The notes beneath the pieces were generated by a model. The model was not told where the DNA came from, did no database searches, and was given only the letters and a program-made list of their open reading frames with translations. Shown in pieces: positions 1 to 64,000 of a DNA stretch of 64,000 nt; positions within the stretch are counted from its first letter, which is position 1, and each line of letters opens with the position of its first letter. The stretch comes from Lacticaseibacillus casei DSM 20011 = JCM 1134 = ATCC 393 (GTDB lineage Bacteria > Bacillota > Bacilli > Lactobacillales > Lactobacillaceae), in NCBI RefSeq assembly GCF_000829055.1, contig NZ_AP012544.1, positions 1,798,001 to 1,862,000 on the forward strand. Reading direction: 5' to 3'. Both the position numbers and the translations under genes were made by a program.

Positions 1-60
1 TTATGGTTCACGTTATCATGTCTTGTTTCTAACGGCAACCGGCTCTCACCCGGTTTTAAC

Positions 61-771
61 TCAATTTTCAGCTTTGCGGATGTCATCGACTAAACTAGCC
101 GTGTCAAAGTGCTGCTTTAAAAACGGTTCGTCATCGGTTGGCAGGTGTAACTGAAAGTCGCTAAACTTTTGTAAAAATAATTCGCCACTGTCGAGCTCAA
201 ATCCGAGAATGTGCCCGCCCATGTGATGATCAGCCGACAAAAAGTGCAAATGGAAACCCGGCGATACCACACCGGCATAAAGATCCGGTGAAAAGTACCC
301 GATCAGCGTGCCTTTGACGTTATCGGCATGGAATTCTTTTTGGCCCGAAGCCGTCTCTGTCAACGTCGGATAAGGAGGTTGTTGCGGCAACACAGCGCGC
401 GTGTGCATTTGCGTGAAGGTACCTTCGACCCGAACTGCCGCAAAAAGATTGCTCGTTTGTAACCGATCAAGAACCGCTTTCTGAAATCCGGTCAGATCCA
501 ACCCCTGAAGCTTCCCGGCCGAAACATCGGCTTGATAATGAACATTCGCAAACGGCACTTTCTCATCCGCTGCAACTTCGCGAACGGTACCTTGTGCGTT
601 AACCTGATAAACTTTGCCGGCTTGAATAATCAACTCGCCATCAAGGCCGGTCAACGTGCCAATACCAGTGTCACCATGTTGCAACAACGCTTCAATTGTC
701 TGCGTTCCGGCAAACAAACCAGGCACTAACATTGCCAGTGTCCCATGTTGATACAATCGATCCGTTTCCAA
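61..771 (-). CDS. aldB: alpha-acetolactate decarboxylase
   Basis: Converts 2-acetolactate to acetoin and CO2 in the cytoplasm, the last step from pyruvate to acetoin. The 236-residue length is usual for the family. The zinc ligands are visible as H174, H176 and H187, with the 2 and 11 residue spacing seen in characterised enzymes, and the family arginine is R125. The start is a TTG codon at 771, chosen because an AGGAGG Shine-Dalgarno lies about nine bases upstream and no better start exists. It follows alsS on the same strand after 66 bases, so the two are probably one transcript. The reaction drains pyruvate, including pyruvate from the citrate locus at 10-21 kb, into a neutral product. Confidence 0.95.
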   Translation of the reverse strand: METDRLYQHGTLAMLVPGLFAGTQTIEALLQHGDTGIGTLTGLDGELIIQAGKVYQVNAQGTVREVAADEKVPFANVHYQADVSAGKLQGLDLTGFQKAVLDRLQTSNLFAAVRVEGTFTQMHTRAVLPQQPPYPTLTETASGQKEFHADNVKGTLIGYFSPDLYAGVVSPGFHLHFLSADHHMGGHILGFELDSGELFLQKFSDFQLHLPTDDEPFLKQHFDTASLVDDIRKAEN

Positions 772-837
772 AAAGAAGTCCCTCCTTTTGCGCAGGGTTG
801 GGCCTGCAGCCGCCCAGAATCAACCTGCCGCCAACGA

Positions 838-2514
838 TTAATAAATCTGGTCAGGCAGCATTGCCGCGCCGAGTTCCGCATTATCGGAATAATCGACCGG
901 AATGTCAACCAGCACTGGCCCTTTAGTCGCAAACGCTTCATCAAGCACCTTGCCAAGTTCACTCGGTTTATTGACCCGCAGACCCTTGGCACCAAAAGCT
1001 TCTACATACTTCACAAAATCAACCGGACCAAAGTCGACACCTGCTGCCCGACCATATTTCATCTCTTCTTGGAATTTTACCATATCATAATGGCCATCGT
1101 TCCAAATAATATGAACCAAATCAGCCTTCAAACGAACGGCTGTTTCTAGCTCTTGCCCCGAGAAAAGGAAGCCGCCATCGCCTGACACCGAAACTGCTTT
1201 TTTGCCCGGACGTACCAAAGTCGCCGCCATCGCCCAAGGTAAAGCAACCCCTAGCGTCTGCATCCCATTGGAAAACAGCAAGTGGCGCGGTTCGTAACTC
1301 CGAAAATGGCGGGCCATCCAGATATAGTGACTGCCGACGTCCACAGCAACTGTCATGTCGTCTGTCACACGTTTTTGCAATGCGGCTACAATACTGAGCG
1401 GGTGTAAGACTTTTTGATCTGAGAGGGCTGGCGGAACATCACTTTCCTGTAATTTGGCCTGTAACTCTGTGAGATACTGCTTGCTTTCAGGCGCAACCTG
1501 ATAACCCCGCAGTAACGGGACTAAAATATCGAGCGTCTGGGAAATATCACCAATCAGCTCTGTTTCTGGCTGGAAGTTGTGATCGATTTCCGCTGGTACA
1601 TCGTCAATGACAATGATGCGCGACTTGCCATCCGCGTTCCAGTTACGTGGTTCATATTCAACCGGATCATAGCCGATCGCAATGACAAGATCGCTGTGTT
1701 GCAATAACATATCCCCCGGTTGGTTGCGGAACAAACCCACCCGGCCAAAGAAATTGTCGATTTGGCGATGGGAGATAATACCTGCACCTTGGAAGGTTTC
1801 AACAACCGGCAACTCGGTGACTGACAACAACTCGCGAATCTCTTCGGTTACGTCGCTTGATGACGCGCGCATTCCCAAAAGTAAGACAGGCAGCGATGCC
1901 TCTTTAATGGCATGCGCCAGGTAAGTCATATCACTAGGACTTGCCGGCCCTAACTTTGGCGCCACCAGCGGCTTAATCGGTTCCGAGTTCACCGGTGAAT
2001 CAGTGACGTCTTGAGGAATCGACACGAAGCTTGCCCCTTGCTTGCCGGATTCCGCGGCTTGATAAGCATTGGCAATGATTTCACTAACATTGTCCGGATC
2101 CTGCACTTCAGCGGCATATTTGGTAATCGGCGCAAAGAGATCGGCATTACGCATGCTTTGGTGGGAACTACGCAACAGATCCGCCCGCTTTACCTGACCA
2201 GACAAAGCCAAAACCGGATCCCCTTCAGCGGTTGCGGTCACTAGGCCAGTTGCCAGGTTTGAAGCACCTGGTCCGGAAGTTGTCAGGACAACGCCGGGTT
2301 TGCCAGTCAAACGCCCGATCCCGGCAGCCATGAACGCAGCGTTCTGTTCATGCCGTGCCACGATTAATTGCGGACTCTTTTCTGATTTGGGATGCTCCAA
2401 GGTTTCAAAAACCCGATCGATTTTGGCGCCGGGGATACCGAAAACATAATCAATCCCGTGATTTGCCAAACTTTCGACAATTAAATCTGCGCCATAGCGC
2501 TTCTCTTCTGCCAT
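838..2514 (-). CDS. alsS: acetolactate synthase, catabolic type
   Basis: Thiamine-diphosphate enzyme that condenses two pyruvates to 2-acetolactate. From the chosen ATG at 2514 it has 558 residues. The N-terminal domain carries the catalytic glutamate in ARHEQNAAF (E56), a central domain follows, and the C-terminal domain has the ThDP-binding VSGDGGF motif. The start is supported by AGGAAGTGG upstream; a reading extended to 2598 adds 28 residues that look untranslated. No regulatory small subunit gene and no other branched-chain amino acid gene is nearby, and aldB follows directly, which points to the acetoin-forming (catabolic) enzyme rather than IlvB. Function is confident from family similarity. 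Confidence 0.95.
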
Positions 2515-2605
2515 TTCGCCACTTCCTAAATTATTGATGTGTTTCATAATACGCTTTTTGTGTTCCGTTTCAAGCCTAGTTTTTTTTTTGAAAAACACTG
2601 ACTAA

Positions 2606-2620
2606 ACAGAAATGTTCTGT
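2606..2620. promoter_or_regulatory. perfect palindrome upstream of alsS
   Basis: ACAGAA-ATG-TTCTGT is a perfect 6+3+6 palindrome about 92 bases upstream of the alsS start. The size and position fit an operator for a dimeric regulator. No regulator gene lies next to alsS, so the binder is unknown. Confidence 0.4.
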
Positions 2621-2834
2621 TACATATTTTTCATCAATCTGTATCAATTATAAAATTGGTCGAGTCGGTCGGGAGTCACTTAGCTGATGTTTTTTAGCAT
2701 CATCTTGATTTTAAACGAAACGGCATAAACTTTGCTTAAAAACTGCTCACAAAGTGCCGCGGGGACGGGTCAGATTATTTGTTTGCTTACAGGTGTTCTA
2801 TTTTAGGGCAATTAACGGCCAAACTCTGGTTTCT

Positions 2835-2956
2835 ATAACGCGCTCACCGGCCCAGAAGCCTGCACATAAGGACCTCGAGCCAAAATGGCCAAAGACCAGC
2901 CATTTTGGCTCGAGGTCCTTATGCTCCGACTTCTTACCGCGCCGGTTCACGCTCAT
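2835..2956. repeat. palindromic intergenic repeat, family R, copy 1
   Basis: The core is a perfect 25-bp inverted repeat (2865-2889 and 2899-2923) with a 9-base loop. It is flanked by outer arms that pair imperfectly: AACGCGCTCACCGG..CAGAAGCC on the left and a complementary ACTTCTTACCGCGCCGGTT on the right. The blocks AACGCG, CAGAAGC and TAAG recur in the same order at 5841-5930 and, inverted, at 19386-19504. It encodes nothing. It could act as a terminator core, a MITE-like repeat or a structured RNA. Confidence 0.6.
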
Positions 2957-3021
2957 CAAAAAAGCACCGCCATAATAGGCGATGCCAACTTAATCATACA
3001 ACTTCCAAATAACGACTGCTT

Positions 3022-3576
3022 TCAAGACTGCATGGAACGACTGATTTTGCCGATGCCGGTCTTGGGGTCTGTCATTTTCATATTAAAACCGAATTTCGTG
3101 AAAATGTGCCGTAACTTAGCTAAGTTAACTTTGTCAAACGAACTGATCGTGCCGTCGACTAAACCGATGTCGGCTTTCATTGCCAGGTTAAGAAATGCTT
3201 TTAACGCCAGCTGTGCCAAACCCAGATTCTCAAAATCGTAAAAAGCCAGCCGACTTTCAGAACCCAATGTCTCCAAGACGGTGATGTGCATCACATTATC
3301 CCAGCGATTGGTTTCAAACAGGAGCTGTGCTTGATAATCCGCTTTTGAATGGCCATACTTGTCAACATTTTCAAATGGTGTGTAGACGTAAATCGAGTTC
3401 GTTTTTTGCTTTTGTTCGTCGGATTTAAAGTCAGTGAACACAATATATTGGCTCACTTTCTTTTGCGCCGGATCCTGCGGCTGATTCATGCTTGACAACA
3501 CGGTGAACTGCGGATCGGCTTCGATTGCTGCAAGCCGCTTCTTATAGGCCTGCTGGTACTCTGTTTGCACAGTCAT
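3022..3576 (-). CDS. conserved hypothetical protein
   Basis: I do not recognise this 184-residue protein. It has no signal peptide or membrane segment and is rich in charged residues, with alternating short hydrophobic stretches that suggest a mixed alpha/beta cytoplasmic fold. The ATG at 3576 is preceded by TGGAGG, and an extended -10 promoter lies about 32 bases upstream, so expression as a single gene is likely. The next minus-strand gene upstream is the acetyltransferase at 3697, separated by its own promoter. No function can be assigned. Confidence 0.75.
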   Translation of the reverse strand: MTVQTEYQQAYKKRLAAIEADPQFTVLSSMNQPQDPAQKKVSQYIVFTDFKSDEQKQKTNSIYVYTPFENVDKYGHSKADYQAQLLFETNRWDNVMHITVLETLGSESRLAFYDFENLGLAQLALKAFLNLAMKADIGLVDGTISSFDKVNLAKLRHIFTKFGFNMKMTDPKTGIGKISRSMQS

Positions 3577-3607
3577 TTTGAAACCTCCAGACTATTACTC
3601 GTTTTTC

Positions 3608-3616
3608 ATTATAGCA
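3608..3616 (-). promoter_or_regulatory. extended -10 promoter for the 3022-3576 gene
   Basis: The minus strand reads TGC-TATAAT, a perfect extended -10 element, about 32 bases upstream of the start codon at 3576. No good -35 box is visible, which is common for extended -10 promoters. Confidence 0.6.
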
Positions 3617-3696
3617 TTTTTCAATCCGATGCCTATACAAAAGAAAAAAACCGCGTTGAATTCACCCGGCTTTCAAAAACTGATTAAAGAAAATCC

Positions 3697-4221
3697 TCAT
3701 TTTTCAAACTGTTTCGGCAAAAGTCGAAAGTATTGTTCATCGCGCGGCTGGTGCTCGGTTAACCCTCGTGGCAATGGCACCTCAAACTGAAAAACAAAGC
3801 CTAATCTTTTTAATAAATGAATGGAAGCTTGATTGCCGGGGAAAACGCCTGCCCAGATGGCCTTGATGCCATGAGCAAATTGATCAGCGATGACAAGCTG
3901 CAGGCCCTCGCGCATAAGTCCTTGATACCAAAAATCCGGATTAAGGATATACCCGATCTCACGCGTCATGTCATCCCCTGTTTCCGGCGACAAGGCGCGA
4001 GGATAGACCCCAATGTTGCCAATCACATGCATTTGGTAAACCAACGCCAGATCCTGCTGCTCGCGGGCGAAGCGTTGAACATGATTGGCCGCCGCCTCCC
4101 GCGTCAGTAAAGGTGTCATACCCGCGGCCATGGTCACCTGCTTCAGTCTGGCATAAGCAAAATAATCATCCGTATCTGCCAGTACAAAAGGGCGAACTGT
4201 CACCCGTGGTCCTTGTAACAT
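3697..4221 (-). CDS. GNAT family N-acetyltransferase (RimJ/RimL-like)
   Basis: Predicted to transfer an acetyl group from acetyl-CoA to an amine; the substrate is unknown. The 174-residue product begins with the TxRLRPF-like strand (PRVTVRPF) typical of RimJ/RimL-type enzymes. It continues through REIGYILNPDFWYQGLMREGL, the region that binds acetyl-CoA, and ends with the N-x-AS-x-x-LLKRLGF strand (NQASIHLLKRLGF). These are hallmarks of the Acetyltransf_3 group. The start at 4221 has GGGGGAGG seven bases upstream; an upstream in-frame start at 4248 has none. It stands alone, with divergent genes on its right. Confidence 0.85.
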   Translation of the reverse strand: MLQGPRVTVRPFVLADTDDYFAYARLKQVTMAAGMTPLLTREAAANHVQRFAREQQDLALVYQMHVIGNIGVYPRALSPETGDDMTREIGYILNPDFWYQGLMREGLQLVIADQFAHGIKAIWAGVFPGNQASIHLLKRLGFVFQFEVPLPRGLTEHQPRDEQYFRLLPKQFEK

Positions 4222-4611
4222 GGTTCCTCCCCCTGACGCTTGTCTCATTTAGTGGAAAATTTTTTCCGTTTATTGAGATGAACGTCCTTCCCATTTGAAT
4301 TAAAGCCCGTATTTTCTTCGTCAACAAACTTTTTATCTTTTCATATTATCGAGTATTCGTCACGCGAAGACAAGCCCCGCTCATTGTGGCTCATGCGATC
4401 GCGCAACCATGCACAAGCATTTTATGCTGGATGAATGTTACTTATCGGTAAAATAAAGTTGTTATCTAAAAATAATTCAATATAACAATCAGACAAGGCG
4501 ATGCTCGATTTACTAGCAAACCTCACCCGCGTCTGACAGGCAGCGATAAATGTGATCGCACTCGGTGGCACCTGTTGCCACCTACATATTACAGACAAAA
4601 GGTGAGGACAC
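4222..4611. other. 390-bp divergent intergenic region
   Basis: No gene seen. It separates the acetyltransferase from the DUF916 protein and contains the plus-strand promoter at 4459-4486 and a 7-bp stem-loop at 4564-4582 in the transcribed leader. The remainder shows no feature I can support. Confidence 0.55.
4459..4488 (+). promoter_or_regulatory. candidate promoter of the DUF916 gene
   Basis: TTGTTA, a 16-base spacer, then TATAAC fits a sigma-A promoter. The two boxes are also arms of an inverted repeat (TTGTTAT / ATAACAA), so a repressor could bind over them. Transcription would give a leader of about 120 bases. Confidence 0.45.
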
Positions 4612-5643
4612 ATGAAAAAGCTTGTACGTAACATTTTGTTACTTTTTATATTCATGGCTTTTATCTGGCCGCTTCGAGCTATCAACGCTGCTGCTGCGCC
4701 AAAATTCACCGTCACGCCGATCTTACCGGCTAATCAACGTCAGACAGTTACTGGCTATTTTGACTTGGAGGTCCAACCCGATCAGCAAGAAGACTTACAA
4801 TTGCGGATCGCCAATCAAACTAATGAAACCCAAACCTATACGCTCGCTGCAAACCCCGCTTACACCACCAATAGTGGCATGATCGCCTTCGATCAGAGTC
4901 GGCCGTCGTTAGATCAAAATGCCATTCGCCTGAATACGTTGATTAAGGGACCGGCCTCGGCTACGATTGCCGCGGGAAGCAATCAGGTGGTCACCTACCA
5001 TTTGCATTCCCCAACCACGCATTTTATTGGCATTATTTCTGGTGGCTTTTATGTGTTGCAAAAAGGCGACACAGCGGCGACGTCATCAACTGGCGGCGTC
5101 CGATTCACAGATCAGTTTGCAATTGGCATCCCAATCATCTTACGACAGGATCTGAAAACCCCTAATCCGCCACTGTTGGAACTCACAAAAGCCAGTATTG
5201 GGACTGCCAACCATTATCCGGTAGTGAACGCCAACATTCATAATCCTTCAAGCAATCAGTTTGGCGAAATCGCCACTGATTATGCGCTACTCCCAACAGG
5301 CGGGACTAAGGCAGTGCTGACAGGACACTTTGCCGGCTTGGCGGTTGCGCCGCATTCCCGCTTCATGCAAAGCATGCCACTAAATGGCAAGCAATTGCCG
5401 GCCGGATCTTATACCCTAAAATGGACGGCAAAATCCGGTTCGTATACTTGGACCAAGCAGGTTAACTTTCGGTATAACGGCCACCTGCCGAGCAATGCCA
5501 TCGTCTCCCGGCCGCAGACCCCTGCTGCGTCGCAAAATAGTTTAGCTCTTCCTTGGATTATTGCCGGTATCGCAACGGGCTTGCTCATCATTATTCTGGG
5601 TATTTGGCGCTGGACGGTCGTTCGACACAAGCAAAATCAGTAG
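4612..5643 (+). CDS. DUF916/DUF3324 cell-surface protein (WxL-associated)
   Basis: A 343-residue exported and membrane-anchored protein. Residues 1-29 form a signal peptide ending ...AINAAAA. Two immunoglobulin-like regions follow, corresponding to DUF916 (about 30-150) and DUF3324 (about 160-300). A single membrane helix (about 312-336) and a short basic tail complete it. In Gram-positive bacteria such proteins normally lie in clusters with WxL-domain and LPxTG proteins and help hold them at the wall; the newer Pfam names are WxL peptidoglycan-binding and host-binding domains. Here no WxL partner is adjacent on either side, so this is an orphan or remnant of a cluster. The ATG has GGTGAGG upstream. 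Confidence 0.85.
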   Translation: MKKLVRNILLLFIFMAFIWPLRAINAAAAPKFTVTPILPANQRQTVTGYFDLEVQPDQQEDLQLRIANQTNETQTYTLAANPAYTTNSGMIAFDQSRPSLDQNAIRLNTLIKGPASATIAAGSNQVVTYHLHSPTTHFIGIISGGFYVLQKGDTAATSSTGGVRFTDQFAIGIPIILRQDLKTPNPPLLELTKASIGTANHYPVVNANIHNPSSNQFGEIATDYALLPTGGTKAVLTGHFAGLAVAPHSRFMQSMPLNGKQLPAGSYTLKWTAKSGSYTWTKQVNFRYNGHLPSNAIVSRPQTPAASQNSLALPWIIAGIATGLLIIILGIWRWTVVRHKQNQ

Positions 5644-5951
5644 AAAAGCGTGCTGTTACCGCATGTTTGGCTTATGATAAAGGTAGCGCACAGGCACCGG
5701 CCTCAAGGCATCATGGTTTTAGTGATTGCTTAAGGCCGGTTGTATTGACTGCCGCATTATTGAAACATGGTAGCGCCAAGAACGCGTCCGCAGTGCTGTT
5801 TATTGCCGGAGATTTAGCAAAACTGTCCGGGTTTTGTTTGCGCGCTCGGTAACCGCGCTGGCTCGCGCTCACCATAACGCGTTCGGTGGCGCAGAAGCCT
5901 GCGTGTAAGCGCGCCACCTCACGCTCACCATGTTTGAAGGAGGAGTTTCCC
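5644..5951. other. 308-bp structured intergenic region
   Basis: No gene. A 12-bp near-perfect stem (5696-5707 with 5729-5740) and several repeated short blocks such as GGTAGCGC make this stretch unusually rich in possible RNA structure. Its right part (5841-5930) is copy 2 of repeat family R. Confidence 0.5.
5841..5930. repeat. palindromic intergenic repeat, family R, copy 2
   Basis: Contains ATAACGCGTTCGGTGGCGCA followed by GAAGCCTGC and TAAG, closely matching copy 1 at 2835 and the complement of copy 3 at 19386. Several GCGCTCAC/GTGAGC-like blocks on both sides can fold back. It ends about 12 bases before the ribosome binding site of the next gene. Confidence 0.55.
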
Positions 5952-6527
5952 ATGTCAAATAACCGCATGCTTGGTAATGAATTTCAAACCGCTTATGAAG
6001 ATGCCGGCGGGACGGATATTTTAAAGTTTTTGGCGGATGTCAAACAGGCTTACCGCTGCATTAGCGATCTGACCGCGCGTATTACGGCGATGCCGGATTC
6101 GGTCAAGACCGAGTCGGTTCCGCAGCTCTTGGTTCAGCAATTGGATCAGACCACGTTTGCTGAAAGTTCCGTTCGCAAATGGGAAGATGATTTGCGGCGA
6201 TTTGCTGCTTATTTAACGCCGCTGGAACCGCCAATTGCGATTCTTGACAGCTGGGACACGCTCACCGATTTTCTCGAAGCCAACCAGGCATTGCTAAGTT
6301 CATTGCAGAATGTGCCGTTATTGCACCAAGACACACAGGATGTCAAAACGGCCACTCAGCTGCTGGTTTATCCGGCCGAACCGCTTTTTCAAGTTGTGCA
6401 GGCCGATACCGGTGAAAGTGACGCCATTGATTTACCCGGGTTAACGGCTGCTGATCCCGATGGTGTGGCTGAAATTGCCAAAACCCATGGCGTGACGCCG
6501 CTTGCCGCCTTTACGGTTCAGCCTTGA
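5952..6527 (+). CDS. conserved hypothetical protein
   Basis: I do not recognise this 191-residue protein. It appears cytoplasmic: no signal peptide or membrane helix, acidic overall, and largely helical in its first 150 residues. It ends in a loop-rich tail containing DLPGLTAADPDG. The ATG at 5952 is chosen because GGAGGAG lies just upstream; the frame stays open back to 5886 but without a ribosome binding site. It lies 62 bases upstream of rpmG on the same strand and could be co-transcribed, but nothing in the sequence gives it a role. Confidence 0.75.
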   Translation: MSNNRMLGNEFQTAYEDAGGTDILKFLADVKQAYRCISDLTARITAMPDSVKTESVPQLLVQQLDQTTFAESSVRKWEDDLRRFAAYLTPLEPPIAILDSWDTLTDFLEANQALLSSLQNVPLLHQDTQDVKTATQLLVYPAEPLFQVVQADTGESDAIDLPGLTAADPDGVAEIAKTHGVTPLAAFTVQP

Positions 6528-6589
6528 TTTTGCCCTGTCAATCCTGTATGCTTGACAGGTTAAATCATGAAAAAGCGAGGTGCTGAAAG

Positions 6590-6739
6590 ATGCGGAACAA
6601 TATCATCTTAGGTAACAATGAAACCGGCGAACGTATCTATTTAACTTCTAAGAACAAGCGGAACACGCCTGATCGTCTGCAGCTCAAGAAGTATTCACCA
6701 AAGTTACGCAAACGTGTGGTCTTTACCGAAGTGAAATAG
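6590..6739 (+). CDS. rpmG: 50S ribosomal protein L33
   Basis: A 49-residue basic protein of the large ribosomal subunit. It matches the L33 pattern: an N-terminal beta strand, ..[17 protein letters not shown].. in the middle and a basic ..[13 protein letters not shown].. C-terminal part. It has no CxxC zinc-ribbon cysteines, so it is the zinc-independent (C-minus) paralogue; bacteria with both forms use this one when zinc is scarce. The ATG is preceded by GCGAGGTG. A strong bidirectional terminator follows 16 bases after the stop. Confidence 0.95.
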
Positions 6740-6755
6740 TCTATAAGCCGTCAAA

Positions 6756-6810
6756 CGTCAAAAAAGTACCTTCTTACCGAGATTGTCGGCAAGGAGGTAC
6801 TTTTTTGACG
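6756..6810. terminator. bidirectional terminator between rpmG and rluA-type gene
   Basis: A long inverted repeat (CGTCAAAAAAGTACCT with its complement) carrying A and T runs on both flanks. It serves the convergent rpmG and pseudouridine synthase genes. Confidence 0.85.
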
Positions 6811-6817
6811 CCTAGCA

Positions 6818-7678
6818 TCATTTTTCGGTCAATAGTGTCTCAAACAAAGACGGAATGGGCAGCGCCGCGTGAATTTGCTTTTTTGAAAATGGATCGACAA
6901 AGCTTAAACGCGTGGCCTGTAACGCCTGATGGTCAATCAAAGTGCTTGGTTGACCATAAAGCCGATCGCCAATGAGCGGGTGACCGAGACTGGCAAAATG
7001 GACGCGTATTTGATGAGTGCGGCCGGTTAGCAGTTGCACATCAACAAGGGTGTTGGTCGCCATTTTCAGGATCTTATACCTGGTTTGAGCTGGTTGCGCG
7101 GCATCGGTAATGATTCGGTGAATCCCATCCGCCCCCAAGCCGATAGGAGCATCAATCTCGCCTTCTGATTTCGTGAGCTGACCACTAACAACGGCGACAT
7201 ACTGTTTTTCCAACGTTGCGTGTTGCGCCTGATCAAAACGGCCTTGCGCGTAAGGGTGCTTGGCTGCCAGGACAAGTCCAACAGTATCGCGATCCAGCCG
7301 AGTGATGATGGCTGGCTGCGGTCCAGTGATGCCCTGTTGCTGCAAATACCACACGATCCGATTTAACAAGCTATGATTAGGTGCATGCGGGCCGGGAACA
7401 CTGGTCACGTTGGCTGGCTTGGCTACGATTAGCCAGTTGTCGTCTTCGTATAGCACATGAAGCGGCACCTTTTCCGGCGTAACCGTTTTGGTGGTTGGAA
7501 TCGCAAAGCGCACGACCTGCCCAGCGTTAATCGCAATATTGCCGACCGCCTGACCATCCACCCACAGAAGCCGATCACTCAGCATCTTTTTGAATAAGCG
7601 ATGGCTAACGCCTTGCTTGGCCAACAGACGTTTAACCGTGGTGGTGGCTGTCGCTTTTGAATCAAATGTATATCGCAT
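6818..7678 (-). CDS. RluA-family RNA pseudouridine synthase
   Basis: Isomerises uridine to pseudouridine in rRNA or tRNA. The 286-residue protein has an S4-like N-terminal part (about 10-70), then the RluA catalytic domain. That domain contains motif II, ITRLDRDTVGLVL, with the catalytic aspartate in RLD, and the later LLTGRTHQIRVHFASLGHPLIGD motif typical of the family. The start at 7678 has GAAGGG upstream; the frame extends to 7747 but without a ribosome binding site. The target position cannot be told from sequence; RluD/YlyB-type and YtzG-type paralogues look alike at this level. Confidence 0.92.
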   Translation of the reverse strand: MRYTFDSKATATTTVKRLLAKQGVSHRLFKKMLSDRLLWVDGQAVGNIAINAGQVVRFAIPTTKTVTPEKVPLHVLYEDDNWLIVAKPANVTSVPGPHAPNHSLLNRIVWYLQQQGITGPQPAIITRLDRDTVGLVLAAKHPYAQGRFDQAQHATLEKQYVAVVSGQLTKSEGEIDAPIGLGADGIHRIITDAAQPAQTRYKILKMATNTLVDVQLLTGRTHQIRVHFASLGHPLIGDRLYGQPSTLIDHQALQATRLSFVDPFSKKQIHAALPIPSLFETLLTEK

Positions 7679-7814
7679 GGTTTTCCCTTCGTCATGACCA
7701 GCATTTCTGCGCCTTAAAGCCGAACGAATTTTTTGGAAAGTTTGCATTCAAACGGCTTTTGGGACTATGGTTAGAGTATAACTAATGTACAAGAATAAGG
7801 AGGAACAGGCAAAT

Positions 7815-8624
7815 ATGCAAGTAGAAAAAGATGTGATTTACGATGAGGCCCATAATTTACCCGCTGATATTTATGTGCCAGAGGATGCCAATGGTGCGGC
7901 CATCGTGTATGCCCACGGCGGCGGCTGGTTCCGTGGAGATAAGAAAAATGAAGATGATTTAGGTGAATATTTTGCCAATGCCGGTTATCTCGTGGCGATT
8001 CCCAATTTTCGCCTAGCACCGAAGTTTTTGTATCCGACAGCGCAAAACGATTTCGATCATTTTGTCGACTGGCTGCTTGCTTCCCCTTATGACTTCGATC
8101 GCAAACGTCTGGGCCTGTTAGGTGCCAGTTCAGGCGGTACCATGGTTTTGCAAAACAGCCTATCTTCCGGCTATCCCGTGGTTGCGTGGTCACCGGTTGT
8201 CGACTTTGCCAATTGGGTTCAGAAAAATCAAATGGTGAAAGCATCGGTTGATGCCAAAAGTGAATTTGGTCTCACTGAGATTCATGAAATCCACGATGCT
8301 TTTTATAAGTACTTTATTCAAACATATTTAGGCGGCCTGGATCCGCGGCTGTTAACAGCGGTCAATCCAACGAATCATTTGACCGACCAACTCGGGCCAA
8401 CGTTGCTCTTTAACTCCGCAGATGAGCTAATGCCTCTGCCAAGTGCCTTACATTTCGTGCAACAGGCAGCTATGTTTGGCCGTGACATTTCATTGCATGT
8501 GGTGCCAGGTACCGGTCATGCACGCGACTACACCAGTTTCGCATTACCTGAAACCAAGGGCTTCCTTGATGATCATCTCTTTACCAGCGTTGAAGATAAA
8601 ACGCTCAATAAGGCGACAGATTAA
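7815..8624 (+). CDS. alpha/beta hydrolase (esterase/lipase type)
   Basis: A 269-residue cytoplasmic hydrolase of the Abhydrolase_3 / BD-FAE type. Near residue 38 it has HGGGW, the oxyanion-hole motif of hormone-sensitive-lipase-like enzymes. The nucleophile elbow GASSG is near residue 109. An acid is likely in NSADELMP and the catalytic histidine in GTGHARDY close to the C terminus. The start at 7815 is chosen over 7785 because AAGGAGG precedes it. The natural substrate is unknown; small acyl esters are likely. It is transcribed alone, with a terminator downstream. Confidence 0.85.
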   Translation: MQVEKDVIYDEAHNLPADIYVPEDANGAAIVYAHGGGWFRGDKKNEDDLGEYFANAGYLVAIPNFRLAPKFLYPTAQNDFDHFVDWLLASPYDFDRKRLGLLGASSGGTMVLQNSLSSGYPVVAWSPVVDFANWVQKNQMVKASVDAKSEFGLTEIHEIHDAFYKYFIQTYLGGLDPRLLTAVNPTNHLTDQLGPTLLFNSADELMPLPSALHFVQQAAMFGRDISLHVVPGTGHARDYTSFALPETKGFLDDHLFTSVEDKTLNKATD

Positions 8625-8658
8625 GTTTTTATTTGTAAAATCGGCGAGTTGCCAAATT

Positions 8659-8704
8659 AAAAAATCGTCTCCGACGTCATACAGACGCTAGAGCCGATTT
8701 TTTT
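8659..8704 (+). terminator. Rho-independent terminator after the esterase gene
   Basis: An imperfect stem (AAAAAATCG..CTC..CGTC with its complement) is followed by a T run. It lies between convergent genes and may work both ways. Confidence 0.7.
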
Positions 8705-8723
8705 ATGTCTTTATGTTTAAGCG

Positions 8724-9287
8724 TTATGGCCGAAGTATCAGTGGGGTGGTCGCTCCCGGTGCAACCCACTGAAGACCGCCGTTTACCGGCACCAAATAAA
8801 TGGCATCTGCGGCAACATCGGTCGGCGTCAAAATCATGCCGTTCCCCTTTGGCGTTGCTGTGTAACCTGAAGTTGTTTTCACGCCAGCTTGGGAAATGGT
8901 CATCTGATCACCGATAATCGTCAGTGTCACGTGCTCATTGTGCCATGTGCCAATGTAAAACGGTGCTTTAACTGTGGGCTGACTGGTTGCTGAAGACGCT
9001 ATTGCACTAGATGAATTGACAGCATCAGTTGAAGTGCTGGCAGTCGTAGTGGCCACATCCGTTTTAACTGAAGTCGTCACACTCGTCTCACTTTTACTTT
9101 CTGATGTACTGACTTGCGCGCTAGTCTGACTGGTCAGTGATTGATGCGTCGCTGCTTTTGTTGACGCAGTTCCGGCATCTGCCGTTCTTACCTCACTTTT
9201 AGCACTGACTTGATGCTGATAAAACGCGGCGCCGGAAAGTCCGCCAAGTGTTACCAAGGCTGCTGCTATCATCATCCATTTCTTCAT
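8724..9287 (-). CDS. secreted Ser/Thr-rich protein of unknown function
   Basis: A 187-residue exported protein. Residues 1-29 are a signal peptide or anchor (MKKWMM, hydrophobic AAALVTLGGLSGAAF, then QVSAKS). A serine/threonine/alanine-rich linker of about 75 residues follows, with a compact C-terminal domain of about 80 residues (from APFYIGTWHNEHVTL). That layout fits a wall-spanning spacer carrying a small beta-rich domain. I do not recognise the domain. The start ATG at 9287 is preceded by GGGAGTGG; a GTG at 9302 overlaps that site and is less likely. Confidence 0.7.
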   Translation of the reverse strand: MKKWMMIAAALVTLGGLSGAAFYQHQVSAKSEVRTADAGTASTKAATHQSLTSQTSAQVSTSESKSETSVTTSVKTDVATTTASTSTDAVNSSSAIASSATSQPTVKAPFYIGTWHNEHVTLTIIGDQMTISQAGVKTTSGYTATPKGNGMILTPTDVAADAIYLVPVNGGLQWVAPGATTPLILRP

Positions 9288-9366
9288 GTCAACCACTCCC
9301 ACTCAAACCTGATCAGCATTTTGCTTCTTTCAACATTTTTAGTCTAGCATGCAGATCATTCTCAAT

Positions 9367-9436
9367 GTTACAAAAAGATGTCAAAGCAAACAAATCTTAA
9401 TATTTACAAGGCTTTGGCATGTCATCTTTTTGTAAC
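9367..9436. repeat. long inverted repeat between divergent genes
   Basis: Perfect 14-bp arms (9367-9380 and 9423-9436, GTTACAAAAAGATG and complement) with further AAAGC/GCTTT pairing inside. It lies upstream of both the secreted-protein gene and the SOS-type promoter. It could be a relic terminator or an operator. Confidence 0.5.
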
Positions 9437-9459
9437 TTAGTAAAAATAGTACGAATAGC

Positions 9460-9488
9460 TTGCAAAAGCAAACATATGTTCGTAAGAT
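9460..9488 (+). promoter_or_regulatory. promoter with embedded LexA-type SOS box
   Basis: A -35 box TTGCAA (9460-9465) and a -10 box TAAGAT (9483-9488) are 17 bases apart. The spacer contains CAAACATATGTTCG at 9469-9482, which differs at one base from the Gram-positive LexA/DinR consensus CGAACATATGTTCG. A repressor bound there would block polymerase. It drives the YolD-like gene 19 bases downstream. Confidence 0.75.
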
Positions 9489-9506
9489 TGTTCTGAGGTG
9501 ATTTGA

Positions 9507-9905
9507 ATGACGTATGAAGATAAAATCGGCGAGCAAAAGTTTGCGGCGTTGGTCGACGATTTTTTTGCCAATCGATATATCGACCGTGGCATGCGCAAGT
9601 GGCAAGGCTATTACCTCTCCGACCATACCGCAGCGTTAAAAAAGCAGGCAAAGGCCGAAAGTGTCACCTATCCGCCGCTTTCTTTACAAGAGCAGCCTTA
9701 TATTCGCATGATTTTGTTGCGCGCTTATGCTGAAGGCCAATCCGTCACCCTTCAGCTTGATTTGCAAACACCAAATGGCCAGATGTTGCCGCCAATCACC
9801 GGCAAAGTGGCCGGATTAAGCGATAGCGATGTGGTCAATGTCGACGGTCAAAACATCAGTATCGACATGATTCGGCATATCGATTTGATTCCTTTTCCGG
9901 TTTGA
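9507..9905 (+). CDS. YolD-like protein, probably SOS-controlled
   Basis: A 132-residue protein with the YolD-like pattern: DRGMRKWQGYYLSDHTAAL near residues 27-45, then a helical stretch, and a C-terminal small beta barrel ending in ..ISIDMIRHIDLI. YolD-like proteins in Firmicutes are often encoded beside UmuC-type Y-family polymerases and have been compared functionally with UmuD; here no polymerase gene is adjacent. The LexA-type box in its promoter supports a DNA-damage role. The ATG has GAGGTGA upstream. Family assignment is from pattern recognition and is fairly secure; the molecular role is inference. Confidence 0.75.
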   Translation: MTYEDKIGEQKFAALVDDFFANRYIDRGMRKWQGYYLSDHTAALKKQAKAESVTYPPLSLQEQPYIRMILLRAYAEGQSVTLQLDLQTPNGQMLPPITGKVAGLSDSDVVNVDGQNISIDMIRHIDLIPFPV

Positions 9906-9977
9906 ATCAAAAACGGCGCCCGCAATTACCACGAGTGCCATGCTTTAGCTTCTTATTTTGGAAACTGAATAATCTGG

Positions 9978-10829
9978 TCACGCTGGCTGGCTTCCCAGGA
10001 GCGTCAATGCGTCAAAAAAGTATGCCAGACTCAGATAATCGGCCGTACCGCCCGGGCTCAGATTCAGGGTGATCATTTCGGCGTTCAAGGTGCGCAAGGC
10101 ATTGGGTAACTGCGTATCGGAAACATGCAACAACGTCTTCGCCGCATCCTGAACAAATCGCAAACCGGCCGGACCGCCGCGATGCAAAAGATTGGCATCT
10201 TCAACTTGCGCCATCAAATGCACCATTAAGCGCAGATAACGCAAATCGCCCTGTGTCGTCGTCTGTCGCAGATATGGCAACATGTGCTCACGAATGGTTG
10301 GATAACCGGCCAAAGCCTCACCACGGACTCCTGTGACGCCGTGTTTCACATATAAAGCTTCGCCGTGGCTTAGCTGCGCTTTGTCACCTAAATGGCGAAA
10401 ATCGCCGGCGACACCTTGTGCAACTTGCGCAACTGCCGGAAAAAGCGGCGCAAATTCCGCCGCCGCCAAATCATGCAAGGAATTCTGCTGCAACAACCAG
10501 CCAAGTGCACCTAATAAAAAGCCAAAAGAAAAGTTGGCACCACGATGCGTATTGACGCCGTGCGTTGCCGTCAGCATGGCACTTTCTGCGTCCATGCCAA
10601 TCGTACGCAACTCCTGATAAAGTTGCGGCACTGTTTTAGCTGCCAGACCAGCATGCAGGTATTGCGTGAAATAAGGTGCCAATGCGTCAATGCTGGCCTC
10701 AAATGTGGTGACATCCATATCCCTGTGGGCCCCGTTAGACTCGGGATCGACTAAACCTGGCTTGGGCGTAAGCAGCACTTCCGCATGTAAACTGTTCACC
10801 GCTGCTTGAGCGATAAGTTGTTCATTCAA
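9978..10829 (-). CDS. citG: triphosphoribosyl-dephospho-CoA synthase
   Basis: Makes 2'-(5''-triphosphoribosyl)-3'-dephospho-CoA from ATP and dephospho-CoA, the precursor of the citrate lyase prosthetic group later attached to CitD by CitX. The 283-residue protein shows the CitG landmarks: LLTPKPGLVDPESNGAHRDM near residues 20-39, THGVNTHRGANFSFG near 89-103, and the C-terminal LSPGGTADYLSLAYF. It is the last gene of the locus and its ATG overlaps the end of the citO-like gene by 8 bases, so the two are translationally coupled. In some bacteria citG is fused to citX; here they are separate. Confidence 0.95.
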   Translation of the reverse strand: MNEQLIAQAAVNSLHAEVLLTPKPGLVDPESNGAHRDMDVTTFEASIDALAPYFTQYLHAGLAAKTVPQLYQELRTIGMDAESAMLTATHGVNTHRGANFSFGFLLGALGWLLQQNSLHDLAAAEFAPLFPAVAQVAQGVAGDFRHLGDKAQLSHGEALYVKHGVTGVRGEALAGYPTIREHMLPYLRQTTTQGDLRYLRLMVHLMAQVEDANLLHRGGPAGLRFVQDAAKTLLHVSDTQLPNALRTLNAEMITLNLSPGGTADYLSLAYFFDALTLLGSQPA

Positions 10830-11517
10830 TGTGTTTGGCCTTCATGACTTTTAGAATATATTGCAATGAGTGTTCGAGATGTTCTCGAGTGATGAGCTTG
10901 ATCTGATCGTCATCCCGATTTAACATGCCGCGATAAAGCAGCCAATGTTCCTGAATCGCTAAATTCCGCCGATCATCACCATTAATACTAATATCACGAA
11001 AATAAATCAAATAATTTTGCAGCTGATTGACAATCATTTTCAACCGCAGCATGTGACTCGCATCATAAATAAAGTTGTTAAATTCGGTAAACTTTGCCAT
11101 GACTTCCGACACTCGTCCTGCATCGTTTAGGCGATCCGTTTCTTCCAAAAGCGCCCGCATCTGTTTAAATTGGTCAGGCGTCATCAAGCGCATGGCCTTG
11201 CGAATCGCTAAAACATCCAATTCCTTGCGAATGTCAAAAATCTCGTATGCATCATTAATCGAAATACCCTTCACAACAACCCCAATACCGGTTTTGCGTT
11301 CGACCAGGTCCTCTTCATCCAGACGTTCAAGCGCATAACGAATAGGTGTGCGGCTAATGTTGAGATTTTCGGATAGATTCTTCTCGTTAATCCGTTCACC
11401 GCTGGGTATTTCACCCAGCAAGATGGTTTTGCGCAACGCTTCGTACACCGCTTCTTTAATCGGCCGGTTCTGTGAAAGATCCAAATTTTTCTTAACGGCT
11501 GGCACCACTTCATTCAT
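10822..11517 (-). CDS. citO: GntR/FadR-type regulator of citrate genes
   Basis: A 231-residue transcription factor. The N-terminal winged helix (about 10-75) contains GERINEKNLSENLNISRTPIRYALERLDEEDLV, and the rest is an FCD ligand-binding domain. In Enterococcus faecalis a GntR protein, CitO, activates the citrate operons in response to citrate. The position between oadA and citG supports the same job here, although that is inference. The ATG at 11517 has GAGGGGG upstream; the frame runs on to 11664 through the terminator, so the longer form is rejected. It has its own perfect -10 box (11545-11550) behind the oadA terminator. Confidence 0.85.
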   Translation of the reverse strand: MNEVVPAVKKNLDLSQNRPIKEAVYEALRKTILLGEIPSGERINEKNLSENLNISRTPIRYALERLDEEDLVERKTGIGVVVKGISINDAYEIFDIRKELDVLAIRKAMRLMTPDQFKQMRALLEETDRLNDAGRVSEVMAKFTEFNNFIYDASHMLRLKMIVNQLQNYLIYFRDISINGDDRRNLAIQEHWLLYRGMLNRDDDQIKLITREHLEHSLQYILKVMKAKHIE

Positions 11518-11544
11518 CGTTCGTTCCCCCTCGTCCTGAGGGCC

Positions 11545-11550
11545 ATTATA
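11545..11550 (-). promoter_or_regulatory. -10 box of citO-citG
   Basis: TATAAT on the minus strand, 28 bases upstream of the citO start and immediately after the T run of the oadA terminator. The -35 region would lie inside the terminator stem and matches the consensus poorly, so activation by a regulator is plausible. Confidence 0.5.
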
Positions 11551-11552
11551 CC

Positions 11553-11584
11553 AAAAAAAGCCGTTAACTAGTCGGTTAACGGCT
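11553..11584 (-). terminator. terminator after oadA
   Basis: A perfect 10-bp stem, AGCCGTTAAC with its complement, loop of six, followed on the minus strand by seven T. It separates the structural citrate operon from citO-citG. Confidence 0.85.
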
Positions 11585-11644
11585 TGACCCATGTTTCTTC
11601 CAGCGAAAATCGATTTATCCGCTAAATGGCACAGGTCATGAAAC

Positions 11645-13048
11645 TCAGTTATGGGTAGGATCAAACGTCAAATCAACTGTTTGAACCGGAACATCGTAGA
11701 ATGGATCTTCACGCCGACCTAAAAAGTCCTTGGCTTGATCAGGGAACAAAGCAAAGCTCAAAACGTCTTCTTCTGAATGAGCGTATTTGGCGATTGCTTT
11801 ACGGAATCTCGGCATTTGCGGCTCGATTAAATCAGCCGGACGTGTCGTCACGATTGATGCATCACCGATGATTTTCTTGGTCATTTCCGGAGAAATCGGT
11901 ACAGGCGGGCGACCATAGAGACCGCGAACATAATCTTTGATTTCTTTTGGAATCAACTTATAACGCTCACCGCTCATGACATTCATCAAGCTCTGGGTGC
12001 CGACCATTTGTGATAATGGCGTTACCAGCGGTGGGTACCCTAAGTCGGCGCGGACGCGAGGAACTTCTTTTAAAACATCCCCGTATAAGGATTCCTGCCC
12101 TTGATCCTTGAGTTGAGCCAGCAAGTTAGACAACATTCCGCCTGGCACTTGATAAATCAATGACTTCGGTTCAACATCCTTGACCCGCGGGTTTAGCTGT
12201 CCAGAATCGCGGAATCGATCACGAATCGGGGCAAAATAACTGGCAATGTCACTCACTGTATCCAGCTTGACGTCGGTCGGATAACCGAGATCCTGCAAAG
12301 CTACCAACATTGATTCAGTCGCTGGCTGACTGGTACCGCCGGCAAATGGGGAAACGGCGGTATCAATGATGTCAGCCCCTGCGCGCACGGATTCGAGATA
12401 CGTCATTTCGGCCATGCCTGCGGTTGCATGCGTATGCACCTCAAGCGGCACAGTGATCTCCTGCTTAATGCCGGTCACGAGATCAAAAGCTTTCTGTGGC
12501 GTCAAAATGCCTGCCATGTCTTTGATCGCAATCGAATCGGCACCCATATCTGCCATTTCCTTGGCTAATTTGATGAAGTAATCAACCGTGTGGAACTCGC
12601 TGGTGGTATAACTAATCGCCAGTTGTGCGTGACCGCCAGCATTCTTGGTAGCTTCAAGCGCGGTCTTCAAGTTACGCGTGTCATTTAAGGCATCAAAGAT
12701 CCGAATAATGTCAATGCCGTTTTCGACCGACTTTGTGACAAAATCGGTGACAACATCATCAGCGTAATTTTTATAGCCCAGTAAATTTTGGCCTCGCAAC
12801 AGCATCTGCAGCTTGGTATGCTTCACAGCTTGACGAATCTTGCGCAGACGTTCCCACGGATCTTCGTTCAAGTAACGGAGGCAGGCATCAAAGGTGGCCC
12901 CACCCCACATTTCTAACGAATGATAACCGGCAGCATCCATTTTGCCTAAAATTGGCAGAATGTCGCTTAACGGCATCCGCGTGGCGATCAGACTCTGCTG
13001 GCCATCACGCAACACGGTTTCCATAAATTGGACTTTTTGTTTAGCCAT
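11645..13048 (-). CDS. oadA: oxaloacetate decarboxylase alpha subunit (carboxyltransferase)
   Basis: Transfers the carboxyl group of oxaloacetate to biotin, giving pyruvate. The 467-residue protein covers the TIM-barrel carboxyltransferase (FMETVLRDGQQSL at the start, metal site around VHTHATAG near residue 200) and the conserved PYC_OADA region. It ends without a biotinyl domain; that is the separate OadD at 18630. Long OadA proteins of about 590 residues in enterobacteria carry the biotin domain, so this is the split architecture also known in Enterococcus. Its start overlaps citX by 8 bases. It is the last gene before the terminator. Confidence 0.95.
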   Translation of the reverse strand: MAKQKVQFMETVLRDGQQSLIATRMPLSDILPILGKMDAAGYHSLEMWGGATFDACLRYLNEDPWERLRKIRQAVKHTKLQMLLRGQNLLGYKNYADDVVTDFVTKSVENGIDIIRIFDALNDTRNLKTALEATKNAGGHAQLAISYTTSEFHTVDYFIKLAKEMADMGADSIAIKDMAGILTPQKAFDLVTGIKQEITVPLEVHTHATAGMAEMTYLESVRAGADIIDTAVSPFAGGTSQPATESMLVALQDLGYPTDVKLDTVSDIASYFAPIRDRFRDSGQLNPRVKDVEPKSLIYQVPGGMLSNLLAQLKDQGQESLYGDVLKEVPRVRADLGYPPLVTPLSQMVGTQSLMNVMSGERYKLIPKEIKDYVRGLYGRPPVPISPEMTKKIIGDASIVTTRPADLIEPQMPRFRKAIAKYAHSEEDVLSFALFPDQAKDFLGRREDPFYDVPVQTVDLTFDPTHN

Positions 13049-13589
13049 GTGTGGTCCAACCCTCCTTTATGATTGCTTCAACCACTTGTTGAACTTCAGG
13101 CAGCCCGTGACGACGTGATCGAGCACAGGCCTTGGCATCCCCGCCGCAAACCAAGCAGGTGCGCGGTGGCAAGTCAAGATCAGCGCGCGAAATCTGATGC
13201 AGTTTCCCGTCTTTTAACGTCACCACGTCCAAATCTAGCAGATCGCAAAAACGCTGTTGCTGCTCAAAACCGACCATCAAGCGTTTCAAGGTGATCGGTG
13301 ACAGCCGAACTGCTAAATAAGCTTCGGGGCCAGTTGCCAAGGCTTCGATTTGGCTTTCCTGCACTGCTTCACCCAGTTGATCCTCTAGCGCTTGCATTGC
13401 CGCCGAAAAGACTGCGACCACTCGCTGGCCAGTCTTAACCGGACCTGGAATTCGCAAAGTCACATGCAACAAAACGGTTTCGGGATGAGCGGTCAACCAT
13501 TCACGTTCCTTGACGATCCTGGCATCTTTAGCTGCGAGCATTTGCCCGAGATCAACTTGTGGACCGTCCAAAACTGACAACTTAAACAT
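13041..13589 (-). CDS. citX: apo-citrate lyase phosphoribosyl-dephospho-CoA transferase
   Basis: Attaches the prosthetic group made by CitG to a serine of CitD, converting apo- to holo-citrate lyase. The 182-residue protein carries the family's C-terminal CLVCGGDAKACARSRRH motif. I chose the ATG at 13589, which gives the same 8-base overlap with the upstream gene (citF) as seen at the citX-oadA and citO-citG junctions; an in-frame ATG at 13601 is possible. It is embedded between citF and oadA in the operon. Confidence 0.93.
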   Translation of the reverse strand: MFKLSVLDGPQVDLGQMLAAKDARIVKEREWLTAHPETVLLHVTLRIPGPVKTGQRVVAVFSAAMQALEDQLGEAVQESQIEALATGPEAYLAVRLSPITLKRLMVGFEQQQRFCDLLDLDVVTLKDGKLHQISRADLDLPPRTCLVCGGDAKACARSRRHGLPEVQQVVEAIIKEGWTTHG

Positions 13590-15114
13590 TGTGGACCACA
13601 TCGATCAAGGTACCATCCCGATATTCGATCAACGCAACGACCTTGTCACCATATTGAATCGGTTCCGGCGTTCCGGTAATCTTGTATGCCATTTCTTTAA
13701 GCGCTTCAATCGAAAATTGTGGCACTTTCAATTGCTTGAACATTTCAATCAAGTCTGGCCGATCTGGGTTGATCGCCACCCCGACTTCGGTGACCACGAC
13801 ATCAACGCTGGCGCCTGGCGTCACGACCGTATTGACATTTTCAACAATTGTTGGAATCCGGCCCCGAACCAGTGGCGCGATGACCATACTCATTTTGCAG
13901 GCAGCACTTGTATCACTGTGACCGCCTGATGCTCCGCGAATAATCCCGTCAGAACCTGTGATAACGTTGACATTAAAATCGGTATCGATTTCCAATGCTG
14001 ACAAAATAGCGATGTCAAGCTGGTTAATCACAGCACCCTTGCTTAGTGGCGAAGCATACATATTGGCATCGATTTCGTAATGATCGGCGTTTTCTCCAAG
14101 CGAAACCGCTGAAGGATGGTCAAAGTCTTGGACATCGATGATCTTTTCAACGAGTCCTTCTTTCAGGAGTTCAACCATGGAATTGGTAATCCCACCTAGT
14201 GCAAAGCTTGCTTTAATGTCTTGCTTCAGCATCGCTTCCCGCAAGAAACGGGCAACGGCAAGTGATGAGCCACCTGTACCGGTTTGGAAGGAAAAACCAT
14301 TTTTAAAGTAAGCAGACTTGGTAATTACTTCTGCGGCATATTCCGCAATTTTTAATTCTTTAGGATTCTTGGTGAAGCGGGTCGCCCCTTTGGCAATGCC
14401 GGTTGGATCACCAATAGAATCAACCTGAACCATATAGTCAACGTCGGTTTGCGGGATACTGATCGGCGTATTCGGGTAAGGGACCAGACTATCCGTAATA
14501 GCAACGACTTGATCGGCATACTTGGCATCAATCATGGCATAACCTAAGGAACCACAAGTTGCTTTTCCTTTAGTGCCATTGATGTTGCCGTATTCATCAC
14601 TGCTTGGTGCACCGAGAAAGGCCACGTCAATGTGAATATCGCCGCGTGCGATCGCCCGCGCCCGACCGCCATGGGAACGAATCACAACTGGATTTTCCAT
14701 GATGCCACTGGAAATAGCGGCACCGACTTTGTCACGCAAGCCAGAACTGGTGATGTTGGTGACCACGCCATTTTTAATGTGCTCAATGAGCGGTTCGTGC
14801 ACGTTGGCAATTGAACTTGGTGCAATCGAGAGATTCTTGATTCCCATTTTGGCAATTTCTGCCATGACCATGTTCATCACATAATCGCCTTCGCGAAAAT
14901 GGTGATGGAATGAAATGGTCATGCCGTCTTTTAAGCCAGTGGCGACAATGGCGTCGTGAATCGAAGCAACCAATTTACTATGATCGGGCTTCACCGGCTT
15001 GATGTGCCGCGCATGTTCATCATAAGGCCGAATATTGGCAAACTCGCCACCATAAACCCCATACTGATCGGCGTATGGTGCCGGAATCTCACGATTAAGC
15101 TTATTCTTGACCAT
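13582..15114 (-). CDS. citF: citrate lyase alpha subunit
   Basis: Citrate:acetyl-ACP transferase subunit. It exchanges the acetyl group on the CitD carrier for citrate, so the beta subunit can cleave it. The 510 residues are full length for CitF, with the conserved N-terminal IPAPYADQYGVYGGEFA region, GGRARAIARGDIHIDVAFLGAP and the late GASGGHSDTSAACKMS motif typical of the CoA-transferase-like fold. It starts within the stop of citE (TGATG, one-base overlap) and ends within citX, so citD-E-F-X are translated as a coupled set. Confidence 0.97.
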   Translation of the reverse strand: MVKNKLNREIPAPYADQYGVYGGEFANIRPYDEHARHIKPVKPDHSKLVASIHDAIVATGLKDGMTISFHHHFREGDYVMNMVMAEIAKMGIKNLSIAPSSIANVHEPLIEHIKNGVVTNITSSGLRDKVGAAISSGIMENPVVIRSHGGRARAIARGDIHIDVAFLGAPSSDEYGNINGTKGKATCGSLGYAMIDAKYADQVVAITDSLVPYPNTPISIPQTDVDYMVQVDSIGDPTGIAKGATRFTKNPKELKIAEYAAEVITKSAYFKNGFSFQTGTGGSSLAVARFLREAMLKQDIKASFALGGITNSMVELLKEGLVEKIIDVQDFDHPSAVSLGENADHYEIDANMYASPLSKGAVINQLDIAILSALEIDTDFNVNVITGSDGIIRGASGGHSDTSAACKMSMVIAPLVRGRIPTIVENVNTVVTPGASVDVVVTEVGVAINPDRPDLIEMFKQLKVPQFSIEALKEMAYKITGTPEPIQYGDKVVALIEYRDGTLIDVVHNV

Positions 15115-15992
15115 CAGTCTACCTCCATTCCTGATGCCTTAGCGAGCGCAATCGTATATTGAGCCCGTTCGACCACTGGCTTATCAACCATTTGACCATT
15201 GACAGAAACAACGCCGGCCCCTTTGGCTTCAGCTTCTTTCAAACCGGCAACAATTTCGCGGGCTTTTTGTACTTCAGCCAACGCCGGAGCAAAGACACTG
15301 TTAATCACTGGAATTTGCCGCGGATTGATAACTGATTTGCCGTCAAATCCGAGTTGCTTAATTAATTCGGTTTCATGCCGCAAGCCTTCTTCGTTGTCGA
15401 CTTGCGTGTAAACCGTATCAATAGCAGAAATACCGGCTTCTCTAGCTGCGTGCAGAATATAGTTACGGGCAAAAGACAATTCCGCCCCATCAGCAGAACG
15501 GTGCGTATGCTGACTGGTTAGATAATCCTCCGCACCAAGTGCAATACCGATCATGCGTGACGAAGCCTTCGCAATCTCGCGCGCATTCAGAACACCTTCC
15601 GCGGATTCAATTGCGGCCATCATATGCGTGGTACCCACTTCAATACCATATTTTTCTTCAACCGCCGTGATCACAGCATCGACATCGCGAATATCCTGTG
15701 CGGTTTCCGTCTTCGGCAACCGGATCACATTAATGCCACCAAGTACCATGGCTTCGACATCCTGATCGCCACCAGCATCAAGCGCATTGACGCGGACAAC
15801 TGTTTCGACGCTGCTATAGTCAAAAGTTTTCAAAGCTGAGTACACCAACATCCGGGCCGTATCTTTTTCTTTTAATGAAACGGCATCTTCAAGATCAAAC
15901 ATGATGGCATCCGCACCGTAAATGGGGGCATCGCGTAACATTCCCGGGTTAGCCCCTGGGACAAACATCATGGTTCTTCTTAATTTATCCAT
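15114..15992 (-). CDS. citE: citrate lyase beta subunit
   Basis: Citryl-ACP lyase that splits the carrier-bound citryl thioester to oxaloacetate and acetyl-ACP. The 292-residue HpcH/HpaI-type TIM barrel shows [16 protein letters not shown] at the N terminus, [14 protein letters not shown] with the metal/substrate region near residues 32-45, and the acid-rich ..[13 protein letters not shown].. near 146-158. It overlaps citD by 13 bases upstream and citF by one base downstream. Confidence 0.97.
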
Positions 15993-16285
15993 GCGTTGAT
16001 CTCCTCCCAGTCAAATGTCTTGTTATCCGCTGCACGGTAGGCTGCCGCAATGGTCCGTGCTTTGATGGTACAATCCAAAGCACCTTTGTCGTTTGCTTCT
16101 ACCGCAACCCCTTCGATACCCAATTTTGTCAAAGTTGCTGCGATCACGGCACGGATCTGCTCGCCAAACTGCTTTTCAACACTGCTTTGCAGTTGGATCG
16201 TGGTGCCGCTATCGGCAGGGGCCAGCGTGATTTGGATATCACTTGACTCTAATGTCCCAGCCGTTGCGGGATGATTAATTTTCAT
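15980..16285 (-). CDS. citD: citrate lyase gamma subunit (acyl carrier protein)
   Basis: The 101-residue carrier of the lyase complex. The prosthetic group is attached to the serine in the N-terminal GTLESSDI motif (residues 11-18). The [21 protein letters not shown] and [17 protein letters not shown] stretches are typical of CitD. It overlaps citC by 11 bases and citE by 13, which favours stoichiometric synthesis of the three lyase subunits. Confidence 0.96.
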
Positions 16286-17279
16286 GAGTTGATCGCTCCT
16301 TTATTTCTGTATAAACCTCCGGATAAACCAGTTGTTCGACCATGGCCCAGTCATGGTGCTTGATCGCGGCACGAACACGGGTGGCGCTGACAACCGAACC
16401 GCCAATCGTCAAACGCGGCACCACAATTAATTCAATGTCATCAGCAAAAGTCGCTGCCAATTGCTGATTGTAAATCGCCGTGACCGGCGAAAGCGGTTCT
16501 TCGCCAACATATCGCCGGGTGATGCCAAGAATCGGGGCAATGCGTTGTTTAAAAAGTGCCGCGTCTAGTCCGGCTTGCGCGGTCGCAATCGCCGCATCTG
16601 CCCGATCCTTGAGAAAGTAACTTGGAAACGTGGTACTGGAGACCATGTAGTCCTGTGTCGGCAAAACCACCACGTTGGACCAGCGTGCTGCCACCTTTTT
16701 GACTAAGGCCAGACGCTCTGTTGCCGTGAACATCGATCGTTCAGCTGATAAGACAAAAACGTAAACAACTGCATTATTCTTTGCTGCTTGTTCGATTAAA
16801 TAGGCGTGGCCGCGGGTGACCGGATTCGCATTCATCACAATGGCTGCAACAGGCTTTCCCGATTGGCGAGATTCTTCCAGCAGCTTGGTATAATCGGCAA
16901 AGTTAGGATAGCCCCGTTCCAATAAAACCACTGAATCGGTGGCCGCCAGCTGTTTAAATCCCAGTGACTGGAAAAACTTCAGCGTGCTCGGTTTGGTATA
17001 AACAAAGCTATGCGTGATGGCTTCATCATCCAGCCGATCGAGCAGGGCCGGAATAATTTGCGCCAACAGATTCTCATGTTGAGCTGTCGGTGAAATTGCC
17101 ACTTCTTTGATAATATTGCCTGACAACGAACCCGTCGCCAGCAAGTCGTCTCCTTCAAAAATGCCAACTGTATAATCGACTTGGCGATCCGGAGTCAAGC
17201 CAGCATCAACCAGCAACGTCTGCCAGGCTTCAGCGGCCTGCGGGTTCAAATCGAACCAAATGCGCTTTAACGTCGCCAT
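16275..17279 (-). CDS. citC: citrate lyase ligase (acetyl-CoA:CitD activating enzyme)
   Basis: Activates citrate lyase by acetylating the thiol of the CitD prosthetic group with acetate and ATP. The 334 residues divide into an N-terminal GNAT-like region (about 1-140) and a C-terminal nucleotidyltransferase domain. That domain starts at [22 protein letters not shown], containing the TxGH motif, and has [10 protein letters not shown] near the end. The start codon lies one base after the stop of the small oadG-like gene, suggesting translational coupling. It marks the switch from oad to cit genes in the operon. Confidence 0.95.
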
Positions 17280-17280
17280 T

Positions 17281-17424
17281 TTATTTTACCGCTTTTTTGG
17301 CTGGTGCAAATTTAAGCAATAGTTTGGCGACAATGTAGATGATGAATAAAACAATAAACACGCCGCCCATACCTACCAGCATCAATTCACCAGCCTGTTC
17401 AACAGCAGTCGGATCAAATTTCAT
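17281..17424 (-). CDS. small membrane protein, oxaloacetate decarboxylase gamma-like
   Basis: A 47-residue protein with one membrane helix (about residues 14-36, LMLVGMGGVFIVLFIIYIVAKLLL) and a basic proline/lysine tail. Gamma subunits of sodium-pump decarboxylases are small single-helix proteins that anchor the alpha subunit to the beta subunit and have the same LxLxGMGxVFxxL pattern in the helix. This one is shorter than usual and lacks the cytoplasmic C-terminal zinc-binding part. It lies between oadB and citC, starting 55 bases from the oadB stop, which strengthens the call. Confidence 0.75.
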   Translation of the reverse strand: MKFDPTAVEQAGELMLVGMGGVFIVLFIIYIVAKLLLKFAPAKKAVK

Positions 17425-17478
17425 AACGCAAAACCTCCCAAGGGTGTTCAGACTTCTCAACTGACAGGTGCATTGATG

Positions 17479-18603
17479 TTAAGCACCAAAGAATGACAGC
17501 AAAAGACCGCCAGCAATAACCGAACCGATTTGACCGGAAACATTGGCCCCAACGGCATACATCAATACAAAGTTCTGCGGATCTTCATCCGTCGCCATCT
17601 TCTGAATGACCCGGCTTGACATCGGAAAGGCCGAGATGCCTGCCGCACCGATCATCGGGTTAATCTTTTCTTTGCGGAACAGATTCAATAGCTTAGCGAA
17701 AAGAACACCGCCGACAGAATCCATGATGAAGGCGAAAAGCCCAAACGCAATGATCATCAATGTTTGAATATTCAGGAACTGATCCGCTTGTAATTTAACG
17801 GAAATCGTCAGCCCTAACAGGATCGAGACAATGTTGACCAGCTCGTTTTGCGCGGTGTTGGACAATCGATCCAACACGCCACATTCCCTGAGCAAGTTGC
17901 CGAACATCAGGAACCCTACTAATGGCAGGGAAATCGGAGCAATAAATCCAGCGATGATGGTGATGATAATCGGGAACAGAATTTTGGTTGTCTTGGAAAC
18001 CCCTTCTGCGCGATAGGTCATCCGGATGCGACGTTCATGCTTCGTCGTGACTGCTTTGATTGCCATCGGTTGAATGATTGGCACCAACGCCATGTACGAA
18101 TACGCCGCGACCGTAATGGCCCCCAGTAAATTCGGTGCCAGCTGGTTAGAGACGAAAATGGATGTTGGGCCGTCTGCTGCACCAATGATCCCGATTGACG
18201 CCGCCTCTTTAATGTTGAAGCCGAAGAAAACGGCAACGAAGACGGTGGCGAAAATACCGAATTGAGCGGCAGCCCCGAAAAGTAACATAAATGGATTTTG
18301 TAACAACGGACCAAAGTCGATCATGGCGCCGATCCCAATGAAAATCAGTAATGGGAAAAGTTCGGTGTTGATGCCGGCTTTGAACAGGACATCCAACACC
18401 CCTTCCGTCTTAGTGCCGCCAACAACCTGGGTTAAAACCCCGGTTCCGGGGAAGTTCACCAAAATGGCGCCCAATCCCATCGGAACCAATAATGTTGGTT
18501 CGTATTCTTTCTTAATACCCAGATACATCAAGAGCGCACCGATCAGCATCATTGCAATTTGGCCTAGCGTAATGGTTGTGATTCCGTGAATGAGCGCTTC
18601 CAT
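17479..18603 (-). CDS. oadB: oxaloacetate decarboxylase beta subunit, sodium pump
   Basis: Integral membrane subunit that decarboxylates carboxybiotin and exports sodium ions. The 374 residues contain about 9-11 membrane helices. The GIIGAADGPTSIFVSNQLAP motif near residue 135 holds the conserved aspartate of the ion site. GAAGISAFPMSSRVIQ and ..YAVGANVSGQIGSVIAGG near the end are family signatures. The ATG has GGAGGGAAG upstream. With OadA and OadD it makes a membrane decarboxylase, so citrate breakdown may also build a sodium gradient. Confidence 0.95.
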   Translation of the reverse strand: MEALIHGITTITLGQIAMMLIGALLMYLGIKKEYEPTLLVPMGLGAILVNFPGTGVLTQVVGGTKTEGVLDVLFKAGINTELFPLLIFIGIGAMIDFGPLLQNPFMLLFGAAAQFGIFATVFVAVFFGFNIKEAASIGIIGAADGPTSIFVSNQLAPNLLGAITVAAYSYMALVPIIQPMAIKAVTTKHERRIRMTYRAEGVSKTTKILFPIIITIIAGFIAPISLPLVGFLMFGNLLRECGVLDRLSNTAQNELVNIVSILLGLTISVKLQADQFLNIQTLMIIAFGLFAFIMDSVGGVLFAKLLNLFRKEKINPMIGAAGISAFPMSSRVIQKMATDEDPQNFVLMYAVGANVSGQIGSVIAGGLLLSFFGA

Positions 18604-18629
18604 ACCTTCACTTCCCTCCTCTTTATTTG

Positions 18630-19037
18630 TTAAATAATGCTGATCAGTCCATCACCAGAGTTTACATTTTGATTCAGCGTTGCGATGATCTCGCCAACAG
18701 TACCGGCTTTGGGTGCCACAATTTCGTTTTCCATTTTCATGGCTTCGAGAATCATCAGTGGTTGGTTTTCGGTGACAGCATCACCGGTTTTAACCAGAAT
18801 CTTGGTAACGGTGCCAGGCATTGGTGCCGTTACAACTTCACCTTCACCACTCGGGGCAGCCGGAGCAGCAGGCGCCGGCGCTGGTTCAGGCGTTGGTGCT
18901 GCTGGTGTCGGGGCACTTGACGCAGCCGGGGCAGCAGGTGCTGCTGGTGCGGCCGGTGCTGCTGGCGTACCGCCGATTTCTTCCATTTCGACCAGATAGG
19001 TTTTCCCATCGATCGTGATCTTGAATTTTCTCAACAT
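18630..19037 (-). CDS. oadD: biotin carboxyl carrier protein of oxaloacetate decarboxylase
   Basis: Carries the carboxyl group from OadA to OadB on a biotinylated lysine. The 135-residue protein has a short N-terminal strand region, an alanine/proline-rich flexible linker (about residues 24-62), and a C-terminal biotinyl domain with the EAMKM motif near residue 100. The repetitive linker makes open frames on other strands that are not genes. It starts five bases after the oadH stop. This is the domain missing from the C terminus of OadA. Confidence 0.95.
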   Translation of the reverse strand: MLRKFKITIDGKTYLVEMEEIGGTPAAPAAPAAPAAPAASSAPTPAAPTPEPAPAPAAPAAPSGEGEVVTAPMPGTVTKILVKTGDAVTENQPLMILEAMKMENEIVAPKAGTVGEIIATLNQNVNSGDGLISII

Positions 19038-19042
19038 CTTTT

Positions 19043-19372
19043 TCAGTCCACCTTTTTCTTAATTGACTTGACCACATAATGCCCATGACCATCACCCGCC
19101 GCAATCGCGCTGGCAATCAAGCCAACCCGTTTGGCCTCGGGATTTTCAACATACAAATGTTTAAGCACGAGTTTGGCATCAGGCGCAGCGTCCGCAGTAA
19201 CGGCAGCAGCGATCAAACTGGCAGTTAATTCGTTAGCTGGATCAACTTCCAGATAATTGGGTACCTCTTCCCATTCATGCGCCTGAGCTGCTTCATCAGC
19301 ATTCACCGATTTAACCGGCGCCGATTCAACTGGCGTTTGCGGTTGTTTTCGCCGATGCAACCATTTAAACAT
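19043..19372 (-). CDS. oadH: OadH-like subunit of the decarboxylase complex
   Basis: A 109-residue soluble protein with a basic N terminus (MFKWLHRRKQPQ), an acidic middle and a conserved C-terminal part, ELTASLIAAAVTADAAPDAKLVLKHL..HYVVKSIKKK. That part resembles the cytoplasmic C-terminal segment of decarboxylase gamma subunits, which ends in a similar V-x-SIK pattern. Enterococcus faecalis has an extra subunit, OadH, encoded with oadD and oadB; position and size suggest the same here. Start ATG at 19372 with AGGGGG upstream. Together with the 47-residue helix protein it may supply the two halves of a conventional gamma subunit. Confidence 0.65.
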   Translation of the reverse strand: MFKWLHRRKQPQTPVESAPVKSVNADEAAQAHEWEEVPNYLEVDPANELTASLIAAAVTADAAPDAKLVLKHLYVENPEAKRVGLIASAIAAGDGHGHYVVKSIKKKVD

Positions 19373-19385
19373 TTTCACACCCCCT

Positions 19386-19504
19386 AAGCATGAGCCAGTG
19401 CGGGTAGAAGCCGGGTGTAAGTGGCCTTTGACGTGTTACGACGGGCGGCCTCCTTACAGGTAAGCTTCTGCACCAGCAAACGCGTTAATGTAAGCATGAG
19501 CCGG
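19386..19504. repeat. palindromic intergenic repeat, family R, copy 3
   Basis: On the minus strand it reads TTAACGCGTTTGCTGGTGCA then GAAGC and TGTAAGG, matching copies at 2835 and 5841. An imperfectly complementary arm with GGCTTCTACCCGC lies on the other side. The 12-bp direct repeat TAAGCATGAGCC flanks it (19385-19396 and 19491-19502). It lies in the transcribed gap between citM and oadH, ending eight bases before the oadH ribosome binding site. Confidence 0.55.
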
Positions 19505-19574
19505 CGTTGTTAAATGCCGAATCAAGCGTTATCGTCATGCATTTTCTGGTTCTTATCAACCTTATAATACGGGG

Positions 19575-19598
19575 AAAAGCCAATCACGATTGGCTTTT
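19575..19598 (-). terminator. hairpin between citM and oadH
   Basis: A perfect 10-bp stem AAAAGCCAAT with its complement and a four-base loop, 22 bases after the citM stop. The T run is built into the stem only, so it is probably a partial terminator or an mRNA 3'-end stabiliser that lowers expression of the downstream oad-cit genes relative to citM. Confidence 0.55.
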
Positions 19599-19619
19599 CG
19601 GTGTCTTTTTGAATTGTGC

Positions 19620-20969
19620 TTATTTTTGTGGTAGATAGAATGGCACATGACCGAAGAGCATAACAGTTACCACGAAGATGGCGAAAACGCCTAATGCATA
19701 TTTTCCGGCTTCGCGTTGCCACTTACCCATGTCCAAACCGGTGAGCCGGAGCAATAGATAAATGAAAGCAACTAACGGTGAAAGCAAGTGGAATGCTTGC
19801 CCCATTAATGAAGCTAAAGCCATCTGCATATTGGTAAAGCCGTATGCACGTCCCGCAGTTGCCAGCACCGGCATAACGCCGAAGTAGAAGCCGTCGTTAC
19901 TCAAGAAGAAGGTCCCTGGTGCGGAAATCAACGCAATAACCAATCCCCAGAAGCCAGCCATGGAACTTGGGATAATCGCGGTGAAACTCTTGGCAAGTGC
20001 TTCGGCCATCCCGGTTCCTTGGAATAAGCCCATGAAGACCCCGGCAGCAAAAACCAGAATAACAACTTGCACGGCATCGCCGCCGTTAGCACCGATTCGC
20101 TTGCTTTGGTCGCCTAACTTAGGATAGTTAGCCATCAATGCAATACAGGTACCAACCAAGAAGAGCAAAAGCGGTGGCATTGCAATTGCCTTAATAAAGG
20201 AACTTGCCACCAACCAGGCAATGAGCACAATGGTCAGAATGCCGTTAAAAGCAAACATATTTGGACGGCGAATTTCGGAAACTTCAGGATCAACCACTGA
20301 CGTCATCTCATCGATTTCTTCATCGGTTAATTCCCGAACACCCAAGCGTTTCCGTTCTGCGCGACCCATGTGCGGTGCAACGTAGAAAACAACATAAGCC
20401 AAGGCCAGAATCATACCTGGCAATAAATACGTCAAAATATCGGCATCAACCTTCAAAACTGCCATGGCCCGAGCAGTTGGTCCTCCCCAAGGAAGCAGGT
20501 TCATGATCGTATTTTGCAAAATAATCAAAACACCGAGGTTCATCATATTCATGTTGAGTTTCTTATAAATCGGAATAAATGCCGAGCAGCAGATCAAGGT
20601 CGTTGTAGTGCCATCCCCGTTAAGTGAAACTGCCATCGCAACAATCGCGGTTGCCATAAGCACTTTCATCGGGTCGCCTTTCGCGATCTTGATCATCCGG
20701 GCTGTAATCGGATCGAACAGACCGGCGTCGAGCATAATGGAAAAATACAGAATAGCGAATAAGAGCATGATCCCTGTGTTAGCGGTCGTTGTCAGACCCT
20801 TCAACACAAAATCGCCGATCGTCCCTTTCTTCGCCACGCCTGCCACCATCGCAATAATTGCAAACAGCAGCGGGATCATCACTAAAGAAGTGAATGGTGA
20901 AAGCTTCTTGGTCATGATGACGTACATGAAAACAATAATCATGGCGTAAGCAATGACGGTGAGTAACAT
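19620..20969 (-). CDS. citM: citrate transporter, CitMHS family
   Basis: A 449-residue membrane protein with about 12 helices. CitMHS proteins import citrate as a complex with a divalent metal ion (Mg, Ca or others) together with protons. Visible family blocks include AVSLNGDGTTTTLICCSAF near residue 112, NTIMNLLPWGGPTARAM near 152 and FFLSNDGFYFGVMPVLA near 352. The ATG at 20969 has AGAGG upstream. As the promoter-proximal gene of the locus it supplies substrate for the lyase genes that follow. The metal preference cannot be read from the sequence. Confidence 0.93.
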   Translation of the reverse strand: MLLTVIAYAMIIVFMYVIMTKKLSPFTSLVMIPLLFAIIAMVAGVAKKGTIGDFVLKGLTTTANTGIMLLFAILYFSIMLDAGLFDPITARMIKIAKGDPMKVLMATAIVAMAVSLNGDGTTTTLICCSAFIPIYKKLNMNMMNLGVLIILQNTIMNLLPWGGPTARAMAVLKVDADILTYLLPGMILALAYVVFYVAPHMGRAERKRLGVRELTDEEIDEMTSVVDPEVSEIRRPNMFAFNGILTIVLIAWLVASSFIKAIAMPPLLLFLVGTCIALMANYPKLGDQSKRIGANGGDAVQVVILVFAAGVFMGLFQGTGMAEALAKSFTAIIPSSMAGFWGLVIALISAPGTFFLSNDGFYFGVMPVLATAGRAYGFTNMQMALASLMGQAFHLLSPLVAFIYLLLRLTGLDMGKWQREAGKYALGVFAIFVVTVMLFGHVPFYLPQK

Positions 20970-21008
20970 AGTCCCAACCTCTTTTCATAAGTTTTTGTCG
21001 CTATCCAC

Positions 21009-21030
21009 ATGATACGTGATTTCTGTCACG
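21009..21030 (-). promoter_or_regulatory. candidate promoter/operator of the citrate operon
   Basis: On the minus strand a -10-like TATCAT (21009-21014) follows an inverted repeat CGTGA-N6-TCACG (21015-21030) that fills the spacer/-35 region. Such placement would suit binding of a regulator such as the citO product. No good -35 box is visible, consistent with an activated promoter. The operator assignment is tentative. Confidence 0.35.
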
Positions 21031-21110
21031 AAAAGGCCGATTTTGCGTCTTTAGAACACCAAAAGAACAATTGTACGGTTAAGGGAAAACTAAAATTTTC
21101 AAGAAAAAGA

Positions 21111-21161
21111 AAACGCCTTCATCGGCTTAAAATTCGGTTTTAAGTCAACGGAGGCATTTTT
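21111..21161. terminator. hairpin upstream of citM
   Basis: A roughly 20-bp imperfect stem (AACGCCTTCATCGGCTTAAA with its near complement, several G-T pairs) ending in TTTTT on the plus strand and with A/T runs on both sides. It probably terminates transcription of the minus-strand gene at 21254 and shields the citM promoter. Confidence 0.65.
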
Positions 21162-21253
21162 AAATGATACGATGGGAGCAATTGAAAAAGAACACTTTTC
21201 AATTGATACTTATTTCACAATGGACTAATACAGAAGCGTTTTTCTGTGTTAGT

Positions 21254-21511
21254 CTACCAATCCTGAAAGCGTTCGTCTTCCAACTTTTTCAACAGTTGGT
21301 GAAAGTTTTCCCGTGACGGAGCGTGGTCCAATGTTTCCTGTTGCAACTCATTAAACCGCTCTGCTAAGTAATAAGCAGTGAGATAAAGCGTCAGTTTTCG
21401 TTTGACAATGGCTTCCGGATCTTTGTCGTCTGGAACTTGGTGTGATCCCACAACAAGATTGGCGAACTGTTTCGGATTTAACCGTAAATCATCAGGTGCA
21501 TCAGCCTTCAT
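21254..21511 (-). CDS. small hypothetical protein
   Basis: An 85-residue charged, mostly helical cytoplasmic protein that I do not recognise. The start at 21511 is firm: AAAGGAGG precedes it, while the frame extended to 21574 overlaps the kptA terminator region. The second half, KLTLYLTAYYLAERFNELQQETL, looks like an amphipathic helix suited to dimerisation. No neighbour hints at function. A CcpA-site-like TGAAAGCGTTCG occurs near its 3' end but is probably chance. Confidence 0.65.
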   Translation of the reverse strand: MKADAPDDLRLNPKQFANLVVGSHQVPDDKDPEAIVKRKLTLYLTAYYLAERFNELQQETLDHAPSRENFHQLLKKLEDERFQDW

Positions 21512-21550
21512 GATAGAACCTCCTTTTTTAAGTATGCCTAATACTAACAT

Positions 21551-21587
21551 AAAAAAACGAACGTTTCCGGCCAAAAGCGGGCGTTCG
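21551..21587 (-). terminator. terminator after kptA
   Basis: CGAACG..CCG stem with its complement directly after the kptA stop, followed on the minus strand by seven T. Confidence 0.8.
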
Positions 21588-22145
21588 TCACGATGTTGGG
21601 GATGTTGTTCGGGTTAAAAATGCCGGGGGAACTGCATGCACCAACCAAACCTGACTCCCTGTCGGATAAAAAGTTTCACCGGCAGCTGCTGCCGATTGCG
21701 CGGCCACGCGATAAATAACCGGATGAGGGTCATGCCGCACACCAACTTGCCAGTCCATTTTCGGATTCTCGGAAAGATGGACAAAATCGCGGTCCATTGG
21801 TTTAAGCCCTTCAACATCAATCAAAGCGGCTGCTTGATGTGACGTGCCATGATATAACCAGATTGGCGGACGCCGCGCCGGCATTAACGGCAAGACCGGG
21901 ACGCTATGGCCGTACACCGCTCTGATGGTGCTCCCCTCAATCGCAAACCGTTGCTTACCGCTTTGTGTCATAATGTCATCAAGCACCTGGCGATCAAGGT
22001 GCATCTGGTAATGCGCATTGAATCGCCGAATCAACGTTTCCAGATCCGTGCGGCCATAGCGATCCAGTTTGACACCGATTTTTTCCGGATGGTGCCGCAA
22101 GATCAGGCTTAATGTTTTACTGATTCTGACGAGTCGCTTATCCAT
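21588..22145 (-). CDS. kptA: RNA 2'-phosphotransferase, Tpt1/KptA family
   Basis: Members remove a 2'-phosphate from RNA by transferring it to NAD, releasing nicotinamide and ADP-ribose cyclic phosphate. In eukaryotes this completes tRNA splicing; the bacterial role is unknown, since bacteria lack that splicing pathway. The 185-residue protein has SLILRHHPEKIG near residue 13 and LYHGTSHQAAALIDVEGLKPMDRDFVHLS near 97-125. These carry the arginine/histidine NAD and RNA contacts, with FVHLS replacing the more usual HVHLS. It appears to be transcribed alone. Confidence 0.9.
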   Translation of the reverse strand: MDKRLVRISKTLSLILRHHPEKIGVKLDRYGRTDLETLIRRFNAHYQMHLDRQVLDDIMTQSGKQRFAIEGSTIRAVYGHSVPVLPLMPARRPPIWLYHGTSHQAAALIDVEGLKPMDRDFVHLSENPKMDWQVGVRHDPHPVIYRVAAQSAAAAGETFYPTGSQVWLVHAVPPAFLTRTTSPTS

Positions 22146-22187
22146 TGATGCCCACCTCGTTTTTCAAATTGACAAAGCAAAGAAGGC

Positions 22188-22700
22188 ATGACATTGAAAC
22201 TGCATTTTTCTACAGCGAACTTAACCGATCTTGACGCCATTATGCGAATCGAACAGGCAGGCTTCACACCCCAGGAGGCTGCCAGTCGTTCCAGCATGGC
22301 GGCCCGCATCATTCATTATCCTGACACGTTTATTGTAGCGCGGACTGATCAAACAATTGCGGGTTATATTGTTGGACCAGCCACTTCACAGTCAACCATT
22401 ACCGACGATTTATTTGTTACCAGCCAGCCTAACTCGGCAGCTGCGCCGTATATTGCAATTTTGAGTCTTGCAGTTGCGCCTGATCTGCAACATCACGGCA
22501 TTGGCCGCCAACTCCTAGCCAAAATGAGCGATGTCGCGCGCAAGCAAAACCGCATCGCCATTACCTTAACCTGCCTTCAGCGCCTTATCCCCTTCTACGA
22601 GCACGCCGGCTTCCACAATGATGGACAAGCAGCCTCCACTCACGCAGGCGAAGTTTGGTTTAACATGACAAAAGCTGTAACACCAGTAAGTGACTCATAA
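22188..22700 (+). CDS. GNAT family N-acetyltransferase
   Basis: A 170-residue acetyl-CoA-dependent acetyltransferase with unknown acceptor. The core strand ILSLAVAPDLQHHGIGRQLLAKM (about residues 89-111) contains the pyrophosphate-binding Q-x-x-G-I-G loop of motif A. LIPFYEHAGF near residue 140 is motif B. The arrangement resembles arylalkylamine-type acetyltransferases. It diverges from kptA with 42 bases between the starts, so the two may share a promoter region. A terminator lies about 70 bases downstream. Confidence 0.85.
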   Translation: MTLKLHFSTANLTDLDAIMRIEQAGFTPQEAASRSSMAARIIHYPDTFIVARTDQTIAGYIVGPATSQSTITDDLFVTSQPNSAAAPYIAILSLAVAPDLQHHGIGRQLLAKMSDVARKQNRIAITLTCLQRLIPFYEHAGFHNDGQAASTHAGEVWFNMTKAVTPVSDS

Positions 22701-22770
22701 GATAAGAGTGATGTCTTATGTTCCATTAAAATTAAGAATATTTGCTTTCTTTCAAATTAAAATATGGGAA

Positions 22771-22803
22771 CCTTGGCCGGCGATCTTCGTCGGCTATTTT
22801 GTT
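22771..22803 (+). terminator. terminator after the GNAT gene
   Basis: GCCGGCGA paired with TCGTCGGC (one G-T pair) around a three-base loop, followed by TATTTTGTTTT. Confidence 0.65.
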
Positions 22804-22840
22804 TTACACACTAGTCGTTTCGGTTTAAACTACTAGTGTG
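22803..22840 (+). promoter_or_regulatory. promoter and probable PadR operator
   Basis: A -35 box TTTACA (22803-22808) and -10 box TAAACT (22826-22831) are 17 bases apart. A perfect 9-bp inverted repeat, CACACTAGT at 22807-22815 and its complement at 22832-22840, brackets the spacer and -10 box. It sits directly ahead of the PadR gene, so autoregulation is likely. Confidence 0.65.
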
Positions 22841-22870
22841 CAAAACATATTAGGCGAAGGGATGATACTG

Positions 22871-23212
22871 ATGGCGAGAGACGACAACAGCCAGATGCTA
22901 AAAGGCATTTTACAAGGGTGCCTGCTCATCTTGCTCGCCCGCAAAGAACAATATGGCTATGCCATCAGCGAATCGCTTAATCTTTTCGGCTTCGAAAATG
23001 TTCCTAAAGGGACGATCTATCCCCTGCTAATGACAATGGAAAAGAAAGGCCTCTTGACAAGTCATATGCGCCCATCGCCGGACGGACCAAGTCGCAAGTA
23101 TTATGCGATCACGGCAGATGGCGAAAAAGCCAGGCAAACATTCATCTTGCAGTGGCATGATCTCAAAAGTCACGTTGATCAAATCATTGCGAACCAACCC
23201 AGGAGGGATTAG
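22871..23212 (+). CDS. PadR family transcriptional regulator
   Basis: A 113-residue winged-helix repressor of the short PadR subclass. Visible are ILLARKEQYGYAISESL (helices 1-2), PKGTIYPLLMTMEKKGLL (recognition helix) and GPSRKYYAITADGEKARQ (wing), then a short C-terminal dimer helix. The ATG at 22871 has GAAGGG at the right distance; two in-frame ATGs upstream (22838, 22862) lack one. Its stop is three bases before the start of a membrane protein, a common pairing in which PadR controls its own partner. The inducer is unknown. Confidence 0.9.
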   Translation: MARDDNSQMLKGILQGCLLILLARKEQYGYAISESLNLFGFENVPKGTIYPLLMTMEKKGLLTSHMRPSPDGPSRKYYAITADGEKARQTFILQWHDLKSHVDQIIANQPRRD

Positions 23213-23214
23213 CC

Positions 23215-24060
23215 ATGAACAAGCGCACGGAAGCTATCAATAAAATAGCAGCTGAGAACAATCAATTACGTAAACAACTGACAAAAGCCAACCGCGATTA
23301 CTACGAAGATTTGCTGGTTTACATGCGTGGTAAAAACTTGTTCCGGGGAGAATATCAATTAGAAGAAAGTTTGCTAGGTATTTTACAGGATCTCATTGAT
23401 GCTCAAAATGATGGAACGGATGCAATGACTTATTTTGATCATGACCCCAAACAAACGGCAACTGAATTACTAAAGACAATCCCCCTGCGTATCGGCAATT
23501 TTATCTGGTTTAACTTAAAATTGGCAGCAATGATGATGTTTATTTTGTGGCTGCCGCGTCTGACCTATCCAAACGTAACCTTCGATGCCGGAAGTTTGTT
23601 GCTGGCTTCCGGCATCGCGATTGTCAGTGCGTGGGGTGCGCTTTGGTACGTCGGCAGCCACGCTTTTGCCAAACCGTCTCGTCTTCAACTAACGGCAATT
23701 ATTATTCTCGGTGTGATACTATTTGGCATCATGGTCAGTGTCTTGCTATTTCTCAAAACCAGCTGGCAAATCCGCCTTTCTGCCCATACTTCGTTCACCG
23801 TCATTATTTTAGGGTTGATCATTGCGGCAATTTTGCCGTTTATCCATAACCTCACTGAACTTGAGCGTCCGATTTACTACTTCAGCTTGTTTATACTCAT
23901 TCTCGGTTTGCTTGTCTATTTGCGAGCCACACGTTCCTTTTTCAGAACCAAGATCGACTTCGGAAAGTGGCAATGGTTGTTTTATGTCTTCATAATCCTC
24001 TTGGGAGTCGGCATCGGCGTGTTAATCTGGTGGCTGGGAGAACGACGGCATCGTCATTAA
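23215..24060 (+). CDS. PadR-partner membrane protein, DUF1048/DUF1129-like
   Basis: A 281-residue protein with a soluble helical N-terminal part of about 95 residues (NQLRKQLTKANRDYYEDLLVYMR.. and a short acidic stretch), followed by about six or seven membrane helices and a basic C terminus. Proteins of this layout commonly sit directly behind PadR genes in Firmicutes and are thought to sense envelope or drug stress, but no biochemical role is established. Start ATG has GGAGGG upstream; translation is probably coupled to the PadR gene. Confidence 0.7.
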   Translation: MNKRTEAINKIAAENNQLRKQLTKANRDYYEDLLVYMRGKNLFRGEYQLEESLLGILQDLIDAQNDGTDAMTYFDHDPKQTATELLKTIPLRIGNFIWFNLKLAAMMMFILWLPRLTYPNVTFDAGSLLLASGIAIVSAWGALWYVGSHAFAKPSRLQLTAIIILGVILFGIMVSVLLFLKTSWQIRLSAHTSFTVIILGLIIAAILPFIHNLTELERPIYYFSLFILILGLLVYLRATRSFFRTKIDFGKWQWLFYVFIILLGVGIGVLIWWLGERRHRH

Positions 24061-24181
24061 AAAGCCTGTCGTCACCACAAAGTCCTTAACGGTAAGTTAT
24101 CTTTTCCAACTAAAAGTACATCCCCACCACAATATTCAGCTACAATAGATGGCATACGCATTGATTGAAGGAGTGACCTTT

Positions 24182-24937
24182 TTGACCCAAAACGAAACCA
24201 TTCGTCGTCAGCTCCATCACCGCTCTATCCGGCAATTTAAACCTGAGCACCTCAGCCATCAGACGATTCAGACGCTGCTGGATGTTGCCCAGCACACCGC
24301 AAGTTCCATGTATTTACAGCTTTTTTCGGTCATCCATATTCTTGATCCGAAAATTCGGGCCAAAATTGCGGCGATGAGTACGCAAACTTACCTGAATGGA
24401 CCGGGCGAACTGTTTATTTTCATTGCCGACTTGCACCGCGTCGCCGACTTAACCAAGGCGGCACAGCAACCCCTTGACCGCCTCGGCCGGATGGATAAGT
24501 TCTTGCAGGCAAGTGCCGATGCCACCTTGGCGCTGCAGAACATGGTTGTGGCAGCTGAAAGTCTCGGCTTGGGCACCGTCACATTAGGCAGTATTCAAAA
24601 TGATGCGCAAGCCTTGATCGATTTGCTGCATTTGCCTAAGTACACGTTCCCGTTATTAGGGCTCGCAATCGGGTTCCCGGATGAGCATCCTGATGAAAAG
24701 CCACGTATGCCCGAATCACTGGTCGCCTTCACGAATCACTATGGCGAACCGGAACCGGCTACTGATGCAATGGCCGATTATAATCGTACGGTGCATGATT
24801 ACTACGCCACCCGTCACGGCAACCCGCGCGAAGAAACTTACACCGATCTGGCGGTCAGCGCAGCCACGCACACGCCAGCCAAACGTGATGACCTATTCAA
24901 GGTGATGCGGCGTCAGGGCTTCTTCCCGGAAAGTTGA
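24182..24937 (+). CDS. nitroreductase family NADPH-dependent flavin oxidoreductase
   Basis: A 250-residue FMN enzyme of the NfrA/FRP type that reduces nitro compounds, quinones or flavins. The N-terminal HHRSIRQFKPEHLS is the FMN-phosphate binding motif, and ASADATLALQNMVVAAESLGLGTVTLG near residue 120 is the core helix and loop. PLLGLAIGFPDEHP precedes the long C-terminal extension typical of FRP-like members. The start is a TTG at 24182 with AAGGAG nine bases ahead. The open frame reaches back to 24149 without a ribosome binding site. Followed by a strong terminator. Confidence 0.88.
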   Translation: MTQNETIRRQLHHRSIRQFKPEHLSHQTIQTLLDVAQHTASSMYLQLFSVIHILDPKIRAKIAAMSTQTYLNGPGELFIFIADLHRVADLTKAAQQPLDRLGRMDKFLQASADATLALQNMVVAAESLGLGTVTLGSIQNDAQALIDLLHLPKYTFPLLGLAIGFPDEHPDEKPRMPESLVAFTNHYGEPEPATDAMADYNRTVHDYYATRHGNPREETYTDLAVSAATHTPAKRDDLFKVMRRQGFFPES

Positions 24938-24985
24938 AAATTGCTTTTTGCATAAAAGTTTTAAAATGCGCACAAATTACCGACA

Positions 24986-25026
24986 CGTCGACTGCTTGAT
25001 GAAATGATCAGGCGGTCGACTTTTTT
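24986..25026 (+). terminator. terminator after the nitroreductase gene
   Basis: CGTCGACTGCTTGAT pairs with ATCAGGCGGTCGAC, followed by six T. The rest of the 340-bp gap to 25277 holds the exporter promoter described next and nothing else I can support. Confidence 0.85.
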
Positions 25027-25122
25027 GCCGCGACTTTAAAAGACGTCGGTTCCATAATTTGATGGCTTCCACCCTTCATAGTTGGTTCAGCATGACGCTT
25101 TAGACTGCGCCTATCGAAGTTC

Positions 25123-25175
25123 ATTGACCAATCAGTCAATTTCCTATTGACCCGTCAGTCAATCACAACTATACT
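25123..25175 (+). promoter_or_regulatory. exporter promoter with two TetR-type operators
   Basis: Two copies of ATTGAC-N6-GTCAAT (25123-25140 and 25146-25163) have identical half-sites and centres 23 bp apart. The second overlaps the -35 box TTGACC (25147-25152), which lies 17 bases before the -10 box TATACT (25170-25175). This is a near-consensus promoter that a repressor would occlude. The TetR gene at the end of the same operon is the obvious binder. The leader to the ABC gene is about 100 bases. Confidence 0.8.
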
Positions 25176-25277
25176 TCAGGCGAAAAGGAAAATACGACGG
25201 GAACACGAGCCGCAAGTACTACCTTTCAAGCAGAATGCCAGCATCTTTTAACAGGATCGCATTCATAGGAGGCTACC

Positions 25278-26195
25278 ATGGCAACCAATGTCATCGAATT
25301 AGATCACGTTCAAAAAAAGTTCGGCAAGTTTGAGGCGTTGAAGAATGTCAGCTTCACGTTGAGCTCAGGACAGATACTCGGCTTCTTAGGGCCTAATGGT
25401 GCAGGCAAATCGACGACGATTCGCATCATTTTAGGCATGTTCAAGAAAACCGCTGGCAGCGTTACCGTATTTGGTCACGATGCCTGGCGTGATGATGCCG
25501 TCATTCATCCCCGGATCGCTTACATTCCCGGTGATGTTTATTTATGGCCGAATCTGTCCGGCGGCGAAATTATCGATTTGCTGCTTAGGTTAAACGGCCG
25601 CGACCATAACAAGAAAACCGATGACTTAATGCAGCGATTCAAGTTTGATCCAACCAAAAAAGCCCGCACCTACTCCAAAGGCAATCGGCAAAAAGTCGCG
25701 CTGATTGCCGCTTTGTCGCAAGATGCGGACCTGTATATTTTTGACGAACCGACTTCTGGCCTTGACCCACTTAATGAGCAGACTTTTCAACAGGAAGTCC
25801 TTAAGCTTAAGCAGGCAGGTAAAAGTGTTTTGCTATCGAGTCATATTTTGTCAGAAGTGGAGCGGATGTGCGATTCGATCGTGATTATCCGTGACGGCAG
25901 TGTGATTGAAAGCGGCAATTTAGACCAGATGCAGCACTTGGCGCGGCTAAAAGTCGAAGTCACGATAACAACAGCCAATGATGGTTTAGCTCGTGTTGCT
26001 GGTGTTCACGATTTGACATTTGCAGCGGCCGACCACACCAAAGCGGTCTTCACGGCCGATCGCGATGAGTTGAGTCGCATTATGCAGACCATAGCGAACG
26101 ATTCAATCCTAGACTTGCGGGTCTCACCGCCAACGTTAGAGGATCTGTTTATGCGTTATTACGGAAAGCTGGGTGAATCACATGCGGCGGAATAA
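25278..26195 (+). CDS. ABC transporter ATP-binding protein
   Basis: A 305-residue ATPase that powers the adjacent permease, probably for export of a drug or lipid. Walker A GPNGAGKST is near residue 40, the Q-loop region follows, the signature is YSKGNRQKV near 134, and Walker B is LYIFDEPTSGLDPL near 153. The H-loop (SSHILSEVERM) and a C-terminal extension of about 80 residues are typical of DrrA/CcmA-like exporters. The ATG has AGGAGG upstream. It overlaps the permease gene and is the first of a three-gene operon ending with TetR. Confidence 0.92.
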   Translation: MATNVIELDHVQKKFGKFEALKNVSFTLSSGQILGFLGPNGAGKSTTIRIILGMFKKTAGSVTVFGHDAWRDDAVIHPRIAYIPGDVYLWPNLSGGEIIDLLLRLNGRDHNKKTDDLMQRFKFDPTKKARTYSKGNRQKVALIAALSQDADLYIFDEPTSGLDPLNEQTFQQEVLKLKQAGKSVLLSSHILSEVERMCDSIVIIRDGSVIESGNLDQMQHLARLKVEVTITTANDGLARVAGVHDLTFAAADHTKAVFTADRDELSRIMQTIANDSILDLRVSPPTLEDLFMRYYGKLGESHAAE

Positions 26196-27798
26196 TCGGC
26201 ATGCTGGCTATCTTTTAAAAGCCAACCTCAAACAAAATCTCAAATTTTCGGTTGTCTGGCTAGTCATTCTCATCATGATGATTCTCAGCGGTGCCGTGAA
26301 ATTAGAAGCAGCCTTCGTTAACGGGGCTTCCGGTTCAAAAGACATTGTCAAAATGCTGCAGGCACCGGGGATGGCCGCGATGTTTGGCGCAACGCCTAAG
26401 GTTAGCACTTACAACGCTGCCATCATTTTTGCCGGTGTGATGGTCGTTTTTATGATCATTTTACAAGCCTTGTGGGTCATGCCGCTGATGATTCGCGACA
26501 CCCGTGGACAGGAAGAAAGCGGCTTGTTGGAAATGGTCCGGGCGCGCGATGTCGGGCGCACAGCGGACGTCACCGCCGCCATTTGGGAGCTGCTACTGGT
26601 CAGTTTTGTGATGGCGGCCGCCTACTTCGCCTCGCTGCTCGCTGTCAACATGGACGGGACTGACATGGCCGGCGATTTGTTGTTCGCCATTGCCATGCTG
26701 ATCGCCAATCTGGTTTTCGGCAGCATCGCTTTGCTGTTCGCCCAACTGGCCAACAATACCCGCACCGCCAGCATGTTAAGTTATATGGTCTTAGCCGCCG
26801 CCTATCTCATTCGGCTCGTCACCGATCTTAACCACCAGCAATTTACCTGGCTTTCCCCAATCGGCTGGTTTGAAAAGGTCGACTTTTATACGAAAAATCA
26901 GCTCACGCCGCTATTTCTCGGCCTTGCTTGCAGCATCTTGCTTTGTGGTGCTGCCATGGCCATTGCGCAAAGTCGCGATCTCGGCGCCGGTGTGCTGGCG
27001 GAAGGAAAAGGTCGCGCCACCGCAGCGCCGTGGTTACGATCGATGCCGGCTTTGATCTGGCGTACCGAACGCGGTCTGCTGTCCGGTTGGCTGATTGGTG
27101 CGGTTATTTTCGGCGGCGTCATGGGCAGTGTTCTGGGCGGCGTTGGCGATATTCTTAAAACCAACCCGATTTATCGCCAGCTCTTAGACGTCAAGCAAAT
27201 TCACGCCGCCAATCAAACCATGGTACTTTCGTTTCTGGCGATGTATATGGCCATTTTTGTCGCTTTGGCCGTCACCGCGGGGGTTCAGATTGCCTTTCGC
27301 CTTAAGCACGACGACCGGCTGGGCTATCTTGGCATCATTCACGCGGAAAAGCCAACGCGGACCACGATCAGTACCAGTTACAACTGCTGGGCCTTACTCG
27401 TGGGCATTTCGGTGCTTTCTGTCGGGTTGCTCGCCTTATTTTTGACGGGCAATGCGGTCCTAGACCAACCGCTACCGGTAAAGTATCTCGGGCGACTCTT
27501 CATCGGTGGTCTGCCTGCAGTCCTGGCATTTATCGCGTTAGGCATTGCGCTAGCCGGTTTGTGGCCAAAACTAAGCAGTCTCTTCTGGCTTTATATGGGC
27601 GCCGGGCTGATCGTACAGGTCTTTCATGGGTTGTTTTCACTGCCCAAACATGCAGGCGATTTTACTCCTTTTGGCTGGATCGCTGATGTTCCGGTCAAAC
27701 CTTTGGGTCAATCATGGCTTGTCATCATGCTTGTCAGTGCCGTGATCCTCTTCATCATCGGCGTTGCCGGATATCGTCGACAGGATCTGAGCGTATGA
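26182..27798 (+). CDS. ABC exporter permease
   Basis: A 538-residue membrane protein with about 12 helices in two similar halves, as in the large ABC-2-type permeases of polyketide/tetronasin-like exporters. It has no ATPase motif of its own. The N terminus MRRNNRHAGYLLKANLKQN is basic and cytoplasmic. The ATG at 26182 is my choice; a GTG at 26173 is nearly as good, and both lie inside the end of the ATPase gene. The substrate is unknown. Its stop overlaps the TetR start (ATGA), so the whole operon is translationally coupled. Confidence 0.85.
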   Translation: MRRNNRHAGYLLKANLKQNLKFSVVWLVILIMMILSGAVKLEAAFVNGASGSKDIVKMLQAPGMAAMFGATPKVSTYNAAIIFAGVMVVFMIILQALWVMPLMIRDTRGQEESGLLEMVRARDVGRTADVTAAIWELLLVSFVMAAAYFASLLAVNMDGTDMAGDLLFAIAMLIANLVFGSIALLFAQLANNTRTASMLSYMVLAAAYLIRLVTDLNHQQFTWLSPIGWFEKVDFYTKNQLTPLFLGLACSILLCGAAMAIAQSRDLGAGVLAEGKGRATAAPWLRSMPALIWRTERGLLSGWLIGAVIFGGVMGSVLGGVGDILKTNPIYRQLLDVKQIHAANQTMVLSFLAMYMAIFVALAVTAGVQIAFRLKHDDRLGYLGIIHAEKPTRTTISTSYNCWALLVGISVLSVGLLALFLTGNAVLDQPLPVKYLGRLFIGGLPAVLAFIALGIALAGLWPKLSSLFWLYMGAGLIVQVFHGLFSLPKHAGDFTPFGWIADVPVKPLGQSWLVIMLVSAVILFIIGVAGYRRQDLSV

Positions 27799-28427
27799 AA
27801 AAAGTCGTCACCGACCCGCAAAAAGTAACCCGAATTTTACAAGCAGCAACTGATGCCTTCGGACAATTAGGCTTTGCAAAAACCAAAACCGATCAAATTG
27901 CTGCAACTGCCGGAGTCTCAAAGGGCTTGATTTTTCATTATTTTGGCAATAAACAAGCCTTATACCTCGACACCTTTAAAACCGCTTATCAGCGGATCTA
28001 TGCCCATATGGATCCGCACCAATGGCAAGACGCCCCGGGGTTAGCCGCTATGATGTCAGCGGCAGTGAAATACGAGATGAAACTGCAATTAGCCTTTCCT
28101 GCCGAATACCGCCTCATGATGCAAGCTTATGCAGATTTACCACATTTTCCCCAACCGCTGCAGCAACAAATCCAGCAGGAAACGCAAACTATTTCCGCGG
28201 AAGCTAATCGAATTTTTCGTGAAAAAATCGAACAATTACCACGCCGGCAAGGGATTTCCGTTGATGACATTTTCAGTGTGGTTTCTGCGCTTATTGCCCA
28301 ACAAACCACGGTCACAACACAGCTAATCGCCACTGGCAAGTACCGCAACTTTGAAGACCTGCAGGCGGTGGTTGATCAAATGAATCGACAGTTAAAGATC
28401 GTGGAGCATGGCTTTTTACCTGACTAG
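27795..28427 (+). CDS. TetR family regulator of the ABC exporter
   Basis: A 210-residue repressor. The N-terminal DNA-binding domain has ILQAATDAFGQLGFAKTKTDQIAATAGVSKGLIFHYFGNKQALYLDTF, a textbook TetR helix-turn-helix with the YF-x-NK-x-x-L motif. The rest is the helical ligand-binding domain. It is encoded last in the exporter operon and overlaps the permease by four bases. The paired palindromes at 25123-25163 in the operon promoter are its likely operators, giving drug-inducible autoregulation. Confidence 0.9.
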   Translation: MKKVVTDPQKVTRILQAATDAFGQLGFAKTKTDQIAATAGVSKGLIFHYFGNKQALYLDTFKTAYQRIYAHMDPHQWQDAPGLAAMMSAAVKYEMKLQLAFPAEYRLMMQAYADLPHFPQPLQQQIQQETQTISAEANRIFREKIEQLPRRQGISVDDIFSVVSALIAQQTTVTTQLIATGKYRNFEDLQAVVDQMNRQLKIVEHGFLPD

Positions 28428-28441
28428 CTACTTGTTTTATG

Positions 28442-28500
28442 AAAAAAAGACTCAAACAACGCCTCGCAATAGATTTTGAGGTCAGTTGTCTGAGTCTTTC
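28442..28500. terminator. bidirectional terminator
   Basis: AAAGACTCA..ACAAC pairs with GTTGT..TGAGTCTTT, with A and T runs outside. It lies between the convergent TetR and MFS genes. Confidence 0.8.
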
Positions 28501-28510
28501 TAACCTGTCA

Positions 28511-29914
28511 TCAAACTTTTGCTTTCGTCAGTTTAAACAAACGCGCGTAAAAGCCGAAGTTGACCAAGCCGATCGAGAGTAGTAGTGCAAAAGCTAATTG
28601 ACTGCCAATGCCGACGTTCTGGGCATGGGTCAGACCGGGCACCGTGACCGCGGTCATCATCCCGGCCAAGACCGTGGTGCCGATCGATCCGGTGACTTGT
28701 TGGCCGGTGCTGTATAAAGCGTTGGCGTCGCTTTGATACTGGTGGGCCATGACCTTCAAGCCGTAAGCCGTACTGTTGCCGAATGCCATCGACCGTCCAA
28801 TGGCGAAGATCAGATACAGGATCGTCACGCCTAACACACCGATATGGCGACCCCAAATCGTAAAGCCCAGCATCCCAACCGTAAACAGACTGTTGCCCAG
28901 CAAAAGCGGCAGCCGCCCGCCAAAATGATCCAGCATCCAGCCATACACCGGCTGTCCCAGGCCATTAAAGACACTGCCTGGTAGCAAAATCAGCCCACCG
29001 ACAAACGCACTGGCACCATCTACAGTCTGTACATAATTCGGCAGCAAAAAATTAATCCCCACATTGGAAAACTGCATCAAAATATATGGCAGAAAGCTGT
29101 ACAAAAAGCCACCGTCATGAAAAACATCCAACTTAAACAGCGCCTTGGCATGATGCTTGGACAACCATAAAAAGGCAACCATGGCCACGAGCACGACAGC
29201 ACCGGCCACACCTGCGATAAGCCAGGTATGCTCGCTGATACCGTTTAAAGCGAGCGTCAAACTAATCAAAGCAACACCCAGTGTCGCAAACCGCAGCCAG
29301 TCAAATGCAAACGCAGAAGTCGGCGTATATTGCTTAATACGCCCTTGCCCCAATACGAGCAGCAAAGTCGCAAACGGCAAGGTGCTCCAAAAAATCATCC
29401 GCCAATCAAAAAAGTTGGCGATGGCCCCGCCAAAAGTCGGTCCCAAGGCTGGTCCGATCAGAATGATGAGATTTGCAATACCCATATATGTTCCCAGTTT
29501 GCTAGTGGGCACCGTGTCCAAAATAATGTTGACCATCAATGGTCCGCACAAGCCGACACAGCCAGCCTGAACCAAGCGTCCAAGCAATAACACCCAGAAC
29601 ACCGGCGCTAAGGCACACATCAAGTCGCCGATGATGAAAAGTAGCGCCGCCGTAATGAAAAGCTGGCGATTGGTAAAGCGGCGTTTCATGTAAGCTGAAC
29701 TAAGCATGACAAGTGCCGCCGCCAAAAGATAGCCTGACGTCACCCACTGCACCGTTGTCAAAGAAACATGAAAATCATGCATTAACGTCGGAAACGTGAC
29801 ATTCATGGATGTTTCCGTTAAAACCCCGAAAAACGACATAAGCGCCACAATGGTGATGACAAATAAGGCATGACGCGCGTTCTTTTCCTTTTGCTCGATG
29901 GTTGTTTTTGCCAT
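28511..29914 (-). CDS. MFS drug exporter, DHA2 (14-helix) type
   Basis: A 467-residue proton-driven multidrug efflux protein. The N-terminal ALFVITIVALMSFFGVLTETSMNVTFPTLMHDFHVSLTTVQWVTSGYLLAAA is the characteristic first two helices of EmrB/QacA-like exporters. LLGRLVQAGCVGLCGPLMVNIILD is motif A/B and IILIGPALGPTFGGAI is motif C of the drug:H antiporters. Start ATG at 29914 has AAAGGGAGG upstream; the frame is open to 29965 but that start lacks a binding site. It is not co-transcribed with the neighbouring ABC exporter. Confidence 0.9.
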   Translation of the reverse strand: MAKTTIEQKEKNARHALFVITIVALMSFFGVLTETSMNVTFPTLMHDFHVSLTTVQWVTSGYLLAAALVMLSSAYMKRRFTNRQLFITAALLFIIGDLMCALAPVFWVLLLGRLVQAGCVGLCGPLMVNIILDTVPTSKLGTYMGIANLIILIGPALGPTFGGAIANFFDWRMIFWSTLPFATLLLVLGQGRIKQYTPTSAFAFDWLRFATLGVALISLTLALNGISEHTWLIAGVAGAVVLVAMVAFLWLSKHHAKALFKLDVFHDGGFLYSFLPYILMQFSNVGINFLLPNYVQTVDGASAFVGGLILLPGSVFNGLGQPVYGWMLDHFGGRLPLLLGNSLFTVGMLGFTIWGRHIGVLGVTILYLIFAIGRSMAFGNSTAYGLKVMAHQYQSDANALYSTGQQVTGSIGTTVLAGMMTAVTVPGLTHAQNVGIGSQLAFALLLSIGLVNFGFYARLFKLTKAKV

Positions 29915-30145
29915 GATCGGCCTCCCTTTATCTTCCATGATAAGCCGGGCCATTTTCAGTAACAATCTTGAAATTTAAATAATTCTGTGAAAACCAGAAT
30001 TTTGGCTAGCACTTTTTCTGAAAGTCAGAGCAAAAGTGCGCTAATATGGAATCAATTAATAAAAATTATTTTATCAAGCGTGTTTAGCGAAATATGCTGT
30101 GCGGATACCCGGCAATCACCGGGCATCCCACTTGGAGGAAATCTC

Positions 30146-30883
30146 ATGACAATCGTTTTGATTCTCCTCGGCTTTTTGGTTGGGGCTTTTATTATGACAA
30201 TGGGTGGCGGCGGTGGCGCTTTCTACCTTGGTATTATGACCGGCGTCGCGCATTTGTCGCCAAGTACGGCTGCGGCAACCTCACTTTTTACCGCCATTCC
30301 GGCACTGGCGGTAGGCTGTTATAGTCACTACCGCACTGGCAATATGCGGTTTCACGCCGGCAATCGGATTCTGCTCACCGCTGTTCCGGCCACAATTGTC
30401 GGCAGCTTGGCGGCGCCTTACATTCCTGAACTAATTTATTCATGGGCCATCGCCATCATTTTTGTCGTGCTCGGCGTGCAGATGCTACGACAATCGTTTG
30501 CTCGTCACGCCAAGAAGACCGGCCAGCCCACTTGGTTTGCCTATGTGCTGGGCATCATTAGCGGCTTGATGGTCGGCATTGCCGGCTTAAGCGGCGGTGG
30601 ACCGATTATGGCCGGGTTGATGTTAATGGGTTTGGATATGCCCCACGCAGCCGCCACTTCCTCTTATGCGTTGGTTGCATTGTCTATCATTGGCTGCCTT
30701 CTGCACGCGACCCAAGGCACGATTGCCTGGACAGTGGGCGGCTTGCTGATGCTCGGATCGCTGGTAGGTGCCGCCATTACCCCGCGCATCCTCAACCGTT
30801 TCGATCCGCGGTTACTCACCGCCATCTTGCGTCCCGTTCTTGGTGTTTTGTTGATCGTGATGGCCGTAAATCAGGTGTTGTAG
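30146..30883 (+). CDS. TauE/SafE family sulfite/anion exporter
   Basis: A 245-residue membrane protein with about eight helices arranged as two repeats. Each starts with the glycine-rich motif of the family: GGGGGAFYLGIM near residue 19 and AGLSGGGPIMAG near 150. Family members transport sulfite, sulfonates or related organic anions; the substrate here is unknown. The ATG at 30146 is preceded by TGGAGG; the frame opens back to 29987 without a start signal. A CCCGG..CCGGG hairpin lies just before the ribosome binding site. Confidence 0.88.
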   Translation: MTIVLILLGFLVGAFIMTMGGGGGAFYLGIMTGVAHLSPSTAAATSLFTAIPALAVGCYSHYRTGNMRFHAGNRILLTAVPATIVGSLAAPYIPELIYSWAIAIIFVVLGVQMLRQSFARHAKKTGQPTWFAYVLGIISGLMVGIAGLSGGGPIMAGLMLMGLDMPHAAATSSYALVALSIIGCLLHATQGTIAWTVGGLLMLGSLVGAAITPRILNRFDPRLLTAILRPVLGVLLIVMAVNQVL

Positions 30884-30934
30884 CCGACTTAACCAGCAGT
30901 TAAAAAATTTGCGGCAGACTTGAAAACGCCTCCA

Positions 30935-30963
30935 TTGTTTTTACTGATGCCTCTCTGCATAAT
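30935..30963 (+). promoter_or_regulatory. likely original promoter of the XRE gene, now separated
   Basis: TTGTTT, a 17-base spacer and CATAAT form a reasonable promoter. In the sequence before IS insertion it would have been about 55 bases upstream of the XRE gene start at 32275. The insertion at 30990/30991 now separates them by 1.3 kb. Confidence 0.5.
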
Positions 30964-30990
30964 GAAACTAAAGAACAAATAAAAATGAGG

Positions 30991-32251
30991 CGTAAATTGC
31001 AAGAACAAGTTAGCCAGTCGTTGAGGACAATCCCAGAACAGGCCGTTATCAAATAGAAGTTGTGGCGCTAGAGAGACTACTGGGCCATGCGGCGAACGCG
31101 CCGAGCTTCGGCCTCAAAGTTTTGCTGGGGTGTGCAGTAGCCCTGTTGTTTGCGAGGCAACTGATTCAAGCGGTCTTGCGTGGCCTGCACTTGACTAGGG
31201 CTAATGTCATCTAGGGACATGCCCTTAGGGAAGTCCTGGCGGATCATCCGGTTATGTGCCTCGTTGGTGCCACGGTCGCAGGACGTGTAAGGATGGGCGT
31301 AGAAGATCTCAGTTTCCGTCCCAGCAAAAGCAGTATTTAAGGCGGTGAACTCGGGTCCGTTGTCGGCTGTGATGGTCTTGATGCAAGCTCCCCATTCGCG
31401 CTTGATTCCACGCAATGCATAGCTCACAGAGTCTGCATCTCGTCCTTCGATCAAGCGGAGAAGTTGGCAACGGGTCTTGCGCTCAATCAGAGTCAAGATG
31501 ACGCTCTCCTTGCCATTGCGTTTACCGACAATGGTATCCATCTCCCAGTGACCGAACTGCCTGCGTCGTTCAACGACCTTAGGCCGTTCCTCGATACTGC
31601 GGCCAGCCAGGCGCTTAGCCTTGGTGTGGTGCTGGTGAGAGGTCTTCCGCTTAGTCTTCTCCAACAGGTCGATATTTCGAATCTCTAGGCGTTGGTCGTC
31701 AATGTACTGGTACAAAGTCGAGGCACAAACAAGCTCTTCAGGAGTAAACAGCTTGTGTCGCTTGGCATAGCCGATTGAAGCATCCGGCGACCATTTGTCC
31801 TGCTTAGCTCGCTGTACGTACCAGGCTAAGAAGACCTGTACGCTGGCGAACTTGTCAGGACGATGGCAGCTCAAGCGTGCAGTCTCGTAACGTGCCTGAG
31901 CAGCCTCTGGCAGGTATTGTCGATGGTAGACGCGCTTGCCATTACTCTTCTTGACCTGATCTACTGTACCTCGCTTGATTTCATTATTAATGGTCTGCGG
32001 GCAGACGCCAATTTCAGCAGCAATCCAACGATTGGACTTCCCAGCTTGGTGGAATCCGGCCACTTTTCCGCGCTCGAGTGATGTTAAGTGCTGACCTTTT
32101 TGGCGGTGTGTGCTATCCTGTTTCTGCATCAAGACAATATCCTCTTCCATTGTTTGTGTAGGAACTTCAATGATACAGGATATCTGTTCTTGATGTTTTT
32201 TATTGTCCAAAAAATTTTGAGACAGTGGCTAACTTGATTCTAAAATGCGCG
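30991..32251 (-). mobile_element. IS30-family insertion sequence, copy 1
   Basis: 1261 bp, bounded by a 13-bp target duplication AATAAAAATGAGG at 30978-30990 and 32252-32264. The ends carry imperfect inverted repeats with the shared core CAAGTTAGCCA. The single gene is on the minus strand. The ends and length were fixed by comparison with copy 2 at 42285-43545. The right target copy keeps the ribosome binding site of the downstream XRE gene. Confidence 0.93.
31077..32129 (-). CDS. IS30-family transposase
   Basis: A 350-residue DDE transposase that cuts and joins the ends of its own element. The N-terminal helix-turn-helix contains GKVAGFHQAGKSNRWIAAEIGVCPQTINNEI. The catalytic acids are the D of HWEMDTIVG, the D of TITADNGPEF and the E of TNEAHNRMIRQ, the D-D-(33)E layout of IS30. 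I chose the ATG at 32129 with AGAGGA upstream; the frame continues to a TTG at 32210. It differs from copy 2 at only two of the residues compared (histidine for arginine, alanine for threonine). Confidence 0.93.
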   Translation of the reverse strand: MQKQDSTHRQKGQHLTSLERGKVAGFHQAGKSNRWIAAEIGVCPQTINNEIKRGTVDQVKKSNGKRVYHRQYLPEAAQARYETARLSCHRPDKFASVQVFLAWYVQRAKQDKWSPDASIGYAKRHKLFTPEELVCASTLYQYIDDQRLEIRNIDLLEKTKRKTSHQHHTKAKRLAGRSIEERPKVVERRRQFGHWEMDTIVGKRNGKESVILTLIERKTRCQLLRLIEGRDADSVSYALRGIKREWGACIKTITADNGPEFTALNTAFAGTETEIFYAHPYTSCDRGTNEAHNRMIRQDFPKGMSLDDISPSQVQATQDRLNQLPRKQQGYCTPQQNFEAEARRVRRMAQ

Positions 32252-32274
32252 AATAAAAATGAGGGGTGAACATC

Positions 32275-33303
32275 ATGCAACTGAGCCAAATTATACGCAA
32301 CAAGCGGCTAGCTGCCGGTTTAACGCAGGAAGAACTCGCGCAAAAAGTAGGCGTCTCCGCTCCTGCTGTCAGCAAATGGGAAAAAGGCACATCTTATCCT
32401 GACATTACCTTATTACCTGTGTTGGCGCGTAACCTCGGCACGGACATCAACAAATTACTGGACTTTTCTTCTGACTTAGATCCAGCAGCCCTTCAAGATT
32501 TTTTTACCAAGTTGACCATGACAGCACAAAAAGATGGTTGGCAAGCCGCCGTTGCGCTGGTTGATCAGGAGTTGCGCGACTATCCATCAGTTTCACAACT
32601 ACAGATGATGGCGGCGCCTTTTCTGGACACGCTGAAGCCCCAGATTCCCAAAGACGACTGGCCTCCCGTACAACAACGGATTATTAAGTTGTACGAGGCG
32701 GCTGAGCAAAGCTCCGATTTGCAACAGGCACAACTTGCTGCACTGGGTCTTTTCAATTTTTATCTCAGTGAAGAGCAATTCGACGCGGCTGAAAAGCAAC
32801 TTGCTGCGTTACCTACCGAAACGGTAACTGCCTGGGCGTTAAAACCTAAATTGCAGTTAAAACGTGGTCAGCTGGCTGAGGCCTATGTTGAAGGCGAGAA
32901 ACTGTTGGGTTGCGATTATGGTGCTCTAGGACAAGTACTCGGCCTGCTAACTCAAGTGGCCATTGCTGACCACCAGCTGGCAACTGCCGAGGAATATGTG
33001 AAGGTCGCCAAAGCATTGGACCAAGCGCTCCATATGAACAGTCCTTTCGTTATTGAAACCGAATTACAACTCGCCGAGGCGACCAAGGATGCCAAACGGG
33101 CAGTGGCGGTCATCCGGCAATTCGCTGACAATCTAGATCAACCCTTCCCCAAGGTTTTCCAGCATCTGCCCCAACCAAAACCGCGGGAATCGCCAGCTGT
33201 GGCACGCAAGCAATTCGTTCAGAACGTTGTGCTTGACCCAGACTTGGCATTTTTACAAGATACCCCTGAATATAACGAATTGCTTAAGCAGTACGCCGAT
33301 TAG
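32275..33303 (+). CDS. XRE-family regulator with TPR-like C-terminal domain
   Basis: A 342-residue protein. Residues 1-60 are a Cro/CI-type helix-turn-helix (LSQIIRNKRLAAGLTQEELAQKVGVSAPAVSKWEKGTSYPD). The rest is helical and resembles tetratricopeptide repeats (for example AAEKQLAALPTETVTAWALKPKLQLKRGQLAEAYVEGEKLL), as in Rgg/PlcR-like or stand-alone regulators that bind peptides or proteins. The ATG at 32275 has GAGGGG upstream. The IS30 copy ends 23 bases before the start codon, so native transcription is probably lost or replaced by read-out from the element. Confidence 0.82.
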   Translation: MQLSQIIRNKRLAAGLTQEELAQKVGVSAPAVSKWEKGTSYPDITLLPVLARNLGTDINKLLDFSSDLDPAALQDFFTKLTMTAQKDGWQAAVALVDQELRDYPSVSQLQMMAAPFLDTLKPQIPKDDWPPVQQRIIKLYEAAEQSSDLQQAQLAALGLFNFYLSEEQFDAAEKQLAALPTETVTAWALKPKLQLKRGQLAEAYVEGEKLLGCDYGALGQVLGLLTQVAIADHQLATAEEYVKVAKALDQALHMNSPFVIETELQLAEATKDAKRAVAVIRQFADNLDQPFPKVFQHLPQPKPRESPAVARKQFVQNVVLDPDLAFLQDTPEYNELLKQYAD

Positions 33304-33346
33304 CTGACCCTATACAAATGTTGTAACAAACAAATCATATGTAACC

Positions 33347-33390
33347 AAAAAGGCATTGCCTCACGCAGAGATTGTGGGCGATGCCTTTTT
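33347..33390. terminator. bidirectional terminator
   Basis: AAAAAGGCAT paired with ATGCCTTTTT around an imperfect inner stem, between convergent genes. Confidence 0.8.
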
Positions 33391-33407
33391 AACGTTTTAG
33401 TCCTTAG

Positions 33408-34262
33408 TCAGTTCGTAATCTTACCCGTGCTCAAAAATTCATACAGATACCGGTTGACCAACGGGTTGTGCTCATGCAACTTGCTGTGCTGTGCCTTGCT
33501 GTTGGTAATTTCACGCTCGGTGTAGCTTTTGGCTCGGCCTGCCACAATATACCGCAATGAGCGGGCGGAATTGACAGGGACGCGGCCATCGGATCCTTTG
33601 CCCAGATTGCCAAATAGATTCAAAACCGCCGCTGTCTTGGGAAAATTGCGCCGATTTTCATACATCGGCTTATAACGGTCAGACATCACGCTGGGGCGGC
33701 CATCGCTTGCCAACCTGATGTCTTGTCCGCTGTTCATCCCCGGCATCCCGGGAAAACCATTGAATGGGCCGGCAATGGTGATGAGCCGTTGCAACGTTGG
33801 TTCGCCTTTTTTGTCTTTGGTGACTGCCCAATCAGCCCAAGCCGCAGAACCGGCAGAATGGCCAACAGCATTAAAGTCTTGAATGCCGTAACGTTTTTTC
33901 AACTGCTTAAGAATCTTGGTCAGCGTGGTCGCATCTGGCCGCCCGCTGCTGAACACAACTGCAATCAGCGGATGACGAACGCTCGGCGACCACGAACCGC
34001 TCACACTAAGCTGTCCCGTATTCGTCACGGTGTAACGCAAAACCTGACGATAACCGGGATGCTTGCTAAGGTCGTTGATCATATCTTTTTCCGAGCCATA
34101 ACCGCCACCAAAACCGTGAACAAACAATGTCGGTGTTTGATATGTCCCGGCAACGCGTTTGGTCGAAGGCGCCTCGCCGCGATTCACCCACCACCACGCG
34201 CCGCCACTCACTACCAGAAAGATGCCGATGATGAGCATCACTTTGCCCCATTTTTTCGTCAT
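33408..34262 (-). CDS. DUF915 alpha/beta hydrolase, membrane-anchored
   Basis: A 284-residue protein with an N-terminal anchor or signal (residues 7-26) and an extracellular alpha/beta-hydrolase domain of the DUF915 group common in lactobacilli. The oxyanion segment is LFVHGFGGGYGSEKDM. The nucleophile elbow is GHSAG near residue 136. The acid is probably in DGRVPVNSARSL and the histidine in LHEHNPLV near the C terminus. The natural ester or lipid substrate is unknown. The ATG has GAGGTGA upstream. Transcribed alone. Confidence 0.85.
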   Translation of the reverse strand: MTKKWGKVMLIIGIFLVVSGGAWWWVNRGEAPSTKRVAGTYQTPTLFVHGFGGGYGSEKDMINDLSKHPGYRQVLRYTVTNTGQLSVSGSWSPSVRHPLIAVVFSSGRPDATTLTKILKQLKKRYGIQDFNAVGHSAGSAAWADWAVTKDKKGEPTLQRLITIAGPFNGFPGMPGMNSGQDIRLASDGRPSVMSDRYKPMYENRRNFPKTAAVLNLFGNLGKGSDGRVPVNSARSLRYIVAGRAKSYTEREITNSKAQHSKLHEHNPLVNRYLYEFLSTGKITN

Positions 34263-34435
34263 CCTTCACCTCACTTTCTCATGCTGGTTCTTGCCTTGCA
34301 TTGTACCTCGCAGCGGCGATTTTGGAACTTAGAAGCCACTCTCGCCGTTAAAATACTGGCCAGTGATACTTGGCAAACACGAGGATTATTGATACACTGT
34401 GTTGGATAACTAATACACTAATAAGGAGACACACC

Positions 34436-34582
34436 GTGGAATTTGACGATAAAGTTCCGATCTACCTGCAAATCAAGCAGTACCTATATCAAGCCATTAT
34501 CACGGATCGGCTTAAGTCCGGTGCGCAATTGCCGGCTGTTCGGCAACTGGCTGCCGAGCTAACAGTGAATGTCAACACTTAA
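34436..34582 (+). pseudogene. truncated GntR (YtrA-type) regulator
   Basis: Begins with GTG at 34436 behind AAGGAG and encodes the first 48 residues of a YtrA-like GntR repressor: DDKVPIYLQIKQYLYQAIITDRLKSGAQLPAVRQLAAELTVNVNT. It stops abruptly at the point where the family continues into the recognition helix (..VNVNT-x-x-RVY..). The stop codon lies at the junction with the AT-rich prophage remnant. No C-terminal half and none of the usual ABC transporter partners were found elsewhere in the window. It is a deletion or insertion remnant. Confidence 0.85.
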
Positions 34583-34605
34583 TGTGAGTTTTTTTAAAAT
34601 TTAAT

Positions 34606-34632
34606 TTGTATCACTAATAGTGATGGTAAAAT
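34606..34632 (+). promoter_or_regulatory. repressor promoter with CI-type operator
   Basis: A perfect 15-bp palindrome ATCACTAATAGTGAT (34610-34624) lies between a TTGTAT -35-like box and a TAAAAT -10 box (34627-34632), about 25 bases ahead of the cI-like gene. It is a natural autoregulatory operator. Confidence 0.6.
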
Positions 34633-34657
34633 CAATATACATAGGTGGTGAAAACTA

Positions 34658-34954
34658 ATGAATACGGGTCAACGAATATCTTTACTTCGAGAAAAAAAGA
34701 ACCAGAGCCAAGCGGAGTTAGCCAAAACTCTCGGCATTGCCGCTAGTACAGTTGGCATGTGGGAAACGAACAAGAGAAAACCTTCATCTAAAATGCTTAA
34801 AAAACTGTCCGTGCTCTACGATGTGTCGATAGACTATTTACTTGGTAATGACTCGACAACCGATAAAGCCCCTTCAGAGGTTGATATTGCCGACCCCAAA
34901 AACGATACCATTATGACTTTTGAAGGACGTCCCATTCCGCCTGAAGATCTTTAG
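34658..34954 (+). CDS. phage cI-like repressor (XRE family)
   Basis: A 98-residue repressor with an N-terminal helix-turn-helix (GQRISLLREKKNQSQAELAKTLGIAASTVGMWETNKRKPS) and a short acidic tail without a peptidase domain. In phages of this type the ImmA peptidase encoded next cleaves the repressor on damage, replacing self-cleavage. The ATG has AGGTGGTG upstream. The gene is intact, so it may still confer immunity to related phages even though lytic genes are gone. Confidence 0.88.
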   Translation: MNTGQRISLLREKKNQSQAELAKTLGIAASTVGMWETNKRKPSSKMLKKLSVLYDVSIDYLLGNDSTTDKAPSEVDIADPKNDTIMTFEGRPIPPEDL

Positions 34955-34985
34955 ATAATCAAGAGACTTCTTCGAGGTGGCAAAC

Positions 34986-35405
34986 ATGATGACTGATTTT
35001 ACTAGTGACATGCTGAGAGAGGTTTTAAACTATGGCTTTGACCGTGGAGTCGGGGCTGAGCTGACATACAAACTGAAGCCATACACTCCGTCAGTTTCTA
35101 ATCCTGAAACACGTTGGATTGCGGTTAACATGAACTGGCACAAGCCGAAGCAATTGCCTTATCAGGCTGCACACGAAATAATGCACGTTCTACATCAAGA
35201 CCCAGCTTGCTTATACTTTTATTCGGCTTCAAAGAACAGTATTGAGGGTGAAGCTAACATAGGCGGAATCCATATACTTGTACCTTTGTATTTTGCGGAT
35301 GTTGATCAAGAAGATGCTAATTTGAACCAATTTATGCAGGCCTTTGACATTCCCGCACCAATGGAAGACACTGCTTTGGAAGCAATAAAGGAATTTTACA
35401 TGTAA
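34986..35405 (+). CDS. ImmA/IrrE-type metallopeptidase
   Basis: A 139-residue zinc peptidase with the HEIMH motif (AAHEIMHVLHQD, near residue 60) and a downstream EGEANIGG helix that supplies the third ligand, as in ImmA and phage anti-repressors. It is expected to cleave the neighbouring repressor during the SOS response. The ATG at 34986 has GAGGTGG upstream; a GTG at 34977 overlaps that site. It lies 31 bases after the repressor, in the same transcript. Confidence 0.85.
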   Translation: MMTDFTSDMLREVLNYGFDRGVGAELTYKLKPYTPSVSNPETRWIAVNMNWHKPKQLPYQAAHEIMHVLHQDPACLYFYSASKNSIEGEANIGGIHILVPLYFADVDQEDANLNQFMQAFDIPAPMEDTALEAIKEFYM

Positions 35406-35463
35406 TTAATTGCTAGCTAAGACACGAAAGACGGTATGGGCTAGACTTTTTGGAGAATTAAAA

Positions 35464-36033
35464 ATGGAACACGAAACTAGGAGATCTCATCGAGAGATTA
35501 AAAAGCCTTTTTGGGAAAGTTGGAAGTTTTGGGCAGCCTTTATCGTCATTGTTTTACTAGTCGCTGGCATTTCAAGCTGTGTCAATGAGTTTAAAAAAGA
35601 ATCAGCTCCTCCGTCTACAAAAATATATAAATTGAATAGTGACAAATCGGTAAAGGCGATGCTGAAACATTACAATTCCGAGATAAAATATGAAAATATT
35701 TCCGGAGCTTATGCTAACTCTGATGGATCTAAAACAGTTGGGCTTAATATCAAAGAGACCGGGAGCGACCTATCAGACAAAATGGCAATGAGAAATGCGG
35801 GAAATGACATTTTAAAAACCTGGGATGCATTCAAAAAATCAAGAGGTACGGATTTTGCAAATATCGCCATCATGGTTACATATCCAACTAACAATGGACA
35901 AATACCGATAATCAAAGTTCAAATTACCGGAAATAAGTTGAAATCTTTTAACAAGAGTAGCTCTTCGTCATCGAACGTTCCATATATTGCTACGAAATAC
36001 TGGCAACGTAATGACATGCCCGCTCTTAAATAG
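35464..36033 (+). CDS. membrane-anchored phage protein of unknown function
   Basis: A 189-residue protein with a basic N terminus, one membrane helix (about residues 24-41, FWAAFIVIVLLVAGISSC) and an extracellular domain of about 145 residues. Its position between ImmA and integrase is where Gram-positive prophages often encode superinfection-exclusion or other lysogenic-conversion proteins, so that is a possible role; I do not recognise the domain. The cysteine at the end of the helix might be lipid-modified but no clear lipobox is present. Start ATG at 35464 has GGAGAA upstream. Confidence 0.65.
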   Translation: MEHETRRSHREIKKPFWESWKFWAAFIVIVLLVAGISSCVNEFKKESAPPSTKIYKLNSDKSVKAMLKHYNSEIKYENISGAYANSDGSKTVGLNIKETGSDLSDKMAMRNAGNDILKTWDAFKKSRGTDFANIAIMVTYPTNNGQIPIIKVQITGNKLKSFNKSSSSSSNVPYIATKYWQRNDMPALK

Positions 36034-36141
36034 GACAATAAAAGCCCCTTACTTAGGGCTTTTATTTTAATGGCAAAACGAACATACGTTTGAATTTCTG
36101 TACAAATCATTCAAATTAATAGACAAATTGGAGGTACTATT

Positions 36142-37305
36142 ATGCCAAAATGGACACCATACAAACGCCATCCCGGGGTGTATGAATACCAAACCAAAAA
36201 AGGAAAAAGATTTGGTGTTAGACGAACCTATGATGACGCTGTGGGAGAAAGAAAAGAGTTCTCAAAGTCCGGTTTCGTTCATTGGCAAGATGCTGATATT
36301 GAGATCAAACAGTTTGAGGCAAAGCTTGTCAGCGGTGAAGTATCGGGATCTTTGGCTCACAGAATGACCGTTGATCAATATTACCAGCAAATGGCAAAAC
36401 GAAAAACGAAAATGGGTATCTGGCGTGAATCAACAGCAAGAGCGAACGGAAACTTCTATTCAAAGTATCTCAAGCCAGCATTTGGTAAAACTCCTCTACA
36501 AGATGTCTCAAGAGCAAAATATCAGCGTTTTTTAGATGCGCTCTCACAATCCGGTCTAGCGTTAACAACCGTCCATACCATTGATGCTGTCATGAAGAGC
36601 ATCATGAACGCCGCTGAATTTGAAGATGTTATCGACAAGAATAGGCTTCGAGGTATGCAGATCAATGGGAAAGCCCCTCGAAATAAGGATTTAGAACCAC
36701 ATTCATTTGAGCTGTGGCTAAATGCAGCAAAGACGAATCTGGATAAGTACGAAATGGCCTTGATCATCACTGCAACGCTCGGGCTTCGCCGCGGAGAAGT
36801 GATGGGACTTCGAAATGAGTCCATCAAAATATCCCACAATCAAATCAATGATGCCGATGTCGCGCAAATCTCGATTGACATGCAGCGCAACACAAATGAG
36901 CTTAATGGTGGCCCACTCAAGACCAAATCGTCGTACAGAACCATATGGGCATTTGGCAAAACCGTTGATTATTTGAAGTACGCAATGGTTACGGCTGATA
37001 ATCTAAGGCAAAGGAACCATATCCAAGCAGATAAACATTGGCTGTGGCTTAACAATGACGGCAACCCGTTGCACCCCACCCATCTCAATAGATTGATGCG
37101 AAGAGTGAGCAATGAGTCCGGCATTGAAGTGTACCCACATTTGCTCAGACATTATTTTGCAACACAAGCGATCGCTGCCAACAAACCACAGATTGACGTC
37201 ATGCACTATCTCGGCCACAAGAATCTTCAAATGACAGCCGACTACACTCGTTCAACGAAAGCAGCCAGTCTGAACGTTTTTAATAGTATTGATAAGTTTT
37301 TGTGA
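36142..37305 (+). CDS. int: tyrosine-family phage integrase
   Basis: A 387-residue site-specific recombinase. An N-terminal arm-binding region (about 1-60) precedes a SAM-like core-binding domain (about 70-165). The catalytic domain has LGLRRGEVMGL (first arginine), HLLRHYFAT (HxxR), LGHKNLQMT and the nucleophile in ADYTRSTK near residue 373. The ATG has TTGGAGG upstream. It ends about 165 bases from the guaA stop codon and reads toward it. Tandem CTCCCACA-like blocks just after the stop (about 37337-37360) may be part of the attachment region. Confidence 0.93.
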   Translation: MPKWTPYKRHPGVYEYQTKKGKRFGVRRTYDDAVGERKEFSKSGFVHWQDADIEIKQFEAKLVSGEVSGSLAHRMTVDQYYQQMAKRKTKMGIWRESTARANGNFYSKYLKPAFGKTPLQDVSRAKYQRFLDALSQSGLALTTVHTIDAVMKSIMNAAEFEDVIDKNRLRGMQINGKAPRNKDLEPHSFELWLNAAKTNLDKYEMALIITATLGLRRGEVMGLRNESIKISHNQINDADVAQISIDMQRNTNELNGGPLKTKSSYRTIWAFGKTVDYLKYAMVTADNLRQRNHIQADKHWLWLNNDGNPLHPTHLNRLMRRVSNESGIEVYPHLLRHYFATQAIAANKPQIDVMHYLGHKNLQMTADYTRSTKAASLNVFNSIDKFL

Positions 37306-37400
37306 TTTTCATATGGGGTTTTTTGATTTTGAAAATCTCCCACATAATCTCCCACAAATAAGAAACATTTGTACAATATTAAAAAGTAAAAATGGCAAAC

Positions 37401-37452
37401 AAAAAAGCTTGGGAATCACAGTTTAGCTGTGTTTTTACCAAGCTTAGCTTTT
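37401..37452. terminator. bidirectional terminator between int and guaA
   Basis: AAAAAAGCTTGG pairs with CCAAGCTTAGCTTTT and encloses a second CACAG..CTGTG stem. It serves guaA on the minus strand. Confidence 0.75.
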
Positions 37453-37469
37453 CTAATTTTTGCTACCGG

Positions 37470-39023
37470 TCATTCCCACTCAATTGTTGCCGGTGGCTTA
37501 GACGTAATATCATACACAACCCGATTAACGTGCTTCACCTCATTAACAATCCGACTTGAAATCTCCTGTAACACATCCCAATCAATCCGAGCGAAGTCGG
37601 CGGTCATGCCATCGATGGAGGTGATGGCGCGGATGCCGATGGTGTAGTCGTAGGTTCGGCCGTCGCCCATGACGCCGACGGAGCGGAAGCCTGGCAGCAC
37701 TGTAAAGTATTGCCAAATGTCCTTATCTAAGCCATGTTTAGCGATTTCTTCCCGCAAGATATAATCGGAATCGCGGACGATTTCTAGCTTGTCTTCGGTG
37801 ACTTCGCCGATGACGCGGATGCCGAGACCAGGACCCGGGAATGGTTGGCGCCATACTAGTGCGTGCGGCATGCCGAGCTTTTCGCCTAGTTCGCGGACTT
37901 CATCTTTGAAGAGTTTGTTGAGCGGTTCGATGAGTTTGAACTTGAGGTCTTTTGGTAGGCCGCCGACGTTGTGATGGGACTTGATCGTCTGCGCGGTGTC
38001 GGTGCCGGATTCCACGACGTCGGTGTAGAGCGTGCCTTGAGCGAGGAATTCGATGCCGTTGAGTTTGGCGGCTTCTTCATTGAAGACTTCGATAAAGTCG
38101 CGGCCGATGATTTTACGTTTCTTTTCAGGATCGGTGACGCCTTTTAGATCATTGAGGAAACGATCCTTGGCATCAACCTTGATGATGTTGAGGCCAAACT
38201 TGCCTTTGAGGCTGTCCATGACCTGTTCGGCTTCACCTTTACGAAGCAGACCGTGATCCACGAAGATGCTGGTCAATTGCTTGCCGATTGCTTTGTGCAG
38301 CAGAACGCCGACAACCGACGAGTCAACCCCGCCGGAGAGGCCGAGCAGAACGCGTTTGTCGCCGACTTCGGCCCGGATTTTGGCGATTTGCTTGGTAATG
38401 AAATCATCCATGCTCCAGTTGGCTTCGGCGTGGCAGACGTCGAAGGCAAAATGATGCAGAATCTCGTGGCCGTACTGCGTGTTTTGCACTTCGGCGTGGA
38501 ACTGGATACCGTAAAATTTGCGTTCGTCGTCATCCATGGCGCTGATCGGGCAATTAACGCTGGTAGCTGTGCTGCGGAAGCCCTCTGGTACCCGGGTTAC
38601 CAAGTCGCCGTGGCTCATCCAGACGGTTTGATCTTTTGGCAGGTCACGGAATAACTTGGCGCTGTCGTCGGTCACTTCAATGTCGGCTTTGCCGTATTCG
38701 CGGTTGTCGGCCGGTTCAACATCCCCACCGAGCCGCTGCGCCATCAGCTGCATGCCATAACAGACGCCCAGAATCGGGATGCCGAGTTTAAAGATGTCTT
38801 CGTCAACGCCAAGCGCGCCTTTGTCATACACACTGTTGGGGCCGCCTGAGAAGATAATCCCTTTTGGCGCAATTTCTTTAACTTCTGCCGCCGTGATGGT
38901 ATGAAGCTTTAATTCAGAGTAGATACCAAATTCCCGGATTCGCCGGGTGATTAACTGATTATATTGACTGCCATAATCGAGGACGATGATCTTATCGTAA
39001 TCCTTGTTCTGGTCATTTGCCAC
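37470..39023 (-). CDS. guaA: GMP synthase (glutamine-hydrolysing)
   Basis: Converts XMP, ATP and glutamine to GMP. The 517-residue protein has an N-terminal class I glutamine amidotransferase domain with the nucleophile in [12 protein letters not shown] and the histidine in [13 protein letters not shown]. An ATP-pyrophosphatase domain follows with [13 protein letters not shown], then the C-terminal dimerisation domain ending PPATIEWE. The likely start is a GTG at 39023 with AGGGAGTG upstream; the frame extends to 39053. The 3' end is intact although a prophage integrase gene lies next to it. No guanine or other riboswitch was seen upstream. Confidence 0.96.
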
Positions 39024-39202
39024 AGTCCGCCACACTCCCTTGTTTGAATGCACTAATTTTACAGAGTTTTCATAGGCTGGTCAATCGTGAGTGAGAAGCC
39101 TCTCATCTAAGAAATTGCGAAGCCGTCGCGTGATCGGCCGAGCTAATGCCAGATTGTCTGGCAAGTTGTTCCCGATTTTTGAAAAAAGGCATGCACCTGC
39201 CG

Positions 39203-40129
39203 TTACCATTTTCGTAATGCGACTTGATCGATTTTGTGTCCAGTCGTTTTATGCAAAATGACGTCCGCCCGATTTTTGGTGGGTAAAATGTATTCCTTCA
39301 GGTTCTTAAGGTTGACATCCCGCCAGACCTTCCGCGCCATGTCAAAAGCGTCCTTGCGATTTCCGATGGCGTATTGATAGTAGTAATTGCTCGGATCCGT
39401 GAAGGCCGTGTCCATCAAGATGCCGAATCGCTCCAGATACCACTGTTCAATCAAGGTTGGATCGGCGTCGACATAGATGGAAAAGTCAAAGTAATCACTG
39501 ACATAAATCGGTTGCTTGCTAGGCAACTGTAAGACGTTGATGCCTTCCACAATGAGAATATCCGGTCGGTCAATAACCTCGTACTTGTCAGGAACAATAT
39601 CGTAAATCTGATGACTGTACTTCGGGGCGCGCACCACACCGCTAGCATTTTTGACGTTGTTCATAAAGTGAATTAGCAACTGCATATCGTAGCTTTCGGG
39701 GAACCCTTTTCGATCCAAAATGCCGCGCCGTTCTAGTTCGGCATTGGGATAGAGGAAACCATCCGTGGTGATTTGCTGGACGCGCTTGTCTGGATATGCC
39801 CGGCTCAGCAGCAACTGAAGCAGGCGCGCGGTCGTACTTTTGCCGACTGCCACCGAACCGGCGATGCCGATGATAAACGGCGTGTGCGGATTGCGCTGCA
39901 TCCCCAAAAAGCGGCTCAAGGTAAACATGTCGCCTTGGTAATCCTCATAGCGAATATGAATCAGGTGGCGCAATGGTGAATAAATGGTTTTAACATCATC
40001 AAGACTGATCTCATCGTTCAATGAACGTAACTGCGCCAGCTCGGCATCGGTTACGCTGGTAAAATTTTGCGAGTGAAACTGGGACCATTCTGCCCGATCA
40101 AACTTATAGAAATTCATTTCGGATTGCAT
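39203..40129 (-). CDS. coaA: pantothenate kinase, type I
   Basis: Phosphorylates pantothenate, the first step of coenzyme A synthesis. The 308 residues match the bacterial type I enzyme. The P-loop is [17 protein letters not shown] near residues 89-105. [41 protein letters not shown] follows with the substrate-binding tyrosine and histidine, then [12 protein letters not shown]. It is not part of an operon with guaA; 179 bases separate them. The ATG at 40129 has AAGGA upstream. Confidence 0.96.
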
Positions 40130-40292
40130 AACTTACCGTGTCCTTGCGTTTAATGGTTTTATTTTAGCATAGAAACGACCGGTTATTTCGGCCAATCGGT
40201 TTTGCTTGACAGCCGAGAAAAGGTTGTGCACAATGAGAGCAATTAGTTCATGCCACTTACCATCATATGCTCACCACCAGCGGAGGGTTGCT

Positions 40293-40628
40293 ATGTTTGA
40301 ATCTCTTTTGTCGCTTATTCCAGAAGTTGTTCTCGAGTCGATTTTCATACCGATTTTTAGGCCAGAATTTAACCTTGAAGCGTCGACTAAGTTTAACTGG
40401 TTTCGTTTTTTACTAACGCTCGCAGTCAGTGGACTTTTTGCTGGTGCTGGCATTTGGCTTTTGCTTCAATTACTGACGGATTCACTTAATACGGTAGCTC
40501 TCTTTGGGGGATTGCTGCTCTTAGCATCAGGCGGCTTCCCGGCTGGCCGTGCCGTCATCGATTTTATAGACTATCGACGCCAGCGCCTCGCTAAAATCGA
40601 AGCAGAAAAGCCTTATCAAGAACTTTGA
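40293..40628 (+). CDS. small two-helix membrane protein
   Basis: A 111-residue protein with two hydrophobic segments (about residues 36-58 and 66-85) separated by a short loop, and a charged C-terminal tail YRRQRLAKIEAEKPYQEL. I do not recognise it. The start at 40293 has GGAGGG upstream. It is transcribed alone toward a terminator at 40666. Confidence 0.65.
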   Translation: MFESLLSLIPEVVLESIFIPIFRPEFNLEASTKFNWFRFLLTLAVSGLFAGAGIWLLLQLLTDSLNTVALFGGLLLLASGGFPAGRAVIDFIDYRRQRLAKIEAEKPYQEL

Positions 40629-40665
40629 TACATCTCCAATTTTGCTAATCATTCAATCTCCAAAC

Positions 40666-40694
40666 AAAAAGCGCCCGAACCCGAGCGCTTTTTT
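40666..40694. terminator. bidirectional terminator
   Basis: AAAAAGCGC paired with GCGCTTTTTT, between the convergent small membrane gene and pepD. Confidence 0.8.
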
Positions 40695-40705
40695 GCTGCC
40701 AATCA

Positions 40706-42115
40706 TTAATCATGCAAGGTAAACTGCAACTTCATCTTCGGTGCCGCAGCTGCGACCATCTGTCCCAGTAGCTCGTTGCTGTTGGCCATGGCCAAATCAG
40801 CCATTTGTTCGTTTGCTGTGGTCAGGTGTTCGCGGATGTTTTTGGCATCCTGAACTGCCTTGTCGGTTTGCAGTTGCAGATGCCGGCAAGCCGCAACGGT
40901 TTTTTGTTCAAAAACGTCTTCCTGATCCTTGAACAAGGAAAAGTCGTAATCGCCAAACGTTGCGAGCAGGTTGCTCAACCAGTACATTTTGGAAACATCG
41001 AAGTGATCGCCGGTGTCGCGATAAGCCGCTGGTGTGTCATTCACGTTGGCATAAAACGGCACAACAGCATTGAACGTATTAGGGCCGAATGCCAGCCAGT
41101 GAATACCGGCGACTGCAGCGGGCACATCATTGCGAATCTGCAAAATGTGGAGTTCCTGATTGCGGTTAATGCCGATCGGCCGATACAACTTTTTCTGCGC
41201 TGGCGTGCCGGTCGTGCCGTAAACATCGTAAGGCGTGTTTTCGTAATGTGAGCTTTCGACAAACTTCACGTCCTCGATGCTGATCTTTTTGGAGGTGCGG
41301 CAGATGAACGGCAGGTCCTGATCAATCGGGGTGGTGTCAAATTCCGGATTGAAGTACTTTTGGCCGTACCATGCCCGCGGGTTGTTGTAGCGGGTGTCTT
41401 TGATGGTGGCTGAGCCGAAAATGTGGCGCAGATTGTAGCCTTCCGCATCCGGATTAAGGTGATACGTCTCGATCAAGTCACGCAAGTCCGCGCTGCTCAT
41501 CGTGTCATCGCTGGTAAAATCAAAATCGGTGATGTTGAAGCGATTCGGAGCGATCACGTAGGCATCGTCCGGAATCCGAATCGCTGCCCAGTGATGGCCG
41601 CCGATGCTTTCGAAGTACCAGACTTCATCTTTGTCAGCAAATGCAATGCCATTGCTCTCATAGGTGCCATATTGCTGAAGGAGACTGCCCAAGCGCTGAA
41701 CGCCTTCGCGTGCGCTATGAATGTACGGCAATACGATGGTCGGCATGTCTTCTTCGCCAATTCCGGCCGGCACTAGCGGATCAACACCCAGAATCCGGCT
41801 GTTGGTCGTGATCGTCTCGGTTGACGTCATCGCCACATTGTCACTATTAATCCCGGCTGCGGCCCAAATACCGTGGCCATCTTCAGCTTCCGGCGTGGAC
41901 GTGTAGCCCAACGGATCGGCAGGCAAGTCAATCGAAAACTTGCTGAGCACGGAATGATACTGACGCGGCTGATCTTCAGGTTTAACATAGACAAACTTTT
42001 GCGGATGCAACGGTGATTCGCCGTCTTCGTTACGCGCAATAATCGTCGAGCCGTCAATCGAAGCCTTTTTACCTACTAACACCGTGGTACACGAGCCGAC
42101 ATAACGTTTTGCCAA
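40706..42115 (-). CDS. pepD: dipeptidase, C69 family
   Basis: Cytoplasmic dipeptidase with broad specificity, part of the peptide-use pathway of lactic acid bacteria. The 469-residue protein starts at a TTG (42115) behind AGAAGGA. The family's N-terminal nucleophile is C9 in [27 protein letters not shown]; in related NTN hydrolases this cysteine can be exposed by processing. Other conserved blocks are [16 protein letters not shown] and [17 protein letters not shown]. The longer frame to 42208 lacks a binding site. IS30 copy 2 lies 170 bases upstream, leaving a possible promoter region intact. Confidence 0.93.
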
Positions 42116-42171
42116 AATAATCGTCCTTCTTTCAAAATAGTCTCGCCTGCATAACGCCCACAAGCTTGATT

Positions 42172-42185
42172 TAAAGTTAACTTTA
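42172..42185. promoter_or_regulatory. perfect palindrome upstream of pepD
   Basis: TAAAGTTAACTTTA is a perfect 14-bp palindrome about 57 bases upstream of the pepD start, well placed for an operator. The binder is unknown. Confidence 0.4.
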
Positions 42186-42237
42186 CCGCGCAAAAACGGG
42201 TTTGCCAATAGTTGGCAGGAAACCTAGGTAAACAAAA

Positions 42238-42274
42238 TCGCCTGTTTGAGATGATTGCTCTCATGACAGGCGAT
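42238..42274. repeat. hairpin at the IS30 copy 2 insertion site
   Basis: ATCGCCTGT pairs perfectly with ACAGGCGAT; A/T runs outside make it look like a terminator. The target duplication of IS30 copy 2 starts inside its right arm, so the element inserted at the hairpin's edge. Confidence 0.6.
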
Positions 42275-42284
42275 AAAAGGTTCT

Positions 42285-43545
42285 CGCGCATTTTAGAATC
42301 AAGTTAGCCACTGTCTCAAAATTTTTTGGACAATAAAAAACATCAAGAACAGATATCCTGTATCATTGAAGTTCCTACACAAACAATGGAAGAGGATATT
42401 GTCTTGATGCAGAAACAGGATAGCACACACCGCCAAAAAGGTCAGCACTTAACATCACTCGAGCGCGGAAAAGTGGCCGGATTCCGCCAAGCTGGGAAGT
42501 CCAATCGTTGGATTGCTGCTGAAATTGGCGTCTGCCCGCAGACCATTAATAATGAAATCAAGCGAGGTACAGTAGATCAGGTCAAGAAGAGTAATGGCAA
42601 GCGCGTCTACCATCGACAATACCTGCCAGAGGCTGCTCAGGCACGTTACGAGACTGCACGCTTGAGCTGTCATCGTCCTGACAAGTTCGCCAGCGTACAG
42701 GTCTTCTTAACCTGGTACGTACAGCGAGCTAAGCAGGACAAATGGTCGCCGGATGCTTCAATCGGCTATGCCAAGCGACACAAGCTGTTTACTCCTGAAG
42801 AGCTTGTTTGTGCCTCGACTTTGTACCAGTACATTGACGACCAACGCCTAGAGATTCGAAATATCGACCTGTTGGAGAAGACTAAGCGGAAGACCTCTCA
42901 CCAGCACCACACCAAGGCTAAGCGCCTGGCTGGCCGCAGTATCGAGGAACGGCCTAAGGTCGTTGAACGACGCAGGCAGTTCGGTCACTGGGAGATGGAT
43001 ACCATTGTCGGTAAACGCAATGGCAAGGAGAGCGTCATCTTGACTCTGATTGAGCGCAAGACCCGTTGCCAACTTCTCCGCTTGATCGAAGGACGAGATG
43101 CAGACTCTGTGAGCTATGCATTGCGTGGAATCAAGCGCGAATGGGGAGCTTGCATCAAGACCATCACAGCCGACAACGGACCCGAGTTCACCGCCTTAAA
43201 TACTGCTTTTGCTGGGACGGAAACTGAGATCTTCTACGCCCATCCTTACACGTCCTGCGACCGTGGCACCAACGAGGCACATAACCGGATGATCCGCCAG
43301 GACTTCCCTAAGGGCATGTCCCTAGATGACATTAGCCCTAGTCAAGTGCAGGCCACGCAAGACCGCTTGAATCAGTTGCCTCGCAAACAACAGGGCTACT
43401 GCACACCCCAGCAAAACTTTGAGGCCGAAGCTCGGCGCGTTCGCCGCATGGCCCAGTAGTCTCTCTAGCGCCACAACTTCTATTTGATAACGGCCTGTTC
43501 TGGGATTGTCCTCAACGACTGGCTAACTTGTTCTTGCAATTTACG
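42285..43545 (+). mobile_element. IS30-family insertion sequence, copy 2
   Basis: 1261 bp, same length and ends as copy 1 but inverted. It is flanked by a 13-bp target duplication GATAAAAGGTTCT at 42272-42284 and 43546-43558. Both copies keep matched duplications, so the 10-kb segment between them has not been inverted by recombination since insertion. Confidence 0.93.
42407..43459 (+). CDS. IS30-family transposase
   Basis: 350 residues, intact, with the helix-turn-helix GFRQAGKSNRWIAAEIGVCPQTINNEI and the catalytic D-D-E set described for copy 1. Near identity between the two copies points to recent transposition within this lineage. The start at 42407 has AGAGGA upstream. Confidence 0.93.
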   Translation: MQKQDSTHRQKGQHLTSLERGKVAGFRQAGKSNRWIAAEIGVCPQTINNEIKRGTVDQVKKSNGKRVYHRQYLPEAAQARYETARLSCHRPDKFASVQVFLTWYVQRAKQDKWSPDASIGYAKRHKLFTPEELVCASTLYQYIDDQRLEIRNIDLLEKTKRKTSHQHHTKAKRLAGRSIEERPKVVERRRQFGHWEMDTIVGKRNGKESVILTLIERKTRCQLLRLIEGRDADSVSYALRGIKREWGACIKTITADNGPEFTALNTAFAGTETEIFYAHPYTSCDRGTNEAHNRMIRQDFPKGMSLDDISPSQVQATQDRLNQLPRKQQGYCTPQQNFEAEARRVRRMAQ

Positions 43546-43864
43546 GATAAAAGGTTCTACAGATCTACTTAATCTTTAAGTGCATGGCATGGGCTCCCTT
43601 TTTGCCCTGTAGCAACTTATAGATCGTTACGAGAAGTTACAGTGCTGAAGTGCCAAGGCGGAGCAATCGTAGGCCAGATGGGCTCAGTGGTGACATTGTT
43701 GTTGGTGGGGCGCTCTTTGCCCCACCTACAACAAGGCCGAGCTTAGAGCCTCTGCCGCTTTTGCAGAGGCTCTAAGTCGTGCCCACTCCTCTAGCTTCGC
43801 GGTCGCCAGCCCCAATCTGGCCGGAGATAGCGGAGTTTGGCACGGCAATATGTTTCTCAGCCTG
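43546..43864. other. 319-bp gene-free stretch after IS30 copy 2
   Basis: After the target duplication there is about 90 bases without recognised features, then structured element A (43650-43843), which ends 21 bases before the thioesterase stop codon. No gene seen. Confidence 0.6.
43650..43843 (+). ncRNA. structured intergenic element, family S, copy A
   Basis: About 194 bp closed by GTGCCAA/TTGGCAC. Inside are a stem GGCCAGAT/ATCTGGCC, the block CAGTGGTGA, hairpin 1 at 43696-43734 (TTGTTGT/ACAACAA with GGTGGGG/CCCCACC), the block AAGGCCGA, hairpin 2 at 43742-43776 (CTTAGAG.CTCTGC/GCAGAGGCTCTAAG) and the block GTCGTGCCCAC. No open frame fits. Copies B (54153) and C (46748) keep the blocks while the stems change in step, which argues for a folded RNA. 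It has a roughly 15-base insertion near 43786-43806 relative to B and C. Confidence 0.6.
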
Positions 43865-44341
43865 CTAATCCAATGGCACCTCGCCAAAGCTGGCATTAAT
43901 CTTCCGATAGTCCGCACGCCGCTCATCGTAACCAGCTAACAACCGCTTTTCAAAATCCGATTCCGCTTCAAGCGCTGGCAGCGGGCCGTCTTCTTTGTGG
44001 CGCGCTACGAACGTTGCAAAAGCCGTACCGACCTGAAACCGTTCGCCGGTCGCCAGATGTTCGCCAATTAAATGAATAAACACTTCCAGGGACCGGTGAC
44101 CCACGCCGCTGACCATACACTTAATTATCAGTGCATCCCCTAAAGTGACCGGTGCATCCAGCCGCACCATGTCAAGCGAACCGGTCGCCAACCCGCGACG
44201 GCCTAATCGCTGCGCCGCAATCGAACTGACATCATCAATCCAGGTAAAAATCTGGCCGCCAAACAGTGTCTTGTGGGCATTTAACATGCCGGGAAAGACC
44301 CGATAACTCGAAACTGCCAAAGTGTCGCGCATTTTAACCAT
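43865..44341 (-). CDS. acyl-CoA thioesterase, hotdog fold (YkhA/BFIT type)
   Basis: Hydrolyses acyl-CoA to free acid and CoA. The 158-residue protein has the family pattern VFPGMLNAHKTLFGGQIFTWIDDVSSIAAQRLG, where the N-x-x-x-T-x-FGG-x-x-x-x-x-D segment forms the active-site helix. It continues with SLDMVRLDAPVTLGDALIIKCMVSGVGHRSLEV. The ATG at 44341 follows the helD stop by a few bases and shares its transcript; GGGGG lies just upstream. Chain-length preference is unknown. Confidence 0.88.
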   Translation of the reverse strand: MVKMRDTLAVSSYRVFPGMLNAHKTLFGGQIFTWIDDVSSIAAQRLGRRGLATGSLDMVRLDAPVTLGDALIIKCMVSGVGHRSLEVFIHLIGEHLATGERFQVGTAFATFVARHKEDGPLPALEAESDFEKRLLAGYDERRADYRKINASFGEVPLD

Positions 44342-44346
44342 CAACT

Positions 44347-46638
44347 TTACCCCCGCTCATACAGATCTGCCGGAACCTTATCCAACAACGGTGTGACATC
44401 CGGGCTGGTAAGCATCGTCAGCCGGTGCATGGCCCGGGATGCAACCGTGTATAGTAATTCCCGCTCGTCTTCTTCGTGGTAGTTCGCCGCGTTGACCTGC
44501 CAAAGAACCACGGCATCGAATTCAAGCCCCTTAGCCAGGAAGCTCGGTACCACAATCACCCCGGCTGCTAACCGCTGATTTTCGGACTTGATGAGCGTCA
44601 CTTTAATGCCCGCCGCTTTCATCTGCTCGTAAATCGCCTCGGCATCCTCGAGCGTTTTGGCAATGACCGCGGTTGTCTGCTTGGCTTCATTGTTTACTTT
44701 TAGCTGTGCTTCAAGCGCCGTCATTAGCCCTGCTTCATCAGGCCGCACGACCAACTTAGGTAGCGGTCCTTGGCGGTTGAAGGCCACGATTTTCTGCCCC
44801 GAGGTCAAAATGGCTTTGGTGAAGTCCGTCACTTGCTTAGTTGACCGATAACTTTGCGTCAATTGCACGACCCTGGTCTTCTCCGGATCAAACAACTTGC
44901 TGGTTTCGTTGATCAGCGTCCGTGAGTCATCCTTGGTGAAAATGGCCTGATTCAGATCGCCTAACAACGTAAACTTGGCGCGCGGGAAACTGTCCTTGAG
45001 ATAAGCCAACTGATACGGCGTGTAATCCTGAATTTCATCGACAAACACATACCGCATCTCGCGCTCGCCATGCCGGCCGGTGATCAGGTCGTAAAGATGC
45101 AGGTACGGCGTTGCGTCGGCCATTGGCAACTGCCGCTGCTTGAACACGTTGATGAAATGATCGACTTCCGCCTGCCATTCGTCTTCAGAAATGCCTTCTG
45201 CCGCTAAATCATAAATCGCCGGCACTTCTCGCAAAAAGCTGACGTACTGACCGCGAATGTTGATGAACCGATTCCGGACAATATCCTGCTGAATCTCGTC
45301 AAAGCCCTTCATTACCAACTGCCGCGCAAAGAAGCGATATTCATCATCGCTATTTTTAAATTCTTTCGGGCCGTCTTGTTGCATCGAGCGAATCGTTTCG
45401 TCGCTTAAATTCTGCACCGCTTCTTGAACCCACTGTGCTTTGGTTTCAGATTCAATTTTACGATTCAGCATTTTGATCAGCCGCTCTTTGGTGGCGTTCA
45501 GGCGATTGCCCATATGATAATTTTCGTTGTAACTATAAAAAATCTCACGGATACGCTTGCGGGAAAAGAACACTTCGCCGCGGAAACGAATATCGCGGAA
45601 ACGCAAGCCGGAACGTTCCAGGCTGGTAGCGTATGTTTTAGCTGCGTTGAAGAAATCCAGGCTACCTTTGACGCGGGCAATTTTCTTTTGCACCGGCGTC
45701 AGTTGCTGCTCAAACTGGGAAAAGAGATTTTGGACGTCAATGTGCGGCAACCGGCGCGTGACATATTGGTAGTAAGTGAACTGCACCATGTTCTGCTCGC
45801 CTAATTCCGGCAAAACGTTGCTGATGTAGTCGGAGAAAAGCTGGTTCGGGCTGAACATGATTACCTGGCTGCTGGTCAGATTGCCACGGTAGCGATAAAG
45901 CAGATACGCAACCCGCTGCAAGACGGCGCTGGTTTTACCGGAACCGGCAGCACCTTGCACAAACAGCAAATCGGCTTTGGTGTCGCGTATGATCTGGTTT
46001 TGTTCGCGCTGAATAGTTGTGACAATCGTCTTCATCTGCGTGTCGGACTTCTCGCCCAGAACTTCCAGCAACATTTGGTCACCGATGGTCTCGGTGGTGT
46101 CAAACATGGTCTGAATCCGACCATTTTTAATCACAAATTGCCGTTTCAAAGAGACGTTGACCTGCTGCGGCCCGTCCGGCGTTTGATAAGTGACTTTGCC
46201 TAAGCCGCCATCATAATAGATGGAACTGATCGGCGCCCGCCAGTCGTAAATGAGAAACTTGCCCGCCTCATTGGTAAACGAACCGAAACCAATGTAAATC
46301 GTTTCCGGCTTTTCCTGGCCTTCCTGAAAATCAATCCGGGCAAAGTACGGGTTGCCTGCCAATCGTTTTACAGTCGCAAGTTGCTGGGCGCTTTGCTTCC
46401 ATGCATTGGTGCGCTCATCAAGCACGCGTTGCTGTTGTTGGATCGAAGCAGCGGTTTCAATGGTTTCCGCATCATTACTGAAGTTGAGGGAAAAATCATT
46501 GAAGAAGTTGTCGCTAATGCTTTTTTCTTCAGTTTTGGTCTTGGCCATCTCTTTTGAAAGACGAACCTCGGCACTGGAGAGCTCCTTCATGATGCCATCT
46601 AAATGTTGCTGCTCTTTAGCCTGCTCATTCTCGACCAC
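44347..46638 (-). CDS. helD: RNA polymerase-recycling helicase HelD (UvrD/IV type)
   Basis: A 763-residue superfamily 1 ATPase. In Bacillus, HelD removes stalled or inactive RNA polymerase from DNA and inserts arms into its channels. The N-terminal coiled-coil arm (about 1-90, rich in K/E/Q) is followed by Walker A VQGAAGSGKTSAVLQRVAYLLYRYR near residue 228. Walker B YVFVDEIQDYTPYQ is near 536 and the C-terminal motor half has VVPSFLAKGLEFDAVVLWQV. Structured element C lies about 110 bases upstream of the start. The thioesterase gene is co-transcribed downstream. Confidence 0.9.
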   Translation of the reverse strand: MVENEQAKEQQHLDGIMKELSSAEVRLSKEMAKTKTEEKSISDNFFNDFSLNFSNDAETIETAASIQQQQRVLDERTNAWKQSAQQLATVKRLAGNPYFARIDFQEGQEKPETIYIGFGSFTNEAGKFLIYDWRAPISSIYYDGGLGKVTYQTPDGPQQVNVSLKRQFVIKNGRIQTMFDTTETIGDQMLLEVLGEKSDTQMKTIVTTIQREQNQIIRDTKADLLFVQGAAGSGKTSAVLQRVAYLLYRYRGNLTSSQVIMFSPNQLFSDYISNVLPELGEQNMVQFTYYQYVTRRLPHIDVQNLFSQFEQQLTPVQKKIARVKGSLDFFNAAKTYATSLERSGLRFRDIRFRGEVFFSRKRIREIFYSYNENYHMGNRLNATKERLIKMLNRKIESETKAQWVQEAVQNLSDETIRSMQQDGPKEFKNSDDEYRFFARQLVMKGFDEIQQDIVRNRFINIRGQYVSFLREVPAIYDLAAEGISEDEWQAEVDHFINVFKQRQLPMADATPYLHLYDLITGRHGEREMRYVFVDEIQDYTPYQLAYLKDSFPRAKFTLLGDLNQAIFTKDDSRTLINETSKLFDPEKTRVVQLTQSYRSTKQVTDFTKAILTSGQKIVAFNRQGPLPKLVVRPDEAGLMTALEAQLKVNNEAKQTTAVIAKTLEDAEAIYEQMKAAGIKVTLIKSENQRLAAGVIVVPSFLAKGLEFDAVVLWQVNAANYHEEDERELLYTVASRAMHRLTMLTSPDVTPLLDKVPADLYERG

Positions 46639-46955
46639 GCCATCATCTCCTTAACGGTTATCAAATAATCGTTATAACATCTTATCACTTATGAGCCGGC
46701 GCCGCAAAAGCGACTATAACTACTTTAACTGAGCGACTCCCGATACGCCGAGCTGGCTCCGCGGCGATTGGGATGGAACGTGGTGGGCACGACTTTGAGC
46801 CTCAGCAAAACCGGCTGAGTCTCAAAGTTCGGCCTTGTACTACGCTGGGAGAACCGCCCAGCTAGTACAATCTCACCACTGATCCCATCGCCGCTCCGCC
46901 CGCTCGGATTCTATCATCCAAAAACCATTTCAACTTTTGATTTATTGTTTCTTCT
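46639..46955. other. 317-bp gene-free stretch upstream of helD
   Basis: Contains structured element C (46748-46907) and about 110 bases of AT-rich DNA next to helD that should hold its promoter. No gene seen. Confidence 0.55.
46748..46907 (-). ncRNA. structured intergenic element, family S, copy C (inverted)
   Basis: About 160 bp, reading on the minus strand. The outer stem is CCGAGC/GCTCGG and the next GGCGAT/ATCGCC with GGGAT/ATCCC. Hairpin 1 (46835-46870) pairs TTGTACTA with TAGTACAA and CTGGG with CCCAG. Hairpin 2 is CTTTGAG.CTCAGC/GCTGAGGCTCAAAG. The blocks GCGGAGC, CAGTGGTGA, AAGGCCGA and GTCGTGCCCACCACGTTCCA match copies A and B. Stem sequences differ from A and B by paired changes. 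It lies upstream of helD on the same strand. Confidence 0.6.
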
Positions 46956-47153
46956 CTATTTCCGCTTTCTCCGCAACAACGGTGTCCACGCTTCGAGTAC
47001 ATACCCCACTGCCATACCGATGGCAACGCCTAATAAAATGCGTTTGAACGGCAAGCTGACTAATAGGCCGATTAAAACGCAAGTACCGACAATGACGGCG
47101 CGGCGATTGAAGAAAGATTTTCCTTGACGTGGCGGCTTTTGATTTTGTATCAT
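46956..47153 (-). CDS. small membrane protein
   Basis: A 65-residue basic protein with one or two hydrophobic segments (residues about 21-34 and 40-54) between arginine/lysine-rich ends (..RRKRK at the C terminus). It resembles the small DUF2273-like integral proteins of lactobacilli in size and glycine pattern (ILLGVAIGMAVGYVLEAW), but I cannot assign a family. The ATG at 47153 has AAAGGA upstream. It diverges from the antiporter gene. Confidence 0.6.
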   Translation of the reverse strand: MIQNQKPPRQGKSFFNRRAVIVGTCVLIGLLVSLPFKRILLGVAIGMAVGYVLEAWTPLLRRKRK

Positions 47154-47224
47154 ACGCATTCCTTTCATTTATCCATACTTTTCGTTACGATTGACTCATC
47201 CATTATCGCTGATCGGAGGTCATT

Positions 47225-49054
47225 ATGGAATCTATTTCACTTTTAATTGTCTTGACAGCTGCTCTGGTAACCCCGCTGTTCATGGCGCATTTTCACATTA
47301 ATAGTATCCCGACTGCGGTAGCCGAGATTCTAGTTGGTATTGTATTAGGCAAAAGCCTCTTGGGGTGGGTGCACACCGGCGGCAACGTGCAATCGTTGAG
47401 TGAACTCGGGGTCACCATCCTGATTTTCCTATCCGGGATGGAAATCGATTTCTCCTTATTCAAGCCTCAGCCTAAGACGACAAAAGGACCGCAGCCAGCC
47501 AATCCCGTGATACTTGCTGCAGTGGGATTTGCGACGGTAGTGCTGCTCAGCCTTGGCTTTAGCTACCTGCTGCAATTGATTCATTTCTTTAGCTATCCGA
47601 TTTTTGCAACCATCCTTTTTACAACGATCGCACTCGGCGTTGTCATTGCGGCGTTAAAAGAAAAAGAACTGCTGCACCAGCCGCTTGGCCAAACGATTTT
47701 GTTGATTGCAGCTTTAGGCGAAGTGATTCCTCTTATTAGCTTGACGATATACTCCGCCGTGAATGGCAGTAGCGACAGCAATCTTTGGCTGCTGCTGTTA
47801 CTGTTGCTGGCAGCTTTGGTGTTGTTGGCGCGGTTCAAACGGGTCTACAGCTTTTTTGCAGCGATCGATAAAAGCACCACGCAATTAGACATTCGCCTGG
47901 CCTTCTTCTTAGTCTTCACCTTAGTCACGATTGCTTCACAAGTCGGGGCTGAATCTATTTTAGGGGCTTTTCTTGCCGGGATGGTGATGAAGCTGCTCGG
48001 CCCGCGACAGGAAACCCAAGATAAGCTGACATCCATTGGCTACGGGTTCTTCATCCCGATTTTCTTCATCGTCACCGGCGCCAATCTGAATTTAAAGGCC
48101 TTAATTGCCGATCCTAAAAGCCTCTCATTGATTCCCTTAGTTCTAGTCGGTTTCTTTATCACCAAAATTGGCCTCTATCCGGTATTGCGCCGCCGTTTCA
48201 AGGTATCAAATGCATTGGCCGGTACTTTCTTATCAAGTGCTACCATTACGTTGGTGATCCCGACGTTAACCGTTGGCCGCAACCTTGGCATTGTGACGGA
48301 ACAGCAATCCGGTGCCTTCACGCTGGCGGCTGTGATCGCCTGTGTCAGTGGACCCATTCTTTTCAATCGGCTTTTCAAACCGGAACCGGAAACGTTCAAG
48401 AAGACGCGCGTCACTTTTATCGGCGGCAATCTGTTGACTGTCCCAATTGCCCAACATCTAAGTTCGGACCGATATGACGTCCAACTGTTTACCGATAAGG
48501 CGGAAAACTTCCGCACCTATAATTCTGAAGTCGCCATCTCTCTAGCCGATTATCAGGAAGATGCACTGAAGGCGGCTGGCGCTTTTGACTGTGACATCAT
48601 CGTGCTCGGTGATTTCGACGCGGACACCAACTACGCACTTGCCAAAATGGCACTCGCCCAAAAGGTGCCGCGTATCATTACCCGGTTTGCCGCCAAGGAT
48701 GCTACCACTGATCGCTATGATCGCTTGCGGGACGAAGGTGTCGAAGTCTTCAATGCGCTTGACGCCAACATCGCCCTTCTCCGCAGCCTGATCGAAACGC
48801 CGTCGACGCTGCAGATTCTAGACGATACGATTGCCGGAATTTACGAAGTGACCATCCGCAACTCGCGCTTTGCTGGTCTCGAACTCAAGAACCTGCCATT
48901 CATCGACGACATCACCGTCAGCCAGATCTACCGCAACAAAAAGTTCATCGCTCCGCACGGCGACACCCAGCTACACCTTGGCGATCACCTCATCTTCTCT
49001 GGCGACAAACACTTGATCCGCAACATTCGGACGCAGGTTGAAAAGCTTAACTAA
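47225..49054 (+). CDS. CPA2 cation:proton antiporter with TrkA-N/TrkA-C domains
   Basis: A 609-residue membrane protein. Residues 1-380 form a Na/H-exchanger-type transport domain with about 12 helices (NSIPTAVAEILVGIVLGKSLL, SELGVTILIFLSGMEIDFSLF, AESILGAFLAGMVMKLLG). Residues about 395-510 are a Rossmann RCK/TrkA-N domain and about 525-609 a TrkA-C domain (FAGLELKNLPFIDDITVSQIYRNKKFI). KefB-like members exchange K or Na for protons under nucleotide control; the ion here is not certain. The C-terminal part has slightly variable NAD-binding glycines (FIGGNLLTVPIAQHL). The ATG has GGAGGTCATT upstream. Confidence 0.9.
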   Translation: MESISLLIVLTAALVTPLFMAHFHINSIPTAVAEILVGIVLGKSLLGWVHTGGNVQSLSELGVTILIFLSGMEIDFSLFKPQPKTTKGPQPANPVILAAVGFATVVLLSLGFSYLLQLIHFFSYPIFATILFTTIALGVVIAALKEKELLHQPLGQTILLIAALGEVIPLISLTIYSAVNGSSDSNLWLLLLLLLAALVLLARFKRVYSFFAAIDKSTTQLDIRLAFFLVFTLVTIASQVGAESILGAFLAGMVMKLLGPRQETQDKLTSIGYGFFIPIFFIVTGANLNLKALIADPKSLSLIPLVLVGFFITKIGLYPVLRRRFKVSNALAGTFLSSATITLVIPTLTVGRNLGIVTEQQSGAFTLAAVIACVSGPILFNRLFKPEPETFKKTRVTFIGGNLLTVPIAQHLSSDRYDVQLFTDKAENFRTYNSEVAISLADYQEDALKAAGAFDCDIIVLGDFDADTNYALAKMALAQKVPRIITRFAAKDATTDRYDRLRDEGVEVFNALDANIALLRSLIETPSTLQILDDTIAGIYEVTIRNSRFAGLELKNLPFIDDITVSQIYRNKKFIAPHGDTQLHLGDHLIFSGDKHLIRNIRTQVEKLN

Positions 49055-49370
49055 ATCGTTGAGGCACTATTTTTCTTGAACGATATAGAAAAGCTTAGGC
49101 AATAAGTTCCTTGCCGTGCCAAACTCCGCAATCTCCGCTTCGGCACTCCTATTTTAACAACCTTAACAAGTTTCCTCCGGCGAACGAAAAGTAAACAGAC
49201 GCGCAAGATCTGCCATTGTTCGTGTGCACATGTTGGTTTTTATGTTGCAACAGTGAATTGTGAACCAACCTAAAGGCGCATACCTTTTGCCATCCGACAA
49301 CCATTTTCAATCAGGCTTTCGCTTCCTGACGTGGTACAATGAGATTATTCTAAGAAAAAAAGGTGATCAA
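49055..49370. other. 316-bp gene-free stretch
   Basis: Holds the collapsed structured repeat D (49116-49146). Near the right end a TACAAT -10-like box (49335-49340) probably belongs to the iminopeptidase promoter. No gene seen. Confidence 0.5.
49116..49146. repeat. family S remnant, copy D (terminal stem only)
   Basis: A 31-bp palindrome-like sequence made of the two ends of elements A and B fused together: GTGCCGAAGCGGAG joined to ATTGCGGAGTTTGGCAC (read on the minus strand). The whole interior is missing, as in internally deleted repeats. Confidence 0.6.
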
Positions 49371-50276
49371 ATGAAACAAGGAACAACGATCCTGACCTTA
49401 GACAACGGGTACCACCTGTGGACCAACACGCAAGGTGAAGGCGATATTCATCTGCTGTGCTTGCACGGCGGCCCTGGTGGCACTCACGAATACTGGGAGA
49501 ATTTTGGCGAGGAACTCGCTGATCTCGGTGTTCAAGTGCATATGTACGATCAGCTCGGATCGTTTTATTCGGATCAGCCTGACTATTCCGATCCGGAAAT
49601 TGCCAAAAAGTACCTCACCACGGATTATTTCTTGGGTGAAGTCGAAGAAGTGCGCAAGAAGCTGGGCTTGGACCATTTTTACTTAATCGGTCAAAGCTGG
49701 GGCGGTGCACTGACTCAATTGTATGCGTTGAAATACGGCCAGCATCTTAAAGGTGCCATCATTTCATCCATGGTGGATAACATCAATGAATACGTGGAGC
49801 ACATCAACTTGGTCCGCGAAGAGGCGCTGCCGCCTTCAGCCGTTAAATACATGAAGAAAATCGAAAAAGCCGGCAAATGGGATGATCCGCAGTATCAAAA
49901 ATATGTCGATGTCCTCAACCGAGGGTACGTTGATCGCAAGCAGCCGCCTGCTATTTCCCATTTAATCAGCACCATGGCAACGCCGGTTTATAATGCTTTC
50001 CAAGGCGATAACGAATTCGTTGTCACCGGCAAGTTGAAGGACTGGGACATCAGCGATCAAATCCACAACATCAAGGTACCGACGCTGCTGACATTTGGCG
50101 AACACGAAACCATGCCGCTAAAAGCCGCGCAACGCATGGCCGAAGTCATTCCGCATGCACGTCTGGTCACCACTCCTAATGGCGGCCACCATCACATGAT
50201 CGACAATGCGCCGGTTTACTTTAAGCACCTGAAGCAGTTCATTTCCGATGTTGAAAATGGCACTTTCAATGACTAG
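49371..50276 (+). CDS. pepI: proline iminopeptidase
   Basis: Releases N-terminal proline from peptides; belongs to the alpha/beta-hydrolase S33 family. The 301-residue protein has the oxyanion motif LCLHGGPGGTHEYW near residue 31, which is nearly diagnostic for prolyl aminopeptidases. The nucleophile elbow GQSWGG is near 107, and the catalytic acid/histidine lie in TFGEHETMP and NGGHHHMI near 241 and 268. Start ATG at 49371 has AAAGGTGAT upstream; the frame is open to 49260 without a signal. Like pepD it serves peptide use. A terminator lies just downstream. Confidence 0.92.
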   Translation: MKQGTTILTLDNGYHLWTNTQGEGDIHLLCLHGGPGGTHEYWENFGEELADLGVQVHMYDQLGSFYSDQPDYSDPEIAKKYLTTDYFLGEVEEVRKKLGLDHFYLIGQSWGGALTQLYALKYGQHLKGAIISSMVDNINEYVEHINLVREEALPPSAVKYMKKIEKAGKWDDPQYQKYVDVLNRGYVDRKQPPAISHLISTMATPVYNAFQGDNEFVVTGKLKDWDISDQIHNIKVPTLLTFGEHETMPLKAAQRMAEVIPHARLVTTPNGGHHHMIDNAPVYFKHLKQFISDVENGTFND

Positions 50277-50280
50277 TTGT

Positions 50281-50315
50281 AAAAAGCGGTTTGCCATCTA
50301 CGGCACCGCTTTTTA
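50281..50315 (+). terminator. terminator after pepI
   Basis: AAAAAGCGGT paired with ACCGCTTTTT, with inner TTGCC/GGCA pairing, four bases after the stop. Confidence 0.8.
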
Positions 50316-50333
50316 TATAAAGGAGCCTTCCGA

Positions 50334-50794
50334 TGGCCTATACCGTTGATTTTAAAACCGTCAGCACGACTGGCCTCGAAAGTTCGCCTGTCGCCCAATC
50401 GTTGGCTGGTTTACGCGCCAATGAAGCGCGCTACATTTGGAACAAATTCAAAGTGCCTTATGTGACGTATCCGATTGCTGAAAAGTCGGACAGTTTTGCT
50501 TGGCTGCAAACAATCTTAGCCGAACGGGCGTTGACTTTTGCGGCCAAGCCGCTGGAAATCTGTGACTTGGCATTGCCCCGCATGCGCTGGGTCGAAGTCT
50601 ATTATCAAGACGGACTTGTTGTTAATGTCATGTATTCGTTAACGGATCCAAAAAAACGGGCAGTCGGCTTCAAACTCAGTGAAGGCATGGCTGTTCCCGA
50701 TGAACTCATCGGTAAGTTCAAGTTTGCCCGCCAAAAATCAAAGCTTGCCGGCACGATTCGGGGTTCCTTTTTCGTAATTAGAGGTAATTACTGA
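50334..50794 (+). CDS. conserved hypothetical protein
   Basis: A 153-residue cytoplasmic protein that I do not recognise. It has no membrane segment; the middle (ALPRMRWVEVYYQDGLVVNVMYSLTDPKKRAVGFKL) suggests beta strands, and the N-terminal third is helical. The ATG has AAAGGAGCC upstream, directly behind the pepI terminator, so it relies on read-through or a promoter hidden in the terminator region. Followed by a convergent terminator. Confidence 0.7.
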
Positions 50795-50827
50795 TTTGTC
50801 GCCAATTGCTTCACAATCATTAAATGC

Positions 50828-50887
50828 AAAAAAACGCTTGCTGCCAGTAGCTTGAAAATTCAAGCTGCTTGGACAGCAAGCGTTTTT
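50828..50887. terminator. bidirectional terminator with shared inner module
   Basis: Outer stem AAAACGCTTGCTG with its complement; the inner part AGCTTGAA-N2-TTCAAGCT then GCTTGG is almost the same as in the terminator at 62933. It lies between convergent genes and ends in TTTTTAATTG. Confidence 0.85.
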
Positions 50888-50894
50888 AATTGTG

Positions 50895-52250
50895 TCACGG
50901 CACAAAGACAGACACAATCAGCTGCAGATTGAGGAACGTGATCAACCCAGTCAGCAAATACCCGACCCAGCGGACTCCCGATGAATTGACGTGATCTCCC
51001 ATCAAATTGCGCCGATCGGTTAAGGCGACCAATGGAAAGAGCGTAAACGGCAGCGCGATGCTTAAAGCCACCTGTGCGTAAACAATCACTTGTTCAAAGT
51101 TATGCTCGCTAAATCCCATGATGAAGCCGATGATCATGATTGGAATCAAGGTCACTGCCCATGTCAGCAAGCGTCGTTCCCACAGTGGCATCTGAATGTT
51201 AAGGTAGCCTTCCATCACAATCTGCCCGGCTAAGGTGCTAGCAATCGAGCTAATTAATCCGGTAATCAGTAAGGCAAACGCGAACAGGGTGCTCATGATC
51301 GGACTGGCAAGACCGCCGACAATGGCCGGATTTTTCAAACCGTTATACACACCTTGAAATGCCGTCACGTGGCCACCAACGCCATAAAACAGCGTTGCAC
51401 CTAACACCAGCAACAACGCATTGATCAAGAACGCCGCCACGAGATGCACGTTGGAGTCCCACTTGCCAAACCGCAGCGCCTCGGTCACCTGCGCCGGAAT
51501 ATGTTCATCGTACCTGCGACTTTGCGCTAGCGAGGAATGCAGGTAAATATTGTGCAGCATAATCGTCGCGCCCATAATTCCCAGGCTAAGCACCAGCATC
51601 CCATGATTCGTTAAAATCTCCCTATGCGGTACAAAACCACCAACGATCCCGCCGACTGATGGATGTGCCCGCAGCACTTCAATGCCGAAAATAATGCCCA
51701 CCGTCAAAATCGAGACCAACACGATCAGTTCAATGCGCCGAATGCCAAAACGCAAGAAGAACAAAACAACCAGCACATCGGCAATTGTCAGCAACATACC
51801 CCACATCAAAGGCAGGCCGAACAGCAACTTCAGCGCAATGGCAGTCCCCACAACGCCGGTCATATCCGTCGCCATCATCGCCGCTTCATTGATCAGCCAC
51901 AGGCAAATCCGCGCCCATTTTGGCACAAAGGCGGCAATCGCCTGCGCCAGATCCAGCCGCGCGACAACCCCGAGTTTGATTGACAGACTCTGCATAAACA
52001 TCGCAACTAAAATCGTCATCAACAACACTGACAGCAACGCATAACGATACTTACTGCCGCCTTCCAACGCCGTCAGCCAGTTTCCCGGATCCATGTAGCC
52101 AACCGCCACCAGCGCACCGGGACCGCTATAAGCCAGAAACTTTTGGAAAAAAGAAGTTTCGTAAACGCCCGGCACCTGCACACTACGATTAATGTCATCT
52201 AGACTGCGCTTGGCCTGTTGCGCCCGCAGTCGGTCATCTTGTTTCATCAT
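50895..52250 (-). CDS. mntH: Nramp-family manganese/divalent metal transporter
   Basis: Proton-coupled importer of Mn(II) and possibly Fe(II). The 451-residue protein has about 11 helices. Helix 1 carries SGPGALVAVGYMDPGNWLT with the metal-binding DPGN, and helix 6 the conserved LGIMGATIMLHNIYLHSSL with the MxH-type motif. The start at 52250 (or the adjacent ATG at 52247) has GCGGAGG upstream and lies inside the end of hemH, a 17-base overlap, so the two are translationally coupled. Lactobacilli rely heavily on manganese, and several mntH paralogues per genome are common. Confidence 0.92.
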   Translation of the reverse strand: MMKQDDRLRAQQAKRSLDDINRSVQVPGVYETSFFQKFLAYSGPGALVAVGYMDPGNWLTALEGGSKYRYALLSVLLMTILVAMFMQSLSIKLGVVARLDLAQAIAAFVPKWARICLWLINEAAMMATDMTGVVGTAIALKLLFGLPLMWGMLLTIADVLVVLFFLRFGIRRIELIVLVSILTVGIIFGIEVLRAHPSVGGIVGGFVPHREILTNHGMLVLSLGIMGATIMLHNIYLHSSLAQSRRYDEHIPAQVTEALRFGKWDSNVHLVAAFLINALLLVLGATLFYGVGGHVTAFQGVYNGLKNPAIVGGLASPIMSTLFAFALLITGLISSIASTLAGQIVMEGYLNIQMPLWERRLLTWAVTLIPIMIIGFIMGFSEHNFEQVIVYAQVALSIALPFTLFPLVALTDRRNLMGDHVNSSGVRWVGYLLTGLITFLNLQLIVSVFVP

Positions 52251-53202
52251 CTTGGGCCTCCGCTGCAACTTTTTCCTTTGCAAGCGATGCCAGTATGTCA
52301 CAAAACGGTGCACACCCATTCATCGGTCGCACTGATTTAAAGACTTTGCCGCCATTGGCCCGAAATGTCTGGTAGTTTTGGACGTCATTTTCTTCCAAGG
52401 TCTCCAGACAATCTGCCACAAAGCTCGGCGTGGTCACCAGTACCCGCCGCTTGCCCAACGCCGCTAACGCCATCAAACGGTTGCGCAAATAAGGTTTTAA
52501 CCACGGGACCGGGCCAAATTTGGACTGGTAACACATTTCGACCTTCTCCTGTGGTACTTTCTTTAAATAGCGTTTAACGCCTGCAGTCGTGGCTTCACAG
52601 GCTTGCTGATAAGGATCACCGTGGCGCACCATGGATGTTGGAATCCCGTGGTAACTCAGGATCACGGTGTCATAGTCATCTTGGCTGTAGGCGTCGTCCA
52701 GTTGCTGCGCCAGCAATTGCAAATAAGCCGGTTGATCATAGAATTGATCAATGACCAGCGTCTTAACCCCGGACGCTGCCACTTTGTCCAAAATGGTCTT
52801 CGTCGTGCTTTGCGTATACTCGGGAAACAACGGAATGACCACAATCGGATGATCCCCGCGCGCCGCCATATTCTGCAACGTCTCGCCAATGGGGTATTCA
52901 CCGCCATAAGTCATCGCCATTTGAACATCCCAATCCGGCAACTTCTTTCGCAAACGATCGCGTGTCACCTGCGTATAGGCAATCAACGGTGATCCGGCTT
53001 TGGTCCATTCATGCTGATAAAAGGTCGCTGATCGCCAACTGCGAAAAGGCAGAATGAAACCGCGTAAAATCGGTTGCCACAACATTTTAGGCATCGTGAT
53101 GACATTCTGATCACTTAAGAATTCCTGCAAATACCGGCGCACATCCCGCGTACTCGGCGAAACCGGCGAACCCAGATTTACAATTAACAACCCTGTTGCC
53201 AT
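52234..53202 (-). CDS. hemH: ferrochelatase (coproporphyrin type)
   Basis: Inserts iron into a porphyrin; in Firmicutes the substrate is usually coproporphyrin III (CpfC). The 322-residue protein shows the N-terminal LLIVNLGSPVSPSTRDVRRYLQEFL, MTYGGEYPIGETLQNM, and the catalytic histidine in VILSYHGIPTSMVRHGDPY near residue 180. C-terminal TPSFVADCLETLEEN carries the conserved glutamate. No other heme gene is in the window and lactobacilli lack the pathway, so it may act on imported porphyrin or handle metal. The ATG at 53202 has GGGGG upstream. Overlap with mntH suggests a shared metal-related role. Confidence 0.9.
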   Translation of the reverse strand: MATGLLIVNLGSPVSPSTRDVRRYLQEFLSDQNVITMPKMLWQPILRGFILPFRSWRSATFYQHEWTKAGSPLIAYTQVTRDRLRKKLPDWDVQMAMTYGGEYPIGETLQNMAARGDHPIVVIPLFPEYTQSTTKTILDKVAASGVKTLVIDQFYDQPAYLQLLAQQLDDAYSQDDYDTVILSYHGIPTSMVRHGDPYQQACEATTAGVKRYLKKVPQEKVEMCYQSKFGPVPWLKPYLRNRLMALAALGKRRVLVTTPSFVADCLETLEENDVQNYQTFRANGGKVFKSVRPMNGCAPFCDILASLAKEKVAAEAQDDETR

Positions 53203-53362
53203 TTTACTGCCCCCATCATGCGTCAAAATCATAAATTAAGAATAACACAGTGCGCGTTCTTCTGAGGGCGTTTTCTTGCCTATAACCATTCGTTCAAAGC
53301 TAACCTCCTCGTGTTTCTATGCTAAACTATCTTTAGAAGTAAACTTTCGAGGAGGCAGCAGG

Positions 53363-54028
53363 ATGGCTACGAAGGGTATTACCGTTTATCTGGTGCGTCA
53401 CGGCCAAACATGGTTCAATCATTTCAATAAAATGCAAGGTTGGTGCGATTCACCACTGACCGAAAACGGAATCAAAGACGGCACTAACACTGGCATTATT
53501 TTGCGCAATGTCGCATTTACCCATGCTTATTGCAGTGACACGATGCGGGCAACGCGAACAGCTGATTTGATTTTAAGCAAGAATCTAACTGGCAAGATTC
53601 CGCTGACAGTTACGCCATTTTTCCGGGAGCAGTTTTACGGCTATTTTGAAGGCGAGGATTCCGGCCAAACCTGGTACATGGTCGGCTTTCCGCATGGGGC
53701 AAAGACGTATCCCGAAATTCTGGAACAATATGGCGTCGATGCCTCAAAGGATTTCATGCACGATGCCGATCCATTCCATGAAGCCGAAGACGCGCGGACT
53801 TACTGGACCCGGCTTATGAAAGGCTTCCGCCAGTTGCGGTCCGAAAACAAGGAAGGCGACAAGGTACTCATGGTCAGCCACGGCACCACTATCCGCAGCA
53901 TTGTCGACAAGTTCGGCAAAAACGACGGCTTCGTGGTCACCGACTCGCCGCGTAATGGGTCGATTAGCAAGATTCTGCTGACCGACACGGGAATTAAAAT
54001 CTTGAGTTATAACGAGTTTGAGGCTTGA
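53363..54028 (+). CDS. histidine phosphatase superfamily protein (GpmB-like)
   Basis: A 221-residue phosphatase or mutase with the phosphohistidine motif VYLVRHGQTWFNHFNKMQGW (catalytic H near residue 14) and the second histidine in VLMVSHGTTIRSI near 168. Insertions between the motifs (GEDSGQTWYMVGFPHGAKTYPEILEQYG) are longer than in glycolytic Gpm and typical of lactobacillus paralogues annotated as phosphoglycerate mutase, so the substrate is uncertain. The start at 53363 has GAGGAGG; the frame opens back to 53276. Confidence 0.85.
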   Translation: MATKGITVYLVRHGQTWFNHFNKMQGWCDSPLTENGIKDGTNTGIILRNVAFTHAYCSDTMRATRTADLILSKNLTGKIPLTVTPFFREQFYGYFEGEDSGQTWYMVGFPHGAKTYPEILEQYGVDASKDFMHDADPFHEAEDARTYWTRLMKGFRQLRSENKEGDKVLMVSHGTTIRSIVDKFGKNDGFVVTDSPRNGSISKILLTDTGIKILSYNEFEA

Positions 54029-54075
54029 TTGTTTTTCAGTAACGGAGTTTGCCTTGATTTACACTTATCAGCACG

Positions 54076-54115
54076 AGACACATCAATTTCCAGTATTGTT
54101 TAAATTGATGTGTCT
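54076..54115 (+). terminator. hairpin after the phosphatase gene
   Basis: AGACACATCAATTT and its exact complement, 12-base loop. There is no T run, so it may be a 3'-end stabiliser or a decayed terminator. Confidence 0.5.
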
Positions 54116-54152
54116 TGTACTAGAAGATAATATGTTGAATTATTAATGCACA

Positions 54153-54334
54153 GTGCCAATGCGGAGCAATCGGAGGCGGTTTGGGGCTCAGTGGTGACAT
54201 TGTTGTTGGTGGGGCGGATTTTGCCCCGCCTACAACAAGGGCCGAGCTTAGAGACTCTGCCGGGTTTGCAGAGGCTCTAAGTCGTGCCCACCACGTTCCA
54301 GCCCCAAACCGCCGGAGATTGCGCAGTTTGGCAC
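54153..54334 (+). ncRNA. structured intergenic element, family S, copy B
   Basis: About 182 bp and the most regular copy. The closing stem is GTGCCAA/TTGGCAC. The second stem GGCGGTTTGGGGCT/AGCCCCAAACCGCC is a perfect 14 bp. GTGGTG/CACCAC pairing follows, then hairpin 1 (54200-54238; TTGTTGT/ACAACAA, GGTGGGGC/GCCCCGCC) and hairpin 2 (CTTAGAG.CTCTGC/GCAGAGGCTCTAAG). Blocks GCGGAGC, CAGTGGTGA, GGCCGA, GTCGTGCCCACCACGTTCCA are shared with A and C. It contains no open frame. Confidence 0.65.
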
Positions 54335-54356
54335 GACACGGAACATCCTAACATTC

Positions 54357-54396
54357 AAAAAGACCACGCACGTCAAAATTGACTGCGTGGTCTTTT
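54357..54396. terminator. terminator after rhaD, bidirectional
   Basis: AAAAAGACCACGCA paired with TGCGTGGTCTTTT. Confidence 0.85.
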
Positions 54397-54428
54397 CACG
54401 TTTCAACTGGCAAACATACTAGTTACGA

Positions 54429-55322
54429 CTAGTGTACCAATTCCTTTTCCTTAATCAACGAATCGCCGTGGATGAATTCCGGATTCGGGGTTAAGTCAAA
54501 GCGTTGTGCCAATTGCTCCAGGTTTTCATCGGTAATCTCGTTGACGAACTTGCCGCCTTGCGCCTGGATTGCGGTGTAGATGGTTGCGGCCTTTTCAATA
54601 GTTTCAATCAAGCCATAGGTTTCATCAATGGAATCGCCTGCGCCGAAGATACCGTGTAATGGCCACAAAACGATGCGGTAGGTGACCATTTTTTCAGCGG
54701 TTGCCTGACCGATTTCATTCGTGCCCGGGGTCATGTATGGCAAAACGCCGACACCTTCAGGGAAGACAACAATCGATTCAGCCTGCATCTTCCAGAAGAT
54801 CCGGCTGAAGAGCTTCTCTTTCCATGGCAACGTGAAGGTCATGGCAATCGTGTTGGTTGGATGGCAATGCATGACAACGCGCTGGTTAGGATCCTTCTTG
54901 AGCCGCTGGATGTGAGTCATCAAATGTGCCGGGAACTCACTGGTTGGCTGGCCGCCATCGGAAAAGCCCCACAATAAGTCAACACTGTGGCCGTCTTCGG
55001 CGATGCGAACAAGCCCTGTGTCACTTTCCGGGAAGTCCTTAACATTCTTGAAGTAGCGACCAGTGCCGGTTACCAAGAAGTATTGGCCGGCCAATTCGCT
55101 GGCATCGAACTTGATCGGGATGTTGCGCTTCACTTCATGCACATCACCATACTGACTAACTTCCTGTTCGGTCAACCGATAGCTGACATTGCCGCCGTTA
55201 CGCTCGTCCCAGCCATGTTGATAAAGGTTCCAGGTCACCTTTTGCATTTGTTGAACAAATGGTGAATCAATAAACGCCTGCGTATATTCGGGATTCAAGA
55301 AATCCTTTTTTGAATCTGCCAT
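54429..55322 (-). CDS. rhaD: rhamnulose-1-phosphate aldolase
   Basis: Zinc-dependent class II aldolase that splits L-rhamnulose 1-phosphate to dihydroxyacetone phosphate and L-lactaldehyde. The 297-residue protein has GGNVSYRL near residue 43, the zinc ligands in [13 protein letters not shown] near 150, the catalytic glutamate region in [25 protein letters not shown], and a third histidine in [11 protein letters not shown] near 220. No kinase, isomerase or rhamnose regulator is adjacent here, so it is an isolated gene in the window. A CcpA-type site lies upstream, fitting catabolite repression. The ATG has AAGGAACG upstream. Confidence 0.92.
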
Positions 55323-55496
55323 GAAAACGTTCCTTCTTTCCTTATGGTCATCGCCCCGATTGCTTATGAAAACAGTGACAAATAAACAGATGATCCGTCT
55401 CGACCCTTGTCAGAAACGGCCAACCGCACTGAACCAGTAGCACTCTCGGTTTGATTTGTTCTTTATCTTTCTTACAACCCCTATTTTACGAAGCAA

Positions 55497-55510
55497 TGTA
55501 AGCGCTCGAC
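55497..55510 (-). promoter_or_regulatory. candidate CcpA (cre) site upstream of rhaD
   Basis: TGTAAGCGCTCGAC matches the left ten positions of the cre consensus TGWAARCGYTWNCW and fails at three right-hand positions. It is about 175 bases upstream of rhaD. Confidence 0.4.
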
Positions 55511-55627
55511 CAGACCAAATGTACGCATCAAAACGGCCAAAACGGAACAGATATACATATCGGGAGGCTAGATCGTGATGTCAACGGAGGCTGGTTCGAA
55601 TGATCATAAAAGGTGTTCGGCGAAAAT

Positions 55628-55659
55628 AAAAATCAGCCCGAAGCGACCGGACTGATTTT
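55628..55659. terminator. terminator after the decayed permease gene
   Basis: AAAAATCAG..CCG pairs with its complement and is flanked by A and T runs. Confidence 0.75.
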
Positions 55660-55700
55660 GCTTGATGCTTTAAGAGCTATACCGTGACATAATTTTCTGT

Positions 55701-57512
55701 TTAAGCTTTAGCCGCCAAATCCTTGTTAATGACAATGCTCTGATAGATCCAAACAGTGGCCAAATAATAAAGACCGTACAAGACGATGAACAAGCCAAAC
55801 GGGACTAACAAATTCGCGTAAGGTTGACTTAGCAGGGTCTTAAACATCTGAAGCCCGAATAAGACGTGCACAATGCCGACCAATCCCGGCAGCAGGAACA
55901 GTGCGCCGATTTCCTGGCGAATGGAACGGCGTAGTGCTTGCGGACGGGCACCGATTTTTTGCAGCATGAGATAACGGCTTTGATCATAGTTGGCGCCAGA
56001 GAGGATTTTGAACATGAGCGTGGACGCCAGCATCGCCAAGAACGCAATGCCCAGGAAGAAGCCCATGAATGCAAGCCCAGAATACATGCCATTAATGATG
56101 TCATAGAAGGCAATCTTTTGATCGGTGTTACTATTGCCAAGCCGCGGATATTGATGTTGCTACATGGTCACAATTTTTTGAATCGTATCATAATTCTGGT
56201 TAAAATCTTTGACTTTGATCGTCGTCAGCGTTTGTGCGTTCCCGAGTTTGGCAAATGTCGCAACGTCTGCCACTTTTAATTGCTTGCCGCGATTATTGCC
56301 GATGAACACGCCAAAAGCAGTTGGGTAACGTTCGATAACCCGATCGAAGTTGCGGCTGGTAATTTTAACGGCAGGCGCGTTGAGTCCTTTGTCATTCGCT
56401 TTGATTTCCAACGGATGAGCATCAATCGCCGCTTTGCTGATGTGAACCGTTTTGGCATCCGACTTGAGCGTGTACTGATGTTTGGCGGTGACACCTTGTA
56501 ACTTATTGACCTCCGCGCGGGTTGCGGCGTTTGGTGATGTCACCGTCACATCGTAAACCGTGGTTTGATTGACCAACATCGGAATGTCATGGGTAAAACC
56601 AAGTCCGACCGTAATCGCGCCTAACGCCAACGCGAACAAAATCGACACGACCGATAGAATCCGGGTATAATCACGAATTCGAAAACTTAGCTGCGATAAC
56701 GTGAAGGTATGCAACTGCTCAGCTGCGAATTTCTTGTTGCGTTTCATGAGACTAATCAACGCCACAAACACGGAATTAAACAAGAAATACGTCCCCGCCA
56801 CGATCGTTACTAGCGCTATCGGAATCGCCATTAACTGGAAAACGGCAATGTTAGCCATGCTATAGTAACCAATCGCCAGCAACACCAATCCGAGCACAAT
56901 CTGAATGGCGAAAGTGGTCTTGCGCTGCTTGATCCGATTAGGTGTCTGGGCTTGATGTAACAATGCCATCATTGGCGTTTTCAATAATTTCCTGGCATTG
57001 TAGATTGCGGAAAAAACAAACAAAACGATAAAGAAGCCCAGCGTCCATAAAATCGCCGGCAACCAGATCGCGGAAAAACCGGTGGCCGGGGCATGTAACG
57101 TTTTGATTAACCATTGGCCGATAAAGGTCGTGCCGACCATCCCAATCGCAATACCGGCAATCGTAGCGAGCAAACCGATCACAACGGTTTCAAGAAAAAC
57201 CAGCTGGCCGATTTTGCGGCCTTTTGCGCCCAGCATCATAAACATGGCATAATCGCGCTGCCGCATACTAAGCAGAAAACTATTGGCATACACGATATAA
57301 ACCAACGTAATGATCGCCAGTAAAACAGCACCGAACCCGAAGATAAACGGCGTAACGCTAATCGGAGAATTTTTCGTCAAAAAGCTGGTGTTGGTGGCTA
57401 ATGCCATAAACATATAAAACACGGCGCTGGCAATTACCAAGCCAGAAAATAGCACCGCATAATCCCGAAAACGGTTCTTTAAACCGCCAAGTGCGAGCTT
57501 TGTTAACATCAT
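55701..57512 (-). pseudogene. ABC transporter permease (FtsX/BceB-like) with amber stop
   Basis: An otherwise intact permease frame of about 603 codons interrupted by one in-frame TAG at 56160-56162. The first part (450 residues) has four N-terminal helices, FtsX-type LLSMRQRDYAMFMMLGAKGRKIGQLVF, the middle helices and most of the extracellular domain. After the TAG the frame continues without a shift (QHQYPRLGNSNTDQ..) into the last three helices with LMLQKIGARPQALRRSIRQEIGALF. A single base change, such as CAG to TAG, explains it. The upstream ATPase gene has the same kind of lesion. The start has AGGAGG upstream. Confidence 0.85.
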
Positions 57513-57521
57513 TTTCGCCTC

Positions 57522-58283
57522 CTACTTCTGGAATGTTCCGAGTGTCTCAAGAATCTCCTGATAAAAGGCTTCTTGGCTTTTGTCACCATGTTTCAGTTCA
57601 GAACCGATCTGCCCGTCTTTGATAAACAAAATCCGACTGGCATAACTAGCCGAAAACGGATCATGCGTCACTAGCAAAATCGACACGCCTTCATCCCGAT
57701 TCAAATGGGCCATGGTATCCAACAACTCACGGGCCGCCGTGGAATCCAGCGCTCCTGTCGGCTCATCGCCAAACAGAATATCCGGCTGCTGAACCAATGC
57801 CCGCGCTGCCGCCACCCGTTGCTTTTGCCCATCGGAAAGCTCGGTCGGGTAATGATCCAGCACCGGTTCGATGCCCAGTGTCTGCGCAATTTTATCCACC
57901 GCTTCGGTCTACTTCTTGGCGCTCACGTTCTGCAACGCCAGCGGCAGTGCAATGTTTTCCCGTCCGGTCAGATTCTCCAGCAAGTTGAAGTCCTGAAAAA
58001 TAAAGCCGATGCGTTTCGCCCGAAAATCAGACAAGGCGTTACCTTTAAGCTTAGTCACGTGATCCCCCTTAATCCGAACGGAACCAGATGTCGAGGTGTC
58101 GAGCGTACTCAAAATATTTAATAGGGTGGTTTTCCCTGAGCCGGAAGCGCCCATAATGCCGACAAATTCTCCCGGTTCAACTTCAAAACTGACACCTTTT
58201 AACGCAGGAGTCTGCTTCTCCCCGCGTTTACCATAAGTCTTGGTCACATTTTCAACGGGGACAATTGGTTGTTGTTTAGCCAT
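57522..58283 (-). pseudogene. ABC transporter ATPase (BceA/SalX-like) with amber stop
   Basis: A frame of 254 codons with one in-frame TAG at 57909-57911. The first half (124 residues from the ATG at 58283, GGAGGG upstream) contains Walker A GIMGASGSGKTTLLNIL and the Q-loop GFIFQDFNLLENLTGREN. The second half resumes in the same frame (TEAVDKIAQTLGIEPVLDHYPTELSDGQKQRVAAARALV) with the signature and Walker B PDILFGDEPTGALD. The split separates Walker A from Walker B, so neither piece can be an ATPase. Such transporters expel peptide antibiotics; no BceRS-type two-component pair is nearby. Confidence 0.85.
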
Positions 58284-58456
58284 GATGCACCCTCCATTCG
58301 CCAAGTCACGGCGCTTACTTGATTAATTTAATAATAGTAGTTATTAATCGATTTTTCCTGTCCATGCGCTAACAGTTGGCCTTTGAAAACTAACGGGTTT
58401 GTTAGTTCCATTAGCTTTTCTTTACTTTTTCCACCAAAAAGCCCCGAATCCTTGCT

Positions 58457-58574
58457 ATAATCACTATTGATTCATGAAAATACTTATGAAAGTTGGTTCG
58501 TCGTGGGAAAATTTCGCAACAAAGCTCCGGGTCTAGGTTCGCAGTTGGTTCAGCACTCAACCTAGCAAAGGAGT
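58457..58574 (+). promoter_or_regulatory. promoter and leader of the amino acid permease
   Basis: A perfect TATAAT box lies near 58457. The leader of about 115 bases contains a CTAGGTT/AACCTAG stem (58533-58565) that ends three bases before the AAAGGAG ribosome binding site. The -35 match is poor. The hairpin could affect translation; no T-box landmarks were found. Confidence 0.4.
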
Positions 58575-58583
58575 TCGTTTTAT

Positions 58584-60254
58584 ATGAACGATTTAGAAAA
58601 ACCACAGAAACAATATATTCCCTGGATGGTTGTCGGCCTCATGGATTTTGTGACTGTCATTGGGTTTGACGACATCATCTATAACTTCCAGAACCAAGGC
58701 TTAGTCGCCTTCACGAGCTGGATCATCATGACCTTCTTTTATGTCATCCCGTACAACCTGATTGTGGCGCACATGGGATCGACTTTTTCCGAACATGGCG
58801 GCGGGATCACCAGCTGGATGCGCGAGACCAATGGCGATACGGTTGGCTACTACGCCGCGTGGTTCTACTGGATTACCGGCCTGCCTTACGTAGTGGACGT
58901 TGCCAATTCCGTCGTCATCTCATTTGGCTGGATCACCAACGGCAATGGTAATATTCAAGCCAACCTTGGCAATGCGTGGTTCGGTATTCTCACCGCGGTT
59001 ATCTTCGTGATCTTTATCTGGCTCCAGCACTTCTTCAAAAATAAAAGTCTTGAAATTATGTCAACCATTGGCGGCGGCGCCATGTTTATCATGACCATTT
59101 TGTTTGTGGTGATGACGTTTATCGGCCTGTCCAAGGGTGCGCCGATCGCCACCCGTCCGTTTGATTTCAAGGCTTTCATCCCCAAAGATTTCTTCTCGCT
59201 GAGTTTCCTGTCGACTTTTGGCTTGTTCGTTTTTGCCATGAACGGTTCGGAACTCGCCGCGCCTTACACCAAGGACATGCGCCATCCTGCGCGTGACTTC
59301 CCTAAGGCGCTGAAAATGATTGCCATTATGACCATGTTTCTAACCTTATTCGGCACCTTCTCACTAGGGGTCTACTTCAACGCCCATCACCTGCCGAATG
59401 ATTTGAAAATGAACGGTTCCTACTATGCGTTCCAGGCGATCGGTCGCCAATTCGGCCTCGGCAACAGTCTCATGTATCTTTTCGCCGTGGTCCAAGGCAT
59501 TTACATGCTCGCCCAACTGGCGGTGATTCTGGATGCTTCCACCCGCGTCTTCCTGTCCGATGTTGCCAAACGCTTCATGCCGCGACAGTTAACCAAAATG
59601 AACGAAGACGGCTTGCCGATTAACGGGTACTGGATGACGACGATTCTCTGCGCGTTGATCATGGCATTGGGTGCTTTGCTGCCGAAAATCAACGATATTT
59701 TCAACTGGTTATTGAACCTCAATGGCATTGTGAGTCCCTTGTCAACCTGCTTCCTATTCTGGTCCTACACGATGGTTCGCCTGCATCAGGATCGCTTCCC
59801 GACGCCGGATTATACGTTCCTCAAGAATCGTAAAGTCGGCTTGGTTGTCGGTATCTGGATGCTTGGCATCACTTTTCTGCTAGGAACCCTCGGCTTCTTC
59901 CCGACCGATGCGACGGCTGATACTTTTGCCTTGATGCTGGTGCTGAACATTGTGGTGCCAATCGGGATGGTGGCGCTCGGCGTCTTGATGCCGTGGATTG
60001 CCAAGCGTCAGCGTAATGCTGTCAGTGGCCTCGCCTTCAGTCGCAATACCTGGCTCGTCTTTACGGCGCTTAGTCTGGTTGGGCTGATTGCAGCTGCAAC
60101 CTATGGCATGCATGTCAACTTGCTTAACCACTTAACGCCGGTCATTCAGTGGGCCATTATTATTGCTGTTGATCTGGCCATTGCTGCTGTGGTGATCAAA
60201 GTCACGGCAAACGGACGGCATCAACTGTTGGCGACACCGGACGACGAAGCGTAA
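58584..60254 (+). CDS. APC-family amino acid permease
   Basis: A 556-residue membrane protein with about 12-14 helices of the amino acid-polyamine-organocation superfamily. N-terminal IPWMVVGLMDFVTVIGFDDIIYNFQNQGL replaces the usual first helix. AHMGSTFSEHGGGITSWMRETNGDTVGYYAAWFYWI is the conserved helix 2-3 segment. FVFAMNGSELAAPYTKDMRHPARDFPKALK is helix 6 and its loop. The overall form resembles glutamate/GABA-antiporter-like (GadC/YjeM-type) members. The substrate is not certain and no decarboxylase gene is adjacent. The ATG has AAAGGAG upstream. Confidence 0.88.
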   Translation: MNDLEKPQKQYIPWMVVGLMDFVTVIGFDDIIYNFQNQGLVAFTSWIIMTFFYVIPYNLIVAHMGSTFSEHGGGITSWMRETNGDTVGYYAAWFYWITGLPYVVDVANSVVISFGWITNGNGNIQANLGNAWFGILTAVIFVIFIWLQHFFKNKSLEIMSTIGGGAMFIMTILFVVMTFIGLSKGAPIATRPFDFKAFIPKDFFSLSFLSTFGLFVFAMNGSELAAPYTKDMRHPARDFPKALKMIAIMTMFLTLFGTFSLGVYFNAHHLPNDLKMNGSYYAFQAIGRQFGLGNSLMYLFAVVQGIYMLAQLAVILDASTRVFLSDVAKRFMPRQLTKMNEDGLPINGYWMTTILCALIMALGALLPKINDIFNWLLNLNGIVSPLSTCFLFWSYTMVRLHQDRFPTPDYTFLKNRKVGLVVGIWMLGITFLLGTLGFFPTDATADTFALMLVLNIVVPIGMVALGVLMPWIAKRQRNAVSGLAFSRNTWLVFTALSLVGLIAAATYGMHVNLLNHLTPVIQWAIIIAVDLAIAAVVIKVTANGRHQLLATPDDEA

Positions 60255-60301
60255 AACTGCTTGCCGACCTTTTTAAGTGCAAACAACTTTAAAAAATCAT
60301 G

Positions 60302-60336
60302 CTCCGGAGACAATTCCGTATCTTCGGAGTTTTTTA
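60302..60336 (+). terminator. terminator after the permease gene
   Basis: CTCCGGAGA..TCTTCGGAG stem followed by TTTTTT. Confidence 0.75.
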
Positions 60337-60536
60337 ATCTGATTGCTTGCCCGTCAGACATTTGGGGCAGCAAGGCTTGCTCGCTGTTATGATGGTTTCC
60401 ACTGATTTAGCTGTCAACACGGTGATCACTGACGCGGCGTGATAAGATTAATAGTAAAGAATGATATTGCTTTTAATTTGTGATGATGCCATTTCTTTTA
60501 ACAATTGTCACATGTCTTGATAAGTAGGAGGCTGCT

Positions 60537-61418
60537 ATGCTTAGCTACACGATCATTTATAATCCTGCTTCGGGTCACGCCAAAGGCCCAACAGCGGCAG
60601 AAGTGCTCAAAGCGAAACTCGAAGATCGCCAGCGGCTGGTCACGATGAAGCCCACAAAAAATGCCGATGATGCCCGTGAGTTTGCTGCCCGGGCCCACTC
60701 GGATGTTGTCGTTGCAGTTGGCGGCGATGGCACGATTAATCAAGTCGTCGCCGGCCTAGCGCCACGACAACAACCGCCAATCCTAGGCATTTTGCCAGAA
60801 GGAACGGTCAACAACCTAGCCAAGGTGCTGCATATCCCCTTACTATTACCTCTGGCTATCAAGAACATCCTCGAAGCCAAACCCCAGCCGCTCGACATCG
60901 CGCAGGTCAATGATCGCTATATGGTCAGTACGCTGACGCTTGGCGTTTTGGCCAATGCCGCGCTATCGGTCACGCAAAAAGAAAAACGCCACTTCGGTCC
61001 CATCATCTACTTACTAAAAGGCTTTAAAGTTCTGGCACAGCACCAGCACTGGCAGTTGCAACTAGATACCGCCCATCACCAATGGAAAAAGGACACCCAA
61101 TTTCTGCTGGTGACCATGACCAATTCAGTTGGTGGTTTCACCAATGCCGTTCCGGATGCGACGCCTGATGACGGCCATCTACATGTCTTCATCGCGCCTA
61201 AACTGGCTTGGTGGCGTTCGCTGCTCGCAATCCCTTACTTCATCACCGGCAACTTTCAGAAATTTCCGGGCATGACCTATTTTAAGACTGAACAGCTCAC
61301 GATCCAGGCACCTAAAACCCTGCAAAGCCGCGTTGATGGCGATCCGAGTGCGAAGACCCCGCTGAAGCTCGCCGTGATTGCTGATCATATTCAGGTGCTG
61401 GCGCCGCCACTTAAATAA
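60537..61418 (+). CDS. diacylglycerol kinase family lipid kinase
   Basis: Phosphorylates a lipid alcohol such as diacylglycerol, recycling it for phospholipid or lipoteichoic acid synthesis. The 293-residue protein has the N-terminal IIYNPASGHA motif, the catalytic VVVAVGGDGTINQVVAGL near residues 55-72, and the GILPEGTVNNLAKVL segment near 88. GGFTNAVPDATPDDGHLHVFI is the second-domain metal site region and RVDGDPSA follows near the C terminus. It belongs to the DgkB/YegS group. The ATG has AGGAGG upstream. Confidence 0.92.
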   Translation: MLSYTIIYNPASGHAKGPTAAEVLKAKLEDRQRLVTMKPTKNADDAREFAARAHSDVVVAVGGDGTINQVVAGLAPRQQPPILGILPEGTVNNLAKVLHIPLLLPLAIKNILEAKPQPLDIAQVNDRYMVSTLTLGVLANAALSVTQKEKRHFGPIIYLLKGFKVLAQHQHWQLQLDTAHHQWKKDTQFLLVTMTNSVGGFTNAVPDATPDDGHLHVFIAPKLAWWRSLLAIPYFITGNFQKFPGMTYFKTEQLTIQAPKTLQSRVDGDPSAKTPLKLAVIADHIQVLAPPLK

Positions 61419-61527
61419 ACGAACGACGCGTATAACTGCAAACAAAACTTTTCGCAACGCAATTCGCTCGCCAGCTAAAATACCGCGTGTTACACTAGTC
61501 TTATTCAAATGAAAGGGGTGAATCGCC

Positions 61528-61554
61528 ATGCGGTTACGCAAGGTTGCACCATGA
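61528..61554 (+). CDS. upstream ORF 1 of hflX (8 codons)
   Basis: Encodes MRLRKVAP. The ATG is preceded by AAAGGGGTG at ideal spacing, better than many real genes. Its stop overlaps the next start as ATGA. Short and arginine-rich, it is a possible leader peptide for ribosome-state sensing. Confidence 0.45.
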   Translation: MRLRKVAP

Positions 61555-61616
61555 CTGATGATCCGTTAGCACCGATCCGCGGCGATGACGCCCGGATCTA
61601 TGAAAGGAATTTATGA
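61551..61616 (+). CDS. upstream ORF 2 of hflX (21 codons)
   Basis: Encodes MTDDPLAPIRGDDARIYERN plus leucine. It starts in the stop codon of upstream ORF 1 and ends in the start codon of hflX, both as ATGA overlaps, so ribosomes could pass through all three frames. No database check was possible; coding status is inferred from the two exact junctions. Confidence 0.45.
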   Translation: MTDDPLAPIRGDDARIYERNL

Positions 61617-62908
61617 CTGAACAAATATCCAATGAAGTAACCTCTGAAAACGTTTTGATCGCAGGCATTTCCCGCCAGCAAGCCGATTTTGATTACACCA
61701 TGACCGAACTTGGCGAATTGGCCAGGGCCGATAACTATACGGTTGTCGGCGAGGTCCGGCAGAACCTTGATCGGGCCGTCGCTGCCACTTATTTTGGCAC
61801 CGGCAAAGTCGAAGAAATCCGCGAGCTCGCCAATGTTCGTGACGCCACCACGGTGGTCATTAACGATGAACTCTCACCGTCGCAGCTGCGCAACCTCGAG
61901 AAGCAAACCAAACTGCACGTCATCGACCGCACGCAGCTGATTCTCGATATTTTTGCTGACCGGGCGCGTAGTAAAGCAGCCAAAACGCAAGTCGAAATTG
62001 CCCAACTGCAATACGCCTTGCCGCGCCTGCATCCTAGCGCTAATCGTCTCGATCAGCAGGCCGGTGGCGGTGCCGGTTTTGCCACTCGTGGCTCCGGCGA
62101 GACGCAACTGGAACTTGATCGTCGTGTACTCAACAAGCGCATTAGCCACCTGCGTCAGGAACTCAAAGAAGCCAGCGTTGGCGACCAGGTTCGCCGTGCT
62201 CGGCGCGAAGACAACGCGATTCCAGTGGTTGCCTTGGTTGGCTACACCAATGCCGGTAAAAGCACCACGATGAACGGACTCCTGCAACTCTTCGCTGATC
62301 GTCCGGAAGACAAGCAGGTCTTTGAAAAGGACATGCTATTTGCAACGCTAGACACCAGCGTGCGGCAAATCACCTTGCCAGATAATCGCAAGTTCTTGCT
62401 CAGCGACACAGTCGGCTTCGTCTCCAAACTGCCGCATAACCTGATCGACAGCTTCAAAGCCACCTTGGCAGAAGCCGCCAACGCCGACCTGCTCATTCAG
62501 GTTGTCGACTACTCCGACGAGAACTATCCGGAAATGATGGCCATCACCGAGAAAACCCTCAAGGAAGTTGGCATCCACAACATCCCAATGATCGAAGCCT
62601 ACAACAAAGCCGATCTACGTGAAGGCACGCGGTATCCGGAAGTCACCGGCCAACGCCTCATTTACTCGGCCCGCGACAAGCGCTCGCTTCAGGCACTCAC
62701 GCAACTCATCAAAGCTGATTTATTTGGCCAAGATGAAGAACACACGTACCTGATCCCCTTCGATCAAGGCCAACTTGTCAACTATCTGAATCAAGAAACT
62801 GTCGTTAAAGCCACTGACTACACGGAAGACGGCACTCGTATCACCGCGGTCGTCAACTCGGTTCAGAAGGGTAAGCTGGCTAAGTTCGCGGTTAAGGAAG
62901 AAGTTTGA
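61613..62908 (+). CDS. hflX: ribosome-associated GTPase HflX
   Basis: Splits stalled or idle 70S ribosomes and helps in heat and antibiotic stress. The 431-residue protein has the N-terminal HflX subdomain with its glycine-rich tail GGGAGFATRGSGETQLELDRR near residues 144-164, then a helical linker. The GTPase domain has G1 GYTNAGKSTTMN near 209, G3 DTVGFVSKLPHNLI near 265 and G4 YNKAD near 328. The ATG has GAAAGGA upstream and lies in the stop of upstream ORF 2. The start and leader arrangement suggest translational coupling. Confidence 0.95.
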   Translation: MTEQISNEVTSENVLIAGISRQQADFDYTMTELGELARADNYTVVGEVRQNLDRAVAATYFGTGKVEEIRELANVRDATTVVINDELSPSQLRNLEKQTKLHVIDRTQLILDIFADRARSKAAKTQVEIAQLQYALPRLHPSANRLDQQAGGGAGFATRGSGETQLELDRRVLNKRISHLRQELKEASVGDQVRRARREDNAIPVVALVGYTNAGKSTTMNGLLQLFADRPEDKQVFEKDMLFATLDTSVRQITLPDNRKFLLSDTVGFVSKLPHNLIDSFKATLAEAANADLLIQVVDYSDENYPEMMAITEKTLKEVGIHNIPMIEAYNKADLREGTRYPEVTGQRLIYSARDKRSLQALTQLIKADLFGQDEEHTYLIPFDQGQLVNYLNQETVVKATDYTEDGTRITAVVNSVQKGKLAKFAVKEEV

Positions 62909-62932
62909 AGCACCTGAGTTAAATAGAATATG

Positions 62933-62988
62933 AAAAGAGTCTCGCTATTGCTGCTTGAATGTTCAAGCTGCTTGGCGAGGCTCTTTTT
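62933..62988. terminator. bidirectional terminator with shared inner module
   Basis: GAGTCTCGC paired with GCGAGGCTC around an inner GCTTGAA-N2-TTCAAGC then TGCTTGG, followed by TTTTTAATTG. Inner stem and tail match the terminator at 50828-50887. Confidence 0.85.
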
Positions 62989-63024
62989 AATTGCGTTCAT
63001 CAGTCTTTTATGGTTCGCAAAGTA

Positions 63025-64000
63025 CTATGACAAAACGCCAAATTCATACCCGTTACTGCGGTAATAATCAATAATCTTCGGCAGCGTCTTCAAGGTCATG
63101 TCCTTCCCGATAGCATCATGCATCAACACGACCCGCACGTTACTGGTCGGATAAACCGCTAACGAGCGCAAATGGTATTGCAACATCGCCGATTCCGTTT
63201 TCGGTTCCTGCGCCGGACTCAACGCATCACCGACCGCCGCATTCCAATCCACCCAATCAAGCCCTAGCTGGGTCAAACCAGTATCAGCCGCTGCCAATCC
63301 CTTCCAGCTAAAATGGCCACCGGGATAACGCCACAGATGCGTCTCAAAATCAGCGCCTAACACCTGCTTCACCGCTGCCTGCTCCGTTTTAGCCTCATTC
63401 TCAATAACCGAAGCGGTGCCGGTTCGTCCCGGATAAAGCAAATTGTAATTGTGCGTCATGCTGTGCAACCCGATGCTATTGCCGGCACCATATTCTGCCT
63501 TCAACACCGGTGCCGTCTCAGGCGAAAGCTGGCGACCCACCACAAAGAATGTGGCATGAACACCTGCTTGATTAAGGATGTTCAGAACCTGCGGCGAATT
63601 GACCGCGTTCGGACCGTCATCGAAGGTTAAAAACACCACTTTCTTCTTGATGTTGCTGGTATAAGGTGCCGTCATTTCTTTTTTAACTTCGGCGACTGGA
63701 TAGGCGTAGACGTTGGCGGCAGGGATGTGCGCTTGACCGATGTTTGACGGCGATTCAGCTGAAGCTTGTTCTCGTTCAGCTTGTTCCGCTGCTTTTCGCT
63801 GTCTACTTGAAGATGCCTGCCGAGAGGATGCTTGCGCCTTAGATGTGCTGATGCTGGAGGACACAGCACGTTCATGACTCGCCTGGCGTGACCGCGCCTC
63901 AGCTGCATGCCGGTCCACCAATGACTTAACGCAGAGCGCACCCGCTACAATCAACGTCAAACCGAGAACGACCAACCACCACTGCCATTTGAAGCTGTTT
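63025..64000 (-). CDS. polysaccharide deacetylase, cut by the window end
   Basis: Membrane-anchored carbohydrate deacetylase of the NodB family, probably acting on peptidoglycan N-acetylglucosamine and so on lysozyme resistance. The frame stays open to base 64000 (..NSFKWQWWLVVLGLTLIVAG..), so the true start is outside. After the N-terminal anchor comes a Ser/Gln/Arg-rich linker of about 60 residues, then the NodB domain: VVFLTFDDGPN (catalytic D and metal D), HSMTHN (metal His pair), WRYPGGHFSW and VVLMHDAIG. All key residues are present. It converges on hflX. Confidence 0.9.
   Translation of the reverse strand, partial: NSFKWQWWLVVLGLTLIVAGALCVKSLVDRHAAEARSRQASHERAVSSSISTSKAQASSRQASSSRQRKAAEQAEREQASAESPSNIGQAHIPAANVYAYPVAEVKKEMTAPYTSNIKKKVVFLTFDDGPNAVNSPQVLNILNQAGVHATFFVVGRQLSPETAPVLKAEYGAGNSIGLHSMTHNYNLLYPGRTGTASVIENEAKTEQAAVKQVLGADFETHLWRYPGGHFSWKGLAAADTGLTQLGLDWVDWNAAVGDALSPAQEPKTESAMLQYHLRSLAVYPTSNVRVVLMHDAIGKDMTLKTLPKIIDYYRSNGYEFGVLS

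What the first reader, a model, noticed from the sequence alone, without database searches (positions are those of the whole stretch)
43650..54334. Family S: recurring intergenic elements with compensatory changes in several stems
Three elements (A 43650-43843 plus strand, B 54153-54334 plus, C 46748-46907 minus) share short blocks in fixed order: GCGGAGC, CAGTGGTGA, AAGGCCGA or AAGGGCCGA, and GTCGTGCCCAC. The stems between them differ by paired changes. Outer stem: GTGCCAA/TTGGCAC in A and B, CCGAGC/GCTCGG in C. Second stem: GGCCAGAT/ATCTGGCC in A, GGCGGTTT/AAACCGCC in B, GGCGAT/ATCGCC in C. Hairpin 1: TTGTTGT/ACAACAA in A and B, TTGTACTA/TAGTACAA in C. Hairpin 2: CTTAGAG/CTCTAAG in A and B, CTTTGAG/CTCAAAG in C, and CTCTGC/GCAGAG against CTCAGC/GCTGAG. 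Covariation at four separate stems is strong evidence that the RNA fold is selected. None has an open frame. It could be a small RNA family spread by duplication, or a structured mobile repeat. Structured RNA families of Lactobacillales are catalogued (for example Lacto-rpoB, Lacto-usp), but I cannot tell whether this is a known one.
Basis: partly seen in the sequence, partly recalled or inferred. Interest (0 to 1): 0.88.

Follow-up and report, generated by a model that had tools for sequence, protein, structure and literature searches.

The report
Mobile folded element replacing gene terminators
These three repeats belong to an apparently undescribed family of strongly folded mobile elements, spread through the chromosomes of many lactobacilli, whose complete copies sit where related species have the small hairpins that end transcription; how they move is unknown.

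Summary
A, B and C are 3 of 40 copies in this genome. The core folds as a three-way junction with strong covariation in two sequence-only alignments: 34 of 45 pairs in Lacticaseibacillus, 36 of 44 in other genera, 0 of 500 shuffles as good. The covariance model hits 77 of 251 sampled Lactobacillaceae genomes, 14 of 40 genera. No Rfam family matches it; close relatives were not found in plasmids or viral contigs.

The complete unit is about 370-390 bp. At six sites where one species has a full unit and a relative does not, the relative has a terminator-like hairpin in the gap; two swaps are exact on both sides, one of the six is ambiguous. Five units tested have no flanking direct repeat. A 98% identical unit lies elsewhere in the sister species. 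Hairpin modules also differ at conserved sites.

Reading: a mobile structured element that replaces, and probably serves as, an intrinsic terminator. The mover is unknown; this genome shows no Y1-transposase or reverse-transcriptase domain. Transcription could not be tested.

The parts
43650..43843 (+). Element A: frame plus type I core, long-linker variant; between an IS30-like transposase gene (+) and a thioesterase gene (-), convergent
   Evidence: (model hit at G000:C1:1841672-1841823); occupied in L. zeae with another second stem
46748..46907 (-). Element C: type I core in a different outer frame, upstream of a UvrD-like helicase gene on the same strand
   Evidence: (G000:C1:1844759-1844895); absent from the orthologous site of L. 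zeae, where no terminator is evident
54153..54334 (+). Element B: frame plus type I core, short linker; between a histidine-phosphatase gene (+) and a class II aldolase-type gene (-), convergent
   Evidence: (G000:C1:1852175-1852314)
54175..54182 (+). B, second stem, 5' arm GGCGGTTT
   Evidence: Pairs with 54306-54313; pairs change on both sides in A2 (helix 1)
54306..54313 (+). B, second stem, 3' arm AAACCGCC
   Evidence: As above
54187..54191 (+). B, conserved internal loop, 5' side CTCAG
   Evidence: TCAG invariant in A2 and A5
54294..54301 (+). B, conserved internal loop, 3' side CGTTCCAG
   Evidence: Mostly invariant columns in A2 and A5
54200..54238 (+). B, hairpin 1 (7 bp, U.U mismatch, upper stem)
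   Evidence: helix 3
54247..54281 (+). B, hairpin 2 (7 bp, A.G mismatch, upper stem)
   Evidence: helix 4
54077..54114 (+). Terminator-like hairpin upstream of B (GACACATCAATTT...AAATTGATGTGTC)
   Evidence: Read; a hairpin at this position is common in other copies with other sequence. The simple terminator scan did not list it
54356..54397 (+). Second terminator-like hairpin on the other side of B (AAAAAGACCACGCA...TGCGTGGTCTTTT)
   Evidence: Read; not listed by the scan

Best explanation
A, B and C are copies, A and B without the outer ends, of a non-coding, strongly folded mobile element of Lactobacillaceae chromosomes. The complete form is about 370-390 bp: a terminal inverted repeat that forms a stem, a variable terminator-like hairpin, and a frame holding a conserved three-way-junction core. 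It spreads by taking the place of the stem-loop of an intrinsic terminator. Because it is itself a giant hairpin usually followed by T's, it probably goes on terminating transcription, in both directions between convergent genes, so terminators are safe landing sites. Shown here: fold, family, presence/absence at orthologous sites, and terminator hairpins at the unoccupied sites. Inferred: that the unit terminates transcription, and that an unidentified activity which recognises hairpins exchanges whole units and single hairpin modules.
For: 40 copies in this genome, 77 of 251 family genomes. Covariation in two independent sets. L038: a 385-bp unit stands between GACAATAAC and TTTTGGTTG where L. 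zeae and L. chiayiensis both have a 28-bp hairpin, junctions identical, so the plain hairpin is the older state. L359: unit in L. chiayiensis, 21-bp hairpin here, exact but for one shared G. L032, L031 and L354: relatives have 37, 43 and 66 bp with a terminator hairpin. Five of the six G000 copies with both ends by pattern are followed at once by TTTT. A unit 98% identical to L038's lies on another contig of L. zeae. No direct repeat at five units. No Y1 or RT domain in this genome or in G005 and G022.
Against: Only 6 of the 40 G000 copies show both ends by pattern; A, B, C and most others lack at least one end, and C entered a site with no evident terminator. At L352 the gap in this genome is 144 bp and its hairpin resembles the element's own, so it may be a remnant. 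Enrichment between convergent genes is not significant against window gaps, and in tandem contexts 12 copies lie with and 6 against the genes. Not every full unit is followed by a T-run (L041, L366). Termination was not measured. Some exchange could reflect recombination with strains not sampled.
Confidence: 0.6

Rival explanations
1. An ordinary MITE: a non-autonomous DNA transposon with terminal inverted repeats, moved by a transposase not identified here, that prefers hairpin targets, the old hairpin being lost in or after insertion.
For: Terminal inverted repeats GAGGCTGRGTCATAATT...AATTATGRCYCAGYCTC, 98% identical unit at two places, orthologous unoccupied sites.
Against: No direct repeat at five units. 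The core is about 60% G+C in this genome. Among fetched loci all 45 end-like matches lie near a frame, none at an IS; no transposase recurs beside copies. Loss of the old hairpin at exactly its base in separate events needs a special reason.
Confidence: 0.25
2. A regulatory RNA family: each copy is transcribed and acts as an sRNA or as a 3' or 5' UTR element; dispersal is by duplication.
For: Covarying three-way junction with an invariant internal loop and conserved mismatches in two independent sets; G.U exceeds A.C (32 to 15 in A2, 46 to 20 in A5).
Against: G.U is rare (1.7-2.8%). Core type, hairpins and even orientation differ at orthologous sites, and the core can be missing (L035, L362, L363). 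No promoter-like signal above shuffles around the window copies. No consistent neighbour genes. A role as terminator RNA would be compatible with the best explanation.
Confidence: 0.15
3. The paired changes come from DNA: intramolecular correction of imperfect palindromes, or conversion between copies of hairpin modules, not from selection on a folded RNA.
For: Few G.U or A.C intermediates. Second stem and hairpin 1 differ while hairpin 2 between the stem arms is identical (L016 vs L. chiayiensis). The two halves of the 2-bp step are tightly linked (p 0.0005), the nearby second stem is not (p 0.95).
Against: The U.U mismatch of hairpin 1 and the A.G mismatch of hairpin 2 persist while the stems around them change; correction should erase them. 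G.U exceeds A.C on one strand. Hairpin 2 is partly linked with the 2-bp step (p 0.001) and hairpin 1 (p 0.02). May act together with the best explanation.
Confidence: 0.3
4. A REPIN/RAYT-like or retron-like element moved as single-stranded DNA by a Y1 transposase or copied by a reverse transcriptase.
For: Head-to-head doublets in other genera, 37 of 39 neighbouring pairs; retron-Eco5 is reported to replace a 34-bp palindrome (PMC6868368, passages).
Against: Y1_Tnp in 9 of 21 carriers and 4 of 9 non-carriers; RVT_1 in 7 of 21 and 4 of 9; neither found in this genome, G005 (74 copies) or G022 (49).
Confidence: 0.05

Closest known systems
SPRITE (S. [quoted passage not shown]
   Same: Interspersed non-coding repeat that resembles a terminator, ends AAAA/TTTT, enriched at 3' ends of genes
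   Different: Simple 18-bp hairpin; no easily comparable empty site was found by its authors, so replacement of a terminator was not reported in the passages read; this element is 370-390 bp with a branched core
BOX elements of S. pneumoniae, PMC3049150, passages read
   Same: Modular, highly base-paired, intergenic, variable module content
   Different: BOX is reported to have TIR and to cause target duplications; none was found at five units here. Sequence relation to BOX was not tested
REPIN/RAYT (recalled)
   Same: Inverted doublets, extragenic, chromosomal
   Different: Subunits of about 130-190 nt instead of short REPs; no Y1 transposase in several rich carriers
Retron-Eco5 (Ec107), PMC6868368, passages read
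   Same: A structured element found in place of a palindromic intergenic sequence
   Different: Retrons need a reverse transcriptase; none detected here
Lactobacillales RNA motifs such as Lacto-rpoB, Lacto-usp (PMC2864571, passages read)
   Same: Structured elements of Lactobacillales
   Different: No match at gathering score in the window or relatives

Membership tests
Rfam 15 families (4227 models) | score at or above the gathering threshold | tested here: not met
   Window 0 matches; 20 loci 0; 20 further loci 1 match, a T-box outside the element in L171; relaxed scan of the B region gave only weak matches far below gathering
MITE | terminal inverted repeats | tested here: met
   Six G000 copies, 10-16 of 17 end positions paired; most copies lack one or both ends
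MITE | target site duplication | tested here: not met
   No direct repeat at 5 of 5 units
MITE | ends shared with an autonomous IS | tested here: inconclusive
   45 end-like matches in fetched loci all near a frame; whole genomes were not searched for the ends
REPIN/RAYT | inverted doublets | tested here: met
   37 of 39 neighbouring pairs within 600 bp head-to-head in other genera; in G000 mostly single
REPIN/RAYT | Y1 (RAYT) transposase in the genome | tested here: not met
   0 in G000, G005, G022, G042; 13 of 30 genus genomes have one, unrelated to the element
Retron | reverse transcriptase | tested here: not met
   0 in G000, G005, G022
Intrinsic terminator | stem followed by a T-tract at a gene's 3' end | tested here: inconclusive
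   Five of six full units in G000 followed by TTTT, position where relatives have terminators; the shorter forms lack the outer stem
Intrinsic terminator | terminates transcription in cells | not testable with these tools
   No transcript data available
BOX | boxA/boxB/boxC sequence modules | not tested
   No BOX model or sequence was compared

The most novel reading that the evidence does not exclude
A mobile element that moves by hairpin-for-hairpin exchange without a dedicated transposase: replication or repair machinery stalled at a terminator stem-loop copies another stem-loop in its place. The same process would swap single hairpin modules between copies, invert units in place, and create perfectly paired changes without selection on RNA.
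Probability: 0.2. Interest if true: 0.92.

Novelty: new variant of a known kind. Interest (0 to 1): 0.74.

Why it matters
A high-copy structured family across a large bacterial family used in food, with no Rfam model, changes the annotation of many intergenic regions and gene 3' ends. If exchange of terminator hairpins is the rule, it defines a target choice that spares the host and a mode of movement that known bacterial transposases do not obviously explain. Sites that are plain terminators in one species and 385-bp units in the next make both the termination function and the exchange mechanism directly testable. It also warns that compensatory changes in repeats may come from DNA exchange and not only from selection on RNA.

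Tried and rejected
Rfam at a relaxed E-value gave weak hits far below gathering scores. A neighbour gene that might move the element was sought by clustering 1325 predicted proteins from fetched loci; among the 25 largest clusters printed none looked like a transposase. An autonomous copy was sought at a right-end-only fragment (L040): no internal transposase. Promoter- and terminator-like sites in 43400-54500 are no more frequent than in shuffles. Convergent contexts are not significantly enriched over window gaps of 100 bp or more (17 of 37 against 8 of 29, Fisher p 0.20). RAYT and reverse-transcriptase dependence were tested and disfavoured. Literature: nine searches listed no title on such repeats in lactobacilli; only openly licensed PMC papers are covered. 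Passages of six papers were seen. PMC2267715 lists an L. johnsonii stem-loop family (Lac-1) that was not compared; PMC11109978 reports 250 mobile/repeat candidates (its main text does not name lactobacilli) and PMC8040213 (listing only) thousands of structured candidates, so an unnamed earlier detection cannot be excluded.

Rows dropped before counts: A2 holds 43 hand-chosen rows of those printed (24 own, 19 from relatives; type II cores, chance pattern hits and some own copies left out). A5 holds 38 of the 128 matches. One search used all but five of those 128 (five of the weakest). One search covers 39 loci of G000, so at least two of the 40 model hits (C1:1676242, C1:2535328) were never read, and L035, with the core deleted, is among the 39. 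Flanks of four G000 copies were searched in relatives (L024, L031, L032, L038); L024 was occupied in L. zeae. The output (23 pairs) was cut; five pairs were reprinted. Alignments A3 and A4 are fitted to the model, so the G.U counts on them (165 to 66 and 62 to 28) lean to it; quoted figures come from A2 and A5. At least one of the 17 tRNA predictions looks spurious. The allele reading was crude (hairpin 1 of L011, L024 and L025 was read one step off).
Full report
Observation. Folding energies beat all 200 shuffles each, z -7.0, -10.3 and -8.6. No ORF of 80 aa or more overlaps them. Rfam 15 gives no match in the window.

Extent in this genome. B as a DNA query gives 51 matches, 29 of them aligned over at least the core, the rest mostly pairs of end-only matches. 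Ten such places were read: nine share the outer frame but carry a second core (type II: AACAACA...TGTTGTT and GGCGACTTTGAG...CTCAAAGCGCC) and one (L035) has the frame with the core deleted. A covariance model from 43 copies (R1) finds 40 copies at E <= 1e-3, 29 of them above 100 bits; A, B and C are the ones in the window.

Fold. Frame stems with purine loops, a second stem, a conserved internal loop CTCAG/CGTTCCAG, a variable 2-bp step plus GTG/CAC, hairpin 1 (7 bp, mismatch or bulge, upper stem), and hairpin 2 with a basal GGCCGA/TCGTGCC stem, 7 bp, an A.G mismatch and a variable top. In A2 (sequence-only, 43 copies) 95.6% of 1908 cells pair, 34 of 45 pairs change on both sides, score 0.422 against 0.124 shuffled and at most 0.090 slid. 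In A5 (sequence-only, 38 copies from other genera) RNAalifold finds the same architecture on its own; 36 of 44 pairs change on both sides, 0.600 against 0.170 shuffled and at most 0.160 slid.

RNA or DNA. In A2 and A5 Watson-Crick pairs make up 94.0% and 93.1% of cells, G.U 1.7% and 2.8%, A.C 0.8% and 1.2%. Seventeen predicted tRNAs in the same loci have 21 G.U of 364 pairs, 5.8%. The roughly 2:1 excess of G.U over A.C favours the stated strand as the folded one; the rarity of G.U leaves room for a DNA-level or two-strand constraint. This is inference.

Distribution. DNA query: 15 of 41 genomes, all in the genus. R1: 21 of 30 genus genomes, up to 74 matches; 77 of 251 family genomes, 14 of 40 genera; in an order-wide sample 8 of 246, all in this family (large samples use stricter filters). 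The same pattern finds nothing in viral contigs, and the B core nothing in plasmids by blastn; both tests see close relatives only. The window's species is not given; closeness to L. zeae suggests L. casei (inference).

Arrangement. In other genera neighbouring copies within 600 bp are head-to-head in 37 of 39 cases, the other two in tandem. Members of 24 pairs examined are 55-83% identical. In this genome, by a simple ORF caller, the gene upstream of the element points at it in 30 of 38 cases; contexts are 17 convergent, 18 tandem (12 with, 6 against the element), 2 divergent and 2 unresolved. For C the caller seems to have missed a short gene upstream, so its divergent label is doubtful. Against window gaps of 100 bp or more (8 convergent, 16 tandem, 5 divergent) the convergent share is not significant.

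Full unit. Six G000 copies match both ends by pattern, 360-394 bp, 10-16 of 17 end positions paired; five are followed at once by TTTT, L041 is not. Further full units were read in L. zeae, L. chiayiensis, G042 and G022; not each is followed by a T-run.

Mobility. Flanks of four copies were sought in relatives: L024 is occupied in L. zeae, the other three are not. At L038 the 385-bp unit stands between GACAATAAC and TTTTGGTTG; L. zeae and L. chiayiensis have the 28-bp hairpin ACCCGCTGCGC[T/G]TAATTGCGTAACGGGT there, so the plain hairpin is the older state. At L032 and L031 L. zeae has 37 and 43 bp with a terminator hairpin; other species also have terminator hairpins in these gaps. Reading the other way, units of L. 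zeae (L354, L352) and L. chiayiensis (L359) were compared with this genome: L359 is matched by a 21-bp hairpin, exact but for one shared G; L354 by 66 bp with a terminator hairpin; L352 by 144 bp whose hairpin resembles the element's own upstream hairpin and may be a remnant. No direct repeat flanks five units. The L038 unit is 98% identical to a unit on another contig of L. zeae. A simple terminator also stands at the L004 site of L. chiayiensis. C is absent in L. zeae at a site with no evident terminator.

Exchange of modules. Twenty-one of 39 G000 copies have both flanks in one fetched locus of L. zeae or L. chiayiensis. Among those aligned, the frame and flanks are kept while the inside differs: L033 and L039 have type II here and type I in L. 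zeae; L005, L007, L022, L023, L027 and L029 differ in hairpins 1 and 2. At A the second stem is GGCCAGAT/ATCTGGCC here and GGCGGTTT/AAACCGCC in L. zeae. At L016 against L. chiayiensis the second stem and hairpin 1 differ while hairpin 2 is identical. At L006/L150 and L019/L353 the unit is inverted. L002, L003, L028 and, as far as printed, L013 keep the same core in L. zeae; L016 differs there by one base in it. In 29 copies the two halves of the 2-bp step are linked (p 0.0005), hairpin 2 is partly linked to the step (p 0.001) and to hairpin 1 (p 0.02), and the second stem is independent of all (p 0.61 or more).

Who moves it. Y1-transposase domains occur in 9 of 21 carriers and 4 of 9 non-carriers of the genus, reverse transcriptases in 7 of 21 and 4 of 9; this genome and the rich carriers G005 and G022 have neither at E <= 1e-5. 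No transposase stands out among proteins near copies. The mover is unknown.

Comparison. It works like BOX in being modular and folded and like SPRITE in its terminator-like ends (PMC3049150, passages). It shares inverted doublets with REPINs (recalled) but fails their enzyme test. Retron-Eco5 replaced a 34-bp palindrome (PMC6868368, passages) but needs a reverse transcriptase. It lacks the target duplication of a MITE. I file it under no named family: a new family of structured interspersed elements with an unusual target and exchange.

Judgement. Fold and family: near certain. Mobility: very likely. Replacement of terminator hairpins: likely (a terminator-like hairpin in six of six unoccupied sites of full units, two exact, one ambiguous). 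Terminator function and mechanism: inferred.

Noticed in passing
L352:176-291, L359:697-830, L370:9235-9475, L372:9184-9317, L004 about 36-289: A second repeat of about 120-130 bp (GTGAGCGTGAGCCAGCCCGGTT...) recurs near several sites, sometimes twice in a row; not characterised.
   Followed up: no
window 42326-43459: IS30-like transposase gene (HTH_38; rve just under its cut-off) ends about 190 bp before element A; A's site is occupied in L. zeae too, so the IS need not have brought it.
   Followed up: partly
L035, L362, L363: Copies with the frame but the core deleted (100-104 bp between the frame ends), in this genome and in L. zeae.
   Followed up: partly
L142, L143, L145, L146, L147, L154, L157, L160, L166, L327: A frame of 81-146 codons in ten loci clusters together; it seems to cross the element on the other strand and is probably a by-product of conserved sequence.
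   Followed up: no
L040 (G000:C1:1957432-1957466): Right frame end plus GTGCCAAACC directly before it: a collapsed element remnant between two genes.
   Followed up: partly
copies, for example L038 and L366: The terminator-like hairpin inside the full unit is itself hypervariable yet well paired (15-20 bp), like the inner hairpins.
   Followed up: partly
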